64,000 bases of DNA, taken from Psychrobacter aquaticus CMS 56 (GTDB lineage: Bacteria > Pseudomonadota > Gammaproteobacteria > Pseudomonadales > Moraxellaceae). Under the pieces are notes generated by a model. The model saw nothing but the letters and a program-made list of their open reading frames with translations. It ran no database searches and was not told where the DNA came from. Where the stretch lies: NCBI RefSeq assembly GCF_000471625.1, contig NZ_AUSW01000013.1, positions 62,001 to 126,000 on the forward strand, in the 5' to 3' direction. This document shows, piece by piece, positions 1 through 64,000 of the stretch (position 1 is its first letter; the number at the start of each line of letters is the position of its first letter). The position numbers were made by a program, and so were the translations under genes.

Positions 1-93
1 GCGAATTACCCGTACACGTACGCTGCCATTCATAATAAGGTTGCTAGATGGTTTGAGCTTGTTGTTTCTTGGCGCAGTGTTGGTTTGTCTCAT
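1..93 (-). CDS. rsmB: RsmB N-terminus (16S rRNA m5C967 methyltransferase), cut by window edge
   Basis: Only the first 31 codons lie in the window; the frame is open to base 1. The ATG at 91-93 follows a good ribosome binding site (AAGGAA at 104-109). The peptide ends in a run of Val/Arg/Ile residues (VRVRVIR) of the kind that opens the NusB-like N-terminal domain of RsmB/Sun proteins. It follows fmt on the same strand after a gap of about 115 bp, and fmt-rsmB is a common gene pair. The catalytic domain is outside the window, so the call rests on the N-terminus plus gene order. Confidence 0.65.
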   Translation of the reverse strand, partial: MRQTNTAPRNNKLKPSSNLIMNGSVRVRVIR

Positions 94-207
94 TAAATTG
101 GATTTCCTTGACGTATGATCGATAACGTCTGATAAAAGTTAGATTATTTGGTATCAAATTAAAAATATTAAAATAAGCAAGATGAAACTGTATAAATTTG
201 GCGTGCG

Positions 208-1326
208 TTATTTCGAATCGGTTATGAACTGATCGCCATCGTTCAACTGATTGCCATGACAGATTTGCTCGGCGGTCATTGGCTTACCGCCAGCAAACTG
301 CAACTCAGTGATGGCTAAAGTACTGGCTAATGGCTCAATACTTTTTACTTGATTATCTTGTTTAGTATCAGCTTGTTTGGTATCAGCATCCTTACCACAA
401 GCCACCAATATCGCTTTGCCTCCAACGCTAATGACGGTGCCAGCAGGCTTATCAGTTTTCTGCGTTGTATTAATAGGTAGTGCTGCGAGTATTTTGACAC
501 GCTGCCCTGCTAAAAAAGTATAAGCACCTGGCCATGGTGTCAATCCGCGAATTTGTCGCTCGATAGTAGCAGCGGGTTGTGTCCAATCGATTTCGCCTTC
601 GGTTTTGACGAGCTTTTCGGCATAGTTGGCTTGGCTGTCGTCTTGGACAATCGCCTGTGCTTGATAATATGCCAAGTCTTTTATCACGGTAACAATAGCG
701 ATCGCACCAAGCGCTGCCAGCTTGTCATGCAAGCTTGCTGCCGACTCTTGTGCTTCAATAGCACAACTGACTTTATACAGCATATCGCCAGTATCCAAGC
801 CCTTATCCATCTGCATAATCGTAATGCCCGTCTCATCATCGCCCGCCAAGAGTGCACGATGAATGGGCGCAGCACCGCGCCAGCGTGGCAATAAGGAGCC
901 ATGGATGTTGAGACAACCATGCGTGGGGGTAGTCAATACACCTATAGGCAAAATAAGCCCGTAAGCTGCGACAATCATGACGTCTGGTTGGTAAGTACGC
1001 AAGGTCTGCCGCGCTCCCATACCTTCTGTACTGGACTTTTTAAAGGTAGCGGGTTGTTCAACGGCAATATTATGATTTAATGCCACTTGTTTGACTGCAG
1101 ACGCTGATAATTTCTGACCACGTCCTGCCTTGCGATCAGGTTGCGTATATACTGCAACGATGTCTATATTCAGAGCGTCTTGCTGCTGAATTAGCGAGAT
1201 AAGACTACTAGCAGCAAACTCAGGCGTGCCAGCAAACACCACTCGCAAGCGCTTTCTAGAGAGGTTGTTCTCAATTGTAGATGAGGCGGATAAATTGATA
1301 GCAGGAGCAATTATAGTCATAATCAT
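208..1326 (-). CDS. fmt: Methionyl-tRNA formyltransferase
   Basis: Transfers a formyl group from 10-formyl-tetrahydrofolate to Met-tRNA(fMet), giving initiator tRNA for translation. The N-terminal formyltransferase fold shows VVFAGTPEFA (residues 29-38) and the folate-site signature HGSLLPRWRGAAPI (about 142-155). Asn140, His142 and Asp178 have the spacing of the catalytic triad known in the family. The C-terminal tRNA-binding domain carries a polar insertion with a repeated ADTKQ motif near residues 310-335, so the protein is longer (372 aa) than the usual 310-320. The first 25 residues are not conserved-looking and there is no clear ribosome binding site at 1326; Met3 (1320) is an alternative start. 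Unlike many genomes, def is not next to it but about 62 kb away. Confidence 0.95.
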   Translation of the reverse strand: MIMTIIAPAINLSASSTIENNLSRKRLRVVFAGTPEFAASSLISLIQQQDALNIDIVAVYTQPDRKAGRGQKLSASAVKQVALNHNIAVEQPATFKKSSTEGMGARQTLRTYQPDVMIVAAYGLILPIGVLTTPTHGCLNIHGSLLPRWRGAAPIHRALLAGDDETGITIMQMDKGLDTGDMLYKVSCAIEAQESAASLHDKLAALGAIAIVTVIKDLAYYQAQAIVQDDSQANYAEKLVKTEGEIDWTQPAATIERQIRGLTPWPGAYTFLAGQRVKILAALPINTTQKTDKPAGTVISVGGKAILVACGKDADTKQADTKQDNQVKSIEPLASTLAITELQFAGGKPMTAEQICHGNQLNDGDQFITDSK

Positions 1327-1503
1327 GCATTATATATGGGTAGTGTGCCCATTATAGGTGAGTTTGCGATGTTGTGCCATGATTGTAACAGCAGCAATCG
1401 GGCGTTACTAATGCTCCTTTTTATCTTTATAATAAAAAACAAGCAACGCAATTTTTATGTGTCTTTTTATTAAATGCTGCTTTATTGAGCGATATATTAT
1501 CCG

Positions 1504-1602
1504 TATAGTCAAAGTATTCTTAAATTGGTACGATTTTAACCTCGCTTAATGCACTAATTGTACTCGCTTGCCTTGTACCCACTTTAAACTGCTTAGACTA
1601 TA
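1504..1602. repeat. Palindromic intergenic repeat, type B (copy 1)
   Basis: About 100 bp bounded by inverted ends TATAGTC (1504-1510) and GACTATA (1596-1602). Its inside, ACTCGCTTGCCTTGTACCCA (1562-1581) and TTAACCTCGCTT (1536-1547), recurs in inverted orientation after the kinase gene at 4656-4732. The TATAGT ends are shared with the more common type A repeats, the core is not. Confidence 0.6.
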
Positions 1603-1614
1603 GTATATTTTTTC

Positions 1615-4545
1615 GTGCCTATATGGGGCCAGGCTTTCATGCAACAGTTTCAGTCCTTACAACGCTTACTTCTATTTTATACATTGACTTTGCTGGCTAT
1701 GTTAGCGCTGTATTATTCCACACTGTTTTATGAAATAAAGAATCATAGTGAACAACACAGTATATATACCTTTCGTTTATTGCAGCATGACGTTATTAAA
1801 CAGGCGAGCCTATTAAACAGTGACATTAAAAAGATCCTAAAAGACCCTGCATTTGAAGAGGTTAGCTATCAGCTAATCTTTATGACGCCATCTGGGCAGA
1901 CCTATATTCATCGCCATACTCGTCCTAATGAGACTGCTTTTGCGACTGTCACCTTTCCTACTATTGACTCGCCAAACTCTAATAACAGTAGCCGCGGCGC
2001 TTATACAATCAATAACTATCACTTAACCGGTACTATTAGAGTTAAAGACGGTCATAAAATTCACCTTATGTTACGTCACCAGCCGCTCGATATTGATTGG
2101 ATATCTTATCGTTACTGGCTACCCTTGATGACAGCGATCATATTTTTTATCATCACTTTACTTTATATGCTCAATCGTCGCCTCAATTGGGAGCAGCTGC
2201 TGATTTATACCGACAACTTGAGCAGTCATGCAAAAGAAGCTTATACGCCGCCGCCTTTTGTACATAAAAACTCTACCACTGAATTCTTGCGCTTAGGCCA
2301 TGCGCTGAGTCGGGCAGGCTATCAGCTGCACAGTGATTATCGCCGTATCAAAACCCTAACGCATCGGCTTGAACGTTTGGTGAATCAAGCGCCATTACCG
2401 ATGCTGATGATCATGCGCCATGGCCAAATTAGCTTTTTTAATCGAAGTTTTGAGCGCATCTTTATCTCTTCGTCTGAACTTGATAACAACCATGAGTTAA
2501 CGGATTTTATCGCTGGTAAGGACGAATCCACTCAGCTAATCCTACAGACATTATCTAGCTTACGCGTCACTCGCACACTAACCGTTTACGGATTAACAAA
2601 TCAACATAGTTATCACCTACATGTCACACCATGGTTTGGTGAGCATGGGCAAATTCACGGCTTTACCGTACTTCTTAACCCGATCAATGAATTCATCAAT
2701 CAAATTGAGCAATTGCAGCAACAAAACCAACAGCTACAGCGAAAACTCGATCAATTAAATACGTTTCGATCCCGTATCGGTCGTCAATTGCGCGTACCAC
2801 TAGAGGCAATAATTGATACCCTTGAACCGATCAATCCCCAAACTCCGCCTGAAGAGCGGAATGACGCATTAAAGACGTTGATTAAATCCAGTCAGAGTAT
2901 GCTAGCGACGCTCAATGACGAGCTAGATATAGGAGAAATAGAGGTAAGGAAAACTCGACTTAATATTGCACCTGTCGATATCTATCAACTTGGTCAAGAC
3001 GTTAGTAACTTGATCATAAACAATACTAGACAACAAGGACTAGAGTTAAACTATTTCTTTGTTCCAGATAGTCCACGTTGCATTGATACAGACGACCTTC
3101 GTTTGCGCCAAATCCTCGTAAACTTGTTAAAAAACGCCATAAAATTCACCGTCTCAGGCTGCGTGTCACTTACTATTGACCGCGTGACTCAAGCGCAAAT
3201 CATCCAAATCAGTAGCGACAGTTTGCTGCCCGTTGTTGGTAACGCACATAAAAACAAGGGAAAAGAGCCGTCACCTCACTGGCTTCGTTTTAGTATAAAA
3301 GATACGGGCATCGGTATGACAGCAGATAAACAAAGACAGCTACTTGCTGATTTCGATCAAAATATCAGCCAAAACAATAAGATAGACCAAAAAACCATTG
3401 CAACTGGTGTTGGCTTAAATAATGCCAATAGCTTCGCGCAACTATTAGGCGGCTTTATTGAGTTGCAAAGCTCTATCGGTGAAGGCAGTACTTTTACTTT
3501 GTATCTCCCTTGTCGCCAGCCAAAATATCAATCGGTATATCATCGCAATACGCATTTGACTCGCATTCATCTGATCGCCATCGTCAATCAACCACTGGTT
3601 GCCAAAAACTTGCAACGCCTTTGTGAGCATTTATCCCTATCGACAACCATTCATACTTCTGTAGATCGAACGACCATACAACAGTTAACCAATCAATGGG
3701 CTCAAACCAAGCAAACGCTCGCCCCTATATTGCTATTGGATTACGAATACTATGAAACCATCAGCGCCGCTTCCTCTAATCGTGCAGTCACTGATGATAC
3801 AAGTTGGCGTGATCAAGAAACAGAAAAAGCAAAGAGTACAAACGCCCCCTTTCTAGAAAGACAGCTAAGGACAGTAGATAGCATATTAAGGAATACCGAT
3901 GGCCAGCAAGCATTACATACCCTACTCACCCACCCTAGGCTACCAAAGATATTATTTAGTATGAAACCTGAGCGCCGTATTCCTTCTAACGTGTTAGATA
4001 AACATGAAGGTTTTTTGAACAAACCACTGGATGCTACCTTGTTGTTGTCTGAGTTGCTACGCTTGACTTTGCCCGCAAGACAAGCACTTACCCAGCTAAC
4101 AAACCCACCAATCAATGTAGAAAACAACAGCGGTCAGTTAGTACCAAAAGACATTGCTGAACCGGTCAGCGACACCTTATTGCCACTTATTTTAGTAGTA
4201 GAAGACAGCCCCACCAACCAAAAAATAGCCTGCAAAATACTAAGCAAACTTGGTTATCGTAGTGGCACAGCAGCAGATGGTCAGCAAGCCCTTGAACAGC
4301 TGAAGAGTCAGCGTCAAGATATTTCCCTTATTTTGATGGATTGCCGAATGCCTGTTATGGATGGGTTGCAGGCTACGCAAGCTATCCGTGCGCAAGGTGA
4401 TGACATTCCTATTGTGGCTCTGACCGCCAACAATACGGAAGAGGATCGCGACGCTTGTATACAAGTAGGCATGAACGATTTTTTGTCTAAACCTATCAAT
4501 ATAAAAGAGCTAGAAGCGGTTTTACAGAAATTTATTACACAATAA
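1615..4545 (+). CDS. Hybrid sensor histidine kinase with degenerate H-box
   Basis: Large GacS/BarA-like membrane sensor. Numbering from the GTG at 1615 (the ATG at 1639 is a likelier start): TM helix about 18-39, periplasmic sensor about 40-165, TM helix 168-187, PAS-like domain about 252-355, coiled coil about 360-383, dimerisation helix from 383. At the position of the phospho-accepting His of HisKA (SHELRTPL) the sequence reads GRQLRVPL, with Arg390 (2782-2784) for His. The ATPase domain looks intact: N-box around Asn507, DTGIGM at 563-568 and a Gly-rich G2 segment. A degenerate receiver (about 650-860, no acidic pair on its first strand, but LLLDYEY and LNKPL present) is followed by an intact receiver: Glu863/Asp864, Asp909, Thr937, Lys959. 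There is no C-terminal Hpt domain. It may act as a phosphatase, an ATP-dependent scaffold or a partner of another kinase; the signal is unknown. Confidence 0.85.
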   Translation: MPIWGQAFMQQFQSLQRLLLFYTLTLLAMLALYYSTLFYEIKNHSEQHSIYTFRLLQHDVIKQASLLNSDIKKILKDPAFEEVSYQLIFMTPSGQTYIHRHTRPNETAFATVTFPTIDSPNSNNSSRGAYTINNYHLTGTIRVKDGHKIHLMLRHQPLDIDWISYRYWLPLMTAIIFFIITLLYMLNRRLNWEQLLIYTDNLSSHAKEAYTPPPFVHKNSTTEFLRLGHALSRAGYQLHSDYRRIKTLTHRLERLVNQAPLPMLMIMRHGQISFFNRSFERIFISSSELDNNHELTDFIAGKDESTQLILQTLSSLRVTRTLTVYGLTNQHSYHLHVTPWFGEHGQIHGFTVLLNPINEFINQIEQLQQQNQQLQRKLDQLNTFRSRIGRQLRVPLEAIIDTLEPINPQTPPEERNDALKTLIKSSQSMLATLNDELDIGEIEVRKTRLNIAPVDIYQLGQDVSNLIINNTRQQGLELNYFFVPDSPRCIDTDDLRLRQILVNLLKNAIKFTVSGCVSLTIDRVTQAQIIQISSDSLLPVVGNAHKNKGKEPSPHWLRFSIKDTGIGMTADKQRQLLADFDQNISQNNKIDQKTIATGVGLNNANSFAQLLGGFIELQSSIGEGSTFTLYLPCRQPKYQSVYHRNTHLTRIHLIAIVNQPLVAKNLQRLCEHLSLSTTIHTSVDRTTIQQLTNQWAQTKQTLAPILLLDYEYYETISAASSNRAVTDDTSWRDQETEKAKSTNAPFLERQLRTVDSILRNTDGQQALHTLLTHPRLPKILFSMKPERRIPSNVLDKHEGFLNKPLDATLLLSELLRLTLPARQALTQLTNPPINVENNSGQLVPKDIAEPVSDTLLPLILVVEDSPTNQKIACKILSKLGYRSGTAADGQQALEQLKSQRQDISLILMDCRMPVMDGLQATQAIRAQGDDIPIVALTANNTEEDRDACIQVGMNDFLSKPINIKELEAVLQKFITQ

Positions 4546-4655
4546 TGAAAGTCTTTAAAACAACCTCTAGCTCTTGAAGATTGGTTTTGGCAGCGAGCTG
4601 AACATCGATCAATAACTTAATGGCAACTTCGTACGTTCTTGCGTGCGCTCTTAGG

Positions 4656-4732
4656 TATAGTTGATCCAATTTGAAAGTGGTACAAGGCAACCGAGTGTAG
4701 ATGTATATTTAATACTTCAAGCGAGGTTAACG
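4656..4732. repeat. Palindromic intergenic repeat, type B (copy 2, partial)
   Basis: Begins with the TATAGTTGATCC end seen in other repeats, then AAAGTGGTACAAGGCAA and AAGCGAGGTTAA, which are the reverse complement of parts of the copy at 1504-1602. The far inverted end is not recognisable. The two copies bracket the histidine kinase gene in opposite orientation. Confidence 0.55.
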
Positions 4733-4749
4733 CCGTAACTCTTTTTATA

Positions 4750-5424
4750 TCACTTCATAAAGCCATTATCTGCTAAGAACGCCTCTGTAATTTGGCTTTG
4801 CGGACTAGGCGCATTCATGCTGCTCGCTGCTGACTTATTTATCAGACGCTCTAAGTAGCGCGCAACGATATCTACTTCGATATTGACCTTAGCTCCCACT
4901 GGCCAGTGTTTGGCGATATTGGTCACTTGTGCAGTATGCGGAATGATGTTTAAAGAGACAATGTTGTCACGTACAAGGTTGGTCGTTAGGCTAATACCAT
5001 CGACCGTAATAGAGCCTTTAGTCGCCGTATAATGCGCCAACTCTTGCGGTATCTCAATTTCAATATAGATAGAACGCGCATCTTGTTGCAGCTTACTGAC
5101 CATCCCTACGCCATCGACATGACCGGCGACAATATGCCCGCCAAAACGAGTGGTTGGTAACATTGCTTTTTCTAAATTGACAATATGACCAGCTTTCAGT
5201 TCATTCAGAGCTGTGCGAGCGATAGTTTCACGTGAAACATCAACAGAGTAATGATTGCTACCAAAATCCACCACGGTTAAGCAAATACCGTTCGATGCAA
5301 TGGAGTCGCCCAATTTCACATCACTGAAATCCAGCTCATCAGACTCTATCGTCAAACGTATATCGCCCCCTATTGGTTGCATAGACTTAACTTTTCCCAC
5401 ACTTTCTATAATTCCAGTAAACAT
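4750..5424 (-). CDS. ribE: Riboflavin synthase alpha chain
   Basis: Dismutates two molecules of 6,7-dimethyl-8-ribityllumazine to riboflavin. The protein starts with the family hallmark MFTGIIESVGKV and has the two tandem lumazine-binding barrels (about 1-97 and 98-195), each with a GDSIASNGICLT- or GSITVDGISLT-like segment. At 224 aa it is a little longer than usual because of a C-terminal tail after residue 200. It is read in the same direction as nrdR and ribD but separated from ribD by 660 bp of DnaA-box-rich DNA, so it probably has its own promoter. A parS-like palindrome lies inside the coding region. No FMN riboswitch was recognised upstream. Confidence 0.95.
   Translation of the reverse strand: MFTGIIESVGKVKSMQPIGGDIRLTIESDELDFSDVKLGDSIASNGICLTVVDFGSNHYSVDVSRETIARTALNELKAGHIVNLEKAMLPTTRFGGHIVAGHVDGVGMVSKLQQDARSIYIEIEIPQELAHYTATKGSITVDGISLTTNLVRDNIVSLNIIPHTAQVTNIAKHWPVGAKVNIEVDIVARYLERLINKSAASSMNAPSPQSQITEAFLADNGFMK
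5224..5239. promoter_or_regulatory. parS-like palindrome
   Basis: AGTTTCACGTGAAACA inside ribE; the 14-base core GTTTCACGTGAAAC is a perfect palindrome and only the first base differs from the ParB consensus TGTTTCACGTGAAACA. Confidence 0.6.
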
Positions 5425-5536
5425 ATAGACCTCATCTCATATTTTTGGCATTTATTGCCTAATTCATATCGCATAGCTAATGTTGCATAAATTGGTTTAT
5501 TCGGCGAAACGTGCGCTTATTTTAATCTTATAGAGG

Positions 5537-5691
5537 ATATAGTTGATACCAAATAAAATAGATACACCATATTATGATGCGAGACTGGCACAAACTTTTC
5601 TTGCTTACTGTGCCTCTGCTGCTAGAGGCTACAAAAAATTTATCCCAGCTTCGCTGACTTTCTTTTATATTGACCTGACTATAAGTTGTGG
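5537..5691. repeat. Palindromic intergenic repeat, type A
   Basis: Starts with TATAGTTGATACC and ends in GACTATAAG. The interior holds the core in the CTTGCTTACTGTGCC orientation, and partly paired arms CTGGCACAAACTTTT and AAAAAATTTATCCCAG. Lies at the ribE side of the DnaA-box cluster. Confidence 0.7.
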
Positions 5692-5959
5692 ATAAGTAAG
5701 GATAAATCAACCCGTCACCCTTCAAAAACTCATACTTATTCAAAGTTATCCACAGAATAACTCAATTTCCGACAGATTATCCAAAATAGATAAAATATAT
5801 ATAACCTATTGATTTATATATCTTTGTTATAAAATTTCAATGAGCATCGCTATTTTCTGTTTCATGTGAAACAAAGTTATGCACAGTTCCATGTGAAACA
5901 TTGTTTTTGCCAAATGACTTATACACACTTGTCTCATACGGCATAAAAGTTGTGGATAA
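5687..5959. other. Origin-like cluster of DnaA boxes between ribE and ribD
   Basis: Five exact matches to TTATNCACA within 273 bp: reverse 5687-5695, forward 5746-5754, forward 5877-5885 (TTATGCACA), forward 5919-5927 (TTATACACA), reverse 5951-5959; a near match TTATCCAAA lies at about 5776. Between them, about 5785-5855 is very AT-rich. Two parS-like palindromes sit in the same segment (5858-5873 and a weaker one at 5885-5900). The box density equals that of the rpmH-dnaA gap. The rest of the 5425-6084 gap holds a type A repeat and no gene. It could be a second part of the origin, a DnaA-titration site, or a regulatory region. Confidence 0.7.
5858..5873. promoter_or_regulatory. parS-like palindrome
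   Basis: TGTTTCATGTGAAACA differs from the ParB consensus at one central base. A weaker relative, AGTTCCATGTGAAACA (three differences), follows at 5885-5900. Both lie inside the DnaA-box cluster. Confidence 0.6.
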
Positions 5960-6084
5960 GCGGCTTATAAGTGATACCCTTTGCAGAAATTAGAGTAGTA
6001 AGGAAAACGAGTTCAGCTACGACGCATTGGGCGATAAACAGGTTTTACACAGCCAATCATACTTTTGGGTTGGGCATAACCATT

Positions 6085-7131
6085 TTATAAAGGCAATAAC
6101 GTTAACTTGAGGTCAGAGCCAATCTGTTCATGGCTATCAACATTAAAACGTAGCTGCTGCGCCAAAGATAATGGATTAAATTCAACCATTGGTCGTGCTT
6201 GAGCGCCCAACAAACAAGGCGCTTGGTAAACAATCAATTCATCTACCAGCTGCTGACTCAAAAAACTACCTGCAACACTAGCACCAGCTTCTACCAATAC
6301 GTCATAACATTGATAGTCACTCACTAACGTTTTTAATAAAGTGGTCAGATCATCTGTGCGCCAATATACGGTATCTGGACGACGACACAACTGATAGTCA
6401 GACTGCGGACTGTGTGTTAAGCGTTGACGTCTATCAAGCACTACCACCATAGGCGTAGGCACTTGCTCAGGTGACACACCTAACTGGTTAGAACGTACAT
6501 TGAGTTGCGGATTATCAGCAATAACGGTTTCACTGCCCGTAATAATAGCGCCACTTTGTGCCCGCAGTATTTGTACATCTGCGCGGGCAGCCGCTGAGGT
6601 AATCCATTTTGACTCCCCTGATGCCATCGCTGTACGTCCATCGAGACTGGTGGCAATTTTGAGACGCACATAAGGCATTTGTGTACGCATCGCTGTTAAA
6701 AATCCATGGTTTAATGCTTCTGCTTGCGCGGTTAGTACGCCTAGCGTAACCTCGATTCCAGATTGCTCTAATAACTTTACACCGCGTCCTGCTACCTGCG
6801 GATTGGGGTCAAGACCTGCAATCACGACGCGTTTAACACCAGCGGCAATAATTGCCAGTGCGCAAGGCGGCGTGCGTCCCGTATGGCTACATGGCTCCAA
6901 GGTCACATACGCAGTCGCACCTACTGCGCGCGCGCCAGCTTCTCTGAGCGCAAACACTTCTGCGTGCGGCTCACCCGCTTTGGGATGAAACCCTTGACCG
7001 ACCACCTTGTCTGCTTGGACGATGACACAACCAACTGCTGGATTGGGTCTAGTGGTATACAAACCCTGCTTGGCTTGCTCGATAGCAAGCATCATAAAAT
7101 AACGATCTTGCGAGTGGTTTTGAATCGACAT
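6085..7131 (-). CDS. ribD: Bifunctional riboflavin deaminase/reductase RibD
   Basis: Catalyses two successive steps of riboflavin synthesis: deamination of the pyrimidine from GTP and reduction of its ribosyl side chain with NADPH. The deaminase half (about 1-145) has the zinc site HAE at 56-58 and PCSHTGRTPPC with Cys81 and Cys90. The reductase half (about 146-348) has LKIATSLDGRTAMASGESKW and a GSETVIADNPQLNVR segment. Length 348 aa is normal. It follows nrdR on the same strand with about 98 bp between, matching the frequent nrdR-ribD linkage. Confidence 0.95.
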   Translation of the reverse strand: MSIQNHSQDRYFMMLAIEQAKQGLYTTRPNPAVGCVIVQADKVVGQGFHPKAGEPHAEVFALREAGARAVGATAYVTLEPCSHTGRTPPCALAIIAAGVKRVVIAGLDPNPQVAGRGVKLLEQSGIEVTLGVLTAQAEALNHGFLTAMRTQMPYVRLKIATSLDGRTAMASGESKWITSAAARADVQILRAQSGAIITGSETVIADNPQLNVRSNQLGVSPEQVPTPMVVVLDRRQRLTHSPQSDYQLCRRPDTVYWRTDDLTTLLKTLVSDYQCYDVLVEAGASVAGSFLSQQLVDELIVYQAPCLLGAQARPMVEFNPLSLAQQLRFNVDSHEQIGSDLKLTLLPL

Positions 7132-7228
7132 AAAATAGACTTAATCAATGATTGATCGTGATTATTGGAAGGTTCGTTTAAGACAATAAAAGCGCTCAGC
7201 TCAAAAACATGCCCTAGAGCAAGCTGAC

Positions 7229-7690
7229 TTATTTCTCATTTGGGCGAATATTGGCAATTTCTTGATGAAACGCATCGATATCTTGAAAATCCCGATAAAC
7301 ACTGGCAAAACGTACATAAGCAACATCGTCCAACGTCTTAAGCTCACTCATGATGATTTCACCCAAAACTTTACTGCTAATCTCGCGCTCACCCATCTGC
7401 CTGACGCGCTTCTCGATACGGCTAATCATCGCCTCTTGCTCATCGATAGTGATAGGACGCTTTTGCAAGGGCAATAAAATAGAGCGACGCAATTTTTCAT
7501 TGTCATAAGGCTCAATCTTGCCACTGGATTTGATGATTCTTGGCATCACCACTTCTACCATCTCGAAGGTCGTAAAACGCTCTTGGCAGGTATTGCAGGA
7601 ACGGCGGCGGCGTACTTGCGCGCCTTCGGCAGCAAGACGCGAGTCAATCACTTTCGTCTCTGACGCATTACAGTACGGACAGTGCATCAC
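7229..7690 (-). CDS. nrdR: Transcriptional repressor NrdR
   Basis: ATP/dATP-sensing repressor of ribonucleotide reductase genes. The N-terminal zinc ribbon has Cys4, Cys7, Cys32 and Cys35; the ATP-cone domain follows from about residue 49 (PRIIKSSGKIEPYD). Length 153 aa is typical. It starts just downstream of mnmE and precedes ribD, so an nrdR-ribD unit is likely. The NrdR box targets themselves are not in this window as far as can be seen. Confidence 0.95.
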   Translation of the reverse strand: MMHCPYCNASETKVIDSRLAAEGAQVRRRRSCNTCQERFTTFEMVEVVMPRIIKSSGKIEPYDNEKLRRSILLPLQKRPITIDEQEAMISRIEKRVRQMGEREISSKVLGEIIMSELKTLDDVAYVRFASVYRDFQDIDAFHQEIANIRPNEK

Positions 7691-7774
7691 ATATTCCTTA
7701 TATTATTAAAAGTAAAAGCGGTCACTCGTGTAATCAACACTTATAACAAATGATTAAAGTGTCTCACTGACTCG

Positions 7775-9211
7775 CTACTTGCCAATACAAAAACTGCCAA
7801 ATATTTTACCTAATAAATCGTCTGCACTAAATTCACCTGTAATCTCACCCAAGCTTTGCTGGGCGTGGCGTAAACTTTCGGCAACCAGCTCGCCTGCCTT
7901 AAAAACAGTCAGTTGTTCATGCGCCTCAGTCAAACATTCTGCCGTTCGGCGCAAGGCATCTAAATGGCGCGTACGCGCAATCAAGCTATTCTCTGGCGGA
8001 TGAAAGCCCACTTTAGCACATAAGGTCTCGACCAATTCATCGATACCAGTGCCTGTTTCACATGAAACATTGACTTGTTCATAGCCTTTACTGCTGATTT
8101 CAATTTGCGCGGCAGTGGCTATTTTTTCACCATTATTATCGTTTAAGAGATCGCTCTTATTGGCGATAATTAATAAGCGTTTGGCTTCTGGTAGCTCACC
8201 AAATAGCTGCTTTGCCAGCTGTAGCGGTGTACTTTCTTCTTCCAAATCACGAGTGACATCATAGACCATCAGCAACATATCAGCCTGAGTGATGGCGGTA
8301 CGCGCGCGCTCAATACCAATGCGTTCGACGGTATCTTCAGTCTCGCGCAGTCCTGCCGTGTCTGTTAAATGCAGGGTCAAACCATTGAGTACGACAGTTT
8401 CTTGTAACGTATCACGAGTCGTGCCAGCCACATCCGTAACGATGGCCCGTTCTTGTCCTGCCAGACGATTAAGTAGGCTTGATTTGCCAGCATTTGGTCG
8501 GCCTGCTAAGACCACATGGATACCATCACGCAACAGCTGACCTTGTTTTGCCGTTGCCAATACTTGCTGTATTTTTGCTTGCGTTTGCTCAAGCTTGGTC
8601 TGTATGACGCCGTCAGACAAGAAATCTACATCCTCTTCATCAGGGAAATCAATCGCGGCTTCGACATGTAGACGCAGATGAATAAGTTGCTCTAATAACT
8701 GGTTAATCTTTTGTGAAAACTCACCGCTCAGTGAGCGAATGGCGCTGCTGGCAGCGGCGGCACTGGTGGCATCAATCGCATCAGCAATGGCTTCTGCTTG
8801 TACCAGATCTAATTTATCATTATCAAAAGCACGGTAAGAAAACTCACCAGCGCTCGCCTGTTTTGCACCCAATTCAAAGACGCGTGCTAATAGCTGGTTT
8901 TGCAGAATTATGCCGCCATGACCTTGCAGCTCAATCACGTCTTCACCAGTGAATGAGTGCGGACCTTTAAAGTAAAGTACCAACCCTTCATCAATCACCG
9001 TACCGTCAGCCTGATAAAAACGACAAAAACTTGCCATTCGCGGCGTAAAAGCAGACTTACCAGTAAGGGCGCAAGCAATGGCATAAGCACGTGTGCCTGA
9101 CAGACGTATGACGCCAACACCCCCACGACCAAGCGGCGTGGCAATGGCAGCAATCGTGGCCAATCCAGAGGTATTAGATTTTTCAGACGAATCAGGAGCA
9201 GTAAATGCCAT
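7775..9211 (-). CDS. mnmE: tRNA modification GTPase MnmE
   Basis: With MnmG installs the carboxymethylaminomethyl/aminomethyl group at U34 of certain tRNAs. Start chosen at the ATG at 9211; a TTG at 9238 would add nine residues. The N-terminal folate-binding domain begins TIAAIATPLGRGGVGVIRLS. The G domain (numbering from 9238) has GRPNAGKSS (about 246-254), DVAGTTRDT (269-277), DTAGLRET and NKSD. The protein ends in the catalytic FCIGK motif. It follows yidC in the usual order. A parS-like palindrome lies within the gene. Confidence 0.96.
   Translation of the reverse strand: MAFTAPDSSEKSNTSGLATIAAIATPLGRGGVGVIRLSGTRAYAIACALTGKSAFTPRMASFCRFYQADGTVIDEGLVLYFKGPHSFTGEDVIELQGHGGIILQNQLLARVFELGAKQASAGEFSYRAFDNDKLDLVQAEAIADAIDATSAAAASSAIRSLSGEFSQKINQLLEQLIHLRLHVEAAIDFPDEEDVDFLSDGVIQTKLEQTQAKIQQVLATAKQGQLLRDGIHVVLAGRPNAGKSSLLNRLAGQERAIVTDVAGTTRDTLQETVVLNGLTLHLTDTAGLRETEDTVERIGIERARTAITQADMLLMVYDVTRDLEEESTPLQLAKQLFGELPEAKRLLIIANKSDLLNDNNGEKIATAAQIEISSKGYEQVNVSCETGTGIDELVETLCAKVGFHPPENSLIARTRHLDALRRTAECLTEAHEQLTVFKAGELVAESLRHAQQSLGEITGEFSADDLLGKIFGSFCIGK
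8054..8069. promoter_or_regulatory. parS-like palindrome
   Basis: TGTTTCACATGAAACA within mnmE, one base off the ParB consensus. Confidence 0.55.
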
Positions 9212-9362
9212 CTCTAATGAATCCACAAATATTCTCAATAGCTAAAATCACCATTATAGACGGCTGGAAGCAGACTGACAAAGCAAACTTTAGATGGCCA
9301 TACTTTTAAGCTTGAGTCTCACATGCAATAACAATAAGAAATAACACAAAGTTCGCACGTAT

Positions 9363-9390
9363 AAAAAAACCACCGCTTACGCGGTGGTTT
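9363..9390 (-). terminator. Rho-independent terminator after yidC
   Basis: Stem CCACCGC/GCGGTGG (9370-9376 with 9381-9387), extended by A/T pairs, loop TTAC, followed on the minus strand by a run of T. Ends the yidC transcript before mnmE. Confidence 0.85.
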
Positions 9391-9416
9391 CATTCATAGT
9401 GCTAAACGATGGCTAA

Positions 9417-11099
9417 TTAATCAAGCACTTTAACGGTACGGCGCTTTTGCTCTTCTTCGACTTTTCGGTTGACAATATATTGCTGAGTCATACTAAACAA
9501 GTTATTCACCGTCCAGTACAGCACTAGACCTGCTGGGAAAAATAGCATGAAAGCGGTAAAGATAATCGGTAAAAACTTCATCACTTTCGCTTGCATCGGA
9601 TCAGCTGGCTGTGGATTTAGCTGCTGCTGTACAAACATCGATGCACCCATTAGCAATGGTAAAATAAACCATGGATCCATCGCTGATAAATCCTGAATCC
9701 ATAAGATCCAAGGCGCATGGCGCAGTTCAACACTTTCGACCAATACCCAATACAGCGCTAAGAAAATGGGCATTTGCATCAAAATAGGCAAACAACCCGC
9801 CATCGGATTGACCTTCTCTTCTTTATAGATGGCCATCATCTCTTGCGACATCTTCATGCGATCATCGCCATGCTCTTCTTTGAGCACTTTTAATCTCGGA
9901 GCGATAGCACGCATCTTCGCCATTGAGTAGTAGCTCTTATTAGAGAACCACATCAGAGCAATTTTGACTAAAATCGTCAGGATGATAATTGACCAACCCC
10001 AGTTACCAACGACTTTATGAACCCCATCCAAGATAGCAAACAAGACCTTGGATATTGGCCATAATAATCCATAATCAACGGTCTGATTGAGTCCTACTGC
10101 GACGTCTTTTAGCTCAGACTGTACTTTTGGACCTGCATACAAGGTTGCATCCAAGGTTATTTGTCTATTTGGGGCAACATTAACTGGCTGACTGTTAAAA
10201 CCAATAAAGTAATCATCGCCCGTTTCGCGGCTAAAGAAATTACCCGTAAAATTATTAGGTGTCCATGCCGACACAAAATAATGCTGTACGATGCCAACCC
10301 AACCTTCATTACTGGTCGTGGTCAACTCACCATCATTGAAATTGCCGAACTTTAACTTGTTATACGGGTCGTCAGGTGTACCCCAAGCGCCGCCTAGATA
10401 AGTCGCCATACTCAGCGCGCCTTTATCAGACATACCAGGGTCTTTACTGTCGTCGCGTTTCAACTGCGCAAACATCTGACCTTGCCAAGCGTTTGTAGAA
10501 GCATTTTGAATTTGGTAGCTAATATCAATTGGATATTTATTTTCTGTAAAGGTGAAAGTCTTGGTAATTGTCACGCCATCTTGTTTATAAGTTAGCGGTA
10601 CTGACAACGTTTGCTGCCCTTCTTCCATCACATAGTTATTCGCAGTATGGCTGTAATTAGCGCGACCTTCTGCTGTATCAATGCCATTTGGGCCAATCAA
10701 ACCAGACTGTGCTACGTACACACGATTGCTGTTATTTTCTAGCAATACAAAAGGCTTATCACTATCGAGCGTCGCATCATACTGCTTGAGAGCAGCATAA
10801 ACAATATCACCGCCTTCTGGATTGATTTTTATATCATAGCGATCGGTTGTTACCGTGATGAGTCCTGTGTCTTTAGCAGGAGTGGCAGTCACAGTAGCGT
10901 TATCGACAGGCTGCGTCTGTACCGGAATATCACCTGCTGCACCAGTCGTAGAAGGAATGTCAGCACCTACTGAAGTGGTAGTCTCTGGCACCGCATCTAC
11001 AGCTGGCGCATCGGCATAATCATCTCGCCATGCCAAAATCAGCAGATAAGCGGTGATTAGCATCGCAATGATGATCATCACCCGAAATATCTTTTGCAT
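9417..11099 (-). CDS. yidC: Membrane protein insertase YidC
   Basis: Inserts and folds inner-membrane proteins alone or with SecYEG. One TM helix at about 7-25 is followed by the large periplasmic domain of the Gram-negative type (to about residue 350), then the conserved five-TM insertase core with NWGWSIIILTILVKIALMW, MAGCLPILMQMPIFLALYW and PAGLVLYWTVNNLFS. Length 560 aa is normal. The start has a strong AGGAAAGG ribosome binding site. A gap of about 420 bp separates it from yidD, filled by a repeat element and a DnaA box, so it may have its own promoter. Confidence 0.97.
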   Translation of the reverse strand: MQKIFRVMIIIAMLITAYLLILAWRDDYADAPAVDAVPETTTSVGADIPSTTGAAGDIPVQTQPVDNATVTATPAKDTGLITVTTDRYDIKINPEGGDIVYAALKQYDATLDSDKPFVLLENNSNRVYVAQSGLIGPNGIDTAEGRANYSHTANNYVMEEGQQTLSVPLTYKQDGVTITKTFTFTENKYPIDISYQIQNASTNAWQGQMFAQLKRDDSKDPGMSDKGALSMATYLGGAWGTPDDPYNKLKFGNFNDGELTTTSNEGWVGIVQHYFVSAWTPNNFTGNFFSRETGDDYFIGFNSQPVNVAPNRQITLDATLYAGPKVQSELKDVAVGLNQTVDYGLLWPISKVLFAILDGVHKVVGNWGWSIIILTILVKIALMWFSNKSYYSMAKMRAIAPRLKVLKEEHGDDRMKMSQEMMAIYKEEKVNPMAGCLPILMQMPIFLALYWVLVESVELRHAPWILWIQDLSAMDPWFILPLLMGASMFVQQQLNPQPADPMQAKVMKFLPIIFTAFMLFFPAGLVLYWTVNNLFSMTQQYIVNRKVEEEQKRRTVKVLD

Positions 11100-11256
11100 A
11101 AACCTTTCCTAGATTAAAAAATTAGGGAATGAAAAATTAGGGCATGTGTCATGACCACACAGCACAGCTCTCTTCATATCCAGCAACTGTATTGGGAGTC
11201 ATTTACATAAAATGTGCATCATTTTACTAAAAATCTGCTTTAAATGATACCAAGAG

Positions 11257-11265
11257 TGTGGATAA
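11257..11265 (-). promoter_or_regulatory. Single DnaA box upstream of yidC
   Basis: TGTGGATAA is an exact match to the reverse of TTATCCACA, about 160 bp upstream of yidC. A single 9-mer can occur by chance; its place between two origin-type clusters makes it worth recording. Confidence 0.4.
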
Positions 11266-11312
11266 CTTGTGGGTAACTCACAAGTTATGATACTAAAACC
11301 AAGTATAGGGAC

Positions 11313-11476
11313 TGTATAGTCGGTTCTAAATAAAACAGAACCATTATATTCCGACGCTGAACAGGTATAAGTTTTTCTGGCTTGCTGTGCCTGCGCAGTC
11401 TCGATGCTACGAAACTTCTCGTTTAAAGATAAGCATTCCAGTCCCACTGACTCGTTTTTATACTGAACTCGCTATC
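11313..11476. repeat. Palindromic intergenic repeat, type A, in the yidD-yidC gap
   Basis: Starts GTATAGTCGGTTCTAAATAAA, nearly the same as the partial copy at 23588. Contains the core GGCTTGCTGTGCCTGCGCAG. The arms are poorly paired, so this is a decayed copy. The rest of the 11100-11518 gap has a short direct repeat (AAAAATTAGGG twice near 11117 and 11132) and no gene. Confidence 0.6.
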
Positions 11477-11518
11477 GTTCATCTTAAATAAAAGAAGTAC
11501 ACACATTATAACGTGCCA

Positions 11519-11848
11519 TTAGTACTTACTGTGGCTGTGCTTCATTAAGTGATTGAGACGGGAGACATAACTTTTTTTGTCTCGGTAAACGCCCAGTCCT
11601 TGAGCACTCATATTTAATGAATGAGTGGCAGGTAAATAATGATAATGATATGAAGCCAGAGGTAGAGGGACAAAGTCGATACCATGCCCACCTAATGGAT
11701 GACACTTGCCAATACGTTTTAATAATAACCAACTACCAGCCCGAACCCCATGCCATGCCAATGCTTGTTTGCCATAATTTGAGCATGTTGGATAATAGCG
11801 ACAACGAGCAGGCAGTATAGGACTTATTATCTTTTGATAAAAAACAAT
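11519..11848 (-). CDS. yidD: Membrane protein insertion efficiency factor YidD (no canonical start codon)
   Basis: Small membrane-associated factor that aids YidC-dependent insertion. The conserved core is present in one frame: [19 protein letters not shown] followed by [10 protein letters not shown], then [11 protein letters not shown]. Between the upstream in-frame stop at 11879-11881 and this core there is no ATG, GTG or TTG. In-frame ATT (11846-11848, used here as boundary) and ATA codons (11870-11875) are the only initiator-like codons. The reading frame overlaps or abuts the 3' end of rnpA, so translation could be coupled to it. The first TTG comes after the conserved Cys motif and would give a non-functional fragment. 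Either a rare start is used or the 5' end has decayed. Confidence 0.75.
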
Positions 11849-11864
11849 TAAATTAAATAAAAAT

Positions 11865-12266
11865 TTATTTATTATTTTTTAAATAAAAAATCATTTTATT
11901 TTTTTCTATTTTTTTTAAAATATTATTTATCTGATTTATTAATTCTTTAGTATCTATATCTTTTATAGATTTTTTAACAATAAAAACAATATCTTTATTT
12001 TCTAATTTCAAAGCTTTTGTGCGAAATTGCTCGCGTATTTGGCGTTTAATAAGGTTACGAGCAACCGCAGTTGGTACTTTTCGCTTTGTAATAGCCATAC
12101 CTACTCGTGGCTTGTCCTGAGTGTTCACGCGTACAAAAGCCATTAAGTGACTCTGATGAAATTTACGCTCAGGTGCATCAAACACCTCACGGAACGCTGC
12201 TGGTGTGAGCAAGCGTTGCTCTTTAGTAAAGCGCGCGGTAGGTATAGCTGAGTCAGTAGTGGGCAT
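11865..12266 (-). CDS. rnpA: Ribonuclease P protein component
   Basis: Protein subunit of RNase P, which trims the 5' leader of tRNA precursors. Start chosen at the ATG at 12266 ([20 protein letters not shown]); the longer frame to 12308 adds a hydrophobic stretch not typical of the family. The conserved RNA-binding motif reads [15 protein letters not shown], preceded by [12 protein letters not shown]. The last 40 or so codons are extremely AT-rich (Lys, Asn, Ile), unlike the rest of the gene. Lies in the standard rpmH-rnpA-yidD order. Confidence 0.93.
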
Positions 12267-12324
12267 ATTACAACCTAGTATAAGAGCAAATGACAAGATT
12301 AGAAACAATCGTAAAATATAGAGA

Positions 12325-12352
12325 CAAAAAAAGCGCCTTTATGGGCGCTTTT
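12325..12352 (-). terminator. Hairpin terminator between rpmH and rnpA
   Basis: AAGCGCC/GGGCGCTT stem (about 12331-12350), T-run on the minus strand. Probably attenuates transcription from the rpmH promoter before rnpA, setting the ribosomal protein above the RNase P subunit. Confidence 0.75.
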
Positions 12353-12456
12353 AATATATGGCTACGTGTCAATTTTGATGATCGACTATCGTGATCTGTA
12401 AACAATAGGTAGGCAATAAGTAAAAGGAACTCTGCTTATCACAAGTTACCTACTGA

Positions 12457-12591
12457 CTATACAGTAAGACGATGACGTCCTTTAGCGCGGCGACGAGCCA
12501 AGACCTGACGGCCCTTTTTAGTTGCCATACGAGCACGGAAACCGTGAGTACGTTTACGCTTGATCACGCTTGGTTGGAATGTACGTTTCAT
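12457..12591 (-). CDS. rpmH: 50S ribosomal protein L34
   Basis: Forty-four codons: [20 protein letters not shown] at the N-terminus and a basic tail ending GRHRLTV, the classical L34 sequence. The ATG at 12589-12591 has a good AGGTGAG ribosome binding site. First gene of the leftward rpmH-rnpA-yidD-yidC set at the origin. Confidence 0.98.
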
Positions 12592-13194
12592 AACTCACCT
12601 ATCAAAATAATGGACTAAATTCGTAATAACGGAGGATTATATCACCAAATATGATTTTGGTCAATAAACTAATTCAATCTATATTTATGCCTGCGTGTTT
12701 TACTGTAGTAATACTACTATTTTTAATGATTCTTTGCTGTTTAATTTAGTGAGCAAGTAAACAGAATTTACAGTTAACACAGTTATATTTTTTAGAAGTT
12801 ATCCACAGATTACCTCGAACTCTATAATAATAAATTAATTAATATATATGGATATTGTTGTTATTGGGACCTGTTTTTTCTGTGGTTAAGTCTACTTTTC
12901 TTTTAGTTATCAAAATATTAGACTATGGGTAAACCTGTGGATAACCTGTGGGTTAAATATGGATAACTCTTTGTTTGTACTTATCCACAAAACTACCCAC
13001 AGGGTTATCCACAAAAAACAGGATGTTATCCACAGGGTATTTGTGTTAAATTATCTCCCTACTCGACATGCCGTTCTAAGCGATTTACCAAGATGAGTTT
13101 TGGTTTGATCACGGTGGGTAATGTTGAGCGCTAAATAATGGTTCTTACCGTTGCTACATATCTATTATTTCAGATTATAGGATTCGTATTTTTC
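12592..13194. other. oriC: Chromosomal origin oriC (rpmH-dnaA intergenic region)
   Basis: Five exact TTATCCACA boxes in 236 bp: forward 12799-12807, reverse 12936-12944, forward 12981-12989, forward 13005-13013, forward 13026-13034. Near matches lie at 12947-12955, 12958-12966 and 12993-13001. AT-rich DNA at about 12810-12860 (TAATAATAAATTAATTAATA) and 12640-12730 could be the unwinding element. The position between rpmH and dnaA is the usual origin in related gammaproteobacteria. It also holds the divergent rpmH and dnaA promoters; DnaA autoregulation is expected. Confidence 0.88.
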
Positions 13195-14640
13195 ATGATA
13201 GACACAGCAAGTATTTGGGACAAATGTTTAAACGATTTGCGATATAACGTTAAAGACAACGTGTTTACCATGTGGTTGAGACCATTGTCCGCTCATCAAG
13301 AAGCGCAAACGCTTATCATACTTGCCCCCAACGATTACTTTGTGACTTATATCAAAAAAAACCATTTGCAGGATATTCAGCAATTGGTTGCTAAGCACAG
13401 TCAAGGAAGTATTGAAGAGGTTATTGTACGGGTCGATAATGCTGATCGCGATACCGATGACAGTAGCCAAACCCAATCAGGGTCTTTATTTGCAGAGGAT
13501 AAGCCCTCCCCTACCCCTACAGATCATAAATTTGAAAGCATTCATCATAACAATGCAAAAGCGGATATTGATGCCAATATGCGTCACGCAGAATTAGCCG
13601 ATTCGGCTGATGCAAAATCGTTGAGTTATCTAAATCCTGACTTTACTTTTGAGACATTTGTCACGGGTAAGTCTAATAATTTGGCTTATAAAGCCTGTTA
13701 TGAGCTTGGGAAGCGCCAATCAAAAAATCGTCACAATCCTTTATTTATATATGGGCCTTCCGGATTGGGAAAAACCCATTTAATGCATTCTGTAGCACAT
13801 CGCTATTTAAAAAATAATCAAAGCTTTTATTATTTCACTTCTGAAAAATTTATTAATCAATTGGTTTATTCATTAAGAAATAATAAAATAGAAGATTTTA
13901 AAAAGAAAATTAAAAAAGTAGATTTATTGATTGTAGATGATATTCATGTACTGGCAGGAAAAACCAAAAGTAGTAATGAATTTTTGACATTGTTTGCGGA
14001 TTTCACAAGTGGTGATAAACAACTGATTTTGGCCTCTGATCGCCATCCGTCGCAAATGACTGAATTTGATGAACGCTTTCGCTCACGTTTTTCATGGGGT
14101 TTGACCGTCGCTGTCGATCCTCCTGAAATTGATACTCGTGTACAAATTTTACAAAAAAAAGCGGCTTCATATGGCATGACACTGCCTAAAGAGTGTGCCC
14201 TATTCATCGCTCAAAATGTAGTGTCAAATGTCAGGCGTTTGGAAGGTGCGCTCAATCAGGTATTTGCTAACGCTAATTTGACAGGTGCTCAGATTACCCT
14301 TGAAATGGTGCAATATGCGCTAAAAGACATCGTCGCGATGCGCGTACAGGCCGTCAATATGGATAATATTCGCAAAGTGGTCGCTGAATACTATGATGTG
14401 ACCGTCAAAGATATCTTGGGTCGAAAACGCACGCGCAGTATTGCCAGACCAAGGCAAATAGCGATGGCACTATCGCGTGAATTGACGAGTGACAGTTTTC
14501 CTGAGATTGGTCAATCTTTTGGGGGACGTGATCACACGACGGTGATGCATGCTTGCGACAAAGTAAATGAGCTAAGAGGCGCAGATCCTGCATTTGATAA
14601 GGATTACAAAACGCTGGCCCTGATGTTGCAAGCGGGTTAA
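13195..14640 (+). CDS. dnaA: Chromosomal replication initiator DnaA
   Basis: Binds DnaA boxes and opens the origin. Start chosen at the ATG at 13195 (MIDTASIWDKCLNDLRYN); the frame extends to 13138 with a hydrophobic, non-conserved leader. Domain I about 1-85, acidic linker about 86-145, AAA+ domain with Walker A GPSGLGKT (residues 187-194) and Walker B LLIVDDIHVL, and the C-terminal DNA-binding domain with the signature FGGRDHTTVMHACDKV. First gene of the rightward dnaA-dnaN-recF-gyrB set, though each gene is separated from the next by about 300 bp or more with a repeat element, so internal promoters are likely. Confidence 0.98.
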   Translation: MIDTASIWDKCLNDLRYNVKDNVFTMWLRPLSAHQEAQTLIILAPNDYFVTYIKKNHLQDIQQLVAKHSQGSIEEVIVRVDNADRDTDDSSQTQSGSLFAEDKPSPTPTDHKFESIHHNNAKADIDANMRHAELADSADAKSLSYLNPDFTFETFVTGKSNNLAYKACYELGKRQSKNRHNPLFIYGPSGLGKTHLMHSVAHRYLKNNQSFYYFTSEKFINQLVYSLRNNKIEDFKKKIKKVDLLIVDDIHVLAGKTKSSNEFLTLFADFTSGDKQLILASDRHPSQMTEFDERFRSRFSWGLTVAVDPPEIDTRVQILQKKAASYGMTLPKECALFIAQNVVSNVRRLEGALNQVFANANLTGAQITLEMVQYALKDIVAMRVQAVNMDNIRKVVAEYYDVTVKDILGRKRTRSIARPRQIAMALSRELTSDSFPEIGQSFGGRDHTTVMHACDKVNELRGADPAFDKDYKTLALMLQAG

Positions 14641-14694
14641 AAGACTGGAGTGTCATCATGTTTTCTGTTGATCAAAATGTTTTGTGATAATGAA

Positions 14695-14834
14695 ATATAG
14701 TTGATACACGATATTATGACGCGGGACTGGTACAAATTTTTCGTAGCCTCTGTCGGCGTAGGCACAGCAAGCAAGAAAAATTTGTACCAGTCCTACTGAC
14801 TCTCGTCACATTAACCTAGCTATATAGCTATAGT
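14695..14834. repeat. Palindromic intergenic repeat, type A (best hairpin)
   Basis: Starts TATAGTTGATAC and ends near CTATATAGCTATAGTA. Arms GGACTGGTACAAATTTTTC (14724-14742) and GAAAAATTTGTACCAGTCC (14775-14793) are perfect inverted repeats of 19 bp around the core GTAGCCTCTGTCGGCGTAGG and CACAGCAAGCAA. Fills most of the dnaA-dnaN gap. Confidence 0.85.
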
Positions 14835-14948
14835 AAATTGATGATAAGTAGACCAATACCTTATAGATTATAGCCAATAGACAAGGTATTATTGAGCCAT
14901 TCTTCTAAATTTATACAAAAAATGCCATTCAAATAAGAGTAACTAAGC

Positions 14949-16124
14949 ATGCAATTATCGATTAATCGAGAGTCGTTACTAAAAGCCATTAACTTGATTG
15001 CCAAGGCGGCTGATAAGCGCCACAACATGGTTATCTTGGGTAATATTAAGTTGCAACTGTCTGAGTCAGCGCTGATTTTGACAGCTTCTGATTTAGAAGT
15101 AGAGCTGACGTCAACGTTGCAATTGCCAGCTGGTGCTTGTGTTGAAGCAGGCACAACGACGTTACCTGCGACCAAACTAAGAGACATCTGTAAATCATTG
15201 CCTGCACAAGCGCAAGTGACCCTTGCCACTCAAAAAAACGAGCGCTGTTTACTGACCAGCGGCAAAAGCCGTTTTACTTTAGGCACCTTACCTAGCGAAG
15301 ATTATCCAAGTTTGGGCAATCCTGAAAACATCACGCCATTGACCATCAGCCGCAATCGTCTGACTGATTTGATTCATAAGACTCAGTTTGCGATGGCGAT
15401 TCAAGATGTCCGTTATTATCTCACTGGTATGCTATTTGATGTATCACAGCAGCAGTTGACGACGGTCGCGACCGATGGCCATCGACTGGCTTTAGCGCGT
15501 AGTGTCATTGATGTGAGTGCCGATCTCAACATGCAAGCCATTTTGCCACGTAAAGCCGTGATTGAGCTTGAACGTTTGGCCACTGAGCTTGGTAAAATGC
15601 TTGGAGAGCAAGACAATCAAGTCACCTTGAGCTTTGGCCGTGAGTTTTTGCAAGTCACCTTACCATTTGGTGATATTGATAGTGCAGGGCAGGTGAGTCA
15701 GAATCTCATGGTGACATTTACCGCACGTCTAATTGATGGTAAATTCCCTGATTATCGCCGCGTCATGCCAAGTAATACTGACAAATTGGCTTTATTTAAT
15801 CAAGAAAAGATGACAGATGTGCTGCGCCGTGTTGCGATTCTGAGTAATGAGAAGTCTCGCGGCGTAGTATTCAACTTTGCCAGTGATGGCATGGTGGAAG
15901 TACGAGCCAATAATGCTGAGCAAGATGAAGCGGTCGAGATGATACAAGCGAAGTATCAAGGTGAGCCGATGGAGTTATCGTTTAACGCTGCGTATTTGCA
16001 AGATGTATTGGGCGTTATCCAAGGTGATTTACAAATGCATATGAGTCAATCAAATGCCTCGGTATTGGTCAATCAGCTAAATGATGAGTTTCATCAGTAC
16101 GTCATCATGCCAATGCGTATATAG
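14949..16124 (+). CDS. dnaN: DNA polymerase III sliding clamp (beta)
   Basis: Ring-shaped processivity factor. Begins MQLSINRESLLKAINLIAKA and has the three-domain clamp layout, with ILTASDLEVEL in domain I, YYLTGMLFDV and TDGHRLALAR in domain II, and a C-terminal HQYVIMPMRI. Length 391 aa is slightly longer than the 366-370 usual in enterics. Between dnaA and recF in the standard order. Confidence 0.97.
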   Translation: MQLSINRESLLKAINLIAKAADKRHNMVILGNIKLQLSESALILTASDLEVELTSTLQLPAGACVEAGTTTLPATKLRDICKSLPAQAQVTLATQKNERCLLTSGKSRFTLGTLPSEDYPSLGNPENITPLTISRNRLTDLIHKTQFAMAIQDVRYYLTGMLFDVSQQQLTTVATDGHRLALARSVIDVSADLNMQAILPRKAVIELERLATELGKMLGEQDNQVTLSFGREFLQVTLPFGDIDSAGQVSQNLMVTFTARLIDGKFPDYRRVMPSNTDKLALFNQEKMTDVLRRVAILSNEKSRGVVFNFASDGMVEVRANNAEQDEAVEMIQAKYQGEPMELSFNAAYLQDVLGVIQGDLQMHMSQSNASVLVNQLNDEFHQYVIMPMRI

Positions 16125-16223
16125 TGTTATTTAGATGATATATTTGGTTTTTTAAGGACTGAACGCTTGGCGATAAAACTGTCTTTAGGGCGGTTTTAGC
16201 AGTCCATCTCTAGCTTTCAATAG

Positions 16224-16371
16224 TTATAGTGGGTGAAAAGTAATATCGATACAACACGTACTGCTGGTGCAAACTTTTCTTGCTTGCTGTGCCTGCGCAG
16301 CTCGATGCTGCAAAAAATTTACACCAGCAATACTGTAACGACTGCAAAATATTTTAACTATATATAATTTA
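16224..16371. repeat. Palindromic intergenic repeat, type A
   Basis: Fills the dnaN-recF gap. Core in the CTTGCTTGCTGTGCCTGCGC orientation; arms ACTGCTGGTGCAAACTTTT and AAAAAATTTACACCAGCAAT pair with few mismatches. Ends TTAACTATATA. Confidence 0.75.
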
Positions 16372-16433
16372 TGTTTTAATCAAACTTTTGCCTACTATTA
16401 TATGGGCAACTTTAATAGGCGGCTATCGGTATC

Positions 16434-17642
16434 ATGATTGAACGTCTACAAATCTCATATTTGCGCAATCTAACTCAGATTAATTTGTCCTCTGCTGCTT
16501 GTAATGTCATCATCGGCGCAAACGGTAGTGGAAAAACCTCTTTGCTTGAAGCGATATTCTTATTATCCAGAGGTAAGAGCTTTCGTCATCATCAGCCCAA
16601 ACGCTATATCCAGCATCATCAAAACACGGTAACAGTACATGCCAAACTCAATGATGCCAGCACCTTGGCTATCCAAAAGCAAGCAGACGCTACAACCGTT
16701 CTTCGGCTTAATCAAACCACGGTCTATAACCAAAGTATTTTAACCGAACAGCTTCCCACGTTACTGATAGATCCATCAACAATGGATATGTTAGAGCAGG
16801 GTAGTGCGAGCCGTCGACAGCTATTAGATTGGTTAGTGTTTCACATGAAACAAGGCTTTCACCCACAATGGGTGGCTTATCAGCGTCTCCTAAAACAGCG
16901 CAATAGTTTGTTAAAAAAGACGCGACATTTGACCCAAGTACAGCTCGCCGAGTTGAAGTCATGGGACAAAGGCTTGAGCAGTCATGCTGCCCTTATTCAT
17001 CATTATCGTGAACGTATATTTGCAGAATGGCAGCCTTATTTTGCTGACAGCGTTGCTGAGTTATTGCCCAGCTATGCAGAACAATTGAGCCTGAGTTATA
17101 ACGCTGGCTATGACACCAGTATCGCACTTGATGTGCAGCTCAATGAGCGCTTAGAGCAGGATTTGCAGCTGGGTTATACGCGAATTGGCAACCACCGCGC
17201 CGATATTCATGTACATTGGCGCTCTGATGATTCAGTAGAGATGAGTGATAAGCAGCCAGAGACAACACCAGAAGCGGAAATCCATAACAAACGGCCAGTT
17301 CTAAAAGAGCAGGCAGCCAATGTTTTGTCGCGAGGTGAAAAAAAGCTGTTGATTACCGCCCTGCGTTTATCACAATTGCCGTTGCTACTTAATACGACAA
17401 AAAATGCTGAGGTGTCTGGTAATAGCTTGCAACCCCGAAACACGCCCGTCGTATTGCTTGATGATATTACGGCAGAGCTGGATGATAGAGCCATAAAAAT
17501 CTTATTATCGACGCTATCACAGCTGCCATGCCAAGTGTTTATGACCAGCTTGACTGACGATATTGTGCCCTTGGTTTTGGAATTGTGGTCAGAGCCTAAT
17601 GTGTTTCATGTGAAACAAGGCCAAGTTTTCTTTGATTCATAG
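16434..17642 (+). CDS. recF: DNA recombination and repair protein RecF
   Basis: SMC-like ATPase that loads RecA at gaps with RecO and RecR. Begins MIERLQISYLRNLTQINLSS; Walker A GANGSGKTSLLEAIFLLSRG (about residues 28-47); signature LSRGEKKLLITALRLSQLPL; Walker B VVLLDDITAELDD. At 402 aa it is longer than the usual 360, the extra residues lying in a polar stretch before the signature motif (about 265-290). Two parS-like palindromes lie in the gene, one overlapping its last codons. Confidence 0.96.
   Translation: MIERLQISYLRNLTQINLSSAACNVIIGANGSGKTSLLEAIFLLSRGKSFRHHQPKRYIQHHQNTVTVHAKLNDASTLAIQKQADATTVLRLNQTTVYNQSILTEQLPTLLIDPSTMDMLEQGSASRRQLLDWLVFHMKQGFHPQWVAYQRLLKQRNSLLKKTRHLTQVQLAELKSWDKGLSSHAALIHHYRERIFAEWQPYFADSVAELLPSYAEQLSLSYNAGYDTSIALDVQLNERLEQDLQLGYTRIGNHRADIHVHWRSDDSVEMSDKQPETTPEAEIHNKRPVLKEQAANVLSRGEKKLLITALRLSQLPLLLNTTKNAEVSGNSLQPRNTPVVLLDDITAELDDRAIKILLSTLSQLPCQVFMTSLTDDIVPLVLELWSEPNVFHVKQGQVFFDS
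16837..16852. promoter_or_regulatory. parS-like palindrome
   Basis: TGTTTCACATGAAACA inside recF, one base off the ParB consensus. Confidence 0.55.
17602..17617. promoter_or_regulatory. parS-like palindrome
   Basis: TGTTTCATGTGAAACA near the end of recF, one base off the ParB consensus; followed by AAGG as in the copy at 16837. Confidence 0.55.
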
Positions 17643-17703
17643 TATTTTGCTCTCTAGCTTTTCCTTCGTTGTTGTCAACTCGTGATGTTCTCTATTTACC
17701 AGT

Positions 17704-17851
17704 CTATAGTTGATCCACTTTAAAAAATTTACGGTTCTGCTGGTGTGAATTTTATGAAGCATCTGTCACGCTTGCGAACAGCCAGCGAGGAAAATTTATA
17801 CCAGTAGAACATAATTAACGGATGTGCCACTTTTATTCTGGATTGACTATA
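17704..17851. repeat. Palindromic intergenic repeat, type A
   Basis: Well-preserved inverted ends: TATAGTTGATCCACTTTAAA at the left and the reverse complement TATAGTCAATCCAGAATAAA at the right. Arms TCTGCTGGTGTGAATTTT and AAAATTTATACCAGTAGA pair with changes that are mainly of the G-U type. Its core is diverged. Confidence 0.75.
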
Positions 17852-17913
17852 CACCCTCCTAATCCTATCCTCTTTAAACGGTTTTTTAATAAGCACAAAA
17901 CGGCCAGCAAACA

Positions 17914-17942
17914 GTGACTTAGAAGCAAAAAAATGCTAAAAT
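17914..17942 (+). promoter_or_regulatory. Candidate sigma-70 promoter upstream of gyrB
   Basis: GTGACT (17914-17919), 17 bp, TAAAAT (17937-17942) preceded by TGC. It is about 360 bp upstream of gyrB. A second GCTAAAATGGG lies near 18085. The remainder of the 17643-18304 gap is AT-rich and shows no gene. Confidence 0.35.
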
Positions 17943-18295
17943 AGGGCTTTATTTTTGTCCTATTCTCAGCAAGTTTTTTGATAGCGTTATATAGATGTTT
18001 TTTATTGGCTAAAAATTTTAAGTAATTGATAAATATAACTTTTATTCGTTCTGTTTTGGCTTTGATTTGCTGTAAGACAAAACCGCTAAAATGGGATGAA
18101 TCAGAGTTCGACTTAACGTTTTTAAGTTCGTTGAATATCTTATAAAATTTTGGCTAATAGCCTTTAACAACTAATAGCTTTTAACAAATAATGCCTATCA
18201 AAAGTTTTGACTATAAAAGTTAAATCTAAAATAACGTTATTAGAGATCATCGTATTGATGGGTCAATAACAAACGGCTGATTATGGCTAGATTAA

Positions 18296-20914
<2,619 letters not shown>

Positions 20915-20941
20915 GTACTCTGATTTTCTTTTATTTCTTAT

Positions 20942-20980
20942 AAAAATACCGCTTTGATATCTAGAGCGGTATTTTTGTTT
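20942..20980 (+). terminator. gyrB terminator
   Basis: Stem AAATACCGCT / AGCGGTATTT with a T-run, 30 bp after the gyrB stop. The T-run merges with a parS-like palindrome at 20976-20991. Confidence 0.85.
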
Positions 20981-20991
20981 CATGTGAAACC
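20976..20991. promoter_or_regulatory. parS-like palindrome abutting a terminator
   Basis: TGTTTCATGTGAAACC, two bases off the ParB consensus, directly after the gyrB terminator. Confidence 0.5.
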
Positions 20992-21022
20992 TTTTTGCTA
21001 TTTCTGATAAGAGAACAACACA

Positions 21023-21619
21023 ATGATTGAAGTCCTGCTACTTGCTATTGCTTTAGCTATGGATGCGTTCGCCGTCGCAATTGGTTTGGGTGCCAAATCA
21101 CAAAAACAGAACCATCACTATGTTTTACGTTTGGCGTTTTATGCCGCCCTATATTTTGGTATCGCGCAGGGCATTATGCCACTTATTGGTTATCTGTTGG
21201 GTGCTGCATTGCTGGGTTGGTTGGCTGCCGCGGCTCCTTGGATTGGCGGTATTATTCTTATCGCGCTTGGTGGCAAAATGCTTTATGAAGTGGTTGCTGG
21301 CGACAAGGAAGAAGAGATTGATGACATTGCTGATGATGTATTAGCAAACAATAGCGGGCATAAAGGTATTAATCATAAGACTATGTTTACCCTTGCTATT
21401 GCCACTAGTATCGATGCAATGGCTGCTGGCTTCACGCTTAACTTGTTGGCGCTGAATGCTTGGTTGGCCTGTTTGATTATCGCGATAGTCACAGCGTTAT
21501 TTAGCTTAGCAGGTGTCTACTTAGGCTGGCGCTCTGGTACATGGTTAGAGGATAAGGCAGAAGCATTAGGTGGTTTGGTACTTGTTGCTATTGGTCTAAA
21601 AATAATGTTTTTTAGCTAA
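21023..21619 (+). CDS. mntP: Manganese efflux pump MntP
   Basis: Six-helix inner-membrane exporter of Mn2+ (family formerly YebN/DUF204). Two homologous halves each start with a [10 protein letters not shown]- or [11 protein letters not shown]-type helix holding the acidic residues implicated in transport; the halves are joined by a charged loop (about 95-118). Length 198 aa is normal. No yybP-ykoY riboswitch was recognised in the short gap after gyrB. Confidence 0.92.
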
Positions 21620-21632
21620 TCATCTGGTCTAC

Positions 21633-21671
21633 AAAAAACACCGCTCCAGTGACTGAAGCGGTGTTTTTTTT
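21633..21671. terminator. Terminator between mntP and rlmF (bidirectional)
   Basis: AACACCGCT / AGCGGTGTT stem (21637-21645 with 21657-21665), A-run before and T-run after, serving both converging genes. It runs directly into a parS-like palindrome. Confidence 0.85.
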
Positions 21672-21686
21672 GTTTCACGTGAAACT
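21671..21686. promoter_or_regulatory. parS-like palindrome abutting a terminator
   Basis: TGTTTCACGTGAAACT, only the last base off the ParB consensus; one of the two best sites here. Confidence 0.6.
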
Positions 21687-21706
21687 TTAATAAAGATTAT
21701 GACTGT

Positions 21707-22747
21707 TTATGCTTCTTCATCAGTATGAAAGCGCCATGCCAATATACGAGTGTTTTTTTGACCCTGACTCATCTCAATGATCCGCATTTGTGCAACATCG
21801 AGTTGTTTGAGTAATAGCTGTAAGGGCTTCACGTTTTCTGATTTTGATACCAAGGTGGTAAACCAGCCAACGTGCTCTGCAAAGCTTTGACTTTCTTTTG
21901 CCATTTTGGTCAAAAAGGTAATCTCGCCACCTTCACTCCATAGCTCTTTATGCTGACCGCCAAAGTTTAGGTTTTGTGCAGCGTTACCTGACTTTGTTGA
22001 GCTACGACTTATTTGTTCGCTTTCGTTTTTGCCGCGATGTCGTTGCAAGTTATGCTGTTTACGACTGTTGGCTTCCATCGCTTCTTCGAGTGAAGCATGG
22101 AACGGCGGGTTGCAAACAACCACATCAAAATAATCTTGGCGACCGATGATGTTTTTGAAGATGACTTTTGGCTCAGGTTGTAGTTTTACTTTTACCGCGC
22201 TTTTTAGCTTTGGATTGGCTTCACAAATAAGCGCCGCTGTGTTGACCGAAATAGGGTCGATGTCACTCGCTGTAAAACGCCAGCCGTAGCTTTGACTACC
22301 AATAATGGGATAAATGGCACTGGCACCCGTACCAATATCAAGGGCGTGGATTTCTTTACCAGTAGGCGGTGTATTATCGTCATTTACGTGGGTGGTTTGC
22401 GCGAGTAAGTCGGCAACATAGTGAATGTAATCGGCACGTCCAGGGATAGGCGGACATAGGTAGCCTTCAGGAATGTCCCAAAACTTGACACCATAATAAT
22501 GCGCTAATAAGGCTTTATTAAGCACGCGTACGGCTTGATGATCGGAGAAATTAATCGTCGGCTCGCCATTCGGATTGGTAATGGTATGATCGGCAAGCTC
22601 AGGCAAAGCGCGAGTCAATACTGCAAAGTCATAGCGACCTTGGTGCGGATTGCGCGGGTGTAGTTGCCCCAATTTTTTGGCAGTCGCGGGCGATCTGTTT
22701 TTGTGTTTGCTGTTCATGGCTCTATTGGCTGTCGGCTTACTTGTCAT
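21707..22747 (-). CDS. rlmF: 23S rRNA (adenine1618-N6)-methyltransferase RlmF
   Basis: Methylates A1618 of 23S rRNA. The family opening [13 protein letters not shown] is present at about 29-41; [20 protein letters not shown] follows. The SAM-binding segment [12 protein letters not shown] and the catalytic NPPF motif ([14 protein letters not shown]) are clear. Length 346 aa is slightly long because of basic N-terminal residues; the start at Met11 is an alternative. Confidence 0.93.
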
Positions 22748-22812
22748 AGTCTCGGGCTTTGATGTCTGAATATAAACTATTAGTTTAGCAGATTTTACGA
22801 GGAACTCACGGC

Positions 22813-23511
22813 TTATCGGCTACGTAAAATAAGATTTAAGCCCAACACGATCATCGCTGTCCCCAATACACGGTCTATCCAATGCTCAAAACGCTGAAAG
22901 CGCCGATGAATCGCAGGAATAGACAGCAACATCACCACCGTACTAAACCATGCCATCTGCAACACCATCATCCATACACCATAAATCGCCAGCTGCCACA
23001 GCGGTATATCGGGTGACAGCACCAGAGTAAATATCGCTACAAAATACACAGGCGCTTTTGGATTAAATACATTACAAAAGAAGCCACGGCGTAGAATGGC
23101 AATCGCTGAGTCGGGATTGTTGGTCGAGATATTTTTATCAGCAATCGTGTTTTGAGTGGTAAGCACGTTTTGTGCAACGTTAGAAACTGATCCTGCCGAA
23201 TTTGCCAATTCTGCTGGCTTTTTGGGTTTGGCCTGAATACCTTGCCAACCAAGATAAATCAGATAGCTGCCACCCAACCATTTAATCGCGGTCAATAGCG
23301 GCTGTGAATGGGCGATGATAGTCGCCAGTCCCAATACAGAATAGACAACATGTATGCCCAAGCCAAAAGTAATACCAAGGCTACAAATCAGCCCAGTGCG
23401 TCGACCTTTTGACAAAGTTTGCTGCGTCACCAAAACAAAATCAGGGCCGGGTGAGGCAGCTGCCAGCAAGTGAACGCCTGTGATAAGCAAAAAACCGTGC
23501 CAAAATTCCAT
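22813..23511 (-). CDS. LysE/RhtB family amino-acid exporter
   Basis: Six-TM exporter of the LysE superfamily. Start chosen at the ATG at 23511 ([16 protein letters not shown]). The family motif [20 protein letters not shown] lies near the N-terminus, followed by [20 protein letters not shown] polar loop rich in Asn, Thr and Ala (about 105-140) is longer than usual. The exported substrate (threonine, homoserine, lysine or other) cannot be told from sequence. Confidence 0.88.
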
Positions 23512-23587
23512 AAGGTGCTCTGAGTAAATGCTTGGTTTGGATAATAGTTGCACTTATCATAAATAACGTCAACTTATAATGTGCTGG

Positions 23588-23664
23588 CTATAGTCAATTC
23601 TAAATAAAACAAAACCATTATATTCCAACGCGGAACTGGTACAAATTTTTCTTGCTCGCTGTTA
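23588..23664. repeat. Palindromic intergenic repeat, type A, left half only
   Basis: Starts TATAGTCAATTCTAAATAAA and reads through the left arm GGAACTGGTACAAATTTTTC into TTGCTCGCTG, then stops; no right arm or right end. Closest to the copy at 11313. Confidence 0.65.
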
Positions 23665-23802
23665 GGAATGAGACCATTTATCAATCAATGTTTTGTTGCT
23701 TGTGTTCTAGAGCAGGGATGTCTATATTAAAAAGGCGTTTATCACCATTTACGATACCACTATTCACGACACCACCATGCTACTGTTGACAAGGATAAAG
23801 TC

Positions 23803-24606
23803 ATGACCACAGAAAATCAGCGTACGAACGACAATCGCATCACTTATGAGACTCAAGGGCATATCTGCCTGATTGGGCTAAATCGTGCGGACAAACGCAA
23901 TGCGTTTGACAGTCATATGATTCAGCAATTGTCTGACGCTCTCACTCACTATGATAATGACGACCATCTACGCTGCGCCCTAATATTCGCCCACGGCGAG
24001 CATTTCACGGCGGGTCTTGATCTGATGGAGCTACAGGATAAATGGGACAAAGGCGCGTTTGAGTTTGATTATGATCAAATTGATCCGTGGGGCATTAGTG
24101 GTAAATTACGTAGCAAACCCATCGTCGTCGCGGTACAAGGCACCTGCTTTACCGCTGGGATTGAGCTGATGCTCAACAGTGATGTGGTCATCGCAAGTGA
24201 TAACTGCAACTTTGCGCAAATGGAAGTGCTGCGCGGTATCATGCCGTTTGGCGGAGCGACGGTACGATTTGTAGCGGCCGCCGGCTGGCAAAAAGCCATG
24301 CCGTATCTGCTCACAGGCAAAGCATTTGACGCGCAAACCGCGGATCGGCTCAATCTGGTCAGTGAAGTGGTCGAAAATGGCACAGAATACGAGCGTGCGC
24401 TCACGATTGCCAAAGAGATATGTCAGGCGGCACCGCTTGGTGTGCAAGGTCTGCTGTCGTCTGCACAAGATGTCAGCCGTAGTGGCGTCGGCGCGGCACT
24501 GGCCAATATCCATAGCTATCTGCCAGATTTGTTTTATTCAGAGGATGCCCGCGAGGGGGCGATGGCAATGGTTGAGCGGCGCGAGGCTGAGTTTAAAGGA
24601 AAGTAG
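23803..24606 (+). CDS. Enoyl-CoA hydratase/isomerase (crotonase) family
   Basis: Crotonase fold of 267 aa. Oxyanion-hole segments GEHFTAGLDL (about 65-74) and VQGTCFTAGIELMLNSDV (111-127) are clear. Glu121 and Glu141 occupy, with the correct spacing of 20, the places of the two catalytic glutamates of enoyl-CoA hydratase, so hydratase activity is plausible. The natural acyl-CoA is unknown; there is no fatty-acid operon around it. The last codons recur, diverged, at 25412-25486. Confidence 0.88.
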   Translation: MTTENQRTNDNRITYETQGHICLIGLNRADKRNAFDSHMIQQLSDALTHYDNDDHLRCALIFAHGEHFTAGLDLMELQDKWDKGAFEFDYDQIDPWGISGKLRSKPIVVAVQGTCFTAGIELMLNSDVVIASDNCNFAQMEVLRGIMPFGGATVRFVAAAGWQKAMPYLLTGKAFDAQTADRLNLVSEVVENGTEYERALTIAKEICQAAPLGVQGLLSSAQDVSRSGVGAALANIHSYLPDLFYSEDAREGAMAMVERREAEFKGK

Positions 24607-24721
24607 TGCAACCACAGCTTAATATACAAAGCTAAGTTTCTAAGACACTAAGATTCTAAAATACTAAGATTGAACGATTTTATAACCATACTAAAAGAGC
24701 CACAAGGGCTAACGACCATCT

Positions 24722-25381
24722 ATGACTGATCATTTTTATTTACTATTATTTTTGTTGTTTTTGACTTTTATGCTCAGCTTGTCAGTGGTCATGTTTCTAA
24801 AGTCCGTTAATAAAGAAGGTGGCATGTCAGATGTTTTGCGTGAAAAACTGCTGCGCTGGCTACCTTTTGATTTTATGGAAGAGCGCTTCAATATTGATAG
24901 GCTGGAATATGTTGGCTTACGGCAAGTCTTTCAACATGGCATACGAGAAGATTACTTTTATACCAATATCACCAAAAAGAGGCACTTTGTAGAGCTGAAA
25001 GAGTATATTGCCGTCAGAAAACAGATCCGTTTTTATGAAAAGAAGTGGCGCTTTATCCTTTGGGTGATGCCTGTCGTGCTGATGGTTTGTATCCCGCTGC
25101 TGCCACTACAGGACGGTGTGGATAAGTATGTAATGCTCGTACCTTTGGCGTTGCTGTTCTTTTCCATCCATAAGTTAAAAGCCATGCCTTATCGGGAGGA
25201 GTTCCTCGCTATCCAAAAGAGGATATTGCAGCAGATATATAACGCTGTGTTTGATGACAATCGTTTTGAGAGTATTGAGTTAGCCGTCAAATTAAGGAAA
25301 GTAAATAAGGTAAAAGTCTTATCCAATTATTATGATTTAGAAGCGATTGTCGATCAGATGAACGTAAAGAGTATGGAGTAA
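24722..25381 (+). CDS. Unknown three-TM membrane protein
   Basis: 219 aa with no family I recognise. TM helix at about 5-27, a cytoplasm-type charged segment rich in Arg/Lys/Tyr (30-105), two closely spaced TM helices at about 108-125 and 133-150, and a basic C-terminal tail (150-219). Lies between an intact crotonase and a crotonase remnant and just upstream of a NACHT gene, so it belongs to an inserted segment; a link with the NACHT protein is possible but unproven. Confidence 0.7.
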   Translation: MTDHFYLLLFLLFLTFMLSLSVVMFLKSVNKEGGMSDVLREKLLRWLPFDFMEERFNIDRLEYVGLRQVFQHGIREDYFYTNITKKRHFVELKEYIAVRKQIRFYEKKWRFILWVMPVVLMVCIPLLPLQDGVDKYVMLVPLALLFFSIHKLKAMPYREEFLAIQKRILQQIYNAVFDDNRFESIELAVKLRKVNKVKVLSNYYDLEAIVDQMNVKSME

Positions 25382-25411
25382 TCTTGTATTAGTAGTGGGT
25401 TGGGCGAGAGG

Positions 25412-25486
25412 CTTTGTTCAGAAGATGCGAAAGAAGGTGCAATGGCGATGGTTGAGAGAAGGAAGGCGGAATTTAGAAGGCGTTGA
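25412..25486 (+). pseudogene. 3' remnant of a second crotonase
   Basis: One frame reads SEDAKEGAMAMVERRKAEF and then three Arg and a stop, matching the end of the crotonase at 23803-24606 (SEDAREGAMAMVERREAEF). About 17 of 20 residues agree, but third codon positions differ often, so it comes from a diverged paralogue rather than a recent copy. No start or upstream domain remains. Confidence 0.75.
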
Positions 25487-25567
25487 ATATGAGATTTCAT
25501 AAGATTAAATCTTAAGAATATCAAATAAATTTTAGTGAATAATTAGAGTTGGAATAGGGCAATTAAT

Positions 25568-27355
25568 ATGGGCATGGAAACTACAGGAAGTGTCAAAGAA
25601 ATTAGAGATATCTTTGTAGAGGTTAGTCAATTTGTCGCTAATTTTTTTGGTAAAGATTACCAGAAGTTTGCTACCAAATACAACTTTGCTTTGAGTGACT
25701 ACTTAGAAGCTAAGCGAATCAGTCTTTCTAAAGTCAAAATGGCTTTCTTCTCTTCACAAGTAGTTGAACTTGATGAAATTTATGTCCCACAATTCATTTC
25801 TTTAGGAAACAAACTGTGCTCACAGGAAAGTTTTTTTGAATCACTCTTACAACATAAGAAAATAGTAGTTAGTGCCACAGCAGGTTCAGGAAAATCCTGT
25901 CTTTTGAAGAGTATGTTTATAAGTATAATAAAAGACAAAAATAGTTTACTACCTCTATTCCTAGAACTTAGGAAAGTGAATGAGACTAATAATTCTATTT
26001 TCGAAACGCTTAGAATAGATATAGCAATATATGACAAAAAATTTAATAAAGACAATTTGAACTACTTACTTGATAGAGAGGGGACAATAGTCTTTTTAGA
26101 TGGTTTTGATGAAGTAAACCATGACTTGAAAGATAAGTTCACGAAAGAAATTAATGAGTTAGCAGATAAGTATCCGAATCTCATCATCTTAGTTTCCTCA
26201 AGACCAGAATATAATTTATTCTCTGATTGGTCGCTATATAACGTCGCTCGTATTCAACCTCTAATCTTGTCTCAAGCAATAGAGGTAATAAAGAAAATAG
26301 ATTACGATGAGGATGTAAAAGAGAGGTTTACATTAGCATTAGAAAACACTCTTTTTGATAAGCAGGAAGGGTTCTCTAGTAATCCTTTATTACTTACAAT
26401 TATGTTGGTAACTTATGAGCAATTCGGAAGTATTCCCGATAGAGTTTATATATTTTATGATCATGCTTATCAAGCACTATTTAACAAGCATGACGTATCA
26501 AAACAGGGCTTCTTAAGAAAAAGTTCAACCAATCTAGATATGTACGAGTTAAGAGATATATTCGCTCTGTTCAGTTTATTTACATATAGTAAACAGATGT
26601 TTGAGATGACAGAAAATGAAATTCATACATTTTTGAAAAAATGCTTAGTACATTCAAAATCTGAGGTTATTGACAAGGATCTAAAGCTAGAGCTATTAAA
26701 TAATGTGCCTTTATTAATGAGAGACGGCCTAAATTATTGCTTTACCCATCGTTCATTTCAAGAATATTTAACTGCATATTACATAGTAAATCATGCAGTT
26801 AAAGAACAAGTTTTTGAACGTGCATGTGGACGATATTATTCAGATAATGTTGTTGATATGGCGTTTTCTATGAATAAAGACATAATGGAAGACAAGTGGA
26901 TACTTCCAAAAATAAACAAAATTTTAGAATTAAAACCAGTAGATATTACAACTATAAATCGTAAAATAACGTTAATATCAGTGTTCTTTAATCGAATTGA
27001 AGAGGTCAAAGATAGAGGAAAAAAAGAAATAGGGTTCACACACAATGAAAACTCTAACTTTCTCTACTATCTGATGAAAAAATATGATTGTCACAGTCAA
27101 ATTATTTATTTGAATAACAAATATCACTCTTATGATTTTACCTATGAAGAAACAGACTTTTTTGAATTAGTCTTAAACGACAAGGGAGCTATAATGCTTG
27201 AAGAGTTGAACGATTTTGAGAAAGATTTAGTTTGTCGTATGGGTAGTTCACGTTATGGAGAGTGGAGTTTTGAGTTAATTGAATATATTAAGAGCTTAAT
27301 TCTGACTAATAGAAACGATTCTCTAGATGATATTGAAAACTTTATTTTTGATTAA
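25568..27355 (+). CDS. NACHT-domain NTPase, candidate antiphage defence protein
   Basis: STAND NTPase of 595 aa. A helical N-terminal region (about 1-95) ends in EIYVPQFIS. NACHT domain: Walker A ATAGSGKSCLLKS with Lys109/Ser110, Walker B FLDGFDEV with Asp178, Asp181 and Glu182, and the sensor-like VSSRP (209-213). The downstream helical part has FTHRSFQEYLTAYYI, a hallmark of bacterial NACHT proteins. No LRR, WD40 or TPR repeats and no nuclease or TIR effector are visible, so it resembles the short single-gene bNACHT proteins known to protect against phages. The gene is much richer in A+T than its neighbours, which suggests transfer. Met3 (25574) is an alternative start. The defence role is inference. 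Confidence 0.85.
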   Translation: MGMETTGSVKEIRDIFVEVSQFVANFFGKDYQKFATKYNFALSDYLEAKRISLSKVKMAFFSSQVVELDEIYVPQFISLGNKLCSQESFFESLLQHKKIVVSATAGSGKSCLLKSMFISIIKDKNSLLPLFLELRKVNETNNSIFETLRIDIAIYDKKFNKDNLNYLLDREGTIVFLDGFDEVNHDLKDKFTKEINELADKYPNLIILVSSRPEYNLFSDWSLYNVARIQPLILSQAIEVIKKIDYDEDVKERFTLALENTLFDKQEGFSSNPLLLTIMLVTYEQFGSIPDRVYIFYDHAYQALFNKHDVSKQGFLRKSSTNLDMYELRDIFALFSLFTYSKQMFEMTENEIHTFLKKCLVHSKSEVIDKDLKLELLNNVPLLMRDGLNYCFTHRSFQEYLTAYYIVNHAVKEQVFERACGRYYSDNVVDMAFSMNKDIMEDKWILPKINKILELKPVDITTINRKITLISVFFNRIEEVKDRGKKEIGFTHNENSNFLYYLMKKYDCHSQIIYLNNKYHSYDFTYEETDFFELVLNDKGAIMLEELNDFEKDLVCRMGSSRYGEWSFELIEYIKSLILTNRNDSLDDIENFIFD

Positions 27356-27449
27356 AGGCTTATACATAGCTATGTTTTTATAACATAAAGTAATGTAAAG
27401 CTTCCTGTTAATGCAAATAAAGCTTCCATTTTAAAGGTAGTATTTACTC

Positions 27450-27947
27450 TCAAACCTCACCCAAATCTTCCAAATCCACATACTCTTTTTTGTCATGAAT
27501 GTTGTACATCTTGCGTTTAATCTCTGGATACAGCGTAATATCAATCGGCGGTCGGCTACCACCCATCAGGTAAGTGGCATCGGTATCGCTATCATTGCGC
27601 ATAGAGTGCGGCGCGCCATGCGCAGGGAATCCCACAAAGTCACCAGTGCGCAGCTGATACTGCTCATCGCCATAGCGAAGCGACAGCTCGCCCGACAGCA
27701 TATAGATGAACTCATCTGACTCTTCGTGATAGTGATGCGTCGTCGTCTCATCGCCTGCCTCAACTCGCACAAGGTGCAAGCCACATTTTGTGAGACCGAC
27801 GATGTCACTTAACGAGACGGTATGGCGAATGGCCTGCTCATTGAACTGATGGACGTGTTTGGTCTCCGTGGTGTTATCTATATCGGACTTCGTTAGGACG
27901 TAAGCTTGCGTATCCGTATGCGGCTTTTGGTCAGGTAGGGTCATCAT
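27450..27947 (-). CDS. Cupin-domain protein
   Basis: Single-domain cupin. Start placed at the ATG at 27947, preceded by GGAG; a longer frame to 27992 lacks support. Cupin motif 1 reads THHYHEESDEFIYMLSGE with His/His/Glu metal ligands, motif 2 is GDFVGFPAHGAPHS. The acidic C-terminal tail ends in EDLGEV. Likely a metal-binding small-molecule enzyme or sensor; substrate unknown. Confidence 0.85.
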   Translation of the reverse strand: MMTLPDQKPHTDTQAYVLTKSDIDNTTETKHVHQFNEQAIRHTVSLSDIVGLTKCGLHLVRVEAGDETTTHHYHEESDEFIYMLSGELSLRYGDEQYQLRTGDFVGFPAHGAPHSMRNDSDTDATYLMGGSRPPIDITLYPEIKRKMYNIHDKKEYVDLEDLGEV

Positions 27948-28122
27948 CTGGCTCCGTGATTGATGTTTTGAGTGTATACCACTATGAGCCAATAGTATCA
28001 GGTTTTAAAAGGATGAAAATAGCGCGATAATACTGGCAATCTGTTGGTGTTTGGTGCGGATAGTAAATTTAACAAAATCGATTGTGTAGGGACGATAAGG
28101 CAATTTTTAGTCATTTCTAGAG

Positions 28123-28896
28123 TTATTGACCCTCTACTCTTCCAGCTCGAATGGATAAAGGCCAAACGATTTTTTTCTTGCTTTCAGAATTTCCCCATTC
28201 AGGTAACAAAATGGCTCGAAGCTGATCTACAGGATTAAAACCCAGTACCTTTTTGGCTTCTTTGACTGCTGACCACGTATTAAAATACCCCATGAGTTCA
28301 TCCAAACTCCAGAATTCTTGCATAGTGATAGCAGGTACTTTGATCTCGGTAAATGGGAAAGGTAAGCTTTGATAACCGTCCTCTACATGCCTTCGTTCTG
28401 CTGGCCAATAGGGTGCAATGGTTTGGTAATAGAAATCTTGCACGAGGGTATCAACTGTCCCTTCTACCTGTAACACCCCATAAGTAATTAAGGCCAAAAC
28501 AGCATTAGGGCGAGCAACACGCTCTACTTCTTTATAGAATTTATTTAGATCTAGCCAGTGGGCGGCTTGCGCGACGGTAATTAAATCAACGGATTCATCA
28601 GCCAATCCGCTTTGTTCAGCCAGCGCTGTTTTATAGATTACATTGTCTTTTTGTTTGGCTTTGGCTATTTGCGCAGAGCTGGCATCAGTGGCGATGACTT
28701 CTGTAAATCTTTCGGCTAAGAGCACAGAAAGCTGCCCCGTACCGCAACCACAATCCAACACACGGTTTTGAGCGGGGCATAAATCAGCAAGTTCAGTCAC
28801 TAACTCAAGAGGGTACGAAGGACGATAGGTGGCATAATTTTCAGAGCCTTTGGAAAAATGATCCTTGAAGTCTAAATCTTTCATGCTGTCATCCAT
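28123..28896 (-). CDS. Class I SAM-dependent methyltransferase
   Basis: Rossmann-fold methyltransferase of 257 aa. Motif I VLDCGCGTGQLSVLLAE at about 45-61, motif II VIATDASSAQIAKAK, and ITVAQAAHWLDLNKFYKEVE, as in small-molecule methyltransferases of the YcgJ/Tam type. Met5 (28884) is an alternative start. Divergent from the MalY-type lyase gene; substrate unknown. Confidence 0.88.
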   Translation of the reverse strand: MDDSMKDLDFKDHFSKGSENYATYRPSYPLELVTELADLCPAQNRVLDCGCGTGQLSVLLAERFTEVIATDASSAQIAKAKQKDNVIYKTALAEQSGLADESVDLITVAQAAHWLDLNKFYKEVERVARPNAVLALITYGVLQVEGTVDTLVQDFYYQTIAPYWPAERRHVEDGYQSLPFPFTEIKVPAITMQEFWSLDELMGYFNTWSAVKEAKKVLGFNPVDQLRAILLPEWGNSESKKKIVWPLSIRAGRVEGQ

Positions 28897-28969
28897 TATT
28901 TAATGTTGTACCTCTATAATAATCTAAGATATATCCCAAACTATTATTTTTTATATAAGGAGCGTGCTG

Positions 28970-30136
28970 GTGTTGTACAACTTTGATGAGGTCATCGACA
29001 GACGTGATACAGGATCGGTCAAGTGGCACTATAGCGATGAGACGATTCCGCTATGGGTAGCAGATATGGACTTTAAGGCTGCCACGCCTATCTTAAACGC
29101 GATTGAACAAGTCACGCAGCATGGCATATTGGGTTATACCAAACCCACTGAGGCGTTGTATGACGCGATCATTGGCTGGCATGGCAGTCGCTATGATTTG
29201 TCGCTTGAAAAACAGAACATTTTGTTTTCCCCCGGCGTGGTTCCGAGTTTGGCGCTGATGATGAATGTATTTACCGAAGTAGGGGATGCGGTACTGGTCA
29301 ATGATCCTATTTATGCGCCATTTATGACTAAGGTTGAGCAAAATGGTCGCACGCTTGTAACCTCGGCATTAAAAGAAGTCGAAGGACAGTACCGTTTGGA
29401 TTTGGTCGATATCGAAGCCAAGATCGCCCAGCATGAGGTGAAGCTTTATTTATTGTGTAATCCGCACAATCCGGGCGGGCGCGTATGGACGACGGAGGAG
29501 CTTGAAGCAGTTCTTACTTTGTGTAAAAAATATAATGTGACGATTGTCAGCGATGAGATTCATCAAGATTTGACGTTGAGCGGTCACATATTCACGCCTT
29601 TATTAACGCTAGCAACAGGCTATGAGCACCACGTGGTGAGTCTGACCTCAATGACTAAGACTTTTAACATCGCCGGTATCAAAGGTTCACTGATATTTGC
29701 CAAAGACAATGAGTTACTCAAAAAGATAAGTCAACAGCAGCACTTAAATGACGAGTATGAACTAAACTTGTTTGCTTATGCGGCAATGCGCAGTGCCTAT
29801 GAGCAAGGCGGTGCGTGGTTAGCGCAGGCGCTTGCTTATATCGAAGCCAATATTGACGTAACCGTACGGTTTTTAGAGGAGCATCTACCTGATATTAAGG
29901 TCATGCGACCAGAAGCCTCGTATTTGATTTGGCTGGATTGCTCAGCTTATGCCGAAGACGATAAAGTGCTATATGATACTTTGAGAGCGGCTAAGATTGA
30001 GCTTAATGCAGGTATCAGCTATGGAGAGGAAGGGCATCTTAAAATGCGCCTTAACGTGGCATGTCCGACAGCATTATTGCTAGAGGGATTAAAGCGTATT
30101 GATACAGCCTTGAGTGATGTATCCAAAAACCCTTAA
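28970..30136 (+). CDS. MalY/PatB-type PLP-dependent C-S lyase
   Basis: Fold type I aminotransferase-like enzyme that cleaves cystathionine or cysteine conjugates. Motifs: SVKWHYSDETIPLWVADMDF near the N-terminus, CNPHNPGGRVW, VSDEIHQDL, and the PLP lysine in SMTKTFNIAGIKGS. About 389 aa. A ribosome binding site AAGGAG at 28957-28962 favours the GTG at 28970 (or TTG at 28973) over the GTG at 28964. Cystathionine beta-lyase activity is likely; a role as a regulator, as for E. coli MalY, cannot be excluded. Confidence 0.9.
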   Translation: MLYNFDEVIDRRDTGSVKWHYSDETIPLWVADMDFKAATPILNAIEQVTQHGILGYTKPTEALYDAIIGWHGSRYDLSLEKQNILFSPGVVPSLALMMNVFTEVGDAVLVNDPIYAPFMTKVEQNGRTLVTSALKEVEGQYRLDLVDIEAKIAQHEVKLYLLCNPHNPGGRVWTTEELEAVLTLCKKYNVTIVSDEIHQDLTLSGHIFTPLLTLATGYEHHVVSLTSMTKTFNIAGIKGSLIFAKDNELLKKISQQQHLNDEYELNLFAYAAMRSAYEQGGAWLAQALAYIEANIDVTVRFLEEHLPDIKVMRPEASYLIWLDCSAYAEDDKVLYDTLRAAKIELNAGISYGEEGHLKMRLNVACPTALLLEGLKRIDTALSDVSKNP

Positions 30137-30255
30137 AAGTGCTACGGCACTGCTGAAATAAATTTTTGCAGCCTCTGGCAGCAACGGCATAGCAAGCAAG
30201 AAAATTAATATCAGCAGTGTGCGATGTATCGATATTACGTTTCACTGACTATATT
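30137..30255. repeat. Palindromic intergenic repeat, type A, starting at the malY-like stop codon
   Basis: Begins right after the stop codon; arms GCACTGCTGAAATAAATTTTT and AAAATTAATATCAGCAGTG pair around GCAGCCTCTGGCAGCAACGG and CATAGCAAGCAAG. The right end reads TTCACTGACTATA; the left TATAGT end is missing. Confidence 0.75.
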
Positions 30256-30291
30256 GCCAAGCAGTTATAGATTTGGTTATATTTAGATATC

Positions 30292-30320
30292 AAAAAACCC
30301 TGCCATGGCAGGGTTTTTAT
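30292..30320. terminator. Bidirectional terminator between malY-like gene and surface protein
   Basis: Perfect stem AAACCCTGCC / GGCAGGGTTT with A- and T-runs. Confidence 0.85.
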
Positions 30321-30394
30321 TTGATAAAAATTAATAGTATCTACTGTGACTTGTCTTTATAGACAGATGGATGAAGTCGATAGTTATAAATGAC

Positions 30395-31243
30395 TTACTG
30401 AGCTGACTTATAATAGTCAACGAGCATCGTACCTAACGTGCCATTGTCATCAATCGTTACTATTCTGACTGTGCCTGTCTGTGACGCTGTACTGGATTGA
30501 ACTTGACCAGCATTGCCTAGGACAATCTGATTCTTACTGGCAGCCTTTACGCCATTACCGATAGCAATGCTGTTCAAACCACCTGCAACGGCAATATTAC
30601 CAATCGCAATAGAAGACTCGCCTTGTGCCATTGCCGCTTCACCCACTGCGGTCGCCCGCATGCCACTGGCATCCGCTAAATGACCAAATGCTTGAGCGCG
30701 CTCCCCCGTGGCTTTTGATTGCCAACCGATAGACGTTGAACCTAAACCTGCGGCATTGGCTTGACCCCCAACCGCCGTGGCAGAGTTCATACCAGCCATT
30801 GCTTTGTTACCGACAGCGACGGTGTCATTGCTACCACCAGCCATTGCTGCTTCACCCACAGCAGTTGAGCGTACGCCGCTTGCATCGGCTAAATGCCCAA
30901 ATGCTTGAGCGCGTTCAGCGGTGGCTTTTGATTGCCAACCGATAGAGGTTGAGCCTAGACCAGCCGCATTGGCTTGACCACCAACCGCCACGGCGGAGTT
31001 CATACCAGCGTTGGCTTTATTACCGACTGCAACCGTATCGTTCGTTCCACCAGCGCTTGCTGCATTGCCACAAGCGAGAGCGATTTTGACATTGCTGGTC
31101 GCACCTGAGATAGTCTTAGCATTTGCATCATTGAGTTGACATTCAGCCGCCATCACAGCGGTAGTACCAAAAGAAGCGGTAGCCATTGCAAGCGCAAGCG
31201 TACTGACCTTTAGTGCTAAACGCGGTGAAAAATCCATTTGCAT
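30395..31243 (-). CDS. YadA-type head protein without stalk or membrane anchor
   Basis: 282 aa with a signal peptide (cleavage near AVMA-AE, residue 33) and YadA/Hep-type head repeats: two copies of a unit containing NDTVAVGNK, GLGSTSIGWQSKAT and ERAQAFGHLADASG. It ends with DDNGTLGTMLVDYYKSAQ, where the paralogue at 31363 goes on into a stalk and a beta-barrel anchor. So it cannot trimerise into an outer-membrane autotransporter by itself. Likely a truncated duplicate, secreted to the periplasm if expressed. Ends just before a strong terminator, with no anchor sequence between. Confidence 0.8.
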   Translation of the reverse strand: MQMDFSPRLALKVSTLALAMATASFGTTAVMAAECQLNDANAKTISGATSNVKIALACGNAASAGGTNDTVAVGNKANAGMNSAVAVGGQANAAGLGSTSIGWQSKATAERAQAFGHLADASGVRSTAVGEAAMAGGSNDTVAVGNKAMAGMNSATAVGGQANAAGLGSTSIGWQSKATGERAQAFGHLADASGMRATAVGEAAMAQGESSIAIGNIAVAGGLNSIAIGNGVKAASKNQIVLGNAGQVQSSTASQTGTVRIVTIDDNGTLGTMLVDYYKSAQ

Positions 31244-31362
31244 AATGTTGATCCTTTTATAAAAAGCGCTAAAGGCTTTATTGTTGGTTTGATAAAAGTT
31301 ATTTTTACCTATTTGGGTTTGCTCATACCTACTTATAAGTTCAGTAGATAGTTATAATCGGC

Positions 31363-33066
31363 TTACCAAGAAAAAGTAACCCCGCCACGCGCGCCTACTT
31401 TGCCAGTATCAGTACCATAGCCTGCGCCAGCTGAAATCGTCACATTGTCACTTGCCCGTCCAGCAAAAGAAGCGCTCACAGCAGTGCTGCTATTGTAATA
31501 ACCCGTGCCAAATCCCATAGCGTATCTCTTGCCTGCAGGGATAACAGGGGTTTCCATCGATAGTGCCATCGCGATACCATCTTCTGCTTCATCTAAACGG
31601 TCTTCTTGACGATTGTATTGGCTGCGCAAATCATCGATTTGTCTGGTGTTATTGGCTGTCGCTGCGCCAAAGTTAGCAACTTGAGCGTCAGTATTTGCCA
31701 GCTGAACTCTAGTAGCCAGTGAGTCCACGGCGACACTGGTGCCCAAAGTACCGTTTGCATCAGTAGTGACTATATTGGCGCCACCTGACTGCGATGCCGT
31801 ACTCGCTTGGAGTTGGCCTGCGTTACCCAAGACAACTTGGTTGGCGTTTGATGCGCTTGCACCATTCCCGATGGAGATGCTGTTTGTACCGCTGGCAGTG
31901 GATTGATTGCCTAGCGCTACAGAGCCTGCACCTTGTGCGGTGGCAGCTTCACCAACTGCGGTCGCGCGAACGCCACTTGCATTGGCTAAATGACCAAAGG
32001 CTTGTGCACGCTCAGCAGTGGCTTTTGATTGCCAACCGATAGACGTTGAGCCTAGACCAGCCGCGTTTGCTTGACCACCGACAGCGGTGGCAGAATTTAA
32101 ACCCGCGTTTGCTTGGTTACCGATCGCGACGGTATCGTTAGTGCCACCAGCCACAGACTCATTACCTAAAGACACAGCACCTGCGCCTTGCGCGGCAGCA
32201 GCTTCACCCACTGCCGTAGAACGAACACCACTTGCATTGGCTAAATGACCAAAGGCTTGCGCACGCTCAGCAGTGGCTTTTGATTGCCAGCCGATAGACG
32301 TTGAGCCTAGACCAGCCGCGTTTGCTTGACCACCGACAGCGGTAGCAGAATTTAGACCCGCGTTTGCTTGGTTACCGATCGCGACGGTATCGTTAGTGCC
32401 ACCAGCATTTGCCGCTTCACCCACTGCCGTAGAACGAACACCACTAGCATTGGCTAAATGACCAAAGGCTTGCGCACGCTCAGCAGTGGCTTTTGATTGC
32501 CAACCGATAGACGTTGAGCCTAGACCAGCCGCGTTTGCTTGACCACCGACAGCGGTGGCAGAATTCAGACCCGCGTTTGCTTGGTTACCGATAGCGACGG
32601 TGTCGTTAGTACCGCCAGCAAAAGCGTCTTCACCGACTGCAGTCGCGCGAACGCCAGCAGCACTGGCTAAATGACCGACCGCAGTCGCTCGCTCTGCGGT
32701 AGCCGTTGCACGCCAACCAATGGCGGTCGCGCCCGGAGTAGCGCCTGTAGAAGTAAGAGAGCCTGCGTTTAAGTCAGTGCCTGCAGCGACATTTCCAGTG
32801 AAAGCTTCACCGCCGACCGCAGTTGTAGAGTTACCAGTTGCCATGGCAGCATTACCGATGGCTACAGTATCGTTAGCTCCGCCAGCGACAGCTGCATTGC
32901 CACAAGCAAGCGCAGTGGCGCCACTACTGGTTGCACCTCCATTAGTGCCATCACTGAGTTGGCATTCAGCGGCCATGACGGTGGAAGTAGTGAAAGAAGC
33001 GGCGGCGATTGCAAGGGAGAGGGTACTGATCTTTAGTGCTGTGCGCGGTAATAATTCCATTTTCAT
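31363..33066 (-). CDS. Trimeric autotransporter-like surface protein (YadA family)
   Basis: 567 aa. Signal peptide 1-32 (ends VMAAE), a mature start with two cysteines, a long head of 14-residue left-handed beta-roll repeats (AVGxxAxA type), a short coiled-coil stalk (QIDDLRSQYNRQEDRLDEAE) and a C-terminal YadA anchor of about 70 residues ending in GARGGVTFSW with a terminal aromatic residue. The head contains about four near-identical larger units of 60-80 residues. Known relatives are adhesins; the target here is unknown. The stalk is very short, so the head would sit close to the membrane. Confidence 0.9.
   Translation of the reverse strand: MKMELLPRTALKISTLSLAIAAASFTTSTVMAAECQLSDGTNGGATSSGATALACGNAAVAGGANDTVAIGNAAMATGNSTTAVGGEAFTGNVAAGTDLNAGSLTSTGATPGATAIGWRATATAERATAVGHLASAAGVRATAVGEDAFAGGTNDTVAIGNQANAGLNSATAVGGQANAAGLGSTSIGWQSKATAERAQAFGHLANASGVRSTAVGEAANAGGTNDTVAIGNQANAGLNSATAVGGQANAAGLGSTSIGWQSKATAERAQAFGHLANASGVRSTAVGEAAAAQGAGAVSLGNESVAGGTNDTVAIGNQANAGLNSATAVGGQANAAGLGSTSIGWQSKATAERAQAFGHLANASGVRATAVGEAATAQGAGSVALGNQSTASGTNSISIGNGASASNANQVVLGNAGQLQASTASQSGGANIVTTDANGTLGTSVAVDSLATRVQLANTDAQVANFGAATANNTRQIDDLRSQYNRQEDRLDEAEDGIAMALSMETPVIPAGKRYAMGFGTGYYNSSTAVSASFAGRASDNVTISAGAGYGTDTGKVGARGGVTFSW
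31990..32625. repeat. Near-identical long repeats inside the YadA-like gene
   Basis: A segment of about 145 bp (from CTCAGCAGTGGCTTTTGATT to GTATCGTTAGTGCCACCAGC on the plus strand) recurs at about 32008, 32260 and 32478, in units of unequal period because some carry an extra 14-residue block. Related but diverged units lie in the gene at 30395-31243. Copy number is likely to vary by recombination. Confidence 0.8.
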
Positions 33067-33758
33067 TGTTTTTTATCCTTTTTAAAAGTGTTAGTGGCTT
33101 CGTAGCTGGTTTGGTTGGCTGTAACAGAGGTCTTAGTGCGCTCAGTAGCAAGGCACCTCGACTGTGAATAACCTAACAATGGACCGTCTGGCAGATTTGA
33201 TCACATACCTAAAAAAGCTGTATTGAATTGGCATAAACGCTGTCCTGCGATTAAAAAACTAACCCAATGTGAAATATCAAAACGTAAGCAACTGGTATCA
33301 TTCGAAAGTTTTGTACCAAAGTTGCCATACAATCCGCAGCTGCTAGAGTCTATATTCACTTCATTACTGTACACGGTTATGTAACAAGATTCGACTATTA
33401 ATCACCCATTATTTTTAACAAAACACCGTCAAATCGAGGGATAGAATATATTAATTTGTAAGTAAAGATTTCAATCCGAGATAAATTTAGAATATGAGCA
33501 GGGCGGTAACTGTCAGTTTAAATGACTCATAAAAACCTAAATTTAAAAAAATATCTCGTATGCTACTAAAAACGAGCAGCAACTTATGGGCAATAAACTA
33601 CGAGTGTATAAAGTGGACGAAATGAGTCTGATAAGCACTACTTAACAACTTTATTTAGGAAAAAACTGAATAACGAAATTTTGCTGATGAAGTAGCCCTG
33701 ATGGTGCTTAAACTTGTTAAAATAGCGCACCAATTTCTCTATTGACGGACATCAATTT
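33067..33758. other. Intergenic region upstream of guaA, no gene seen
   Basis: 692 bp between two divergent genes. No open frame with family features, no repeat element and no terminator. It must hold the promoters of the surface protein and guaA; a weak TAAAAT (in TTGTTAAAATAGC, about 33715-33727) lies 35 bp before guaA. Nothing else is recognisable. Confidence 0.5.
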
Positions 33759-35369
33759 ATGACCACTGCCGCTGCTACTCCTGCAATCAAAGAAGACCGC
33801 ATCTTAATCCTCGATTTTGGCTCACAATATAGCCAGCTAATCGCCCGCCGTGTGCGCGACTCTGGCGTGTTTTGTGAGATGTTCCCTTACGATATCGACA
33901 GCCAGCGCATCATCGATTTTGGCGCAAAAGGCGTGATCTTATCGGGCGGCCCTGAAAGCGTACATGCCGACAACAGCCCACGTATCAACGATGCCGTGTT
34001 TGACTTGGGAGTGCCGGTATTGGGCATTTGCTATGGTATGCAAGCGATGGCGGATCGTTTTGGCGGAAAGGTGCATGCCAGCGACATTCACGAATTTGGC
34101 GCAGCGACGATTGAAGTAAATGGTCACTCACAGCTGACTGAGGGTATTGAAGACAGCCGTACGGAAGGACAATCAGCCAAGCTCAACGTATGGATGAGTC
34201 ATGGTGACAAAGTCATCGAAGCGCCTGTAGGTTTTGACATTATCGCCAGCACACCAAGCTGTCCGATTGCGATCATGGCCAACGATGATAAGCAATACTA
34301 TGGTCTACAGTTCCATCCTGAGGTGACGCATACCTTACAAGGTCAGGCATTGCTTAGCCGTTTTGTCCATCAAATATGCGCGTGTGCAGGTGAGTGGACG
34401 CCAGACAACATTGCCGATATGCGTATTGCACAGCTCAAAGAGCAAATTGGTGACAAGCAAGTATTGCTCGGTCTATCGGGCGGCGTAGATAGTTCGGTCG
34501 TTGCCGCGTTATTACATAAAGCGATTGGCGATCAGCTGACTTGTGTGTTCGTCGATAATGGTCTCTTGCGTCTGCATGAAGGCGATCAGGTCATGCAAGT
34601 GTTTGCCGAAAACATGGGTGTGAAAGTCATTCGCGTCGATGCCGAGGATTTGTTCTTAAACGCGCTCGCAGGCGAGTCTGATCCAGAGAAAAAACGCAAA
34701 ATCATCGGCAAAACCTTCATCGACGTATTCGCCAATAGCGCGCGCGAAGTGAGCGAGCAAAGCGATGGTAAAGTCGTTGAGTTCTTGGCGCAGGGTACGA
34801 TTTACCCAGACGTGATCGAATCTGCCAAGTCACATCAAGGCAAAGCGCACGTCATTAAGAGCCACCATAACGTTGGCGGTTTGCCAGATGATCTAGCGTT
34901 CAAGTTGATCGAGCCATTGCGTGATTTGTTTAAAGATGAAGTGCGCAAACTGGGTATCACGTTAGGATTACCTGCAAAAATGATCTATCGTCATCCGTTC
35001 CCAGGTCCGGGTTTGGGCGTGCGTATCCTTGGCGAAGTCAAAAAAGAATATGCAGATATCCTGCGTTTGGCCGATGCCATCTTTATGCAAGAGCTTGAGC
35101 GTTCAGGCTGGTATGACAAGACGGCGCAAGCGTTTGCGGTATTCCAACCGATCAAGTCGGTCGGCGTGGTCGGCGATGGTCGCCGTTATGCGTGGGTGAT
35201 TGCCTTACGTGCGGTTGAGACCGTAGACTTCATGACCGCACGCTTTGCTCATCTGCCGTATGAGTTGATTGAAACGGTATCAAACCGCATTATGAATGAA
35301 ATCGCGGAAGTCTCGCGCGTGACTTATGATGTGTCGAGCAAGCCACCTGCGACGATTGAGTGGGAATAA
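33759..35369 (+). CDS. guaA: GMP synthase (glutamine-hydrolysing)
   Basis: Amidates XMP to GMP. Class I glutamine amidotransferase domain with Cys91 in GICYGMQAM and [11 protein letters not shown] pyrophosphatase domain with the P-loop [13 protein letters not shown]-terminal dimerisation domain ending [19 protein letters not shown]. Length 536 aa is typical. Stands alone without guaB. Confidence 0.97.
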
Positions 35370-35399
35370 TGATTCTATAAGATACTGTTTGTTATCACC

Positions 35400-35431
35400 A
35401 AAAAAAGCCCATGTTAACGTGGGCTTTTTTA
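35400..35431. terminator. Terminator between guaA and soxR (bidirectional)
   Basis: AAAAAGCCCA / TGGGCTTTTT stem with A- and T-runs, serving converging genes. Confidence 0.85.
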
Positions 35432-35488
35432 TGCCCTATATTTATGATGCGATTGGTAGACACGCTATGTTTTTATAGCTTTAACAAA

Positions 35489-35938
35489 TTATGGCGTCAT
35501 CAAACGCGGGCCTGCGCCTTTTTTGCCCAATTCATCGTAAGGATTTAATAACTTACAGCGCTCAAGCGATAGGCAGCCGCAGCCAATGCAGTCTGTCATC
35601 ATGTTTTTTAATTCGGTCAATTGCGCAATCTTGCGATCAAGCTCATCTTGCCATCTGATGCCAAGTGCTTCCCAATCTTCAAGCGTGATGCGGGTATGGT
35701 TGGGCAGTACTTGTAGCTCTAATAAAATCTCCTCTAACGAAAACCCTGTCCGCTGCGCCACTTGGATTATAGAGACGATGCGAATAACCTGCTTTGGGTA
35801 TTGTCTGTGGTTTGAGGCATTTCTTTGGCTTTTTATCAGCCCTTTTCTCTCATAAAAATGTAGCGCAGACACCGATACGCCTGTTCTTTCACTGAGTACA
35901 CCGACCGATATACATTCAGGAATAAAGTTTTTTTTCAT
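35489..35938 (-). CDS. soxR: Redox-sensitive transcriptional activator SoxR
   Basis: MerR-family regulator of 149 aa. HTH region VGVLSERTGVSVSALHFYERKGLI at about 12-35 (given here as a region, helix-turn-helix by family). The [2Fe-2S] cluster motif CX2CXCX5C is complete: Cys117, Cys120, Cys122, Cys128. Oxidised SoxR activates target promoters with an over-long spacer; such a promoter lies in the divergent gap and faces the MFS gene. No soxS is present, as usual outside enterics, so it probably regulates the exporter and the reductase directly. Confidence 0.95.
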   Translation of the reverse strand: MKKNFIPECISVGVLSERTGVSVSALHFYERKGLIKSQRNASNHRQYPKQVIRIVSIIQVAQRTGFSLEEILLELQVLPNHTRITLEDWEALGIRWQDELDRKIAQLTELKNMMTDCIGCGCLSLERCKLLNPYDELGKKGAGPRLMTP

Positions 35939-35945
35939 TTTTTGC

Positions 35946-35976
35946 TTGACCTCAACTTAGGTTTAGGTAGCAGAAT
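35946..35976 (+). promoter_or_regulatory. SoxR-controlled promoter and operator
   Basis: -35 TTGACC (35946-35951), 19-bp spacer, -10 CAGAAT (35971-35976). The spacer carries CCTCAACTTAGGTTTAGG (35950-35967), which matches the 18-bp SoxR operator layout CCTCAA-N6-TTGAGG with one change. The 19-bp spacer is the hallmark of MerR-family activated promoters. Confidence 0.85.
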
Positions 35977-36003
35977 AGCGGCAAATCAACAGGAACTCAA
36001 GCC

Positions 36004-36048
36004 ATGCTACCCACAAAACAAGCAATCAAAGATAAGCGGTGTCTGTGA
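36004..36048 (+). CDS. Possible 14-residue leader peptide overlapping the MFS gene
   Basis: ATG at 36004 with AGGAA upstream, peptide MLPTKQAIKDKRCL, stop TGA at 36046-36048. The stop overlaps a GTG (36045-36047) that can start the MFS protein, giving a GTGA junction typical of coupled translation. Could be a leader peptide or a chance frame. Confidence 0.4.
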   Translation: MLPTKQAIKDKRCL

Positions 36049-37229
36049 AAATTAATCTACTGGCACCAAGTGCCCTCTGCCTGCTTTTGCTCTCCACCTT
36101 AACGGTCATGTCCAATGCTACGATTGCACCCGCTTTACCAGGTTTGGCGCGTGAGTTTGCGGGTATGCCATCTGCTGATCTGTTGGTAAAGATGCTACTA
36201 CCGATACCCGCGCTATTTGTGGTTATTTTTGCGCCTATATTGGGATGGACGGCGGATAAATTTGGTCGACGCAAGCAGTTGCTCATCTCAACCGCTGTAT
36301 TCGCGTTATCAGGTGCGGCTGGGGCGCTGTTATCAAGCTTAGAGGCCATTATCATCAGCCGTGCGATTTTGGGTATTTGCGTCGCGGGACTGATGACTGC
36401 CATTACTGCCCTGATCACTGATTATTTTTCTGGCGCGCAAAGAAGCCAGTTTATGGGACTTCAGCAGTCGTTCTCTAATATCGGTGGCATTGTATTCATC
36501 GTTACCGCAGGGTATCTGGCCAACATCAGCGCGCGGTTGCCGTTTTTTATTTACGCCGCCGCTCTTTTATTGGTGCCACTGGTGTTTATCGCTATTAAGG
36601 ACACTACCTTTACTAACAGTGAGCATGAGCAACAACAAGCCAATAACCAGATAAATCCCCAAGCGCAAACCAGCTGGAAATGGCCACTGATTGGCTGCTC
36701 ACTCGTTCTCTTTTGTCATTTGGTCATCTTCTATATTTTACCGACTCAGATACCGTTTTTTATGGTGGATATCGGGATCTCTGATCCAAGTAAATCAGGC
36801 TTAGCCATGGGGGCGGGCACGCTTGCTGCGGCGATAGCAGGTATCAGCTTCGGCAAACTTGTGAATAGAATTAAAAACTATGGCGTGGCATTCTTAGGGT
36901 TTTTGGCGATGAGTGTTGGCATGGTGGTGTTGTCACAGGCCGCGACGTTTAGCGTTGTGATTGTTGGCTGCGCCTTAATGGGTGTTTGTATGGGCTTAGT
37001 AATGCCCAACTTTATGGTCACTGGCCTCGCATTGGTGCCAAGCGACAAACGTGGACTGGCGTCGGGCGTGCTGACGAGCAGCATTTTTATCGGGCAATTT
37101 GTATCGCCATTGATATCGTCCGCGCTTATCTCAATATTGGCTTATAGTCATTTTTATCTGCTAGCGGCAGGGTTTACTGTCGTTTTGGCACTCGCAAGTT
37201 CGGCAATGTTAAGAGCGCAAACGGTATGA
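36045..37229 (+). CDS. MFS drug-efflux-type transporter under SoxR
   Basis: About 394-396 aa, 12 TM helices. Major facilitator motif A appears as GWTADKFGRRKQLL between helices 2 and 3; LGICVAGLMTAITALITDYF and helix 5 resemble DHA1 exporters. Start is either the GTG at 36039 or the GTG at 36045 overlapping a leader frame. Divergent from soxR with its operator in the gap, so it probably exports redox-active compounds or drugs. Substrate unknown. Confidence 0.88.
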   Translation: MKINLLAPSALCLLLLSTLTVMSNATIAPALPGLAREFAGMPSADLLVKMLLPIPALFVVIFAPILGWTADKFGRRKQLLISTAVFALSGAAGALLSSLEAIIISRAILGICVAGLMTAITALITDYFSGAQRSQFMGLQQSFSNIGGIVFIVTAGYLANISARLPFFIYAAALLLVPLVFIAIKDTTFTNSEHEQQQANNQINPQAQTSWKWPLIGCSLVLFCHLVIFYILPTQIPFFMVDIGISDPSKSGLAMGAGTLAAAIAGISFGKLVNRIKNYGVAFLGFLAMSVGMVVLSQAATFSVVIVGCALMGVCMGLVMPNFMVTGLALVPSDKRGLASGVLTSSIFIGQFVSPLISSALISILAYSHFYLLAAGFTVVLALASSAMLRAQTV

Positions 37230-37351
37230 TATCGTCTACATACATAAAATTGATAGACCTTGCGCCATTGTTTGAGGCTGTAATACACCTCATCTCACAT
37301 AATAAATTTTGCTCCACAAATTAACCATTCACAGATCATAAGGACTTTAAA

Positions 37352-37873
37352 ATGAAAGTAACTGCCTTTGGTACCAGTAACAGTGTCAATTCAATCAATA
37401 AAAAATTGGCACTTTATGCCGCCCAGCAAATCAGCAATGCTGACGTCACCTTGCTTGATATTCACGACTTTGAGATGCCGATCTTTAGCGAAGCGCGCGA
37501 AAACGAAACGGGTATCCCTTCGCTTGCTCATGATTTTTATCAGGCTATCAATGAAGCCGATGCCATCGTGATCTCATTTGCTGAGTACAACGGCTCTTAT
37601 ACCTCTGCCTACAAAAACCTATTTGACTGGACATCACGCATAGATATGAAGGTCTTTCAAAATAAACCAGTCATCATGCTGTCTACCTCGCCCGGCCCAG
37701 GCGGCGCACAAAGCGTGTTGGCCGCTGCTCAAGGTTCAGCGCCTTACTTTGCAGCCGATGTAAAAGGCGCGCTGTCACTACCAAATTTCTTCGATAACTT
37801 TGATTCAGAAGCGAGTGTCGTCACCGATGAGACATTTAATCAAAAGCTGAATGAGATTATCAGTACGCTTTAA
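37352..37873 (+). CDS. NADPH-dependent FMN reductase family protein
   Basis: Flavodoxin-like fold, 173 aa. FMN-site segments FGTSNSVNSINKKLALYAAQ, SFAEYNGSYTSAYKNLFDW and STSPGPGGAQSVL match the NADPH:FMN/quinone reductase family. The ATG has an AAGGA site. Downstream of the SoxR-regulated exporter with about 120 bp between; a role in redox stress is plausible. Confidence 0.88.
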   Translation: MKVTAFGTSNSVNSINKKLALYAAQQISNADVTLLDIHDFEMPIFSEARENETGIPSLAHDFYQAINEADAIVISFAEYNGSYTSAYKNLFDWTSRIDMKVFQNKPVIMLSTSPGPGGAQSVLAAAQGSAPYFAADVKGALSLPNFFDNFDSEASVVTDETFNQKLNEIISTL

Positions 37874-37900
37874 GCCTTAATGCAACTATAAAAGATGATT

Positions 37901-37933
37901 AAAAAACACTCAACTTGGTTGGGTGTTTTTTTT
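37901..37933 (+). terminator. Terminator after FMN reductase (module copy 1)
   Basis: AAACACTCAAC / GTTGGGTGTTT with a T-run. The same hairpin recurs at 40333 and 41234. Confidence 0.85.
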
Positions 37934-37970
37934 GAGTGAAATAAATAAGGTATTAATAAGTCCTTTTTTA

Positions 37971-37998
37971 TTGAACATTTGTTTTAATTCTTTATAAT
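37971..37998 (+). promoter_or_regulatory. Sigma-70 promoter, module copy 1
   Basis: TTGAAC (37971-37976), 16 bp, TATAAT (37993-37998), 90 bp before the DUF2628 gene. The same boxes and spacing recur at 40410 and 41303. Confidence 0.75.
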
Positions 37999-38087
37999 AT
38001 GACCATATTTAATTAGCCGACTTTAATTTACTAAAAAGATTAAAGATAACGCTAAAATTATCATTGTTCATAATACTAAGGGATACG

Positions 38088-38774
38088 ATGCTGTGTACTA
38101 ACTGCGGTCAAGAAAACTCAAAGAATGCTCTGGTTTGTTCAAACTGTGACCAACGTCTTACTAATGTTCAAGCACAAACGCCGCCGCCATTGACGCCCGT
38201 TAATATCGCAAAAGAGGCGCAAAAGGTACAACATGGATCGCCTTCTGACTCTGATACTGCTGATACATTATTGGCGGGTTTTGTCGGTGAAAAGTATGAC
38301 AGTTATTATCGTAATAAGTGGTTTGAGACTCATATTCCTACTTTAGATAACGACAAGACAAAAGTTAATATCCAAAGCTTTAATTTGGCCGGATTTTTCT
38401 TGGGTATGTTGTGGCTTTGCTATCGCAAAATGTACATAGCTGCTGCTTTGATTATGCTCGCTATAACGGTCATCGATCTCATAATGATGTATGTATTGGG
38501 TATGGAACGTTATACGATGTTGGGTCAATTTACCTTTATGTTTGTCTGGATTGTCGTCACAGGTATCTTAGGTAATTATCTGTATTTTGATCATAGTGTC
38601 AGACAGATTAAGAAGATTACCAGCGCTACCTCAGATCCAAATATGATAAGAGAACAGTTGGCTAAAAAAGGTGGTACATCGTGGGCTGGCGCAATTGGCG
38701 TTAGTATAGTGATCATATCGTTATCGGTCGTACTGACTTACTTCTTTGCGCCTGAATGGTATTGGATAGAGTGA
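38088..38774 (+). CDS. Zinc-ribbon DUF2628 membrane protein (paralogue 1)
   Basis: Start chosen at the ATG at 38088 after AAGGGATACG. An N-terminal zinc ribbon has Cys3, Cys6, Cys17 and Cys20; a linker rich in Pro and Ser follows; then a DUF2628 region with FNLAGFFLGMLWLCYRKMYI and about three to four TM helices to the end (EWYWIE). Function unknown. A paralogue with the same layout lies at 40513. Confidence 0.85.
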   Translation: MLCTNCGQENSKNALVCSNCDQRLTNVQAQTPPPLTPVNIAKEAQKVQHGSPSDSDTADTLLAGFVGEKYDSYYRNKWFETHIPTLDNDKTKVNIQSFNLAGFFLGMLWLCYRKMYIAAALIMLAITVIDLIMMYVLGMERYTMLGQFTFMFVWIVVTGILGNYLYFDHSVRQIKKITSATSDPNMIREQLAKKGGTSWAGAIGVSIVIISLSVVLTYFFAPEWYWIE

Positions 38775-38890
38775 TAGATTTGGCTTTTTATTTAACTGAT
38801 CGGTAGATAAAGTAAGGAAAATACTCAGCTTAGTTCTTTAAGTAGATAGTATTTTCTAATATATAACCAAAGTATGTAAGTCTATTGATA

Positions 38891-38921
38891 GAAAAAGCCC
38901 ATGTTGTCATGGGCTTTTTTA
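38891..38921. terminator. Bidirectional terminator after DUF2628 gene and qorB
   Basis: AAAAGCCCATG / CATGGGCTTTT stem, loop TTGT, T-run. Confidence 0.85.
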
Positions 38922-38969
38922 TTTTAAGAATTTTGTCTAAAAGTCAGTCAGGTATGTTTTGCTCTTTGC

Positions 38970-39821
38970 TTACAGAGCTGCTTTAATACTGTCTTCAATC
39001 GGCGTGGTTGGATGCCCGATAAGTGCCGATAAGGTCTGACTGTCATTAAATAGGCCACCCTTTGCCGCGCCTGCATCCGCGTCTGCTAAGACGGTGGCAA
39101 ATCCTTCTGGCACGCCCGCATCAACCAGCACTTTGACATATTCTGCTTCAGGTAAGTCTTGATAGACCACTGGCTTACCACTTATATCGCTAACGGTTTG
39201 CGCGTATTGCTCTAGGGTAAAGGCTTGATCACCTGCCAGCTCATAGACTTTGCCCGCTTGATTCTCAGCATTAATGACCACGGCTGCCGCTTCGGCATAG
39301 TTTGAGCGCGTCGCCGTCGCATATTTGCCTTGTCCAGCACTGCCTAGTACCGCACCATGCTCAAGTGCCGTGTTGATATTCTCAGTATAGTTCTCCGAGT
39401 ACCAACCGTTACGTAGCAACACATATGGGACACTAGACGCTGCCAATGCCTGTTCTGTCTCTACGTGCTCGGCTGCAAGTTGTAATGATGAATGATCAGC
39501 ATCCAAGATACTGGTATAAGCCAGTAGCTCAACCGACGCACTTTTTGCCGCTTGGATGACGTTTTTGTGCTGGGCAGTGCGTTGACCGACTTCACTAGAG
39601 GACACCAATACAACACGCTTAACGTCTGCCATTGCCGCATTTAAAGTATCGATATTTTCATAGCCGGCCTTGCGTACGATCACGCCTTGCTCTGCAAGAT
39701 CTCGTACTTTTTCTGGTGTACGTACGGCTGCGACAATCTGCTCAGCAGGTGTGCCGCGTTTGATTAAATGTTCGATAACTAAGCGGCCTAAATGACCGGA
39801 TGCGCCTGTGACTAAAATCAT
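38970..39821 (-). CDS. qorB: NmrA-like NAD(P)H:quinone oxidoreductase (QorB/YtfG type)
   Basis: Atypical SDR/NmrA family, 283 aa. Dinucleotide-binding GASGHLGRLVIEHLIKRG at residues 6-23; LLAYTSILDADHSSLQLA and LRNGWYSENYTEN match the quinone oxidoreductase 2 family of E. coli YtfG. Divergent from an HxlR regulator, as ytfG is from ytfH. Predicted to reduce quinones with NADPH. Confidence 0.88.
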   Translation of the reverse strand: MILVTGASGHLGRLVIEHLIKRGTPAEQIVAAVRTPEKVRDLAEQGVIVRKAGYENIDTLNAAMADVKRVVLVSSSEVGQRTAQHKNVIQAAKSASVELLAYTSILDADHSSLQLAAEHVETEQALAASSVPYVLLRNGWYSENYTENINTALEHGAVLGSAGQGKYATATRSNYAEAAAVVINAENQAGKVYELAGDQAFTLEQYAQTVSDISGKPVVYQDLPEAEYVKVLVDAGVPEGFATVLADADAGAAKGGLFNDSQTLSALIGHPTTPIEDSIKAAL

Positions 39822-39879
39822 TACATTCTCCTTGGTGTTTGATTCGCTCAGGCTTATAATAAACCACTAACAAACCTTT

Positions 39880-39907
39880 AGTAAGTACGTACAAAAAAGT
39901 AAGTATG
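39880..39907. promoter_or_regulatory. Candidate HxlR operator in the qorB divergent promoter
   Basis: Direct repeat AGTAAGTACG (39880-39889) and AGTAAGTATG (39899-39908), 19 bp apart, the first overlapping the palindrome GTACGTAC. TATAAT at about 39855 lies on the plus strand. Placement fits a repressor site for both genes. Confidence 0.5.
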
Positions 39908-39917
39908 GAAATTAATG

Positions 39918-40316
39918 ATGAAAAATAAAGCACAGAACGACCAACAGGGGCTGGCACAGTTATTTACTCGTGGCGATGTGTTTTCGGACAAGTGTCCCTC
40001 GCGTGCGGTGCTCAATCATGTCACCAGTCGTTGGGGTGTACTGGTATTGGTGGCATTAAAAGACGGGCAGACACATCGCTTTAGCGAGCTGCGCCGCGCT
40101 ATCACAGGCGTCAGTGAAAAGATGTTGGCGCAAACGCTGCAAACCCTTGCACAAGATGGGTTTGTCCTACGTACTGCTTATCCTGTGGTGCCGCCGCATG
40201 TGGAGTACAGTCTTACGCCATTGGGTATGGACGCGAGTGATCGGGTGGCTGATTTGATTGGTTGGGTAGAGGACAATATTCATCATATTGTTTCTGTGCA
40301 AACCGCTGCTGATTGA
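39918..40316 (+). CDS. HxlR-family transcriptional regulator (YtfH/QorR type)
   Basis: Winged-helix regulator of about 132 aa; two adjacent ATGs (39915, 39918). CPSRAVLNHVTSRWGVLVL with a single N-terminal cysteine is typical of redox-sensing members, followed by RFSELRRAITGVSEKMLAQTL. Divergent from qorB, so likely its repressor, released by oxidants or electrophiles; the operator is proposed at 39880. Confidence 0.9.
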   Translation: MKNKAQNDQQGLAQLFTRGDVFSDKCPSRAVLNHVTSRWGVLVLVALKDGQTHRFSELRRAITGVSEKMLAQTLQTLAQDGFVLRTAYPVVPPHVEYSLTPLGMDASDRVADLIGWVEDNIHHIVSVQTAAD

Positions 40317-40332
40317 AATTGCCTTATATTTT

Positions 40333-40375
40333 GAACCAAAAAAACACTCAACATGGTTGGGTGTTTTTTTGGTTC
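40333..40375 (+). terminator. Terminator after HxlR gene (module copy 2)
   Basis: GAACCAAAAAAACACTCAAC pairs without mismatch except G-T with GTTGGGTGTTTTTTTGGTTC, a 20-bp stem with a short loop. Confidence 0.85.
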
Positions 40376-40409
40376 AAAATCAGTAAAGTATGAATAATCC
40401 AGTTTTTTA

Positions 40410-40437
40410 TTGAACATTTGTTTTAAATCTTTATAAT
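40410..40437 (+). promoter_or_regulatory. Sigma-70 promoter, module copy 2
   Basis: TTGAAC (40410-40415), 16 bp, TATAAT (40432-40437). Homologous to 37971-37998, including the sequence between the boxes. Confidence 0.75.
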
Positions 40438-40512
40438 ATGATCGACTTTAATTGGCTATTTTATTTGCCATAAAATTAAAACTATCATTTTTCAATAAAA
40501 ATAAGGGATACG

Positions 40513-41199
40513 ATGCTGTGTACTAATTGCGGTCAAGAGAACTCACGTGAGGCTGTATTTTGCTCAAATTGTAAACAACGACTTGGTAATACTCACGCAC
40601 AAACACCACCGCCATTAACGCCAGTTAATATCTCAAAAGAGGCGCAAAGCGGACAATATGGGTCAAATTCTGACTCTGATAACGCTGATACTTTATTGGC
40701 TGCCTTTGTCGGTGAAAAATATGATAGCTATTATCGTGAGAAATGGTTTAAAAATCATATACCCACTTTAGATAAAGACGTAACAAAGATGAACATGCGC
40801 AGTTTTAATATCGCGGGACTTTTTTTAGGAGTGTCATGGCTTTGCTATCGCAAAATGTACATAGCTGCTGCTCTGATTATGTTTGCTATCACAGTCATCG
40901 ATCTAGTTATGATGTATGTACTGGGGATGGAGCGTTACAACGTATTGGGTCAATCTACTTTTATGGTTGTCTGGATTGTCATGACTGGTATCTTAGGTAA
41001 TTATCTGTATTTTGATCATAGCGTTAGACAGATTCAGAAGATTACCAGCGTTACCTTAGATCCAAATGCGATGAGAGAACAGTTAGCTAAAAAAGGTGGT
41101 ACGTCGTGGGCGGGCGCAATTGGCGTTAGTATAGTAATTATCGCTTTATCAATTTTAATGACTTACTTCTTTGCGCCTGAGTGGTATTGGTTAGAGTGA
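40513..41199 (+). CDS. Zinc-ribbon DUF2628 membrane protein (paralogue 2)
   Basis: 228 aa, same layout as the gene at 38088: Cys3, Cys6, Cys17, Cys20 zinc ribbon, a TPPPLTPVNI linker, then FNIAGLFLGVSWLCYRKMYI and TM helices ending EWYWLE. Identity to paralogue 1 is roughly 80 percent by eye and extends into the upstream promoter and terminator and the downstream flank, so a segment of about 1 kb was duplicated. Function unknown. Confidence 0.85.
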   Translation: MLCTNCGQENSREAVFCSNCKQRLGNTHAQTPPPLTPVNISKEAQSGQYGSNSDSDNADTLLAAFVGEKYDSYYREKWFKNHIPTLDKDVTKMNMRSFNIAGLFLGVSWLCYRKMYIAAALIMFAITVIDLVMMYVLGMERYNVLGQSTFMVVWIVMTGILGNYLYFDHSVRQIQKITSVTLDPNAMREQLAKKGGTSWAGAIGVSIVIIALSILMTYFFAPEWYWLE

Positions 41200-41233
41200 T
41201 AGGTTTGGCTCTTTAAGTAAACGGTATTTTGCT

Positions 41234-41264
41234 AAAAGCACTCAATTTGTTTGGGTGTTTTTTT
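41234..41264 (+). terminator. Terminator after DUF2628 paralogue 2 (module copy 3)
   Basis: AGCACTCAA / TTGGGTGTTT hairpin with T-run, a diverged form of those at 37901 and 40333. Confidence 0.75.
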
Positions 41265-41302
41265 CGTAAATGATACCAAGACCAGAGAATATACTTACTT
41301 TA

Positions 41303-41330
41303 TTGAACATTTGTCTTATTTAAGTATAAT
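41303..41330 (+). promoter_or_regulatory. Sigma-70 promoter, module copy 3
   Basis: TTGAAC (41303-41308), 16 bp, TATAAT (41325-41330), in the same position relative to the terminator as in the first two copies, but now about 180 bp upstream of an unrelated gene. The rest of the 41200-41507 gap shows nothing further. Confidence 0.7.
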
Positions 41331-41507
41331 AAGGCAGTTTACTTAATCTTTATAATTGCATAGGTAGGTTTGTCGTGCTTTGATTCGACTGTACGTCTTA
41401 CCTTTCGAGTAGTTTTTTGCTAAAGAATATAAATTAATATGGTCAATAAAACCGCCCATAGCTGAATAGGTATGGCTGTTTTTATAAGGTCTTTGATAGG
41501 TTAAAAT

Positions 41508-42563
41508 ATGGGTTTTTTTAATAGCATTAAGGCGTGGTTTGGTGGTGAGAAAAGTTACGACAACTTGGACAAGAGTCATACTATAGAAGAGGAGGCACCA
41601 ATAGAACACGAGAACTATAGTACAGGTTTTTATAAATTTAGAGTAAAAGATAGAGAGAACAGTAATATAGAGCTAACAAGCGAAGAAAAAGTAGAGCTAG
41701 AAAGTATTTTAAACGGCCTTGAAACTATTGAAGATAATATATTCAGTGCTGATTTACTAGAATCTATTGATTTGGCTATAAAAAAATATGAAGAAAACAT
41801 TGATATTTATACAAAAAATATCATAGATAGTGCTGAAAAAATGGACGAGGAAGAACAGCTACAAGAAGCACCTCCAGAGATTATTAATGTATTTGTCTAT
41901 CATTATTTGAACATGTTGAAAAACACACTAGCCAACAAAGACTTCATCTGCTTTTATAGATTATTTTTAGATAGTGATAAAAGTGAGGAGAAAATAAAGA
42001 ATAGTAATATAGTCGGTAATTATATAGGTGATAACAGCCCAAGTAAGGAGTTACAAGGCTTTATAAGATGGACAAAAGGTATAGTTGCTGCTATCAATAA
42101 TAATCAAGTAGATATTGAAAATATTACTTATAACTTTCTTAAAGAACGAGAAGTCTACTGTATTACAACAATAGATATATACGAAGGTAACGAAGATAGA
42201 CTGCTCTCAGATAAAGTATATGACATATCTTCAGAGGGTCAGTCCTCTGTATCTTTTAAGTTTAGTGTAGATCTAAACACATATATTGATTTTAAATTTT
42301 TTAATCCAAAAAAATTCTATACTGAAGATGCAATTAAAGTACTTGCTGAAGAATCCAAGGTAAGTTATGAGCTCGCTAAAAAAGGTGTGGATTTCCATAT
42401 AAGTTTGTTTTTGGAAATGTTTTCAGAAAAAAATACAGCTTTATCGTTGGAAACATGTGGTTGGGCTGAACTTGTGCATCATAACAAACACACTGTACAG
42501 AACTGTCATCAATATGTGTTTGGTATGGGTAAAGAATATCAAGACGTACAAGTATCCGTATAG
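41508..42563 (+). CDS. Orphan acidic protein of unknown function
   Basis: 351 aa with no family I recognise. A short amphipathic start (MGFFNSIKAWFGGEK) is followed by a strongly acidic, helical region (about 50-125), and a mixed C-terminal half with several cysteines and histidines. No signal peptide or TM helix. Clearly richer in A+T than its neighbours. It stands where a third DUF2628 paralogue would be expected after the third copy of the promoter module, so it may be an insertion or replacement. Confidence 0.7.
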   Translation: MGFFNSIKAWFGGEKSYDNLDKSHTIEEEAPIEHENYSTGFYKFRVKDRENSNIELTSEEKVELESILNGLETIEDNIFSADLLESIDLAIKKYEENIDIYTKNIIDSAEKMDEEEQLQEAPPEIINVFVYHYLNMLKNTLANKDFICFYRLFLDSDKSEEKIKNSNIVGNYIGDNSPSKELQGFIRWTKGIVAAINNNQVDIENITYNFLKEREVYCITTIDIYEGNEDRLLSDKVYDISSEGQSSVSFKFSVDLNTYIDFKFFNPKKFYTEDAIKVLAEESKVSYELAKKGVDFHISLFLEMFSEKNTALSLETCGWAELVHHNKHTVQNCHQYVFGMGKEYQDVQVSV

Positions 42564-42575
42564 CTAATACATAAT

Positions 42576-42607
42576 AAAAAAGGCAGCACCCCAAAAGGAG
42601 CGCTGCC
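42576..42607 (-). terminator. Terminator after the acuI-like gene
   Basis: GGCAGCGCTCC / GGGGTGCTGCC stem on the minus strand followed by TTTTTT. Confidence 0.8.
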
Positions 42608-42634
42608 ATCATCCAAAAACCTATCTTCTAAACC

Positions 42635-43639
42635 CTAACCCCGCACATTCACCACATAACGACCCACAACTTTGTTAGCAATGAAGCGCTCTAGATATTC
42701 GGGCGTTTGCTCTAAGGTAATTTCTTCGCAGTATTGCTCAATGTCAGGCAGCTTCATATCGGTCGCGACACGTGCCCAAATTTCCTGCTTTTCAGGCAAT
42801 GGTATCGTGACCGAATCAATGCCCAGCAAAGAGATACCGCGAATGATAAATGGTAACACGGTCATGTCAAGCTCTGTTGATGAGGCTAAGCCGCAAGCAG
42901 ATACCGCGCCGCCCGACTTGGTTTGTTTGAGTAAGTTTGCCAAATAGTCACCGCCCAAGGTATCAATGGCGTTTGCCCACAATTCGCGCCCAACAGGTCT
43001 ACTGCCGACCTCATTGATCGTATCACGATGACGTACTTCGCTTGCGCCCAAGTTTTTTAAATGCGCGCTTTGTTCTGTCTTTCCTGAGAAGGCAATGACG
43101 TCATAGCCCAACTGTTTTAAAATCGCGATACTGATACTGCCCACACCGCCCGTTGCACCAGTGACTGCAACTGAACCATCGCTTGGCTTAGCACCTATTT
43201 TTTCCAATTTTTGAATACATAACGCCGCAGTCAAACCACCCGTGCCGTAGCACATGGCTTCTTTTAAGGTCAAAGACGATGGGCAGGGGAGCGCCCAATC
43301 TGCTGGAATTGAAATCATTTGACCCAAACCGCCCGGCGTATCCATGCCCAAATCATAACCAAATACCAGTACTTCTTGCCCTGCGGTAAAAGTGCCGGAT
43401 TTATCGCTAATCACGATACCTGCCGCATCAATACCAGGGGTGTGCGGATAGTTCTTAGTAATCATCTTATTACCAGCGGCTGACATCGCATCTTTATAGT
43501 TGAGCGATGAATAATGCACTTCGATGAGCAGATCATTTTCAGGTAAATCGCTGAGGTTACGTGTTTGGATGCTTTTATTGAATTCACCGTCGCTGACCTC
43601 GCGGACGACTAAGGCTTTGAAAGTGGTACTGTTTGACAT
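42635..43639 (-). CDS. acuI: Acrylyl-CoA reductase-like MDR oxidoreductase (AcuI/YhdH)
   Basis: Medium-chain dehydrogenase without the catalytic zinc, 334 aa. SSLNYKDAMSAAGNK, TPGIDAAGIV and the NADPH-binding VTGATGGVGSISIAILKQLG match the YhdH/YhfP/AcuI family. Family members reduce acrylyl-CoA (detoxifying acrylate, for example from DMSP in marine bacteria). Next to, but separately terminated from, another MDR gene. Confidence 0.88.
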   Translation of the reverse strand: MSNSTTFKALVVREVSDGEFNKSIQTRNLSDLPENDLLIEVHYSSLNYKDAMSAAGNKMITKNYPHTPGIDAAGIVISDKSGTFTAGQEVLVFGYDLGMDTPGGLGQMISIPADWALPCPSSLTLKEAMCYGTGGLTAALCIQKLEKIGAKPSDGSVAVTGATGGVGSISIAILKQLGYDVIAFSGKTEQSAHLKNLGASEVRHRDTINEVGSRPVGRELWANAIDTLGGDYLANLLKQTKSGGAVSACGLASSTELDMTVLPFIIRGISLLGIDSVTIPLPEKQEIWARVATDMKLPDIEQYCEEITLEQTPEYLERFIANKVVGRYVVNVRG

Positions 43640-43703
43640 AATGATATTCCCTGTTGGATTTATTGTTGTGTGGTCAGTAATGGCTTATCTTCACCATTTA
43701 AAC

Positions 43704-43735
43704 AAAAAAAGCCCATGAGGTCATGAGCTTTTTTA
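43704..43735 (-). terminator. Terminator between the two MDR genes
   Basis: AAAAAGCTCATGA / TCATGGGCTTTTT-type stem on the minus strand with a T-run. Confidence 0.8.
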
Positions 43736-43750
43736 TTCAAGTTTTGCCTA

Positions 43751-44728
43751 TTAAAGCTTTAAAATGACTTTGCCTTTTTTGCCCGACTGTACTTTGCCAG
43801 AGACAGCTGTTGCGATGTCGTCCAGACTATAAATGGCTTCGATCGGTAGTTTTAAATCGCCATTTGTCGCGCGTTCTAGCAACTCATCAATCAGACGTTG
43901 TTTGTTTTCAACATCCATTTCTTGGCTGGTTTTGCTACCCCAGAAACCTTTGACGATGGCTTGTTTAAAGATTAGGCTGCCCGCGTCCAGTGACATTGGT
44001 TTGCCTGACATGATACCAAATGAGACCAGCGTGCCATTGCTACCAAGTAGTGATAGCAGCTCATTGCTCGACTCACCACCGACTGAATCAACGGCGGCTG
44101 TTATTTTGTCATCGCCGATGATGGCACGGACTTGATCTTTCCAGTCGTCATCAGCGGTGACGACATTATTTTTAATACCCAGTGAGGTCAGCTCTTCTAA
44201 CGAATCTGCACTGCGCACGAGATTAATAGTATTTACGCCACGTGCCGCCGCGAGCATGGCAAGTGTTTTACCCACCGCGCCGTTTGCCGCATTGTGGATG
44301 ATCCATTGCCCGCTATCTACTTCTAAGAATTCCAATAACATTAAGGCAGACAGTGGCATGGCAATCAGCTGTGCCGCCAGCTCATCTTCGATAGCATCAG
44401 GGATGACAAACACCATGTTGGCAGGTGCAACAAAATACTCCGCCCATGTTTCGTGCACACTGGCACAAGCGACACGCTGACCGACGCTGAGGTCTGTGAC
44501 GTCATCGCCCACGGCATCGATAATGCCTAATGCTTCACTACCACCGATGGCTGGCAGCTCAGGCTTATAGCCATATTGACCACTGATCGTCAATAAATCA
44601 TGGTTGTGAATGGGGGAGAGAATGGTTTTGATACGTACTTCATTGGCAGCCGGTTGCGGCATGGGGCTGTCGCCAACGCTCAATACGTCAGCAGGTTTAC
44701 CAAAGCTTTTATGGATAGCACTACGCAT
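43751..44728 (-). CDS. Zinc-free MDR family oxidoreductase
   Basis: 325 aa, quinone/enoyl reductase branch of the medium-chain dehydrogenases. GGSEALGIIDAVGDDVTDL for the catalytic domain and HNAANGAVGKTLAMLAAARG for NADPH binding; ends SGKKGKVILKL. No structural-zinc cysteines. Substrate unknown. Confidence 0.85.
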   Translation of the reverse strand: MRSAIHKSFGKPADVLSVGDSPMPQPAANEVRIKTILSPIHNHDLLTISGQYGYKPELPAIGGSEALGIIDAVGDDVTDLSVGQRVACASVHETWAEYFVAPANMVFVIPDAIEDELAAQLIAMPLSALMLLEFLEVDSGQWIIHNAANGAVGKTLAMLAAARGVNTINLVRSADSLEELTSLGIKNNVVTADDDWKDQVRAIIGDDKITAAVDSVGGESSNELLSLLGSNGTLVSFGIMSGKPMSLDAGSLIFKQAIVKGFWGSKTSQEMDVENKQRLIDELLERATNGDLKLPIEAIYSLDDIATAVSGKVQSGKKGKVILKL

Positions 44729-44946
44729 GGGAGATTCCTTTATTTATTTTTTGATGGAATGATCGTACTTAACAGGTCGACTATTATTAATTCAGTTATT
44801 ATTAGTCGGTTATTATGAATAGATGTTCTGTATAAACGTGCACAATCAGGGCACCACAGTAACAAGTCCACCTCACTATCATCAGTACTTATTTGGTTAA
44901 ATAAGGTTAGCGGTTGCTTACAATAATGAAGTATTACTCATCTAAT

Positions 44947-45519
44947 TTAAATTATTGTTAATTTTTCTTTATTATTATTTGACGGATCAATCACTTTAAA
45001 TGTTTCGTTGACGAGATTGGTCAGGAGCGGATCACCTTTATCATTGAGACGGAATAAGCCGTATTCTGCCGCTTCAAAAGCCTCAGCATGACCTTCTTGA
45101 AAGAAAAACGCATTGGTCGCAAGCTTGACCGAGCCATTGCGCACACGATAATGAATAGCCATCTCATCAGCGGCTAAAGTATCAGGCTGATGACTATCAG
45201 CTAATCGTACAAACTGCCCAACATTATGTTCATCCAAACGCACGATCACATAACCATCTGCGGCTTTCTCAAGGTCGCTTACTTTCTCAAGCGTGTCTAA
45301 AATGTCACGCTCTAACGCATAGCTGAGCGTCATATAATCCCCTTGCATGAAACCGCGCGGATCGACAGGCGCAAGGGGTAATAAAACGATATCACCGCTG
45401 GCAAGATGCGTCTCATATTTCGCCACATTCAACGTCATGATAATGAAGATAATGACCAATCCAAGCACGGAAATGGCAATAGTGAAGGCTCGTTTTTGTG
45501 TCCAATGAGTGGCTTTCAT
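44947..45519 (-). CDS. GDYXXLXY-domain membrane protein
   Basis: 190 aa: one N-terminal TM helix (about 12-30) and an extracytoplasmic domain carrying the name-giving motif GDYMTLSY. Its start overlaps the stop of the DUF4401 gene by 4 bp, so the two are translationally coupled. The trio DUF2157, DUF4401 and GDYXXLXY recurs in many proteobacteria; the function is unknown, an envelope role is likely. Confidence 0.88.
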   Translation of the reverse strand: MKATHWTQKRAFTIAISVLGLVIIFIIMTLNVAKYETHLASGDIVLLPLAPVDPRGFMQGDYMTLSYALERDILDTLEKVSDLEKAADGYVIVRLDEHNVGQFVRLADSHQPDTLAADEMAIHYRVRNGSVKLATNAFFFQEGHAEAFEAAEYGLFRLNDKGDPLLTNLVNETFKVIDPSNNNKEKLTII

Positions 45520-46688
45520 GATAAATGCTCCTGACTATCGGTCGCAGGATGAGTAGTATTCTCTGCAAAATACTGTTTAATAAGTAGCCACCGCATCAAT
45601 AATAGCGCAATACCAACAACCAGCATGGAGATAGATTTGACCAACAAAGAAGTATCGAGTTGATAATAGTACCAAAACACATAGCAGACTAAGGCAAAAA
45701 TACCGATAGCCAATAGGGTACGCTGGCTATTGGCCATGGCAATCACCACAAGCACACAGGTAGCCAGCAAGCCTGAGACATATATCGAGACAATGCCCAG
45801 CACCGCGACCGTACAGCCCACGATGACTCCCGTGGCTGACAGGAATTTGATTTGGTAGCGTTTGAGTATCAGATAAGCTGCATAAAGGCTGGCAAGTGTG
45901 AGCAGCGCTTGCGCCACATAATAATGATAGACAGCGTCGCCATCGCTCTCAAAACCATGCCCGTATTCAGCAGCGATAAAGTAGACGGAGATGCATAGCA
46001 GCATGAGAGCACTGGCATAACCAACGGCTTTTATCAGCTCAAAACTGAATGCTCGCCATTTGGGAGGGACATGCTGTAACAGGGTATAACGTTGTAAATG
46101 ACTGACAACCGCAACCAGTGCCAATAAACCCAAACTGATCTCAGGCAAATCATAATAATTGAGTAAATAGACCACGCAGCCAAATGCCACCACGCTATTG
46201 AGTAAGCGGTACATAAAGCTTGGAACGATAAGCGTTAAGGCGCTTTGCAGCAATAGAAATATCCACACACTAAAAGGCGTTGCAATACCGCTTTCACTCA
46301 AGGCGTATATGACGTATGACTGACCCGCAACGCTAGTCATCAAGGCTAGGCTGTTCAAAAATACATTATCGCGGCGACGCTCATACTTAAATAAGCAAAA
46401 ACCGCTCGCGTTTAACAACAGACCAATAATGCCCATCATGATGGCGCTATCAAGCACGCCCGTACCTTCTAATAGTAAAGTCAAAAAGCCAATAAAAAAC
46501 AGACTCGCTACGACACCGCTAAGGCCAAAAAGCACTTGTATAAACCAAGGGGTATGCTCTTGAAAATTATTATCAACTAGGGTTGTTTGACCACTTTTAT
46601 CAATCGCATCTGTGTCTACCAATCCACGCTGTTGGAGTTGTAAAAGGGTTGCGCGCAAGTGGTTGTTATTCATGTCGCTATTCATCAT
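45516..46688 (-). CDS. DUF4401 membrane protein
   Basis: 390 aa with about ten TM helices starting at about residue 48, after a short soluble N-terminus containing LLQLQQRGLVD. Overlaps the DUF2157 gene by 11 bp upstream and the GDYXXLXY gene by 4 bp downstream, the middle gene of a three-gene operon. Confidence 0.85.
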   Translation of the reverse strand: MMNSDMNNNHLRATLLQLQQRGLVDTDAIDKSGQTTLVDNNFQEHTPWFIQVLFGLSGVVASLFFIGFLTLLLEGTGVLDSAIMMGIIGLLLNASGFCLFKYERRRDNVFLNSLALMTSVAGQSYVIYALSESGIATPFSVWIFLLLQSALTLIVPSFMYRLLNSVVAFGCVVYLLNYYDLPEISLGLLALVAVVSHLQRYTLLQHVPPKWRAFSFELIKAVGYASALMLLCISVYFIAAEYGHGFESDGDAVYHYYVAQALLTLASLYAAYLILKRYQIKFLSATGVIVGCTVAVLGIVSIYVSGLLATCVLVVIAMANSQRTLLAIGIFALVCYVFWYYYQLDTSLLVKSISMLVVGIALLLMRWLLIKQYFAENTTHPATDSQEHLS

Positions 46689-47784
46689 TGCGTCCCCTAG
46701 CTAGTCCTTTAACCACAGCATTTGGAATGTTGTTTTCGTTGCTCAAACGCGCCACCTTACGTAGCCAAACGACCGCCGCTGAACTCATGCCCATCAGCAA
46801 TAGGGCTAAGATTAAAAAGCCACTCATATAAAGATGGTCTAATAGCGGCTTACCTGCCCAAAACATCACCACGATAATGACAGAGCCACTTAAATAGGTC
46901 AGCATCAATAGACTCACGCTGTATCGATAAAATCGCCAAACCATAAACACACACCAAATTAGCCACATCACTAATAAAACCGCTGACATTAGAAAACGGT
47001 TGTTTTCAAAAATGGTGAAAATAGCGAGGTGAGTGATGGAGTAGGTGCTGAGTAAACCAACTGCATAAGTGCTCCAGTGCAAACTGGATTTGGTCGGACG
47101 TTGTCTATCAGCGATAGAGTGAGACGGCTCTATTCGGGTAGAAGTCGTTTGACTGCGCTTTTTGTTTTCGATAAAAAATAGCCAGACGTTTAAGGCGATA
47201 AAGTTAGTGATTGCCAGTGCGCCTAATTGCACCACTCTTTGATATAAATAATCGTTGAACAAGAAATCTGATATATCAAAATATGAAGTGAGACTGGCGT
47301 TAATCAGCCCGAGCCACAATAACCATAGCGCAGGGAAACGCGCGATGACGACCCACGGTGTGATGAGCAACGCCCACATAAAAAATAACTGCCACGTGTC
47401 TGCGCCCGTCTGATACACCTGCCCAAACAATGCCAGTAGGCTGCCTGTGATGATACTGGCGATGAGCAATAATAACTGGCGAATGAGTAAAAATCGTCGC
47501 CTAAAAGAGAGTCCAACGTAGAGAGCGATGGTGACGAGCAGCGTCCCTTCAACCAAAGCAAACTTACCCATCTTGCCCATGTTTTGCCAGTTGTAGGCAA
47601 TAAAGAACACAAGAGACAATGCTAGGGCGACAGCGCCAATAACCAGCAAAGCTTTGTCAAAAAATGCCAGCCATGTCCGCTTATTGGGGTAGACTTCGAG
47701 ATGAGAGGCTGCTGCATCAGCCTGTGTGATGGGGAGAATACCGTGTTGAAGCAAATGCTCAATAGTGCGCCGTGGTTGACTCAT
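46678..47784 (-). CDS. DUF2157 membrane protein
   Basis: 368 aa. A soluble N-terminus with RRTIEHLLQHGILPITQADA (the DUF2157 motif) is followed by about nine to ten TM helices. First gene of the three-gene operon. Family role unknown. Confidence 0.85.
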   Translation of the reverse strand: MSQPRRTIEHLLQHGILPITQADAAASHLEVYPNKRTWLAFFDKALLVIGAVALALSLVFFIAYNWQNMGKMGKFALVEGTLLVTIALYVGLSFRRRFLLIRQLLLLIASIITGSLLALFGQVYQTGADTWQLFFMWALLITPWVVIARFPALWLLWLGLINASLTSYFDISDFLFNDYLYQRVVQLGALAITNFIALNVWLFFIENKKRSQTTSTRIEPSHSIADRQRPTKSSLHWSTYAVGLLSTYSITHLAIFTIFENNRFLMSAVLLVMWLIWCVFMVWRFYRYSVSLLMLTYLSGSVIIVVMFWAGKPLLDHLYMSGFLILALLLMGMSSAAVVWLRKVARLSNENNIPNAVVKGLARGRNDE

Positions 47785-47904
47785 AGCACGCTCTCAGCAA
47801 AAACAGTATGAAAGCTATCTTAACGGTTTTTATGAGGCACAGGTATACTAAAGTTTGTAGATTTTATTTACGGTCGAAATTTATGCTCAAATCCCATACA
47901 GCCA

Positions 47905-48159
47905 CTAATAAAACTCAATGCGACTCAGCACGTGCTCTTGAATTAAATAAGCACAAATATAAGCGCTCGGCCAAGCAAACATAAACGCTAAGCCCCATGA
48001 GTGTATCAGCGTCATAAAAAACCCATCATGAATCCCGGCTTTAACGATGATCAATGCCGCTGAGATAATAAGTGACATCATCATCGCCATGAGACCTGTG
48101 AAAATGAGCCGATAGTATTTGCGCCGTGTGCGTATTTTGATGGTGGGGAATTTTGCCAT
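47905..48159 (-). CDS. Small DUF2798-type membrane protein
   Basis: 84 aa with a basic N-terminus and two TM helices (about 18-38 and 51-70); SWGLAFMFAWPSA and the overall length match DUF2798. Upstream of the DUF2157 operon on the same strand but separated by 120 bp downstream. Function unknown. Confidence 0.7.
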   Translation of the reverse strand: MAKFPTIKIRTRRKYYRLIFTGLMAMMMSLIISAALIIVKAGIHDGFFMTLIHSWGLAFMFAWPSAYICAYLIQEHVLSRIEFY

Positions 48160-48241
48160 AGTATTATGCTGTCCTGCGTGGTGATGATGCTACGTTCATG
48201 ATGAGGCGTATTATGTCATGAGTCATCAGTGATGGTTATGA

Positions 48242-48331
48242 TATTGTCAATTCATCATAAAATAAACACCGTACTGCTAGGATAAATTTTCTCGGCCTTT
48301 GCCAGCAACAGCACCGTAAGCAAGATAAAAT
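48242..48331. repeat. Palindromic intergenic repeat, type A, ending in a gene
   Basis: Starts ATATTGTCAATTCATCATAA and contains GTACTGCTAGGATAAATTTT and GCACCGTAAGCAAG. The right part runs into the 3' end of the nitronate monooxygenase gene, whose stop codon is at 48331-48333. Confidence 0.6.
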
Positions 48332-49389
48332 CATTCTATAGGCAATGATAACTCTTTTACCAGACGCTCTAACAATGCAATCGTATCCTCGTCTTTAACC
48401 AAAGCAACGCCTTGTCCCGCCCATAAAGACTGATGCTCGGCGTCCAAACGCTTGGTAGCATGAGCACGTGCAAACTTGGTCATGGCATTCAACTGGGGAT
48501 AAGGCGGTAGATCCGTACTGCTCTCAAATTGGGCGAATTCACGCAGATAATCGTTTAATAAACCACGCGCAAGCTTGCCTGAAAACAGTCGCGTTAAGCG
48601 TGTCTCGGTACTGCGTTTGCCTTGGCTGGCATCAAGTAGCGCTTGCTTATAAGTGTCGTTGATACCGCACTTATCTGTGGTCAAGAACGCCGTCCCCATT
48701 TGCGCAAGCTCAGCACCAGCTGTCTGCACTGCCTTGATATCCTGTGCCGTCATGATACCACCAGCGGCAATCAAGGGAATGTCGGTGAGGGCGCGCGTTT
48801 GACTAATCAATGTCAATAACCCTAAAGGGTCGGTTTCACTTTGTGGCAACCAGCCACCACGATGCCCACCAGCTTCTACCCCTTGTACACAGACCGCGTC
48901 CGCGCCAATATCTACCCACTGTTTTGCCTCTTTGGGATGATTGGCTGTACCGATAACGCACGTGCCTACACTTTGCAGACGCTGTACTTGCTCGGTGCTG
49001 ATAATGCCAAAGGTAAAGCTAGCGACAGGCACAGGATTGTTATAGAGCACTTGTAGCTGATCCGCGAAGCTCTGTGCAGGGCGTTCAGGTAATGCAACTT
49101 CTATATTATGCTTTTGATAATAATCAGTTAACCAATTGGGTATGTCGGCATCAAAGATGCTCGCCTCGTGCTCAGATAGCACCATCAGATTGACCATAAA
49201 AGGACGGTCGGTCAGGGCTTTAATCGTATTGATTTGGCTATTTAAAACATCTGGTGCGGTCATGCCAGCACCTAATGAACCTAATCCACCAAAGTTACTC
49301 ACCGTCGCCACCAGCTCGGGTGTGGTTGCTCCTGCCATTGGTGCTTGAATGATCGCATAGGTTAAGTTAAGCGTGTTACGTAACGTCAT
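48331..49389 (-). CDS. Nitronate monooxygenase
   Basis: FMN-dependent TIM-barrel enzyme of 352 aa that oxidises alkyl nitronates. YAIIQAPMAGATTPELVATV and GGLGSLGAGM at the N-terminus, VQGVEAGGHRGGW and LIAAGGI for FMN phosphate binding, and MGTAFLTTDK match class I NMO. Detoxification of 3-nitropropionate-type compounds is the known role. Confidence 0.9.
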   Translation of the reverse strand: MTLRNTLNLTYAIIQAPMAGATTPELVATVSNFGGLGSLGAGMTAPDVLNSQINTIKALTDRPFMVNLMVLSEHEASIFDADIPNWLTDYYQKHNIEVALPERPAQSFADQLQVLYNNPVPVASFTFGIISTEQVQRLQSVGTCVIGTANHPKEAKQWVDIGADAVCVQGVEAGGHRGGWLPQSETDPLGLLTLISQTRALTDIPLIAAGGIMTAQDIKAVQTAGAELAQMGTAFLTTDKCGINDTYKQALLDASQGKRSTETRLTRLFSGKLARGLLNDYLREFAQFESSTDLPPYPQLNAMTKFARAHATKRLDAEHQSLWAGQGVALVKDEDTIALLERLVKELSLPIE

Positions 49390-49566
49390 GACGGGCCGCC
49401 TTTTTAGTAGGATGTTTACATGACTTACTGTAGCAGAGGAAGGCGGTTCACGTGTTGGATAATGTTTATTTAGTTGCTGAATGGATTGAGGGGTTTTGGC
49501 TATAAAATTGTAGTTAAAATGGTTGACTATGGTTTTGTAGTTAAGCAGGTATAGTTTATGAAAAAA

Positions 49567-51024
49567 CTACTCTTTAGGGTCAGTAAAAGGTAGTTTATTA
49601 ACAGTTTTATCGAAGATACCAATTAGAGGAGCATTATCACCATGCTTTTTATCTAACGTATTTGAAGCGTTCATAGCTATAGTTTCAATAGCAGCAGCTA
49701 AAAGTTTTTCTAGTAAAGGTTCTTTGTTTTCACTATCAAGTTCTTCTATCTGAAGCTTAAAGCTCTGATAGGACTTAGCCAAAGCTTCCTTATGTGCGTA
49801 TTCTTGTTTTAGTCTCTCCGCCTCACTTCTTCTTTTAGAAGCAAATACCGCAAACCAAATAATAGGTAAAACAATAGGTAAGCGTTGAAGTAAAAACACG
49901 CCTATATCATTGAGAAAATTACGACCATCAGCATTTGATGGAAAATTAGTCAAAAGTAAACTATGTATGGTCAAGGAACCTGATACAAGTAAAAGAAGAA
50001 AAAGAGAGATAGTAAAATATTTGGAATATTTTTCTATAGGTTCGTTGAAAGATATACTTAATTCATGATACGCACTTGCTAATCCAGCACTTGTAGCGCC
50101 AGGCAACAGACTTTCAATATTAGATTTTATAACCTTGTATTGATCTGTTTGAGTGGTGATTAAAGAATCTAAGTTATTTTTTCTTTCATTAATTTCGAAT
50201 TTGAGTCCGTTTTCTATGTCACCCTCTGCATTGGGTTCCCCAAAAACTTTGTTATGAAAGTCGTCTAATTCATTAAGCTTTACGGATAAATCATCTCGAA
50301 TTTTTTGGACTTCTGTATTTGCAGTAGTTATTAGCTCTTGAGCTTCTTCTATTTTAGACTGTATTGAGCCTTCATTTATCAAAAGAGAACTATAAAAAGC
50401 GTCTATCTTAGAGCGTTGTTCGTCGATAGATTCTTCCAGACCTTTCATCTTTGCCTGCAGTGAATGTTCTTCGTCTGTGCCTACTAAAAACTCACTATGT
50501 AACTTCGAAATACTATCTTTATACTCAAGCAATTCATCATTAATCTTTGAAGCAGTACTTACCTTTCCTTTAAGGTGCTTTACTAAATCATTGTTTTTCT
50601 CTTTATAAGCCTCGAGCTGATTTGTGATATATTTAGTATATTCATTAAAAGCAGGCTTCATCGCTTTAATTTTAGCTAAAGAATCTTGAAAGTAGGGAGC
50701 AAGTTTAGAAAGTAATACATCTACTGAGTTATTAGCTGTTAGAACAGTGGCTTCAGTTTGGTTGTTGATAGCTTCCTCTACACTTGATTTGCAGCTTATA
50801 CAATGATTTTTACATTCACTCCATAAGGTTAAAGGAACAAGTTCACTATCAATACTTTTTATAGTTTCATCCATATAAGTAATAACTTTCAACAATCGGG
50901 CAAACTCTTGCGTAGGATCAGTTGATTCACTATCAGTATCTACTATAGATATATCGCAAATTTTATTTACTAACTCTTGCCACTCATTCAAGAAGCTTTC
51001 ATATTCACTATTTCTATTAGTCAT
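49567..51024 (-). CDS. Orphan coiled-coil membrane protein
   Basis: About 485 aa, start at the ATG at 51024 or 51033. A cysteine pair (CKNHCISC) near residue 70 precedes a long predicted coiled coil (about 130-300). Two TM helices follow (about 340-362 and 383-402), then a helical tail containing KEALAKSYQSFKLQIEEL and MNASNTLDKKHGD. The gene is much richer in A+T than its neighbours and alone in its direction of transfer-like composition. The layout (sensor-like coiled coil plus two TM helices) recalls membrane-anchored defence or stress proteins, but I recognise no family. Confidence 0.7.
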   Translation of the reverse strand: MTNRNSEYESFLNEWQELVNKICDISIVDTDSESTDPTQEFARLLKVITYMDETIKSIDSELVPLTLWSECKNHCISCKSSVEEAINNQTEATVLTANNSVDVLLSKLAPYFQDSLAKIKAMKPAFNEYTKYITNQLEAYKEKNNDLVKHLKGKVSTASKINDELLEYKDSISKLHSEFLVGTDEEHSLQAKMKGLEESIDEQRSKIDAFYSSLLINEGSIQSKIEEAQELITTANTEVQKIRDDLSVKLNELDDFHNKVFGEPNAEGDIENGLKFEINERKNNLDSLITTQTDQYKVIKSNIESLLPGATSAGLASAYHELSISFNEPIEKYSKYFTISLFLLLLVSGSLTIHSLLLTNFPSNADGRNFLNDIGVFLLQRLPIVLPIIWFAVFASKRRSEAERLKQEYAHKEALAKSYQSFKLQIEELDSENKEPLLEKLLAAAIETIAMNASNTLDKKHGDNAPLIGIFDKTVNKLPFTDPKE

Positions 51025-51192
51025 AAAATTCACGCTTATTGAAGCATATAAGTTAATATAATATTAGCATACTAAAGTTTATATATTTAAGTTTGTATTG
51101 CTTCGCATGGAATAAAAAATTCGGTTTCTCAAATCCTCAAAAAGACAATTAAAAAAACCACCCCATTTATCTAACTATAGTAAAACTTAACC

Positions 51193-51734
51193 TCAAGCCA
51201 CAGGCGGCCACGGACGATCTGCATCGCTTACAATCCATTCTGCCACATAGCCAGTTGGCGGTAATTCCCACTCAGATTGACCTAACGCCGTCAGCACACG
51301 TGACGTGTCGATGACTCTGCCGCCTTCGGTGACCCCAGTACGTAGTAGCGCAGAAGAGCACGGCTTACCCTTGACCCACATCGACTGCTCGATATACATC
51401 CAGCGTGCATCGATGCCAACGATTTTGGTCTTTAGTGTGACCTTTTCAAACGCGCGAATCCGCTTGCGGTACTGGATGGTGCTGCCAGCAACGACCAATC
51501 CCCAACGCTGTTTTAATAGCTGCTTGCCAACCCTGTGCGTACCGCAAAGTCCATACGTCCCAAGTCATATAGCGTAAACACGCGACCGTTGTTCATCTCC
51601 AAGAAGTTATCAATGTCTGATAAACGGCAGCGAAACCTGATTTCGCTTGTCTCCTTTAGCGCTAAAGTATTGCCCTTTTTCACTTGTAGTGCCGCATGAG
51701 CGATGGTACTGGCGTAACGGATAAATGGATACAT
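51193..51734 (-). pseudogene. Acyl-CoA thioesterase (4HBT), frameshifted
   Basis: Two overlapping frames together make one hotdog-fold thioesterase of about 180 aa. The first part (51734 to the stop at 51513) reads RFRCRLSDIDNFLEMNNGRV and ends DFAVRTGLASSY. In the other frame the sequence continues GKQLLKQRWGLVVAGSTIQY and on to the stop at 51193. One missing G in the TTGGC around 51526-51530 accounts for the shift. A real mutation or a sequencing error are both possible. Confidence 0.85.
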
Positions 51735-51808
51735 AAAGCAGTCTCAAAAGGTTAAAGAGCAGAATTAATATTCGTCATATCAGAAGTTTATTGTCAGAGC
51801 ACTTATAC

Positions 51809-52858
51809 TTATTTTTTACGTGATTCAACGCCAATCCAGTTGAAGTACACACTCACGGTTTCGGGTATCCAGTTGATATCAAATCTTGATTTTTTATAAA
51901 GATGAGGTGATGTGTCTTTATCAGAGCGATAACGCAGATAACCAATATGGCCACCGTGAGCCGTATCGAGAATGGTGACGCTATCAGAGACATCATTTGG
52001 CGTCGCGGTAAAGCCAATAAAGGGATCGTCTTTAGCACTAATAAGTAATAATGGATGAGTCACGTCTCTTAAATAAGGCAGGGCAGAGGACGAGTGATAA
52101 TAGTGATTGTTAGAGCGGTAGCCATGACGCGGCGCGGTAAAGATATCATCAAAATCACTGATACGATTGACGGCTTTGATCGAGTCGATCTCATCTTGAG
52201 TAATATCGTTGGCTAAGGCTTTTTTGATAATCGGATTGAGCAGGTACGGCGTATAAATTCGATGGCTTAAAAAGTTGTGCATTGTAATGGCCGCCGATGA
52301 CATATCAACAGGTGCAGAAATCACCACTGCGGCAGCGCATAACGCCTTATCCGCATATTCACCCATATATTTTGCCAGCGCATTGCCGCCAAGTGACACC
52401 CCAACTGCATAAATATTGGCGTATTGCTGACTTAAATTTTGTAGCGCATGATGCACTTCATCGGTATCACCCGCATTATAAAAAACTCTACCATTAGCAG
52501 GAATGCCGCCACAACTGCGAAAGTGCGCCACGACGAAGTGCCAGCCTTGCGCATGCATCTGATACGCTAAAGCACGGGCATAGTGGCTATCGCTACTGCC
52601 TTCCATTCCATGAAACAATACGATAAGGGGCGTTTGTTCCCGCTCACCATCTGTCGATGTTTCTACAGGATGCGCATCGTAAAAATCATAAGCGATATCG
52701 CTTTCTTCCAAAGAGTCCTTTTCGACCACACGGCGATAAGTGGGTGCTTTGGGCGCAAAAAACTTGGGCAAAATACTTTGTAAATGGGGATTGGTTAGCC
52801 AAAATGGCGGTTTAAAAGGCGATGGAGAAAAAGGCTTATTCGGTTTGGAAGTTGACAT
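51809..52858 (-). CDS. Alpha/beta hydrolase, YheT family
   Basis: 349 aa. FKPPFWLTNPHLQSILPKFF at the N-terminus, LFHGMEGSSDSHYAR for the oxyanion region, nucleophile Ser in VGVSLGGNAL, and a late HGGHIGYL with the catalytic His. Matches the YheT/ABHD1-3 family of esterases; substrate unknown. Confidence 0.9.
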   Translation of the reverse strand: MSTSKPNKPFSPSPFKPPFWLTNPHLQSILPKFFAPKAPTYRRVVEKDSLEESDIAYDFYDAHPVETSTDGEREQTPLIVLFHGMEGSSDSHYARALAYQMHAQGWHFVVAHFRSCGGIPANGRVFYNAGDTDEVHHALQNLSQQYANIYAVGVSLGGNALAKYMGEYADKALCAAAVVISAPVDMSSAAITMHNFLSHRIYTPYLLNPIIKKALANDITQDEIDSIKAVNRISDFDDIFTAPRHGYRSNNHYYHSSSALPYLRDVTHPLLLISAKDDPFIGFTATPNDVSDSVTILDTAHGGHIGYLRYRSDKDTSPHLYKKSRFDINWIPETVSVYFNWIGVESRKK

Positions 52859-52966
52859 ATCGGGGTCTTATTTAATTAGGGAGCTTATTTCGTTTTTGTT
52901 GGTTAAAATTCATGCCTTATCATAGCGATAGCAAGAAGTAAAACCAATAGTTTTCAGTGAACGCAT

Positions 52967-53010
52967 GGTTACTCAAAACAGGGTTACTCAAAACACGGTT
53001 ACTCAAAATC
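52967..53010. repeat. Three 15-bp tandem repeats
   Basis: GGTTACTCAAAACA begins at 52967, 52982 and 52997 (the last ends AAAT). In the 350-bp gap between yheT and yigZ, next to a type A repeat. Confidence 0.8.
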
Positions 53011-53060
53011 CGTGATTAAAACATTATCTGTGATGAAAACGTTGTTATGCCAAATTGTTT

Positions 53061-53207
53061 CATATCGTCAATCCTCTATAAAATACATACAGTACAGCCA
53101 ACATCATATTTCTGTAGCCTCTGTCTGCGAAGGCACAGCAAGCAAGAGAATATGATGTTGGCAGTACGTTATCATTGTTGTACTCTTTTTATTTAGGATC
53201 AACTATC
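53061..53207. repeat. Palindromic intergenic repeat, type A
   Basis: Ends CATATCGTCAATCC and GGATCAACTATCG. Arms GTACAGCCAACATCATATT (53092-53110) and AATATGATGTTGGCAGTAC (53149-53167) pair with one mismatch around TGTAGCCTCTGTCTGCGAAG and GCACAGCAAGCAAG. The arm sequence differs from other copies. Confidence 0.85.
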
Positions 53208-53209
53208 GC

Positions 53210-53806
53210 TTATGGTTTATCCAACACTCGACCATCCATCGCAAGACGTTCTTTTAAGCCCTCGATATCTGCCTCAGCCAGCGTGACGGTAAGCGTGACT
53301 TGCTTACTATAAGCAACATCATCAATCTTGCCGTTTAAACTCTCGACCACATAGCGGCACTGCGCTTCGGTGGCGAACTCCGCCAGTATCTGTACTTGCA
53401 GCATTGGTACATAAGGACTTAATGTCATTTCATCAACGGCCGCTTGCGCAGCGCCTGCATAAGCACGAGTGAGACCTCCAGCACCAAGCTTTATACCGCC
53501 AAAATAACGCACCACGACGATAATGACATTGCCGATAGACTTGTGTTGTAAGACATTGAGTATTGGCCTGCCTGCCGTCCCATTTGGCTCGCCGTCATCG
53601 TCAAAGCCAGCACTGGTGGTATTATTGGGATCGCCAATGATATACGCCCAGCAATGATGACGCGCATCGGCATATTGGTCGCGCAATTGTTCCACATGAA
53701 ACATCGCGTCTTCACGTGAAGCCACGGGATAGGCATAAGTAATGAAATCGGATTTTTTGATTGCTAAGCGCGCGGTAACAGCACGTTTTAACGTTTGATA
53801 GCTCAT
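53210..53806 (-). CDS. yigZ: YigZ/IMPACT family protein
   Basis: 198 aa with the conserved ARHHCWAYIIGD, DDDGEPNGTAGRPIL and VVRYFGGIKLGAGGLTRAY motifs of the IMPACT (UPF0029) domain, then a C-terminal DUF1949-like ferredoxin-fold domain. The protein family is thought to act on ribosome-related or translation control; the exact role in bacteria is unknown. Two weak parS-like sequences lie in the gene. Confidence 0.92.
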   Translation of the reverse strand: MSYQTLKRAVTARLAIKKSDFITYAYPVASREDAMFHVEQLRDQYADARHHCWAYIIGDPNNTTSAGFDDDGEPNGTAGRPILNVLQHKSIGNVIIVVVRYFGGIKLGAGGLTRAYAGAAQAAVDEMTLSPYVPMLQVQILAEFATEAQCRYVVESLNGKIDDVAYSKQVTLTVTLAEADIEGLKERLAMDGRVLDKP

Positions 53807-54003
53807 ATTTCATCAGGTCTGAGTTGGATATGGTAAACTTGTCTAACTTTCACTGCCTGCCGTATTTGGCGCAGTGTTCATTTAATTTTTTATTATAGTA
53901 CCACTTCTTATCATCTAAGGTAGCGAACAAGACTTGTGCGAGTGCTTGCGACGTTAAACTTTGAGGTAGAATAGGTATCATAAAACGGATGGTAGTTAAT
54001 AGT

Positions 54004-54708
54004 ATGCGTCTAGATAAATTTATTAGTAAAGCCACTGAGCTGTCGCGCAAAGAGTCGAAAAAGATTATGCACGCGGGCGAAGTGACAGTAAACGAGCAAG
54101 TCGTCAAAGATCCCGGTCTACATGTCGATATCGTCAACGACGAGGTGATGTGGGCAGGCGAACCATTATCAGTTGCGACGGGCAATCGTTACATCTTGCT
54201 GCATAAGCCTGAAGGGTTCGAATGTACATTAAAAGCCAAAGAGTACCCCATCGTCACCGAGCTGATAGCCGTACCAGAACTTGGTAGCTTGCGTATTGCG
54301 GGACGACTCGATGTTGATACTACTGGCGCTTTGCTTATCAGTGATGATGGCGGCTGGCTACACCGTGTCACCAGTCCCAAGCATGAGCATGCAAAGGTTT
54401 ATGAGTTGACCTTAGCCGATGCGATGGACAGCGATGCACAGGCAAATGCAGTAAGAGAAGTAGCCGAAGGCATCTTATTAGAAGGTGACCACGAAGAAAC
54501 CAAGCCCGCGATTCTTGAATTCATCGATGATACCCATGCGCGTCTGACCTTAGAGCAAGGCAAGTATCATCAAGTAAAACGCATGATGGGTTATTTTGGT
54601 AATCGAGTGACTGAGCTGCATCGCGCCAGTATTGGTCATATCAACTTGGATGGTTTGGACAAAGGCGACAGTCGCTTTTTAACGGCCGATGAAGTTGCCA
54701 AATTCTAA
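54004..54708 (+). CDS. rsuA: 16S rRNA pseudouridine(516) synthase RsuA
   Basis: Start chosen at the ATG at 54004 (MRLDKFISKATELSRKE). S4 RNA-binding domain about 1-50; catalytic Asp103 in GRLDVDTTGALLISDDG; LTLEQGKYHQVKRMMGYFGN and LHRASIGHINLD complete the RsuA/RluB/E/F family. RsuA itself is the best fit by length (234 aa) and by the S4 domain; target specificity is not certain. Confidence 0.9.
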   Translation: MRLDKFISKATELSRKESKKIMHAGEVTVNEQVVKDPGLHVDIVNDEVMWAGEPLSVATGNRYILLHKPEGFECTLKAKEYPIVTELIAVPELGSLRIAGRLDVDTTGALLISDDGGWLHRVTSPKHEHAKVYELTLADAMDSDAQANAVREVAEGILLEGDHEETKPAILEFIDDTHARLTLEQGKYHQVKRMMGYFGNRVTELHRASIGHINLDGLDKGDSRFLTADEVAKF

Positions 54709-54792
54709 ATTTATAGTATTTTATTTATAGCGCTTTGAGTTCTATCCCTGCGTATCAACGTAATGGTTTAAAACCAGTCACTTAAATACCAT

Positions 54793-54823
54793 AAGCAGCC
54801 ACTACACAGTGTGCTGCTTTTTA
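54793..54823 (+). terminator. rsuA terminator
   Basis: AAGCAGC / GCTGCTT stem with inner ACT/AGT pairing and a T-run. Confidence 0.7.
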
Positions 54824-54839
54824 TTGCCAGTTATTTTTA

Positions 54840-54986
54840 CTATAGTCAATCCACGATAAAATCAATACAGTGCCGCTAGAATAATATTTTTGTAGCCTCT
54901 GTCTGCGAAGGCACAGCAAGCAAGAAAATATTATTCTAGCAGCACATTAATAATGGTCGCACCTCTTTCATTTAGAATTCACTATA
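54840..54986. repeat. Palindromic intergenic repeat, type A
   Basis: Ends ACTATAGTCAATCC and GAATTCACTATAT. Arms GTGCCGCTAGAATAATATTT and AAATATTATTCTAGCAGCAC pair with one mismatch around TGTAGCCTCTGTCTGCGAAG and GCACAGCAAGCAAG. Core identical to the copy at 53061, arms unrelated to it. The rest of the 54709-55167 gap holds no gene. Confidence 0.88.
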
Positions 54987-55167
54987 TGTCTATTATTTCT
55001 ACGGACTGTCTGTGTTGCCTGTCTCTTAAAGCTGCGTGACGATTTTGCAAAATTGCTTCTTTATTATTCTGCAATATTCAGTCTTATGCTACAGTCTGTT
55101 TGTCTTTTTAATATGCGTATTTACATAATGTTTTTGTTAATGTTGCAAACCAGATAGGACTGTCTCT

Positions 55168-56232
55168 GTGAAACTACCCATATTAAAACCTACCAGCCTG
55201 ATTGGCGCCTTGCTACTGGCAACCACCGCCTGTGCACAGCCCAATGCCACTGATATGACTCAAAAAACAGTCGGTCAAGCTACTAAAAGCCCGCAAATGG
55301 TTGGTACATCAAGTCAGTCTGTTGACCAGCGGTTGCGCCAAGTTTTAGAACAAGCTGGCATAAAAACGCAAATCACCTCTATTGTGCCCTCGAATTTGCC
55401 CAATATGTATCAAGTCAACTTGGTGGGGCAGTTGCCTTTGCACATCACTGCCGACGGAAAATATGTCATTCAAGGTGAGCTGCAAAAGAACCCAAGCAAG
55501 CGAGTCGTGCCCGAAACGTTGCCACGCAGTAACAGCGAGCAAGTAGGTCGGCCAGTCAGCGCAGCCGTCAAATCAGCTATGCTGGCCAATATGGGTGCGC
55601 TCAAAAACATGAGTGCTCAAACACCGTTCTTTTATACCGCCGTACCGGGTGTTATTTGGGGAGCCACGTTAGAAGGCGTACCTTTTTTGCTATCTGACGA
55701 TGCCCAGTACATCACCGATGGTGAGATATCTGTGATCGAAAATGGTCAGTTCATTGGTCTCGATACAAACTTTGAAAAACGCAAAAACCAGTCTGTATTG
55801 GCGACGTTAGATGAGCGGCAACTGATTAATTACCCAGCAACCACTACGGAAAGGGCAGTTATTTACGTGGCTGACGATGTGAACTGTACTTATTGTCGTC
55901 GCTTGCACCAACAACTCCCCATGCTCAATGCAAAAGGCGTCACGGTAAAGATTATCGGCTATCCGATATATGAGCAGTCACCCACACAGATGCGTGGTAT
56001 TTGGTGTCAAAACGATGAAAACAGTCGCCGCAAGGCGTTTGACAAAGCCATGTTGCAAGGGAAGATGACGCCAGCATCTGCCAGCTGTAAGAGTGACCAT
56101 ATCACGTCTAATCGCGATAAAGCTGCTGGTCTGGCAGTGATGGCGACACCAGCGATCTACCGTGAAGATGGCGTGCTATATCAAGCAAGTTTTGAGAGTC
56201 CTGAGTTTTTAGAGTTCTTGGGAGTCGAGTAG
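55168..56232 (+). CDS. DsbC-like thiol:disulfide isomerase, possible lipoprotein
   Basis: 354 aa from a GTG start. The N-terminus ends LLLATTACAQ, a signal peptide with a possible lipobox Cys22. The first third has DsbC-N-like strands (LPLHITADGKYVIQGEL) and a second such segment (VPFLLSDDAQYITDGEIS), so the dimerisation region may be duplicated. The thioredoxin fold has the redox motif CTYC at 240-243, a second cysteine pair (IWCQND and ASCKSD) and a cis-Pro loop (MATPAIY). Probable periplasmic isomerase of wrong disulfides. Longer than E. coli DsbC (236 aa) by about 100 residues. Confidence 0.88.
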   Translation: MKLPILKPTSLIGALLLATTACAQPNATDMTQKTVGQATKSPQMVGTSSQSVDQRLRQVLEQAGIKTQITSIVPSNLPNMYQVNLVGQLPLHITADGKYVIQGELQKNPSKRVVPETLPRSNSEQVGRPVSAAVKSAMLANMGALKNMSAQTPFFYTAVPGVIWGATLEGVPFLLSDDAQYITDGEISVIENGQFIGLDTNFEKRKNQSVLATLDERQLINYPATTTERAVIYVADDVNCTYCRRLHQQLPMLNAKGVTVKIIGYPIYEQSPTQMRGIWCQNDENSRRKAFDKAMLQGKMTPASASCKSDHITSNRDKAAGLAVMATPAIYREDGVLYQASFESPEFLEFLGVE

Positions 56233-56271
56233 TTTTATTAACGCATACCAGCATTGTTAGACTCAGTAACC

Positions 56272-56311
56272 AAAAAACCGCTTTATGAACATGGCTCATA
56301 AAGCGGTTTTT
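56272..56311. terminator. Bidirectional terminator after dsbC-like gene
   Basis: AAAACCGCTTTATGA / TCATAAAGCGGTTTT, a 15-bp perfect stem with T-run. Confidence 0.9.
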
Positions 56312-56363
56312 CATTCAGGTGAATAAAGATTAATAGTAAGGCTTTGACTGTTAAAAATAGATT

Positions 56364-57014
56364 TTAAGGCAGTACAATATCCACGATCTTCCAGTTAATC
56401 AGACCGTCACGCTGCATCTCTATGGTGATAGGGTAACCCTTAACTTGACCACTGATATTGAAGCAATTGATACCGCAATAGCTCAGCTTTGGTTTGTCGC
56501 TATCCGTGCCTTGCGCCGCCTGTTGTTCGAGTTCCGCCGCTTGCTTTTGCATGATTTGCTGCATTTGGCTTTGCACCACGGCATTCACATCACCGCGCTG
56601 GATGATTAAGTTTTGAATCAGGTTTTTTAAGTCGACTTGATTACTTGCGATAGCCCATGCTGCAGCCAACTCTTTGGTGGCTGTATTGGCTTGACCTTGC
56701 GTGTTGATGACTTTTTCGATATTTTGTGGCGTAATCGCCCCATCGACTGCCTGCGTTATAAAACTATTGGCCGCTTGCATCAATGGCTCACCGCCCAGCT
56801 CAGCGACCAATGGGTACTGAGCCATTGATGCTGTAAACTGAGTGGTCAATTGATTTTGGATACTGGGCCTGACTTGGTCATAGTCAATAGCCGCCGCGAT
56901 AGTGGCACCATCTTTGGCCTCATAAGCATTTTTGAGCTGATAAGCGCTGTAATAAGGTGAGCCTGCATAGACGGTCACGGCAATGACGATCAATAAAACA
57001 ATCAGCTTTTTCAT
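56364..57014 (-). CDS. DUF2939 protein
   Basis: 216 aa with an N-terminal TM helix or uncleaved signal (about 3-18) followed by SPYYSAYQLKNAYEAKDGA, the DUF2939 hallmark, and VRPSIQNQLTTQF. A Gln/Ala-rich segment and a pair of cysteines (YCGINCF) lie near the C-terminus. Probably periplasmic and membrane-anchored; role unknown. Confidence 0.85.
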   Translation of the reverse strand: MKKLIVLLIVIAVTVYAGSPYYSAYQLKNAYEAKDGATIAAAIDYDQVRPSIQNQLTTQFTASMAQYPLVAELGGEPLMQAANSFITQAVDGAITPQNIEKVINTQGQANTATKELAAAWAIASNQVDLKNLIQNLIIQRGDVNAVVQSQMQQIMQKQAAELEQQAAQGTDSDKPKLSYCGINCFNISGQVKGYPITIEMQRDGLINWKIVDIVLP

Positions 57015-57551
57015 AAAAATCGATACCTTATTGCAAACTGAATAACTGTGAATGTAAATATGAACAACAATGTTTGAATAGAGTCAGGTCAATATAAAAA
57101 ATAGTCAGCGTAACGGAGATGAATTTTTTGTCGTCTCTGTTGGCGTATCCATTTATTAAGGGTCGCCTATAGTACTTAATATGGTACTTAATATGGCGAT
57201 AAATATTAGCATGGTGTACGCTTATTAAGGTATGAAAACCTTTATGCATTTCTTAATAAAACCTTTTTTATGACTACATAACCTAGCTTGATTGCTACTT
57301 TACCGACCTAAGCGCTTGATAAATTCCCATGCCATCTCCATAAATAGCGCAAACTTTTAATAATTGATTTGGCTAAGCAGCATCCCGCCGTATTCGCTAG
57401 TCAGACTTATACAGTCATCTTCTCTTTTTACTTATCATTCGCTTATGTTTCATGTGAAACCTATAAGTGTGACGACGGTAGTATTAAAGGAATGAGTGAC
57501 TAGGGTCATAAATCGACTAGCCGGTGGACTGTAAAGACGATAGGAGAGCTC
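57015..57551. other. Intergenic region upstream of dnaJ
   Basis: 537 bp. It holds a degenerate type A-like element (about 57062-57175, with GTCGTCTCTGTTGGCG and arms no longer paired) and a parS-like palindrome at 57446. The dnaJ promoter must lie here; no clear heat-shock promoter was recognised. No gene. Confidence 0.5.
57446..57461. promoter_or_regulatory. parS-like palindrome
   Basis: TGTTTCATGTGAAACC, two bases off the ParB consensus, 90 bp upstream of dnaJ. Confidence 0.45.
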
Positions 57552-58688
57552 ATGAGTAAGCGCGATTTTTATGAAGTATTGGGTGTCAGTAAGACCGCTG
57601 ACAGCAAAGAGATTAAGCGAGCTTACCGCAAGCTGGCGATGAAATACCATCCAGACCGTAACTCTGATGACCCCGATGCTGAAGATAAATTTAAAGAAGC
57701 GTCGATGGCTTATGAGGTATTGAGTGATGAAGACAAACGCTCAGCCTATGACCGTATGGGTCACTCAGCCTTTGAAAATGGCATGGGCGGTGGCGGTTTT
57801 GGCGGTGCAGGCGGCGGCAACTTCCAAGACATCTTTGGCGATATTTTTGGTAATTTTGGTGATATCTTTGGTCAATCACGCGGCGGCGGCGGTGGACGCT
57901 CGCGTCGTGGTTCAGACCTCCGTTATGTGATTGAGCTGACTTTAGAAGAAGCGGTTCGTGGCTGCAAAAAAGAAATCAGCTTTACCGCCCCTGCGCCTTG
58001 TGACACTTGTGATGGTAAAGGCGCAAAAGACGCCTCTGATGTGGTGACTTGTCAGATGTGTCATGGTCAAGGCCAAGTTCGTATGCAGCAAGGCTTTTTT
58101 GCCGTGCAGCAAGCGTGTCCACAGTGCGGCGGCACTGGTAAACAAATCAAAAACCCTTGTCCTGACTGCCATGGTAATGGGGTTAAAGATAAGTCACGCA
58201 CGCTAGAAGTTTCTATCCCAGCGGGTGTCGATGATGGTGATCGCGTTCGCTTGGCGGGCGAAGGTGAAGCAGGTGGTGCTGGCGTGCAAAACGGCGATCT
58301 ATACGTTGAAGTCCGTGTCAAATCACACAACGTCTTCACTCGTCAAGGTGCCGATCTTTATATGGATGTGCCAGTCAGCATCACGGATGCAGCGCTTGGT
58401 AAAGAAGTTGAAATTCCAACGCTAGATGGCAAAGTAAAAATCAAAGTAGCGGAAGGCACACAAAGTGGCAAACTGCTACGGGTACGCGGCAAAGGCGTGA
58501 CGCCAGTACGTACGACGATGAAAGGCGATTTGATCTGCCGTGTTGTTATCGAGACGCCAGTGAACTTAACTCGCGAGCAAAAAGATCTGTTACGTCAGTT
58601 CCAAGATACTTTGGATGGCGATAGCAAGCATCAACAGTCGCCACATAAAAAATCATTTTTCAAAAAGATTGGCGACTTATTTGATTAA
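57552..58688 (+). CDS. dnaJ: Chaperone DnaJ
   Basis: Hsp40 co-chaperone that delivers substrates to DnaK. J domain with HPD at 33-35; Gly/Phe-rich region about 75-120; four CXXCXGXG zinc motifs starting at Cys150, Cys167, Cys189 and Cys203; C-terminal substrate domains follow. 378 aa is normal. dnaK is not next to it; dapB follows, with a terminator between. Confidence 0.97.
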
Positions 58689-58741
58689 TCATGTCTGACA
58701 ACAACTGATACGTAGGTATATAAAATACGTATATAGAATTG

Positions 58742-58777
58742 ACCCAAAGGTTTCACATGGAACTTTTGGGTTTTTTA
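58742..58777 (+). terminator. dnaJ terminator built on a parS-like palindrome
   Basis: ACCCAAA-GGTT pairs with AACTTTTGGGT; the loop region reads TTTCACATGGAAC, close to the parS core, followed by TTTTTT. Confidence 0.65.
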
Positions 58778-58876
58778 TTGGCTAGATAAAAAACCAATCA
58801 CACGCTGATATTTGCTAAACTTACGATAAATAATTTTAAAAATTGTCTGACTAAAATAAAGCTTCTAGGATAAACC

Positions 58877-59707
58877 ATGAATCAATCAGTAAATAAAAAA
58901 GTTGTCCATGTCGGTGTGATCGGCGCGGGCGGTCGTATGGGTCGCATGCTCATCGAGGCGGTAAACGATAATCCAAAAACCACCCTTAACGCTGCCATTG
59001 AACGTCAAGGGTCAAGCCTCGTTGGTGCGGATGCTGGTGAAGTTGCCGCCATCGGACGTTTGGATGTGCAGATTGTCGATGATCTAAAGTCGGTGGTTCA
59101 AGACATCGATGTGCTGATTGACTTTAGTTTGCCGGATGCCACCGAACAAAACATGCAAATCTGTGCTGAGCACAATGTCGCTATGGTTATCGGTACGACA
59201 GGATTTAACGAGCAGCAAGAGCAAGTATTGGCAAAAGCAAGTGAGGAAGTGGCAATCGTCTACGCCGGTAACTACTCAACAGGCGTTAATCTGTCATTAA
59301 AGCTACTAGGAATGGCGGCCAAAGCCTTTGGCACTGCTGCGGATGTAGAAGTAATCGAAGCGCATCACAAACATAAAATCGATGCGCCTTCTGGCACCGC
59401 TTATATGATGGCAGAAGCCGTCGCAGAAGCACGCGGACAGAATCTAAAAGACGTTGCCGTCTATGGTCGCGAAGGACAAACTGGCGAGCGTGAAGCGGGA
59501 ACGATTGGCATTCATGCGATTCGCGGCGGTGAAATCATTGGCGATCATACCGTGATGTTTATCGCAGATGGCGAAGTGGTGGAGATTACTCACCGTGCCC
59601 GAGCGCGTATGACTTTCGCAGCAGGGGCAGTGCGTGCTGCAACTTGGGTGATTGAGCAGCAAACGGGACAGTATAATATGCAAGATGTCTTGGGTTTAAA
59701 CGATTAG
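58877..59707 (+). CDS. dapB: 4-hydroxy-tetrahydrodipicolinate reductase
   Basis: Second committed step of lysine/diaminopimelate synthesis. NAD(P)H-binding GVIGAGGRMGRMLIEA at about 13-28; substrate and catalytic motif EAHHKHKIDAPSGTA; GEIIGDHTVMF and a C-terminal dimer interface. 276 aa. Its product pathway feeds the meso-diaminopimelate peptide that the Mpl enzyme at the window end recycles. Confidence 0.96.
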   Translation: MNQSVNKKVVHVGVIGAGGRMGRMLIEAVNDNPKTTLNAAIERQGSSLVGADAGEVAAIGRLDVQIVDDLKSVVQDIDVLIDFSLPDATEQNMQICAEHNVAMVIGTTGFNEQQEQVLAKASEEVAIVYAGNYSTGVNLSLKLLGMAAKAFGTAADVEVIEAHHKHKIDAPSGTAYMMAEAVAEARGQNLKDVAVYGREGQTGEREAGTIGIHAIRGGEIIGDHTVMFIADGEVVEITHRARARMTFAAGAVRAATWVIEQQTGQYNMQDVLGLND

Positions 59708-59756
59708 TTTTTCTTAATTATTGCTTCACTTGCTTGCTCATCATTAGGGGTGAAAC

Positions 59757-60671
59757 GTGGATAAGTTTAAATATAACCTGATAGCGATGCTTAGCACTAC
59801 GATTACCGCTATCAAAAGTGCTGATTATGCGCGCCAAACAGCGATTGTTCTCAGTTCGATGGTTCTGCCAATAACGGTGCACGCTGCCGTCAATCAGAAC
59901 CGTTACGAAACCTACGTCATTCATACCTATGGCGGCAATGCGTTATTACCAGCTGTGCGTCAGCAACTGAATAACAGTCGTGATGGCGGTACGGTCACCA
60001 CTTATCAAGATAAGTTGGTCTTGCGCACAACATCTGCCAATTATCAAGCAGTGCAGCAATTATTGACTCAGATTGACCGTCAACCACAAGCGCTAACGGT
60101 CGCTGTACGTGTCGGTAAGAATAGCAGCGCTCAAGGCAATATCCAGCAAGGGCAGGTCATTATTACCAACCGCGGTATCCAAGGATCGGGAATCATCAAT
60201 CAGCGTAGCAGTCAGCAGCAAGGCAGTAGCTTGTATCAAGTTCAAACCTTATCTGGTAGTGCGGCAAGTATTGATACGAGCACATTGTGGTCATTGGCTC
60301 AAAGCTATTATCCCATCACCTCAACATATTCTCGCCCGATAGGACGAATCGTCATTCAGCAGCAGGTATTACTACCAACGACCCAAGGTATTAGCGTGAT
60401 CCCAAGACTACTACCGAACGGTCAAGTCGAAGTGACATTATCACAAGTTGAGGAGAGGCTGGTGCGACCCAAGTCGTCCTACAATCGACAAAGCGTCAGC
60501 AATAACCGCATTCAAGGTCAAAGCCTCAATAGCACCATTATTATTCCACGTGGACAATGGGTGAATATCGGACAAATCTCTCAAAGCAGCCGAAACCAGA
60601 GTACCAGTTACGGCAGTAATCGCGTTATGAATAATGATAACAGTGTGCCTATTTCACTGTTGGTACAGTAG
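59757..60671 (+). CDS. Secretin-domain-like periplasmic protein
   Basis: 304 aa from a GTG start, 49 bp after dapB. A hydrophobic segment ending VLPITVHAA (about 30-43) looks like a signal peptide behind a long N-region; a start at Met39 would be too short. A NolW/secretin-N-like segment TYQDKLVLRTTSANYQAVQQ with LLTQIDRQP is followed by Gln/Ser-rich sequence, and ISVIPRLLPNGQVEVTLSQ plus RGQWVNIGQISQ resemble the start of a secretin barrel, but it stops there. So it is a partial secretin homologue, possibly a pilus or secretion accessory protein; no secretion genes are nearby. Confidence 0.65.
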   Translation: MDKFKYNLIAMLSTTITAIKSADYARQTAIVLSSMVLPITVHAAVNQNRYETYVIHTYGGNALLPAVRQQLNNSRDGGTVTTYQDKLVLRTTSANYQAVQQLLTQIDRQPQALTVAVRVGKNSSAQGNIQQGQVIITNRGIQGSGIINQRSSQQQGSSLYQVQTLSGSAASIDTSTLWSLAQSYYPITSTYSRPIGRIVIQQQVLLPTTQGISVIPRLLPNGQVEVTLSQVEERLVRPKSSYNRQSVSNNRIQGQSLNSTIIIPRGQWVNIGQISQSSRNQSTSYGSNRVMNNDNSVPISLLVQ

Positions 60672-60702
60672 TCAATGATGAAAGGCAGCACCAGATAAAT
60701 AT

Positions 60703-60741
60703 AAAAAAGCGCGGCCCTGTGAATCACAGTGCCGCGCTTTT
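60703..60741. terminator. Bidirectional terminator between secretin-like gene and decarboxylase
   Basis: AAAAGCGCGGC / GCCGCGCTTTT stem with inner pairing CTGTG/CACAG, A- and T-runs, between converging genes. Confidence 0.9.
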
Positions 60742-60765
60742 CAACGAATGCTCATTTCTTAACTA

Positions 60766-61941
60766 TTAGTCAATATAGGTAACTTCTAGTGGTGGGAAAC
60801 CATTGAACTCAACTGAGGAGTAAGAGTTGGTATAAGCGCCAGTGGTGAGCCAATATATCTTATCACCGATCCCCAGTTCTTCTGGCAACTGATAGCCTGC
60901 CTCTTCGTACATGATATCTGTTGAATCACAGGTTGGGCCTGCCAATACCACCGTACCTTCGCTAGTAGACGTCTCCATCTTCGGTGTATAGACAGGATAT
61001 TTGATGGCTTCACCCAATGTCTCAATCAAGCCTTGGAACAATCCCACATCGGTATATACCCAGCGAGTCAAATCCGTATTTGATTTACGAGAAATTAGTA
61101 CCACATCACTGACTAGCACGCCTGAACCGCCGACCAATGAGCGCCCCGGCTCAAGAATAATCTCAGGCATGTCTTCGGCATTGTAGTCATCGGTCAAATA
61201 ACGGTTAATCTCTTCAGCGTAGACTTTTATAGGGTTGACTTCACTGATGTAGTTGGCTGGAAAACCGCCACCCAAATTAATCATTTGCAGTTTAATGCCT
61301 TCTTCGTTCTTCATCCAGTCAAACATGTATTTGACCTTGGCCAGCGCATCATCCCATGCTGCGACATCTTTTTGCTGACTGCCCACGTGGAACGAGATGC
61401 CATAAGGCACCAAACCTAACGCTCGCGCTTGAATCAATAGCTCAATCGCCATGTCAGGATGACAACCAAATTTGCGAGACAGTGGCCATTCTGCTGTTTC
61501 TGATCCTTGCACCAATATACGCACAAATATTTTTGAACCTGGGGCGTGCTCAGCAATATTTTTTAAATCGGCTGCTGAATCGGTTGCATACAAATCAACG
61601 CCTTTATCAAAAGCATATTTGACATGTTCGGCCTTTTTGATGGTGTTGCCATAAGAAATACGTGAAGCATCAACACCGCAATCAAGCACGCGCTCAAGCT
61701 CGTAAATCGACGCACAGTCAAAGTTTGAACCAAGATCCGCCAGCAAGTTAATGACTTCAACGGCAGGACTGGCTTTCATTGCATAATGAATTTTGGCATT
61801 AGGAAAAAAACCGACCATTTCATGAAACTTTGTTTTGATACGGCTAAGGTCTACCACCAAAAGTGGTGTCTCGCGACCTTCAGCTGCTTTGGTGAATTTC
61901 TGCCAACCGGCAGGGTCAAAATATTGGTCGATTTTGATCAT
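60766..61941 (-). CDS. Ornithine/lysine decarboxylase, fold type III PLP enzyme
   Basis: About 391 aa. Alanine-racemase-type barrel with the PLP lysine in YAMKAS (Lys58 counting from 61947), the His stacking on PLP in FHVGSQ (His187), phosphate-binding GGGFP (226-230) and EPGR (266-269), and the active-site cysteine in PTCDSTD (Cys340). It makes putrescine or cadaverine for polyamine supply. The specificity between ornithine and lysine cannot be fixed from sequence. Two close ATGs at 61947 and 61941. Confidence 0.92.
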   Translation of the reverse strand: MIKIDQYFDPAGWQKFTKAAEGRETPLLVVDLSRIKTKFHEMVGFFPNAKIHYAMKASPAVEVINLLADLGSNFDCASIYELERVLDCGVDASRISYGNTIKKAEHVKYAFDKGVDLYATDSAADLKNIAEHAPGSKIFVRILVQGSETAEWPLSRKFGCHPDMAIELLIQARALGLVPYGISFHVGSQQKDVAAWDDALAKVKYMFDWMKNEEGIKLQMINLGGGFPANYISEVNPIKVYAEEINRYLTDDYNAEDMPEIILEPGRSLVGGSGVLVSDVVLISRKSNTDLTRWVYTDVGLFQGLIETLGEAIKYPVYTPKMETSTSEGTVVLAGPTCDSTDIMYEEAGYQLPEELGIGDKIYWLTTGAYTNSYSSVEFNGFPPLEVTYID

Positions 61942-62091
61942 GGTCATGGTAGAAAACCTTTAATGAAGAAAATATGTTAGAGAATAAAAACTTGCGTTAC
62001 ATCACTATTTTAATGTCACATCATTACCATCGTGCGTCATAGAGCGATAAAAATAGAGCTTATGTAACGGTTTGCTTAGAGAATAAATACA

Positions 62092-62646
62092 TCAAGAATT
62101 GGTCAGCTGTGGTTGTTTATCCGCTGCTTGTTCATCTTGTTTTTCACGTATTTTGATGATTTTGCGTACTTTGTCACGAGCGCGTGTTTGTTTTAAACGG
62201 GATAGATAATCGACGAATATCACACCATTTAAGTGATCCATTTCGTGTTGGATGCACACTGCCAGCAAGCCTTCTACTTCCTCATCGATTTTTTCACCAT
62301 TCTCATCCAAGGCTTCAATACGTACTTTGTTAGGACGCTCAACCTTATCATAGACCTCAGGCACCGACAAACAACCTTCTTCGTATGGTTGTTTTTCTTC
62401 TACCAGTGGCGTTACCTTTGGATTAATAAACACCCGAGGGTTGTTTTTATCTTCAGATAAATCCATGACGATGAGTTGAATGTGTTGATCAACTTGGCTG
62501 GCAGCCAAGCCAATACCTTGGGCGTCGTACATGGTCTCAATCATATCAGCGATTAAGGTTTTGATTTCAGCAGTCACTTCCTTAACAGGCTTTGCAATGG
62601 TGCGCAAACGCGGGTCTGGATAATTTAGGATAGGGAGTAATGCCAT
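62092..62646 (-). CDS. def: Peptide deformylase
   Basis: Removes the N-formyl group from new proteins. Start chosen at the ATG at 62646 ([15 protein letters not shown]). Motif 1 GIGLAASQ (about 47-54 counted from 62655), motif 2 EGCLSVP with the metal-binding Cys95, motif 3 QHEMDH with His137, Glu138 and His141. About 184 aa, with a Lys/Gln-rich tail. The partner enzyme gene fmt is at the other end of the window rather than adjacent. Confidence 0.96.
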
Positions 62647-62788
62647 AACGCTCACCTCAATGATAAGGACAAAATAGGGTTGATATTATAAGATAAATGG
62701 GGGCAAAAGTAATGCTTATCAATACTTTCTACTCTATATCATGCTTTATGATTCAAAAAACGAAGATTACGAATTTTGGCAGAACCAT

Positions 62789-62818
62789 AAAAAAAGCCCT
62801 GCTATTCGCAAGGCTTTC
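62789..62818 (-). terminator. Terminator after the GlsB-like gene
   Basis: GAAAGCCTTGC / GCAGGGCTTT stem on the minus strand with a T-run. Confidence 0.7.
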
Positions 62819-62847
62819 TATTATTAATTAGCTAAGACATCGTAAAA

Positions 62848-63102
62848 TCATACGCGACGTTTGCTCATAATCATCTCATACAAGAAGAGCAATATGATTG
62901 CACCAATCACTGAGAATATCAGACCAGTAAAGCCACCATCAGCATCGATACCGATTAGTCCAGCGATAAAGCCACCAAGCAAAGCACCGACGATACCCAA
63001 CACGATGGTCATTATCCAGCCCATAGGGTCACTGCCGGGCTTGATAGCACGTGCCAATAAACCAGCGACTAAACCTACGATAATCATCCAAATAAAGCTC
63101 AT
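62848..63102 (-). CDS. GlsB/YeaQ/YmgE-family stress membrane protein
   Basis: 84 aa, three TM helices with many Gly: MIIVGLVAGLLARAIKPGSD, GWIMTIVLGIVGALLGGFIA and a last helix ending MSKRRV. Matches the small transglycosylase-associated (YeaQ/YmgE) family. Role in stress reported for relatives, mechanism unknown. Confidence 0.9.
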   Translation of the reverse strand: MSFIWMIIVGLVAGLLARAIKPGSDPMGWIMTIVLGIVGALLGGFIAGLIGIDADGGFTGLIFSVIGAIILLFLYEMIMSKRRV

Positions 63103-63470
63103 TTTATTCTCCTAATGTTATTGTCATTTATAATAATTTGCTAATTTTCATAAATACATTGTATGCACTGCGTAGGAGTAAAGGTAAGCGCAAAATGTTA
63201 CCAGTGTATGAGCTATGTGAGAAAAACTATCGATTTGCTAATATGCAGGTAGGATAAGTAAATGAAAGGTTACAAAGGTAGCAACAGTTACAAAGCCACT
63301 AGTGTAATAAGTTATTTGTGTTTATATCGGCCCAATATTAATGACAGATATATTGAAACGAATAACAATTATCTGAATACAAAAAAGCGTGGCTTGTTTA
63401 TTGCAAAGCCACGCTCTCATCTACAATAAAGAAGCTACATTCTCATTGCAAATATGGTTTAGATTCGTTT
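63103..63470. other. Intergenic region between mpl and the GlsB-like gene
   Basis: 368 bp, AT-rich, with the mpl terminator at its right side and no gene or repeat seen. It should contain the promoter of the small membrane protein. Confidence 0.5.
63381..63416 (-). terminator. mpl terminator
   Basis: AGCGTGGCTT / AAGCCACGCT stem with a T-run on the minus strand. Confidence 0.85.
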
Positions 63471-64000
63471 TTATTGAGGATCACTGGAATTACGCTGTAG
63501 TGCTACTAATAAGCGCTGATGAATACCTTCAAAGCCCCCATTAGACATAATCACAATGGCATCACCCGCTTGTGCCTGTGTGCGTACATGCTCGATAATC
63601 GCATCGACACTCGACATGACTTGTTGGTTACCGATGTGACTGTTTGCAGCATTGGCTTGTTCGATGACTTCTTTTAGACCCCATTCTAGACCAGTAGGCT
63701 CGTACCATAGCGTATAATCCGCGAGGGCGGCAGACTCAGCTAGGCTGTCTTGGTGAATGCCCATTTTCATGGTATTACTACGTGGTTCAATAATCGCCCA
63801 AATGCGTCTGCCCGCCAGTTTCTTTTTGGCACCATCTAGAGTCGTCATAATGGCAGTCGGATGATGAGCAAAATCATCAAACACTAAAATATCATGCACA
63901 TTACCGATCAGCTCCATACGACGTTTTATACCAGCGAAAGCTGATAGCGCTGCACAAGCAGTAGCGACACTGACCCCAACATTATAAGCTGCCGCTACCG
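63471..64000 (-). CDS. mpl: Murein tripeptide ligase Mpl, C-terminal part, cut by window edge
   Basis: Recycles the tripeptide L-Ala-gamma-D-Glu-meso-DAP by joining it to UDP-MurNAc. The frame is open past base 64000. Visible are AALSAFAGIKRRMELIG, the catalytic-domain VFDDFAHHPTAI and RRIWAIIEPRSNTMKMG, and a C-terminal IVIMSNGGFEGIHQRLL. These fit the last 176 codons of Mpl rather than MurC, mainly by the IEPRSNTMK motif. Confidence 0.93.
   Translation of the reverse strand, partial: VAAAYNVGVSVATACAALSAFAGIKRRMELIGNVHDILVFDDFAHHPTAIMTTLDGAKKKLAGRRIWAIIEPRSNTMKMGIHQDSLAESAALADYTLWYEPTGLEWGLKEVIEQANAANSHIGNQQVMSSVDAIIEHVRTQAQAGDAIVIMSNGGFEGIHQRLLVALQRNSSDPQ

Follow-up and report, generated by a model that had tools for sequence, protein, structure and literature searches.

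A conserved cluster of DnaA boxes joined to parS between ribD and ribE of Psychrobacter: a probable regulatory link between replication and segregation instead of a second origin

Organization of the ribD-ribE intergenic region

The window analysed in this study comprises 64,000 nucleotides of the Psychrobacter aquaticus CMS 56 genome (contig NZ_AUSW01000013.1, positions 62,001 to 126,000). Within it, ribD is followed by the gene that we take to be ribE, and the core of the region between them holds five DnaA boxes, two parS-like palindromes, an IHF consensus and an AT-rich stretch (Table 1). Read from ribD toward ribE, the order is a box (>), a box (<), a parS, a box (<) abutting that parS and a second parS, continuing with the AT-rich stretch and the exact IHF consensus, and then a box (<) and a box (>). 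An earlier note on this DNA had described five exact TTATNCACA boxes in 273 bp, an AT-rich stretch and two parS-like palindromes, and all of these are indeed present, with the boxes spanning 5687-5959.

Table 1. Features of the ribD-ribE locus and of oriC (window positions; a dot marks features given no strand)
Feature	Position	Strand	Remarks
ribE-type riboflavin synthase gene	4750..5424	-	downstream flank of the element; gene order conserved
Dispersed repeat A	5537..5683	+	between core and ribE; about 147 bp
Element core	5684..5967	.	within the ribD-ribE intergenic region (5425-6084); 284 bp; bounded exactly by dispersed repeats A and B
DnaA box TTATCCACA	5687..5695	-	outer box of the distal divergent pair, closest to ribE
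DnaA box TTATCCACA	5746..5754	+	inner box of the distal pair; extended AAGTTATCCACA context conserved
AT-rich, low-stability (DUE-like) stretch	5786..5835	.	46.8 kcal/mol per 50 bp (window mean, 65.8)
Exact IHF consensus WATCAANNNNTTR (AATCAATAGGTTA)	5802..5814	-	consensus as in extracts of PMC4585315
parS-like palindrome TGTTTCATGTGAAACA	5858..5873	.	14-mer at 5859-5872; one mismatch to TGTTTCACGTGAAACA
DnaA box TTATGCACA	5877..5885	+	between both parS sites; zero gap to the second
parS-like palindrome GTTCCATGTGAAAC	5886..5899	.	27 bp from the first parS
DnaA box TTATACACA	5919..5927	+	
DnaA box TTATCCACA	5951..5959	-	32 bp from the preceding box
Dispersed repeat B	5968..6084	.	between ribD and core
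ribD gene	6085..7131	-	upstream flank of the element
Classical oriC cluster (rpmH-dnaA)	12799..13034	.	five boxes; AT-rich stretch 12817-12866; IHF consensus 12908-12920

The palindromes were scored against TGTTTCACGTGAAACA, which we take to be the parS 16-mer consensus. Taken as a 16-mer (5885-5900), the second palindrome has three mismatches to it, yet it contains the exact GTTYCAYRTGRAAC 14-mer. One DnaA box and one parS are fused without a gap at 5877-5899, a feature that, like the IHF consensus, is absent from the earlier note, and the variable base of this box is A or G in nearly all relatives. When minima within 300 bp of each other are merged, only one 50-bp stretch of the window is less stable than the AT-rich one. 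Features of several known types of site are found here: several DnaA boxes on both sides of an IHF consensus, the datA-type arrangement; DnaA boxes inside a parS locus, as in a Caulobacter-type centromere; a box cluster adjoining an unstable AT-rich stretch, as in an origin; a parS palindrome within an origin-region array, as in a centromere site; and a beyond-chance box cluster that is outside oriC yet near the origin, as in a titration site.

The box density is well above chance; the earlier note had called it unexpected. A Poisson estimate based on the whole-genome density (120 boxes, 61+59, in 3.2 Mb) gives about 5e-8 such clusters expected in the genome by chance. In the window, 13 boxes were observed against 3.6 expected, and none of 100 shuffles got to 13. 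When all 95 boxes of a closed genome of the genus (G004) were read by eye, only two groups of at least three within 300 bp were found, one in the oriC region (114-349, four boxes) and the other at the ribD-ribE locus (2643805-2644019, three boxes). The region is AT-rich, which would favour a compositional artefact, but 68 intergenic regions from relatives, a set partly chosen for the element, contain 258 boxes and 141 parS against 2.9 and 0.01, respectively, in shuffles, and boxes are also present in all 21 Psychrobacter loci of an unbiased set (see below). Chance or composition can thus be practically dismissed as an explanation. In a closed genome of the related genus g14 (G315), 140 exact DnaA boxes were counted, far more than the 36 matches of the reversed control pattern; among the 100 of these 140 that were listed, nearly all of those in the second half of the numbering are on the + strand, with minus-strand matches seemingly under-listed.

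Conservation of the element among relatives

The parS 14-mer that directly abuts a DnaA box forms a composite, GTTYCAYRTGRAACTGTGNATAA, which occurs once in the P. aquaticus genome. With at most one mismatch it is present in 98 of the 105 genomes of the genus, and by our own count from the list it is exact in 88 of the 105; the reversed control pattern was found in none of 348 genomes of the family. The seven genomes of the genus without the composite have three or four exact boxes and at least two parS-like sites between ribD and ribE. The location of composite matches was checked at 30 loci, all 30 of which lie between these two genes. Named Psychrobacter ribD loci, which were found with RibD as query and hence chosen independently of the element, have two to six exact boxes in the ribD-ribE region in 21 of 21 cases. 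The earlier note had made its proposal depend on the boxes being kept in close relatives with the same gene order, and there they are conserved.

The same architecture is seen in g14, which is probably Moraxella, a guess from kinship. Here the composite is present in 10 of 22 genomes, each time between ribD and ribE. Of the g14 genomes without it, four were read: three have four exact boxes, and the fourth (G331) has one exact box and two one-letter variants (TTWTNCACA). In three g14 regions parS is no longer recognisable, while three to four boxes (TTWTNCACA) and an IHF-like motif are kept, suggesting that the boxes are the more persistent part of the element. One genome of a further genus, g8, has two boxes and two parS-like sites between ribD and ribE. 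Twelve other Moraxellaceae genera, sampled at 17 ribE loci, yielded neither a box nor a parS near that gene (several of these loci do not have ribD next to it), and the exact composite is absent from 368 other sampled genomes of the class, a sample without other Psychrobacter or g14. On this evidence, the element seems to have arisen in the Psychrobacter-g14-g8 lineage. Overall, it is very likely real, conserved and under selection, and sequence comparison indicates strong purifying selection in Psychrobacter and its presence in a second genus.

The core is bounded by dispersed repeats on both sides. Repeat A has at least 39 further matches in the genome with 76-88% identity (40 scored of 183 first-look candidates), and it has no match in Rfam at the gathering threshold; its aligned copies share an inverted-looking internal core and TATAG/CTATA-like flanking ends. 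Repeat B matches several other places in this genome and in many other genomes of the genus. A DNA search with 5684-6090, in which 92 of the 105 genomes of the genus matched, was rejected as a measure of core conservation, as it is overstated by the many matches that are repeat B alone (query positions 285-401). Between ribD and ribE, the nearest relative (L010) has 244 bp less DNA and identical internal coordinates, and these lengths are consistent with repeats having been inserted on both flanks with the core spared.

Internal spacing and relation to ribE

Spacings were compared in 68 unique intergenic regions from 80 loci, 53 from Psychrobacter and 15 from g14/g8 (a single g8 region, L158); this set is non-random, in that part of it was fetched for matching the element, and it may include several strains per species. 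The boxes of the distal divergent pair are 57-59 bp apart in 50 of the 53 Psychrobacter regions, and in the 15 g14/g8 regions they are 47-48 bp apart in seven and 57-59 bp apart in five. The two parS around the box are 27 bp apart in 41 of the 53 Psychrobacter regions; the distance is 34-35 bp in two, 37 bp in two and 46-47 bp in four, and it is undefined in four. Most, though not all, of these shifts amount to about one or two helical turns. The 32-bp spacing between the boxes at 5919 and 5951 is seen again in 14 of 53 Psychrobacter regions. Nowhere else between ribD and ribE is conservation as high as in the parS-box-parS unit.

These spacings bear on the possibility that the element is a DnaA-controlled promoter of ribE or controls read-through into it. 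DnaA is a known transcription factor, the element lies directly upstream of ribE, and the last box is 17-44 bp before the start codon in several g14 genomes. However, in 63 intergenic regions the ribE start lies anywhere between 17 and 440 bp from the last box while the internal spacings are nearly fixed, so that the boxes hold no fixed place relative to a gene promoter. Moreover, the 17 ribE loci of the 12 other genera do without boxes, and the parS sites would be left unexplained. A promoter scan of 5300-6200 found no promoter-like site on the ribE strand and two sites overall, against 3.8 in shuffles, and a terminator scan of the same interval was at chance level. Because the insides of the element are fixed and its relation to the gene is loose, we disfavour control of ribE and consider it quite improbable. 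Nothing in the whole window matched Rfam; the region is thus not explained by an FMN riboswitch or by another RNA listed there.

The IHF consensus is also placed at a conserved distance. Exact WATCAANNNNTTR lies 59-61 bp from the inner distal box in 27 of the 50 Psychrobacter regions that have the distal pair (mean of 0.03 in shuffles), and in g14/g8 the exact consensus is found at 64 bp, in opposite orientation, in 4 of 12 such regions (0.01 in shuffles); the position windows of 58-62 and 62-66 bp were picked after inspection of the data. The exact consensus is absent from the other 23 Psychrobacter and 8 g14/g8 regions. An IHF-alpha-like gene is present, but the best IHF-alpha match in the genome scores 114.4 bits, just below the curated cut-off of 120.25 bits.

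Comparison with oriC

What the earlier note had said of the classical oriC, five boxes in 236 bp about 7 kb away, holds for the rpmH-dnaA cluster. Out of 35 loci tried, 29 could be read (six had no dnaA or rnpA in the stretch), and in all 29 the rnpA/rpmH-dnaA region has at least two, mostly at least three, exact boxes and a very unstable stretch. Of these loci, 12 of 29 have an exact IHF consensus at oriC, which stands 28 bp before the reverse box in 7 of the 12, and no parS was found in the rnpA/rpmH-dnaA region of the 29 loci. The element's own AT-rich stretch is in the least stable 5% of the locus in 29 of 29. In several g14 genomes (L183, L184, L196 and L197) the oriC boxes are in 11-12 bp tandem arrays, unlike those of Psychrobacter.

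If the element were an alternative origin or the other half of a bipartite one, this would account for its boxes, its IHF consensus and an AT-rich stretch that matches the one at oriC in instability (46.8 vs. 48.4), and the distance to dnaA is kept at about 7 kb in the loci read. According to extracts of PMC5295017, the bipartite origins of B. subtilis and Helicobacter pylori likewise have two box clusters in two intergenic regions near dnaA, but those clusters flank dnaA, whereas here six to seven genes lie in between and each cluster looks self-contained. Against an origin, the rpmH-dnaA region looks sufficient alone, since it has its own cluster and unstable stretch in all 29 loci, and the element is without the tandem box arrays seen at oriC of those g14 genomes. 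In the window, cumulative GC skew reaches its minimum at 11-12 kb, although gene orientation contributes to this. In addition, the intervening genes all point away from dnaA, so that forks from the element would meet them head-on. Skews at 4-fold sites in the Psychrobacter set do not separate the two sites: TA skew is positive for all genes but one, whichever strand they are on, whereas the genes that lie between the sites have mixed GC skews (yidC +0.16, mnmE +0.01, ribD +0.04, nrdR -0.13 and rnpA -0.23). Our assessment is that an initiating role is unlikely.

The parS array and a possible centromere function

The genome contains 16 exact parS 14-mers, 15 of which are on this 148-kb contig, spread over about 82 kb, and one on another contig. 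Several of them lie within genes, for example at 5224 inside ribE, and a second close pair, 39 bp apart, is found about 10 kb to the left of the window. The view of the parS sites as special to the ribD-ribE locus was therefore rejected, these being members of a 16-site array. What is distinctive at this locus is the fusion of parS with a DnaA box; within the window, no exact box is close to the other parS sites. In one relative (locus L021 of G030, about 1677-1731) the 27-bp unit is duplicated in tandem to give parS-box-parS-box-parS, and the same kind of arrangement is seen in a locus of the named set (L049).

The element could be mainly a segregation site, at which bound DnaA acts on ParB loading, on spreading or on ParA-driven movement, with titration of DnaA being incidental. 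The parS-box-parS unit is the best conserved part, with the prevalent 27-bp spacing in Psychrobacter given above, and extracts of PMC6399470 describe a Caulobacter parS about 8 kb from the origin that is bound by DnaA (Mera et al. 2014). But the boxes are kept without recognisable parS in the three g14 regions, the pair is one of many on a contig with fifteen parS, and parB, although present, is on another contig. A primarily centromeric role thus seems rather unlikely to us.

Bound proteins can be obstacles to ParB clamps. Since there are boxes both inside the parS pair and beyond it on each side, it is conceivable that DnaA gates the centromere: when bound, it could block the loading or outward sliding of ParB clamps, or it could release such a block once titrated or inactivated after initiation. 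We regard such gating as a tentative idea, possible but doubtful. If it holds, a single element would both measure the state of the initiator and license segregation, and box and parS would have become a single composite in this gammaproteobacterial lineage.

A proposed accessory DnaA site wired to the centromere

Among the three readings offered in the earlier note, a datA-like site fits best, given that an IHF consensus of conserved position has boxes on either side of it and that oriC keeps a cluster of its own; half of a bipartite origin is less favoured, and a ribE promoter is disfavoured. We favour an accessory DnaA/IHF site that would work like datA or like an origin-proximal box cluster and that would be wired to the parS centromere. 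In more specific terms, an origin-proximal, non-initiating DnaA regulatory site tied to parS is a proposal that, judged from sequence, we hold with about even confidence. More broadly, the element is probably a control site linking replication to segregation and not a second origin. The DnaA function is ranked first and the centromere link second, since the three g14 regions keep boxes and an IHF-like motif without recognisable parS. Repeats that lie on both sides of the core but nowhere inside it, together with the oriC cluster kept separately in 29 of 29 loci, also speak for a DnaA site.

Under the proposed mechanism, DnaA would bind the strong boxes, IHF would bend the DNA that separates the two groups of boxes, and the complex so formed may titrate DnaA and/or promote its inactivation. 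Because the element is 7 kb from oriC, it would be copied within seconds to a minute of initiation, so that the sink would double at the very time at which a second initiation has to be avoided. The same complex would be touched by ParB bound to the two parS sites, and DnaA occupancy and centromere assembly could then affect each other. Some observations stand against this proposal: E. coli datA is neither adjacent to the origin nor associated with parS, the IHF consensus is not exact in 23 of 50 Psychrobacter and 8 of 12 g14/g8 regions, the best IHF-alpha match is under the curated cut-off, and an unstable AT stretch is unneeded for a sink and would suit an origin.

Several known systems resemble the element in part. 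According to extracts of PMC10950094 and PMC4585315, datA requires DnaA boxes and an IHF site, and minimal datA consists of four boxes and one IHF site. Like the element, datA of E. coli is described in these extracts as non-coding, with about five boxes, one IHF site between essential boxes and conserved spacing, and it can lie downstream of a transcribed gene. It differs in being far from oriC, in being without parS and in its box order and spacing. The B. subtilis box clusters, like the element, are outside oriC and near the origin, where they restrain initiation and buffer DnaA (Okumura et al. 2012, extracts of PMC5295017); unlike it, they are six in number and dispersed, and neither IHF nor a parS fusion is reported in these extracts. 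In E. coli, DnaA boxes are enriched near oriC (extracts of PMC12371093).

For the parS part of the element, DnaA binding at the Caulobacter centromere is the nearest published analogue, likewise with DnaA at a parS some 8 kb from the origin (Mera et al. 2014), though Caulobacter is an alphaproteobacterium and no IHF site or box quartet is described there in the extracts of PMC6399470. The same extracts describe rctA/parS2 of Vibrio cholerae chromosome II, which resembles the element in having a centromere site inside an initiator-binding, negatively acting locus near the origin, but its initiator is RctB rather than DnaA and it is on a secondary chromosome. Among titles on oriC and DnaA of Psychrobacter and Moraxella and on parS and ParB of Psychrobacter, in a literature that covered few subscription papers, none concerned such a chromosomal element.

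How initiation is coupled to origin segregation in bacteria is an open question, and to our knowledge direct contact between DnaA and a centromere is found in very few systems. If our favoured reading is right, a titration or inactivation site would be added to a family for which the literature searched had none, and the coupling would sit in a single conserved intergenic element of 284 bp, whose deletion would leave coding sequences intact, in bacteria that are easy to grow. For comparison there are natural variants that have or lack parS or differ in their spacings.
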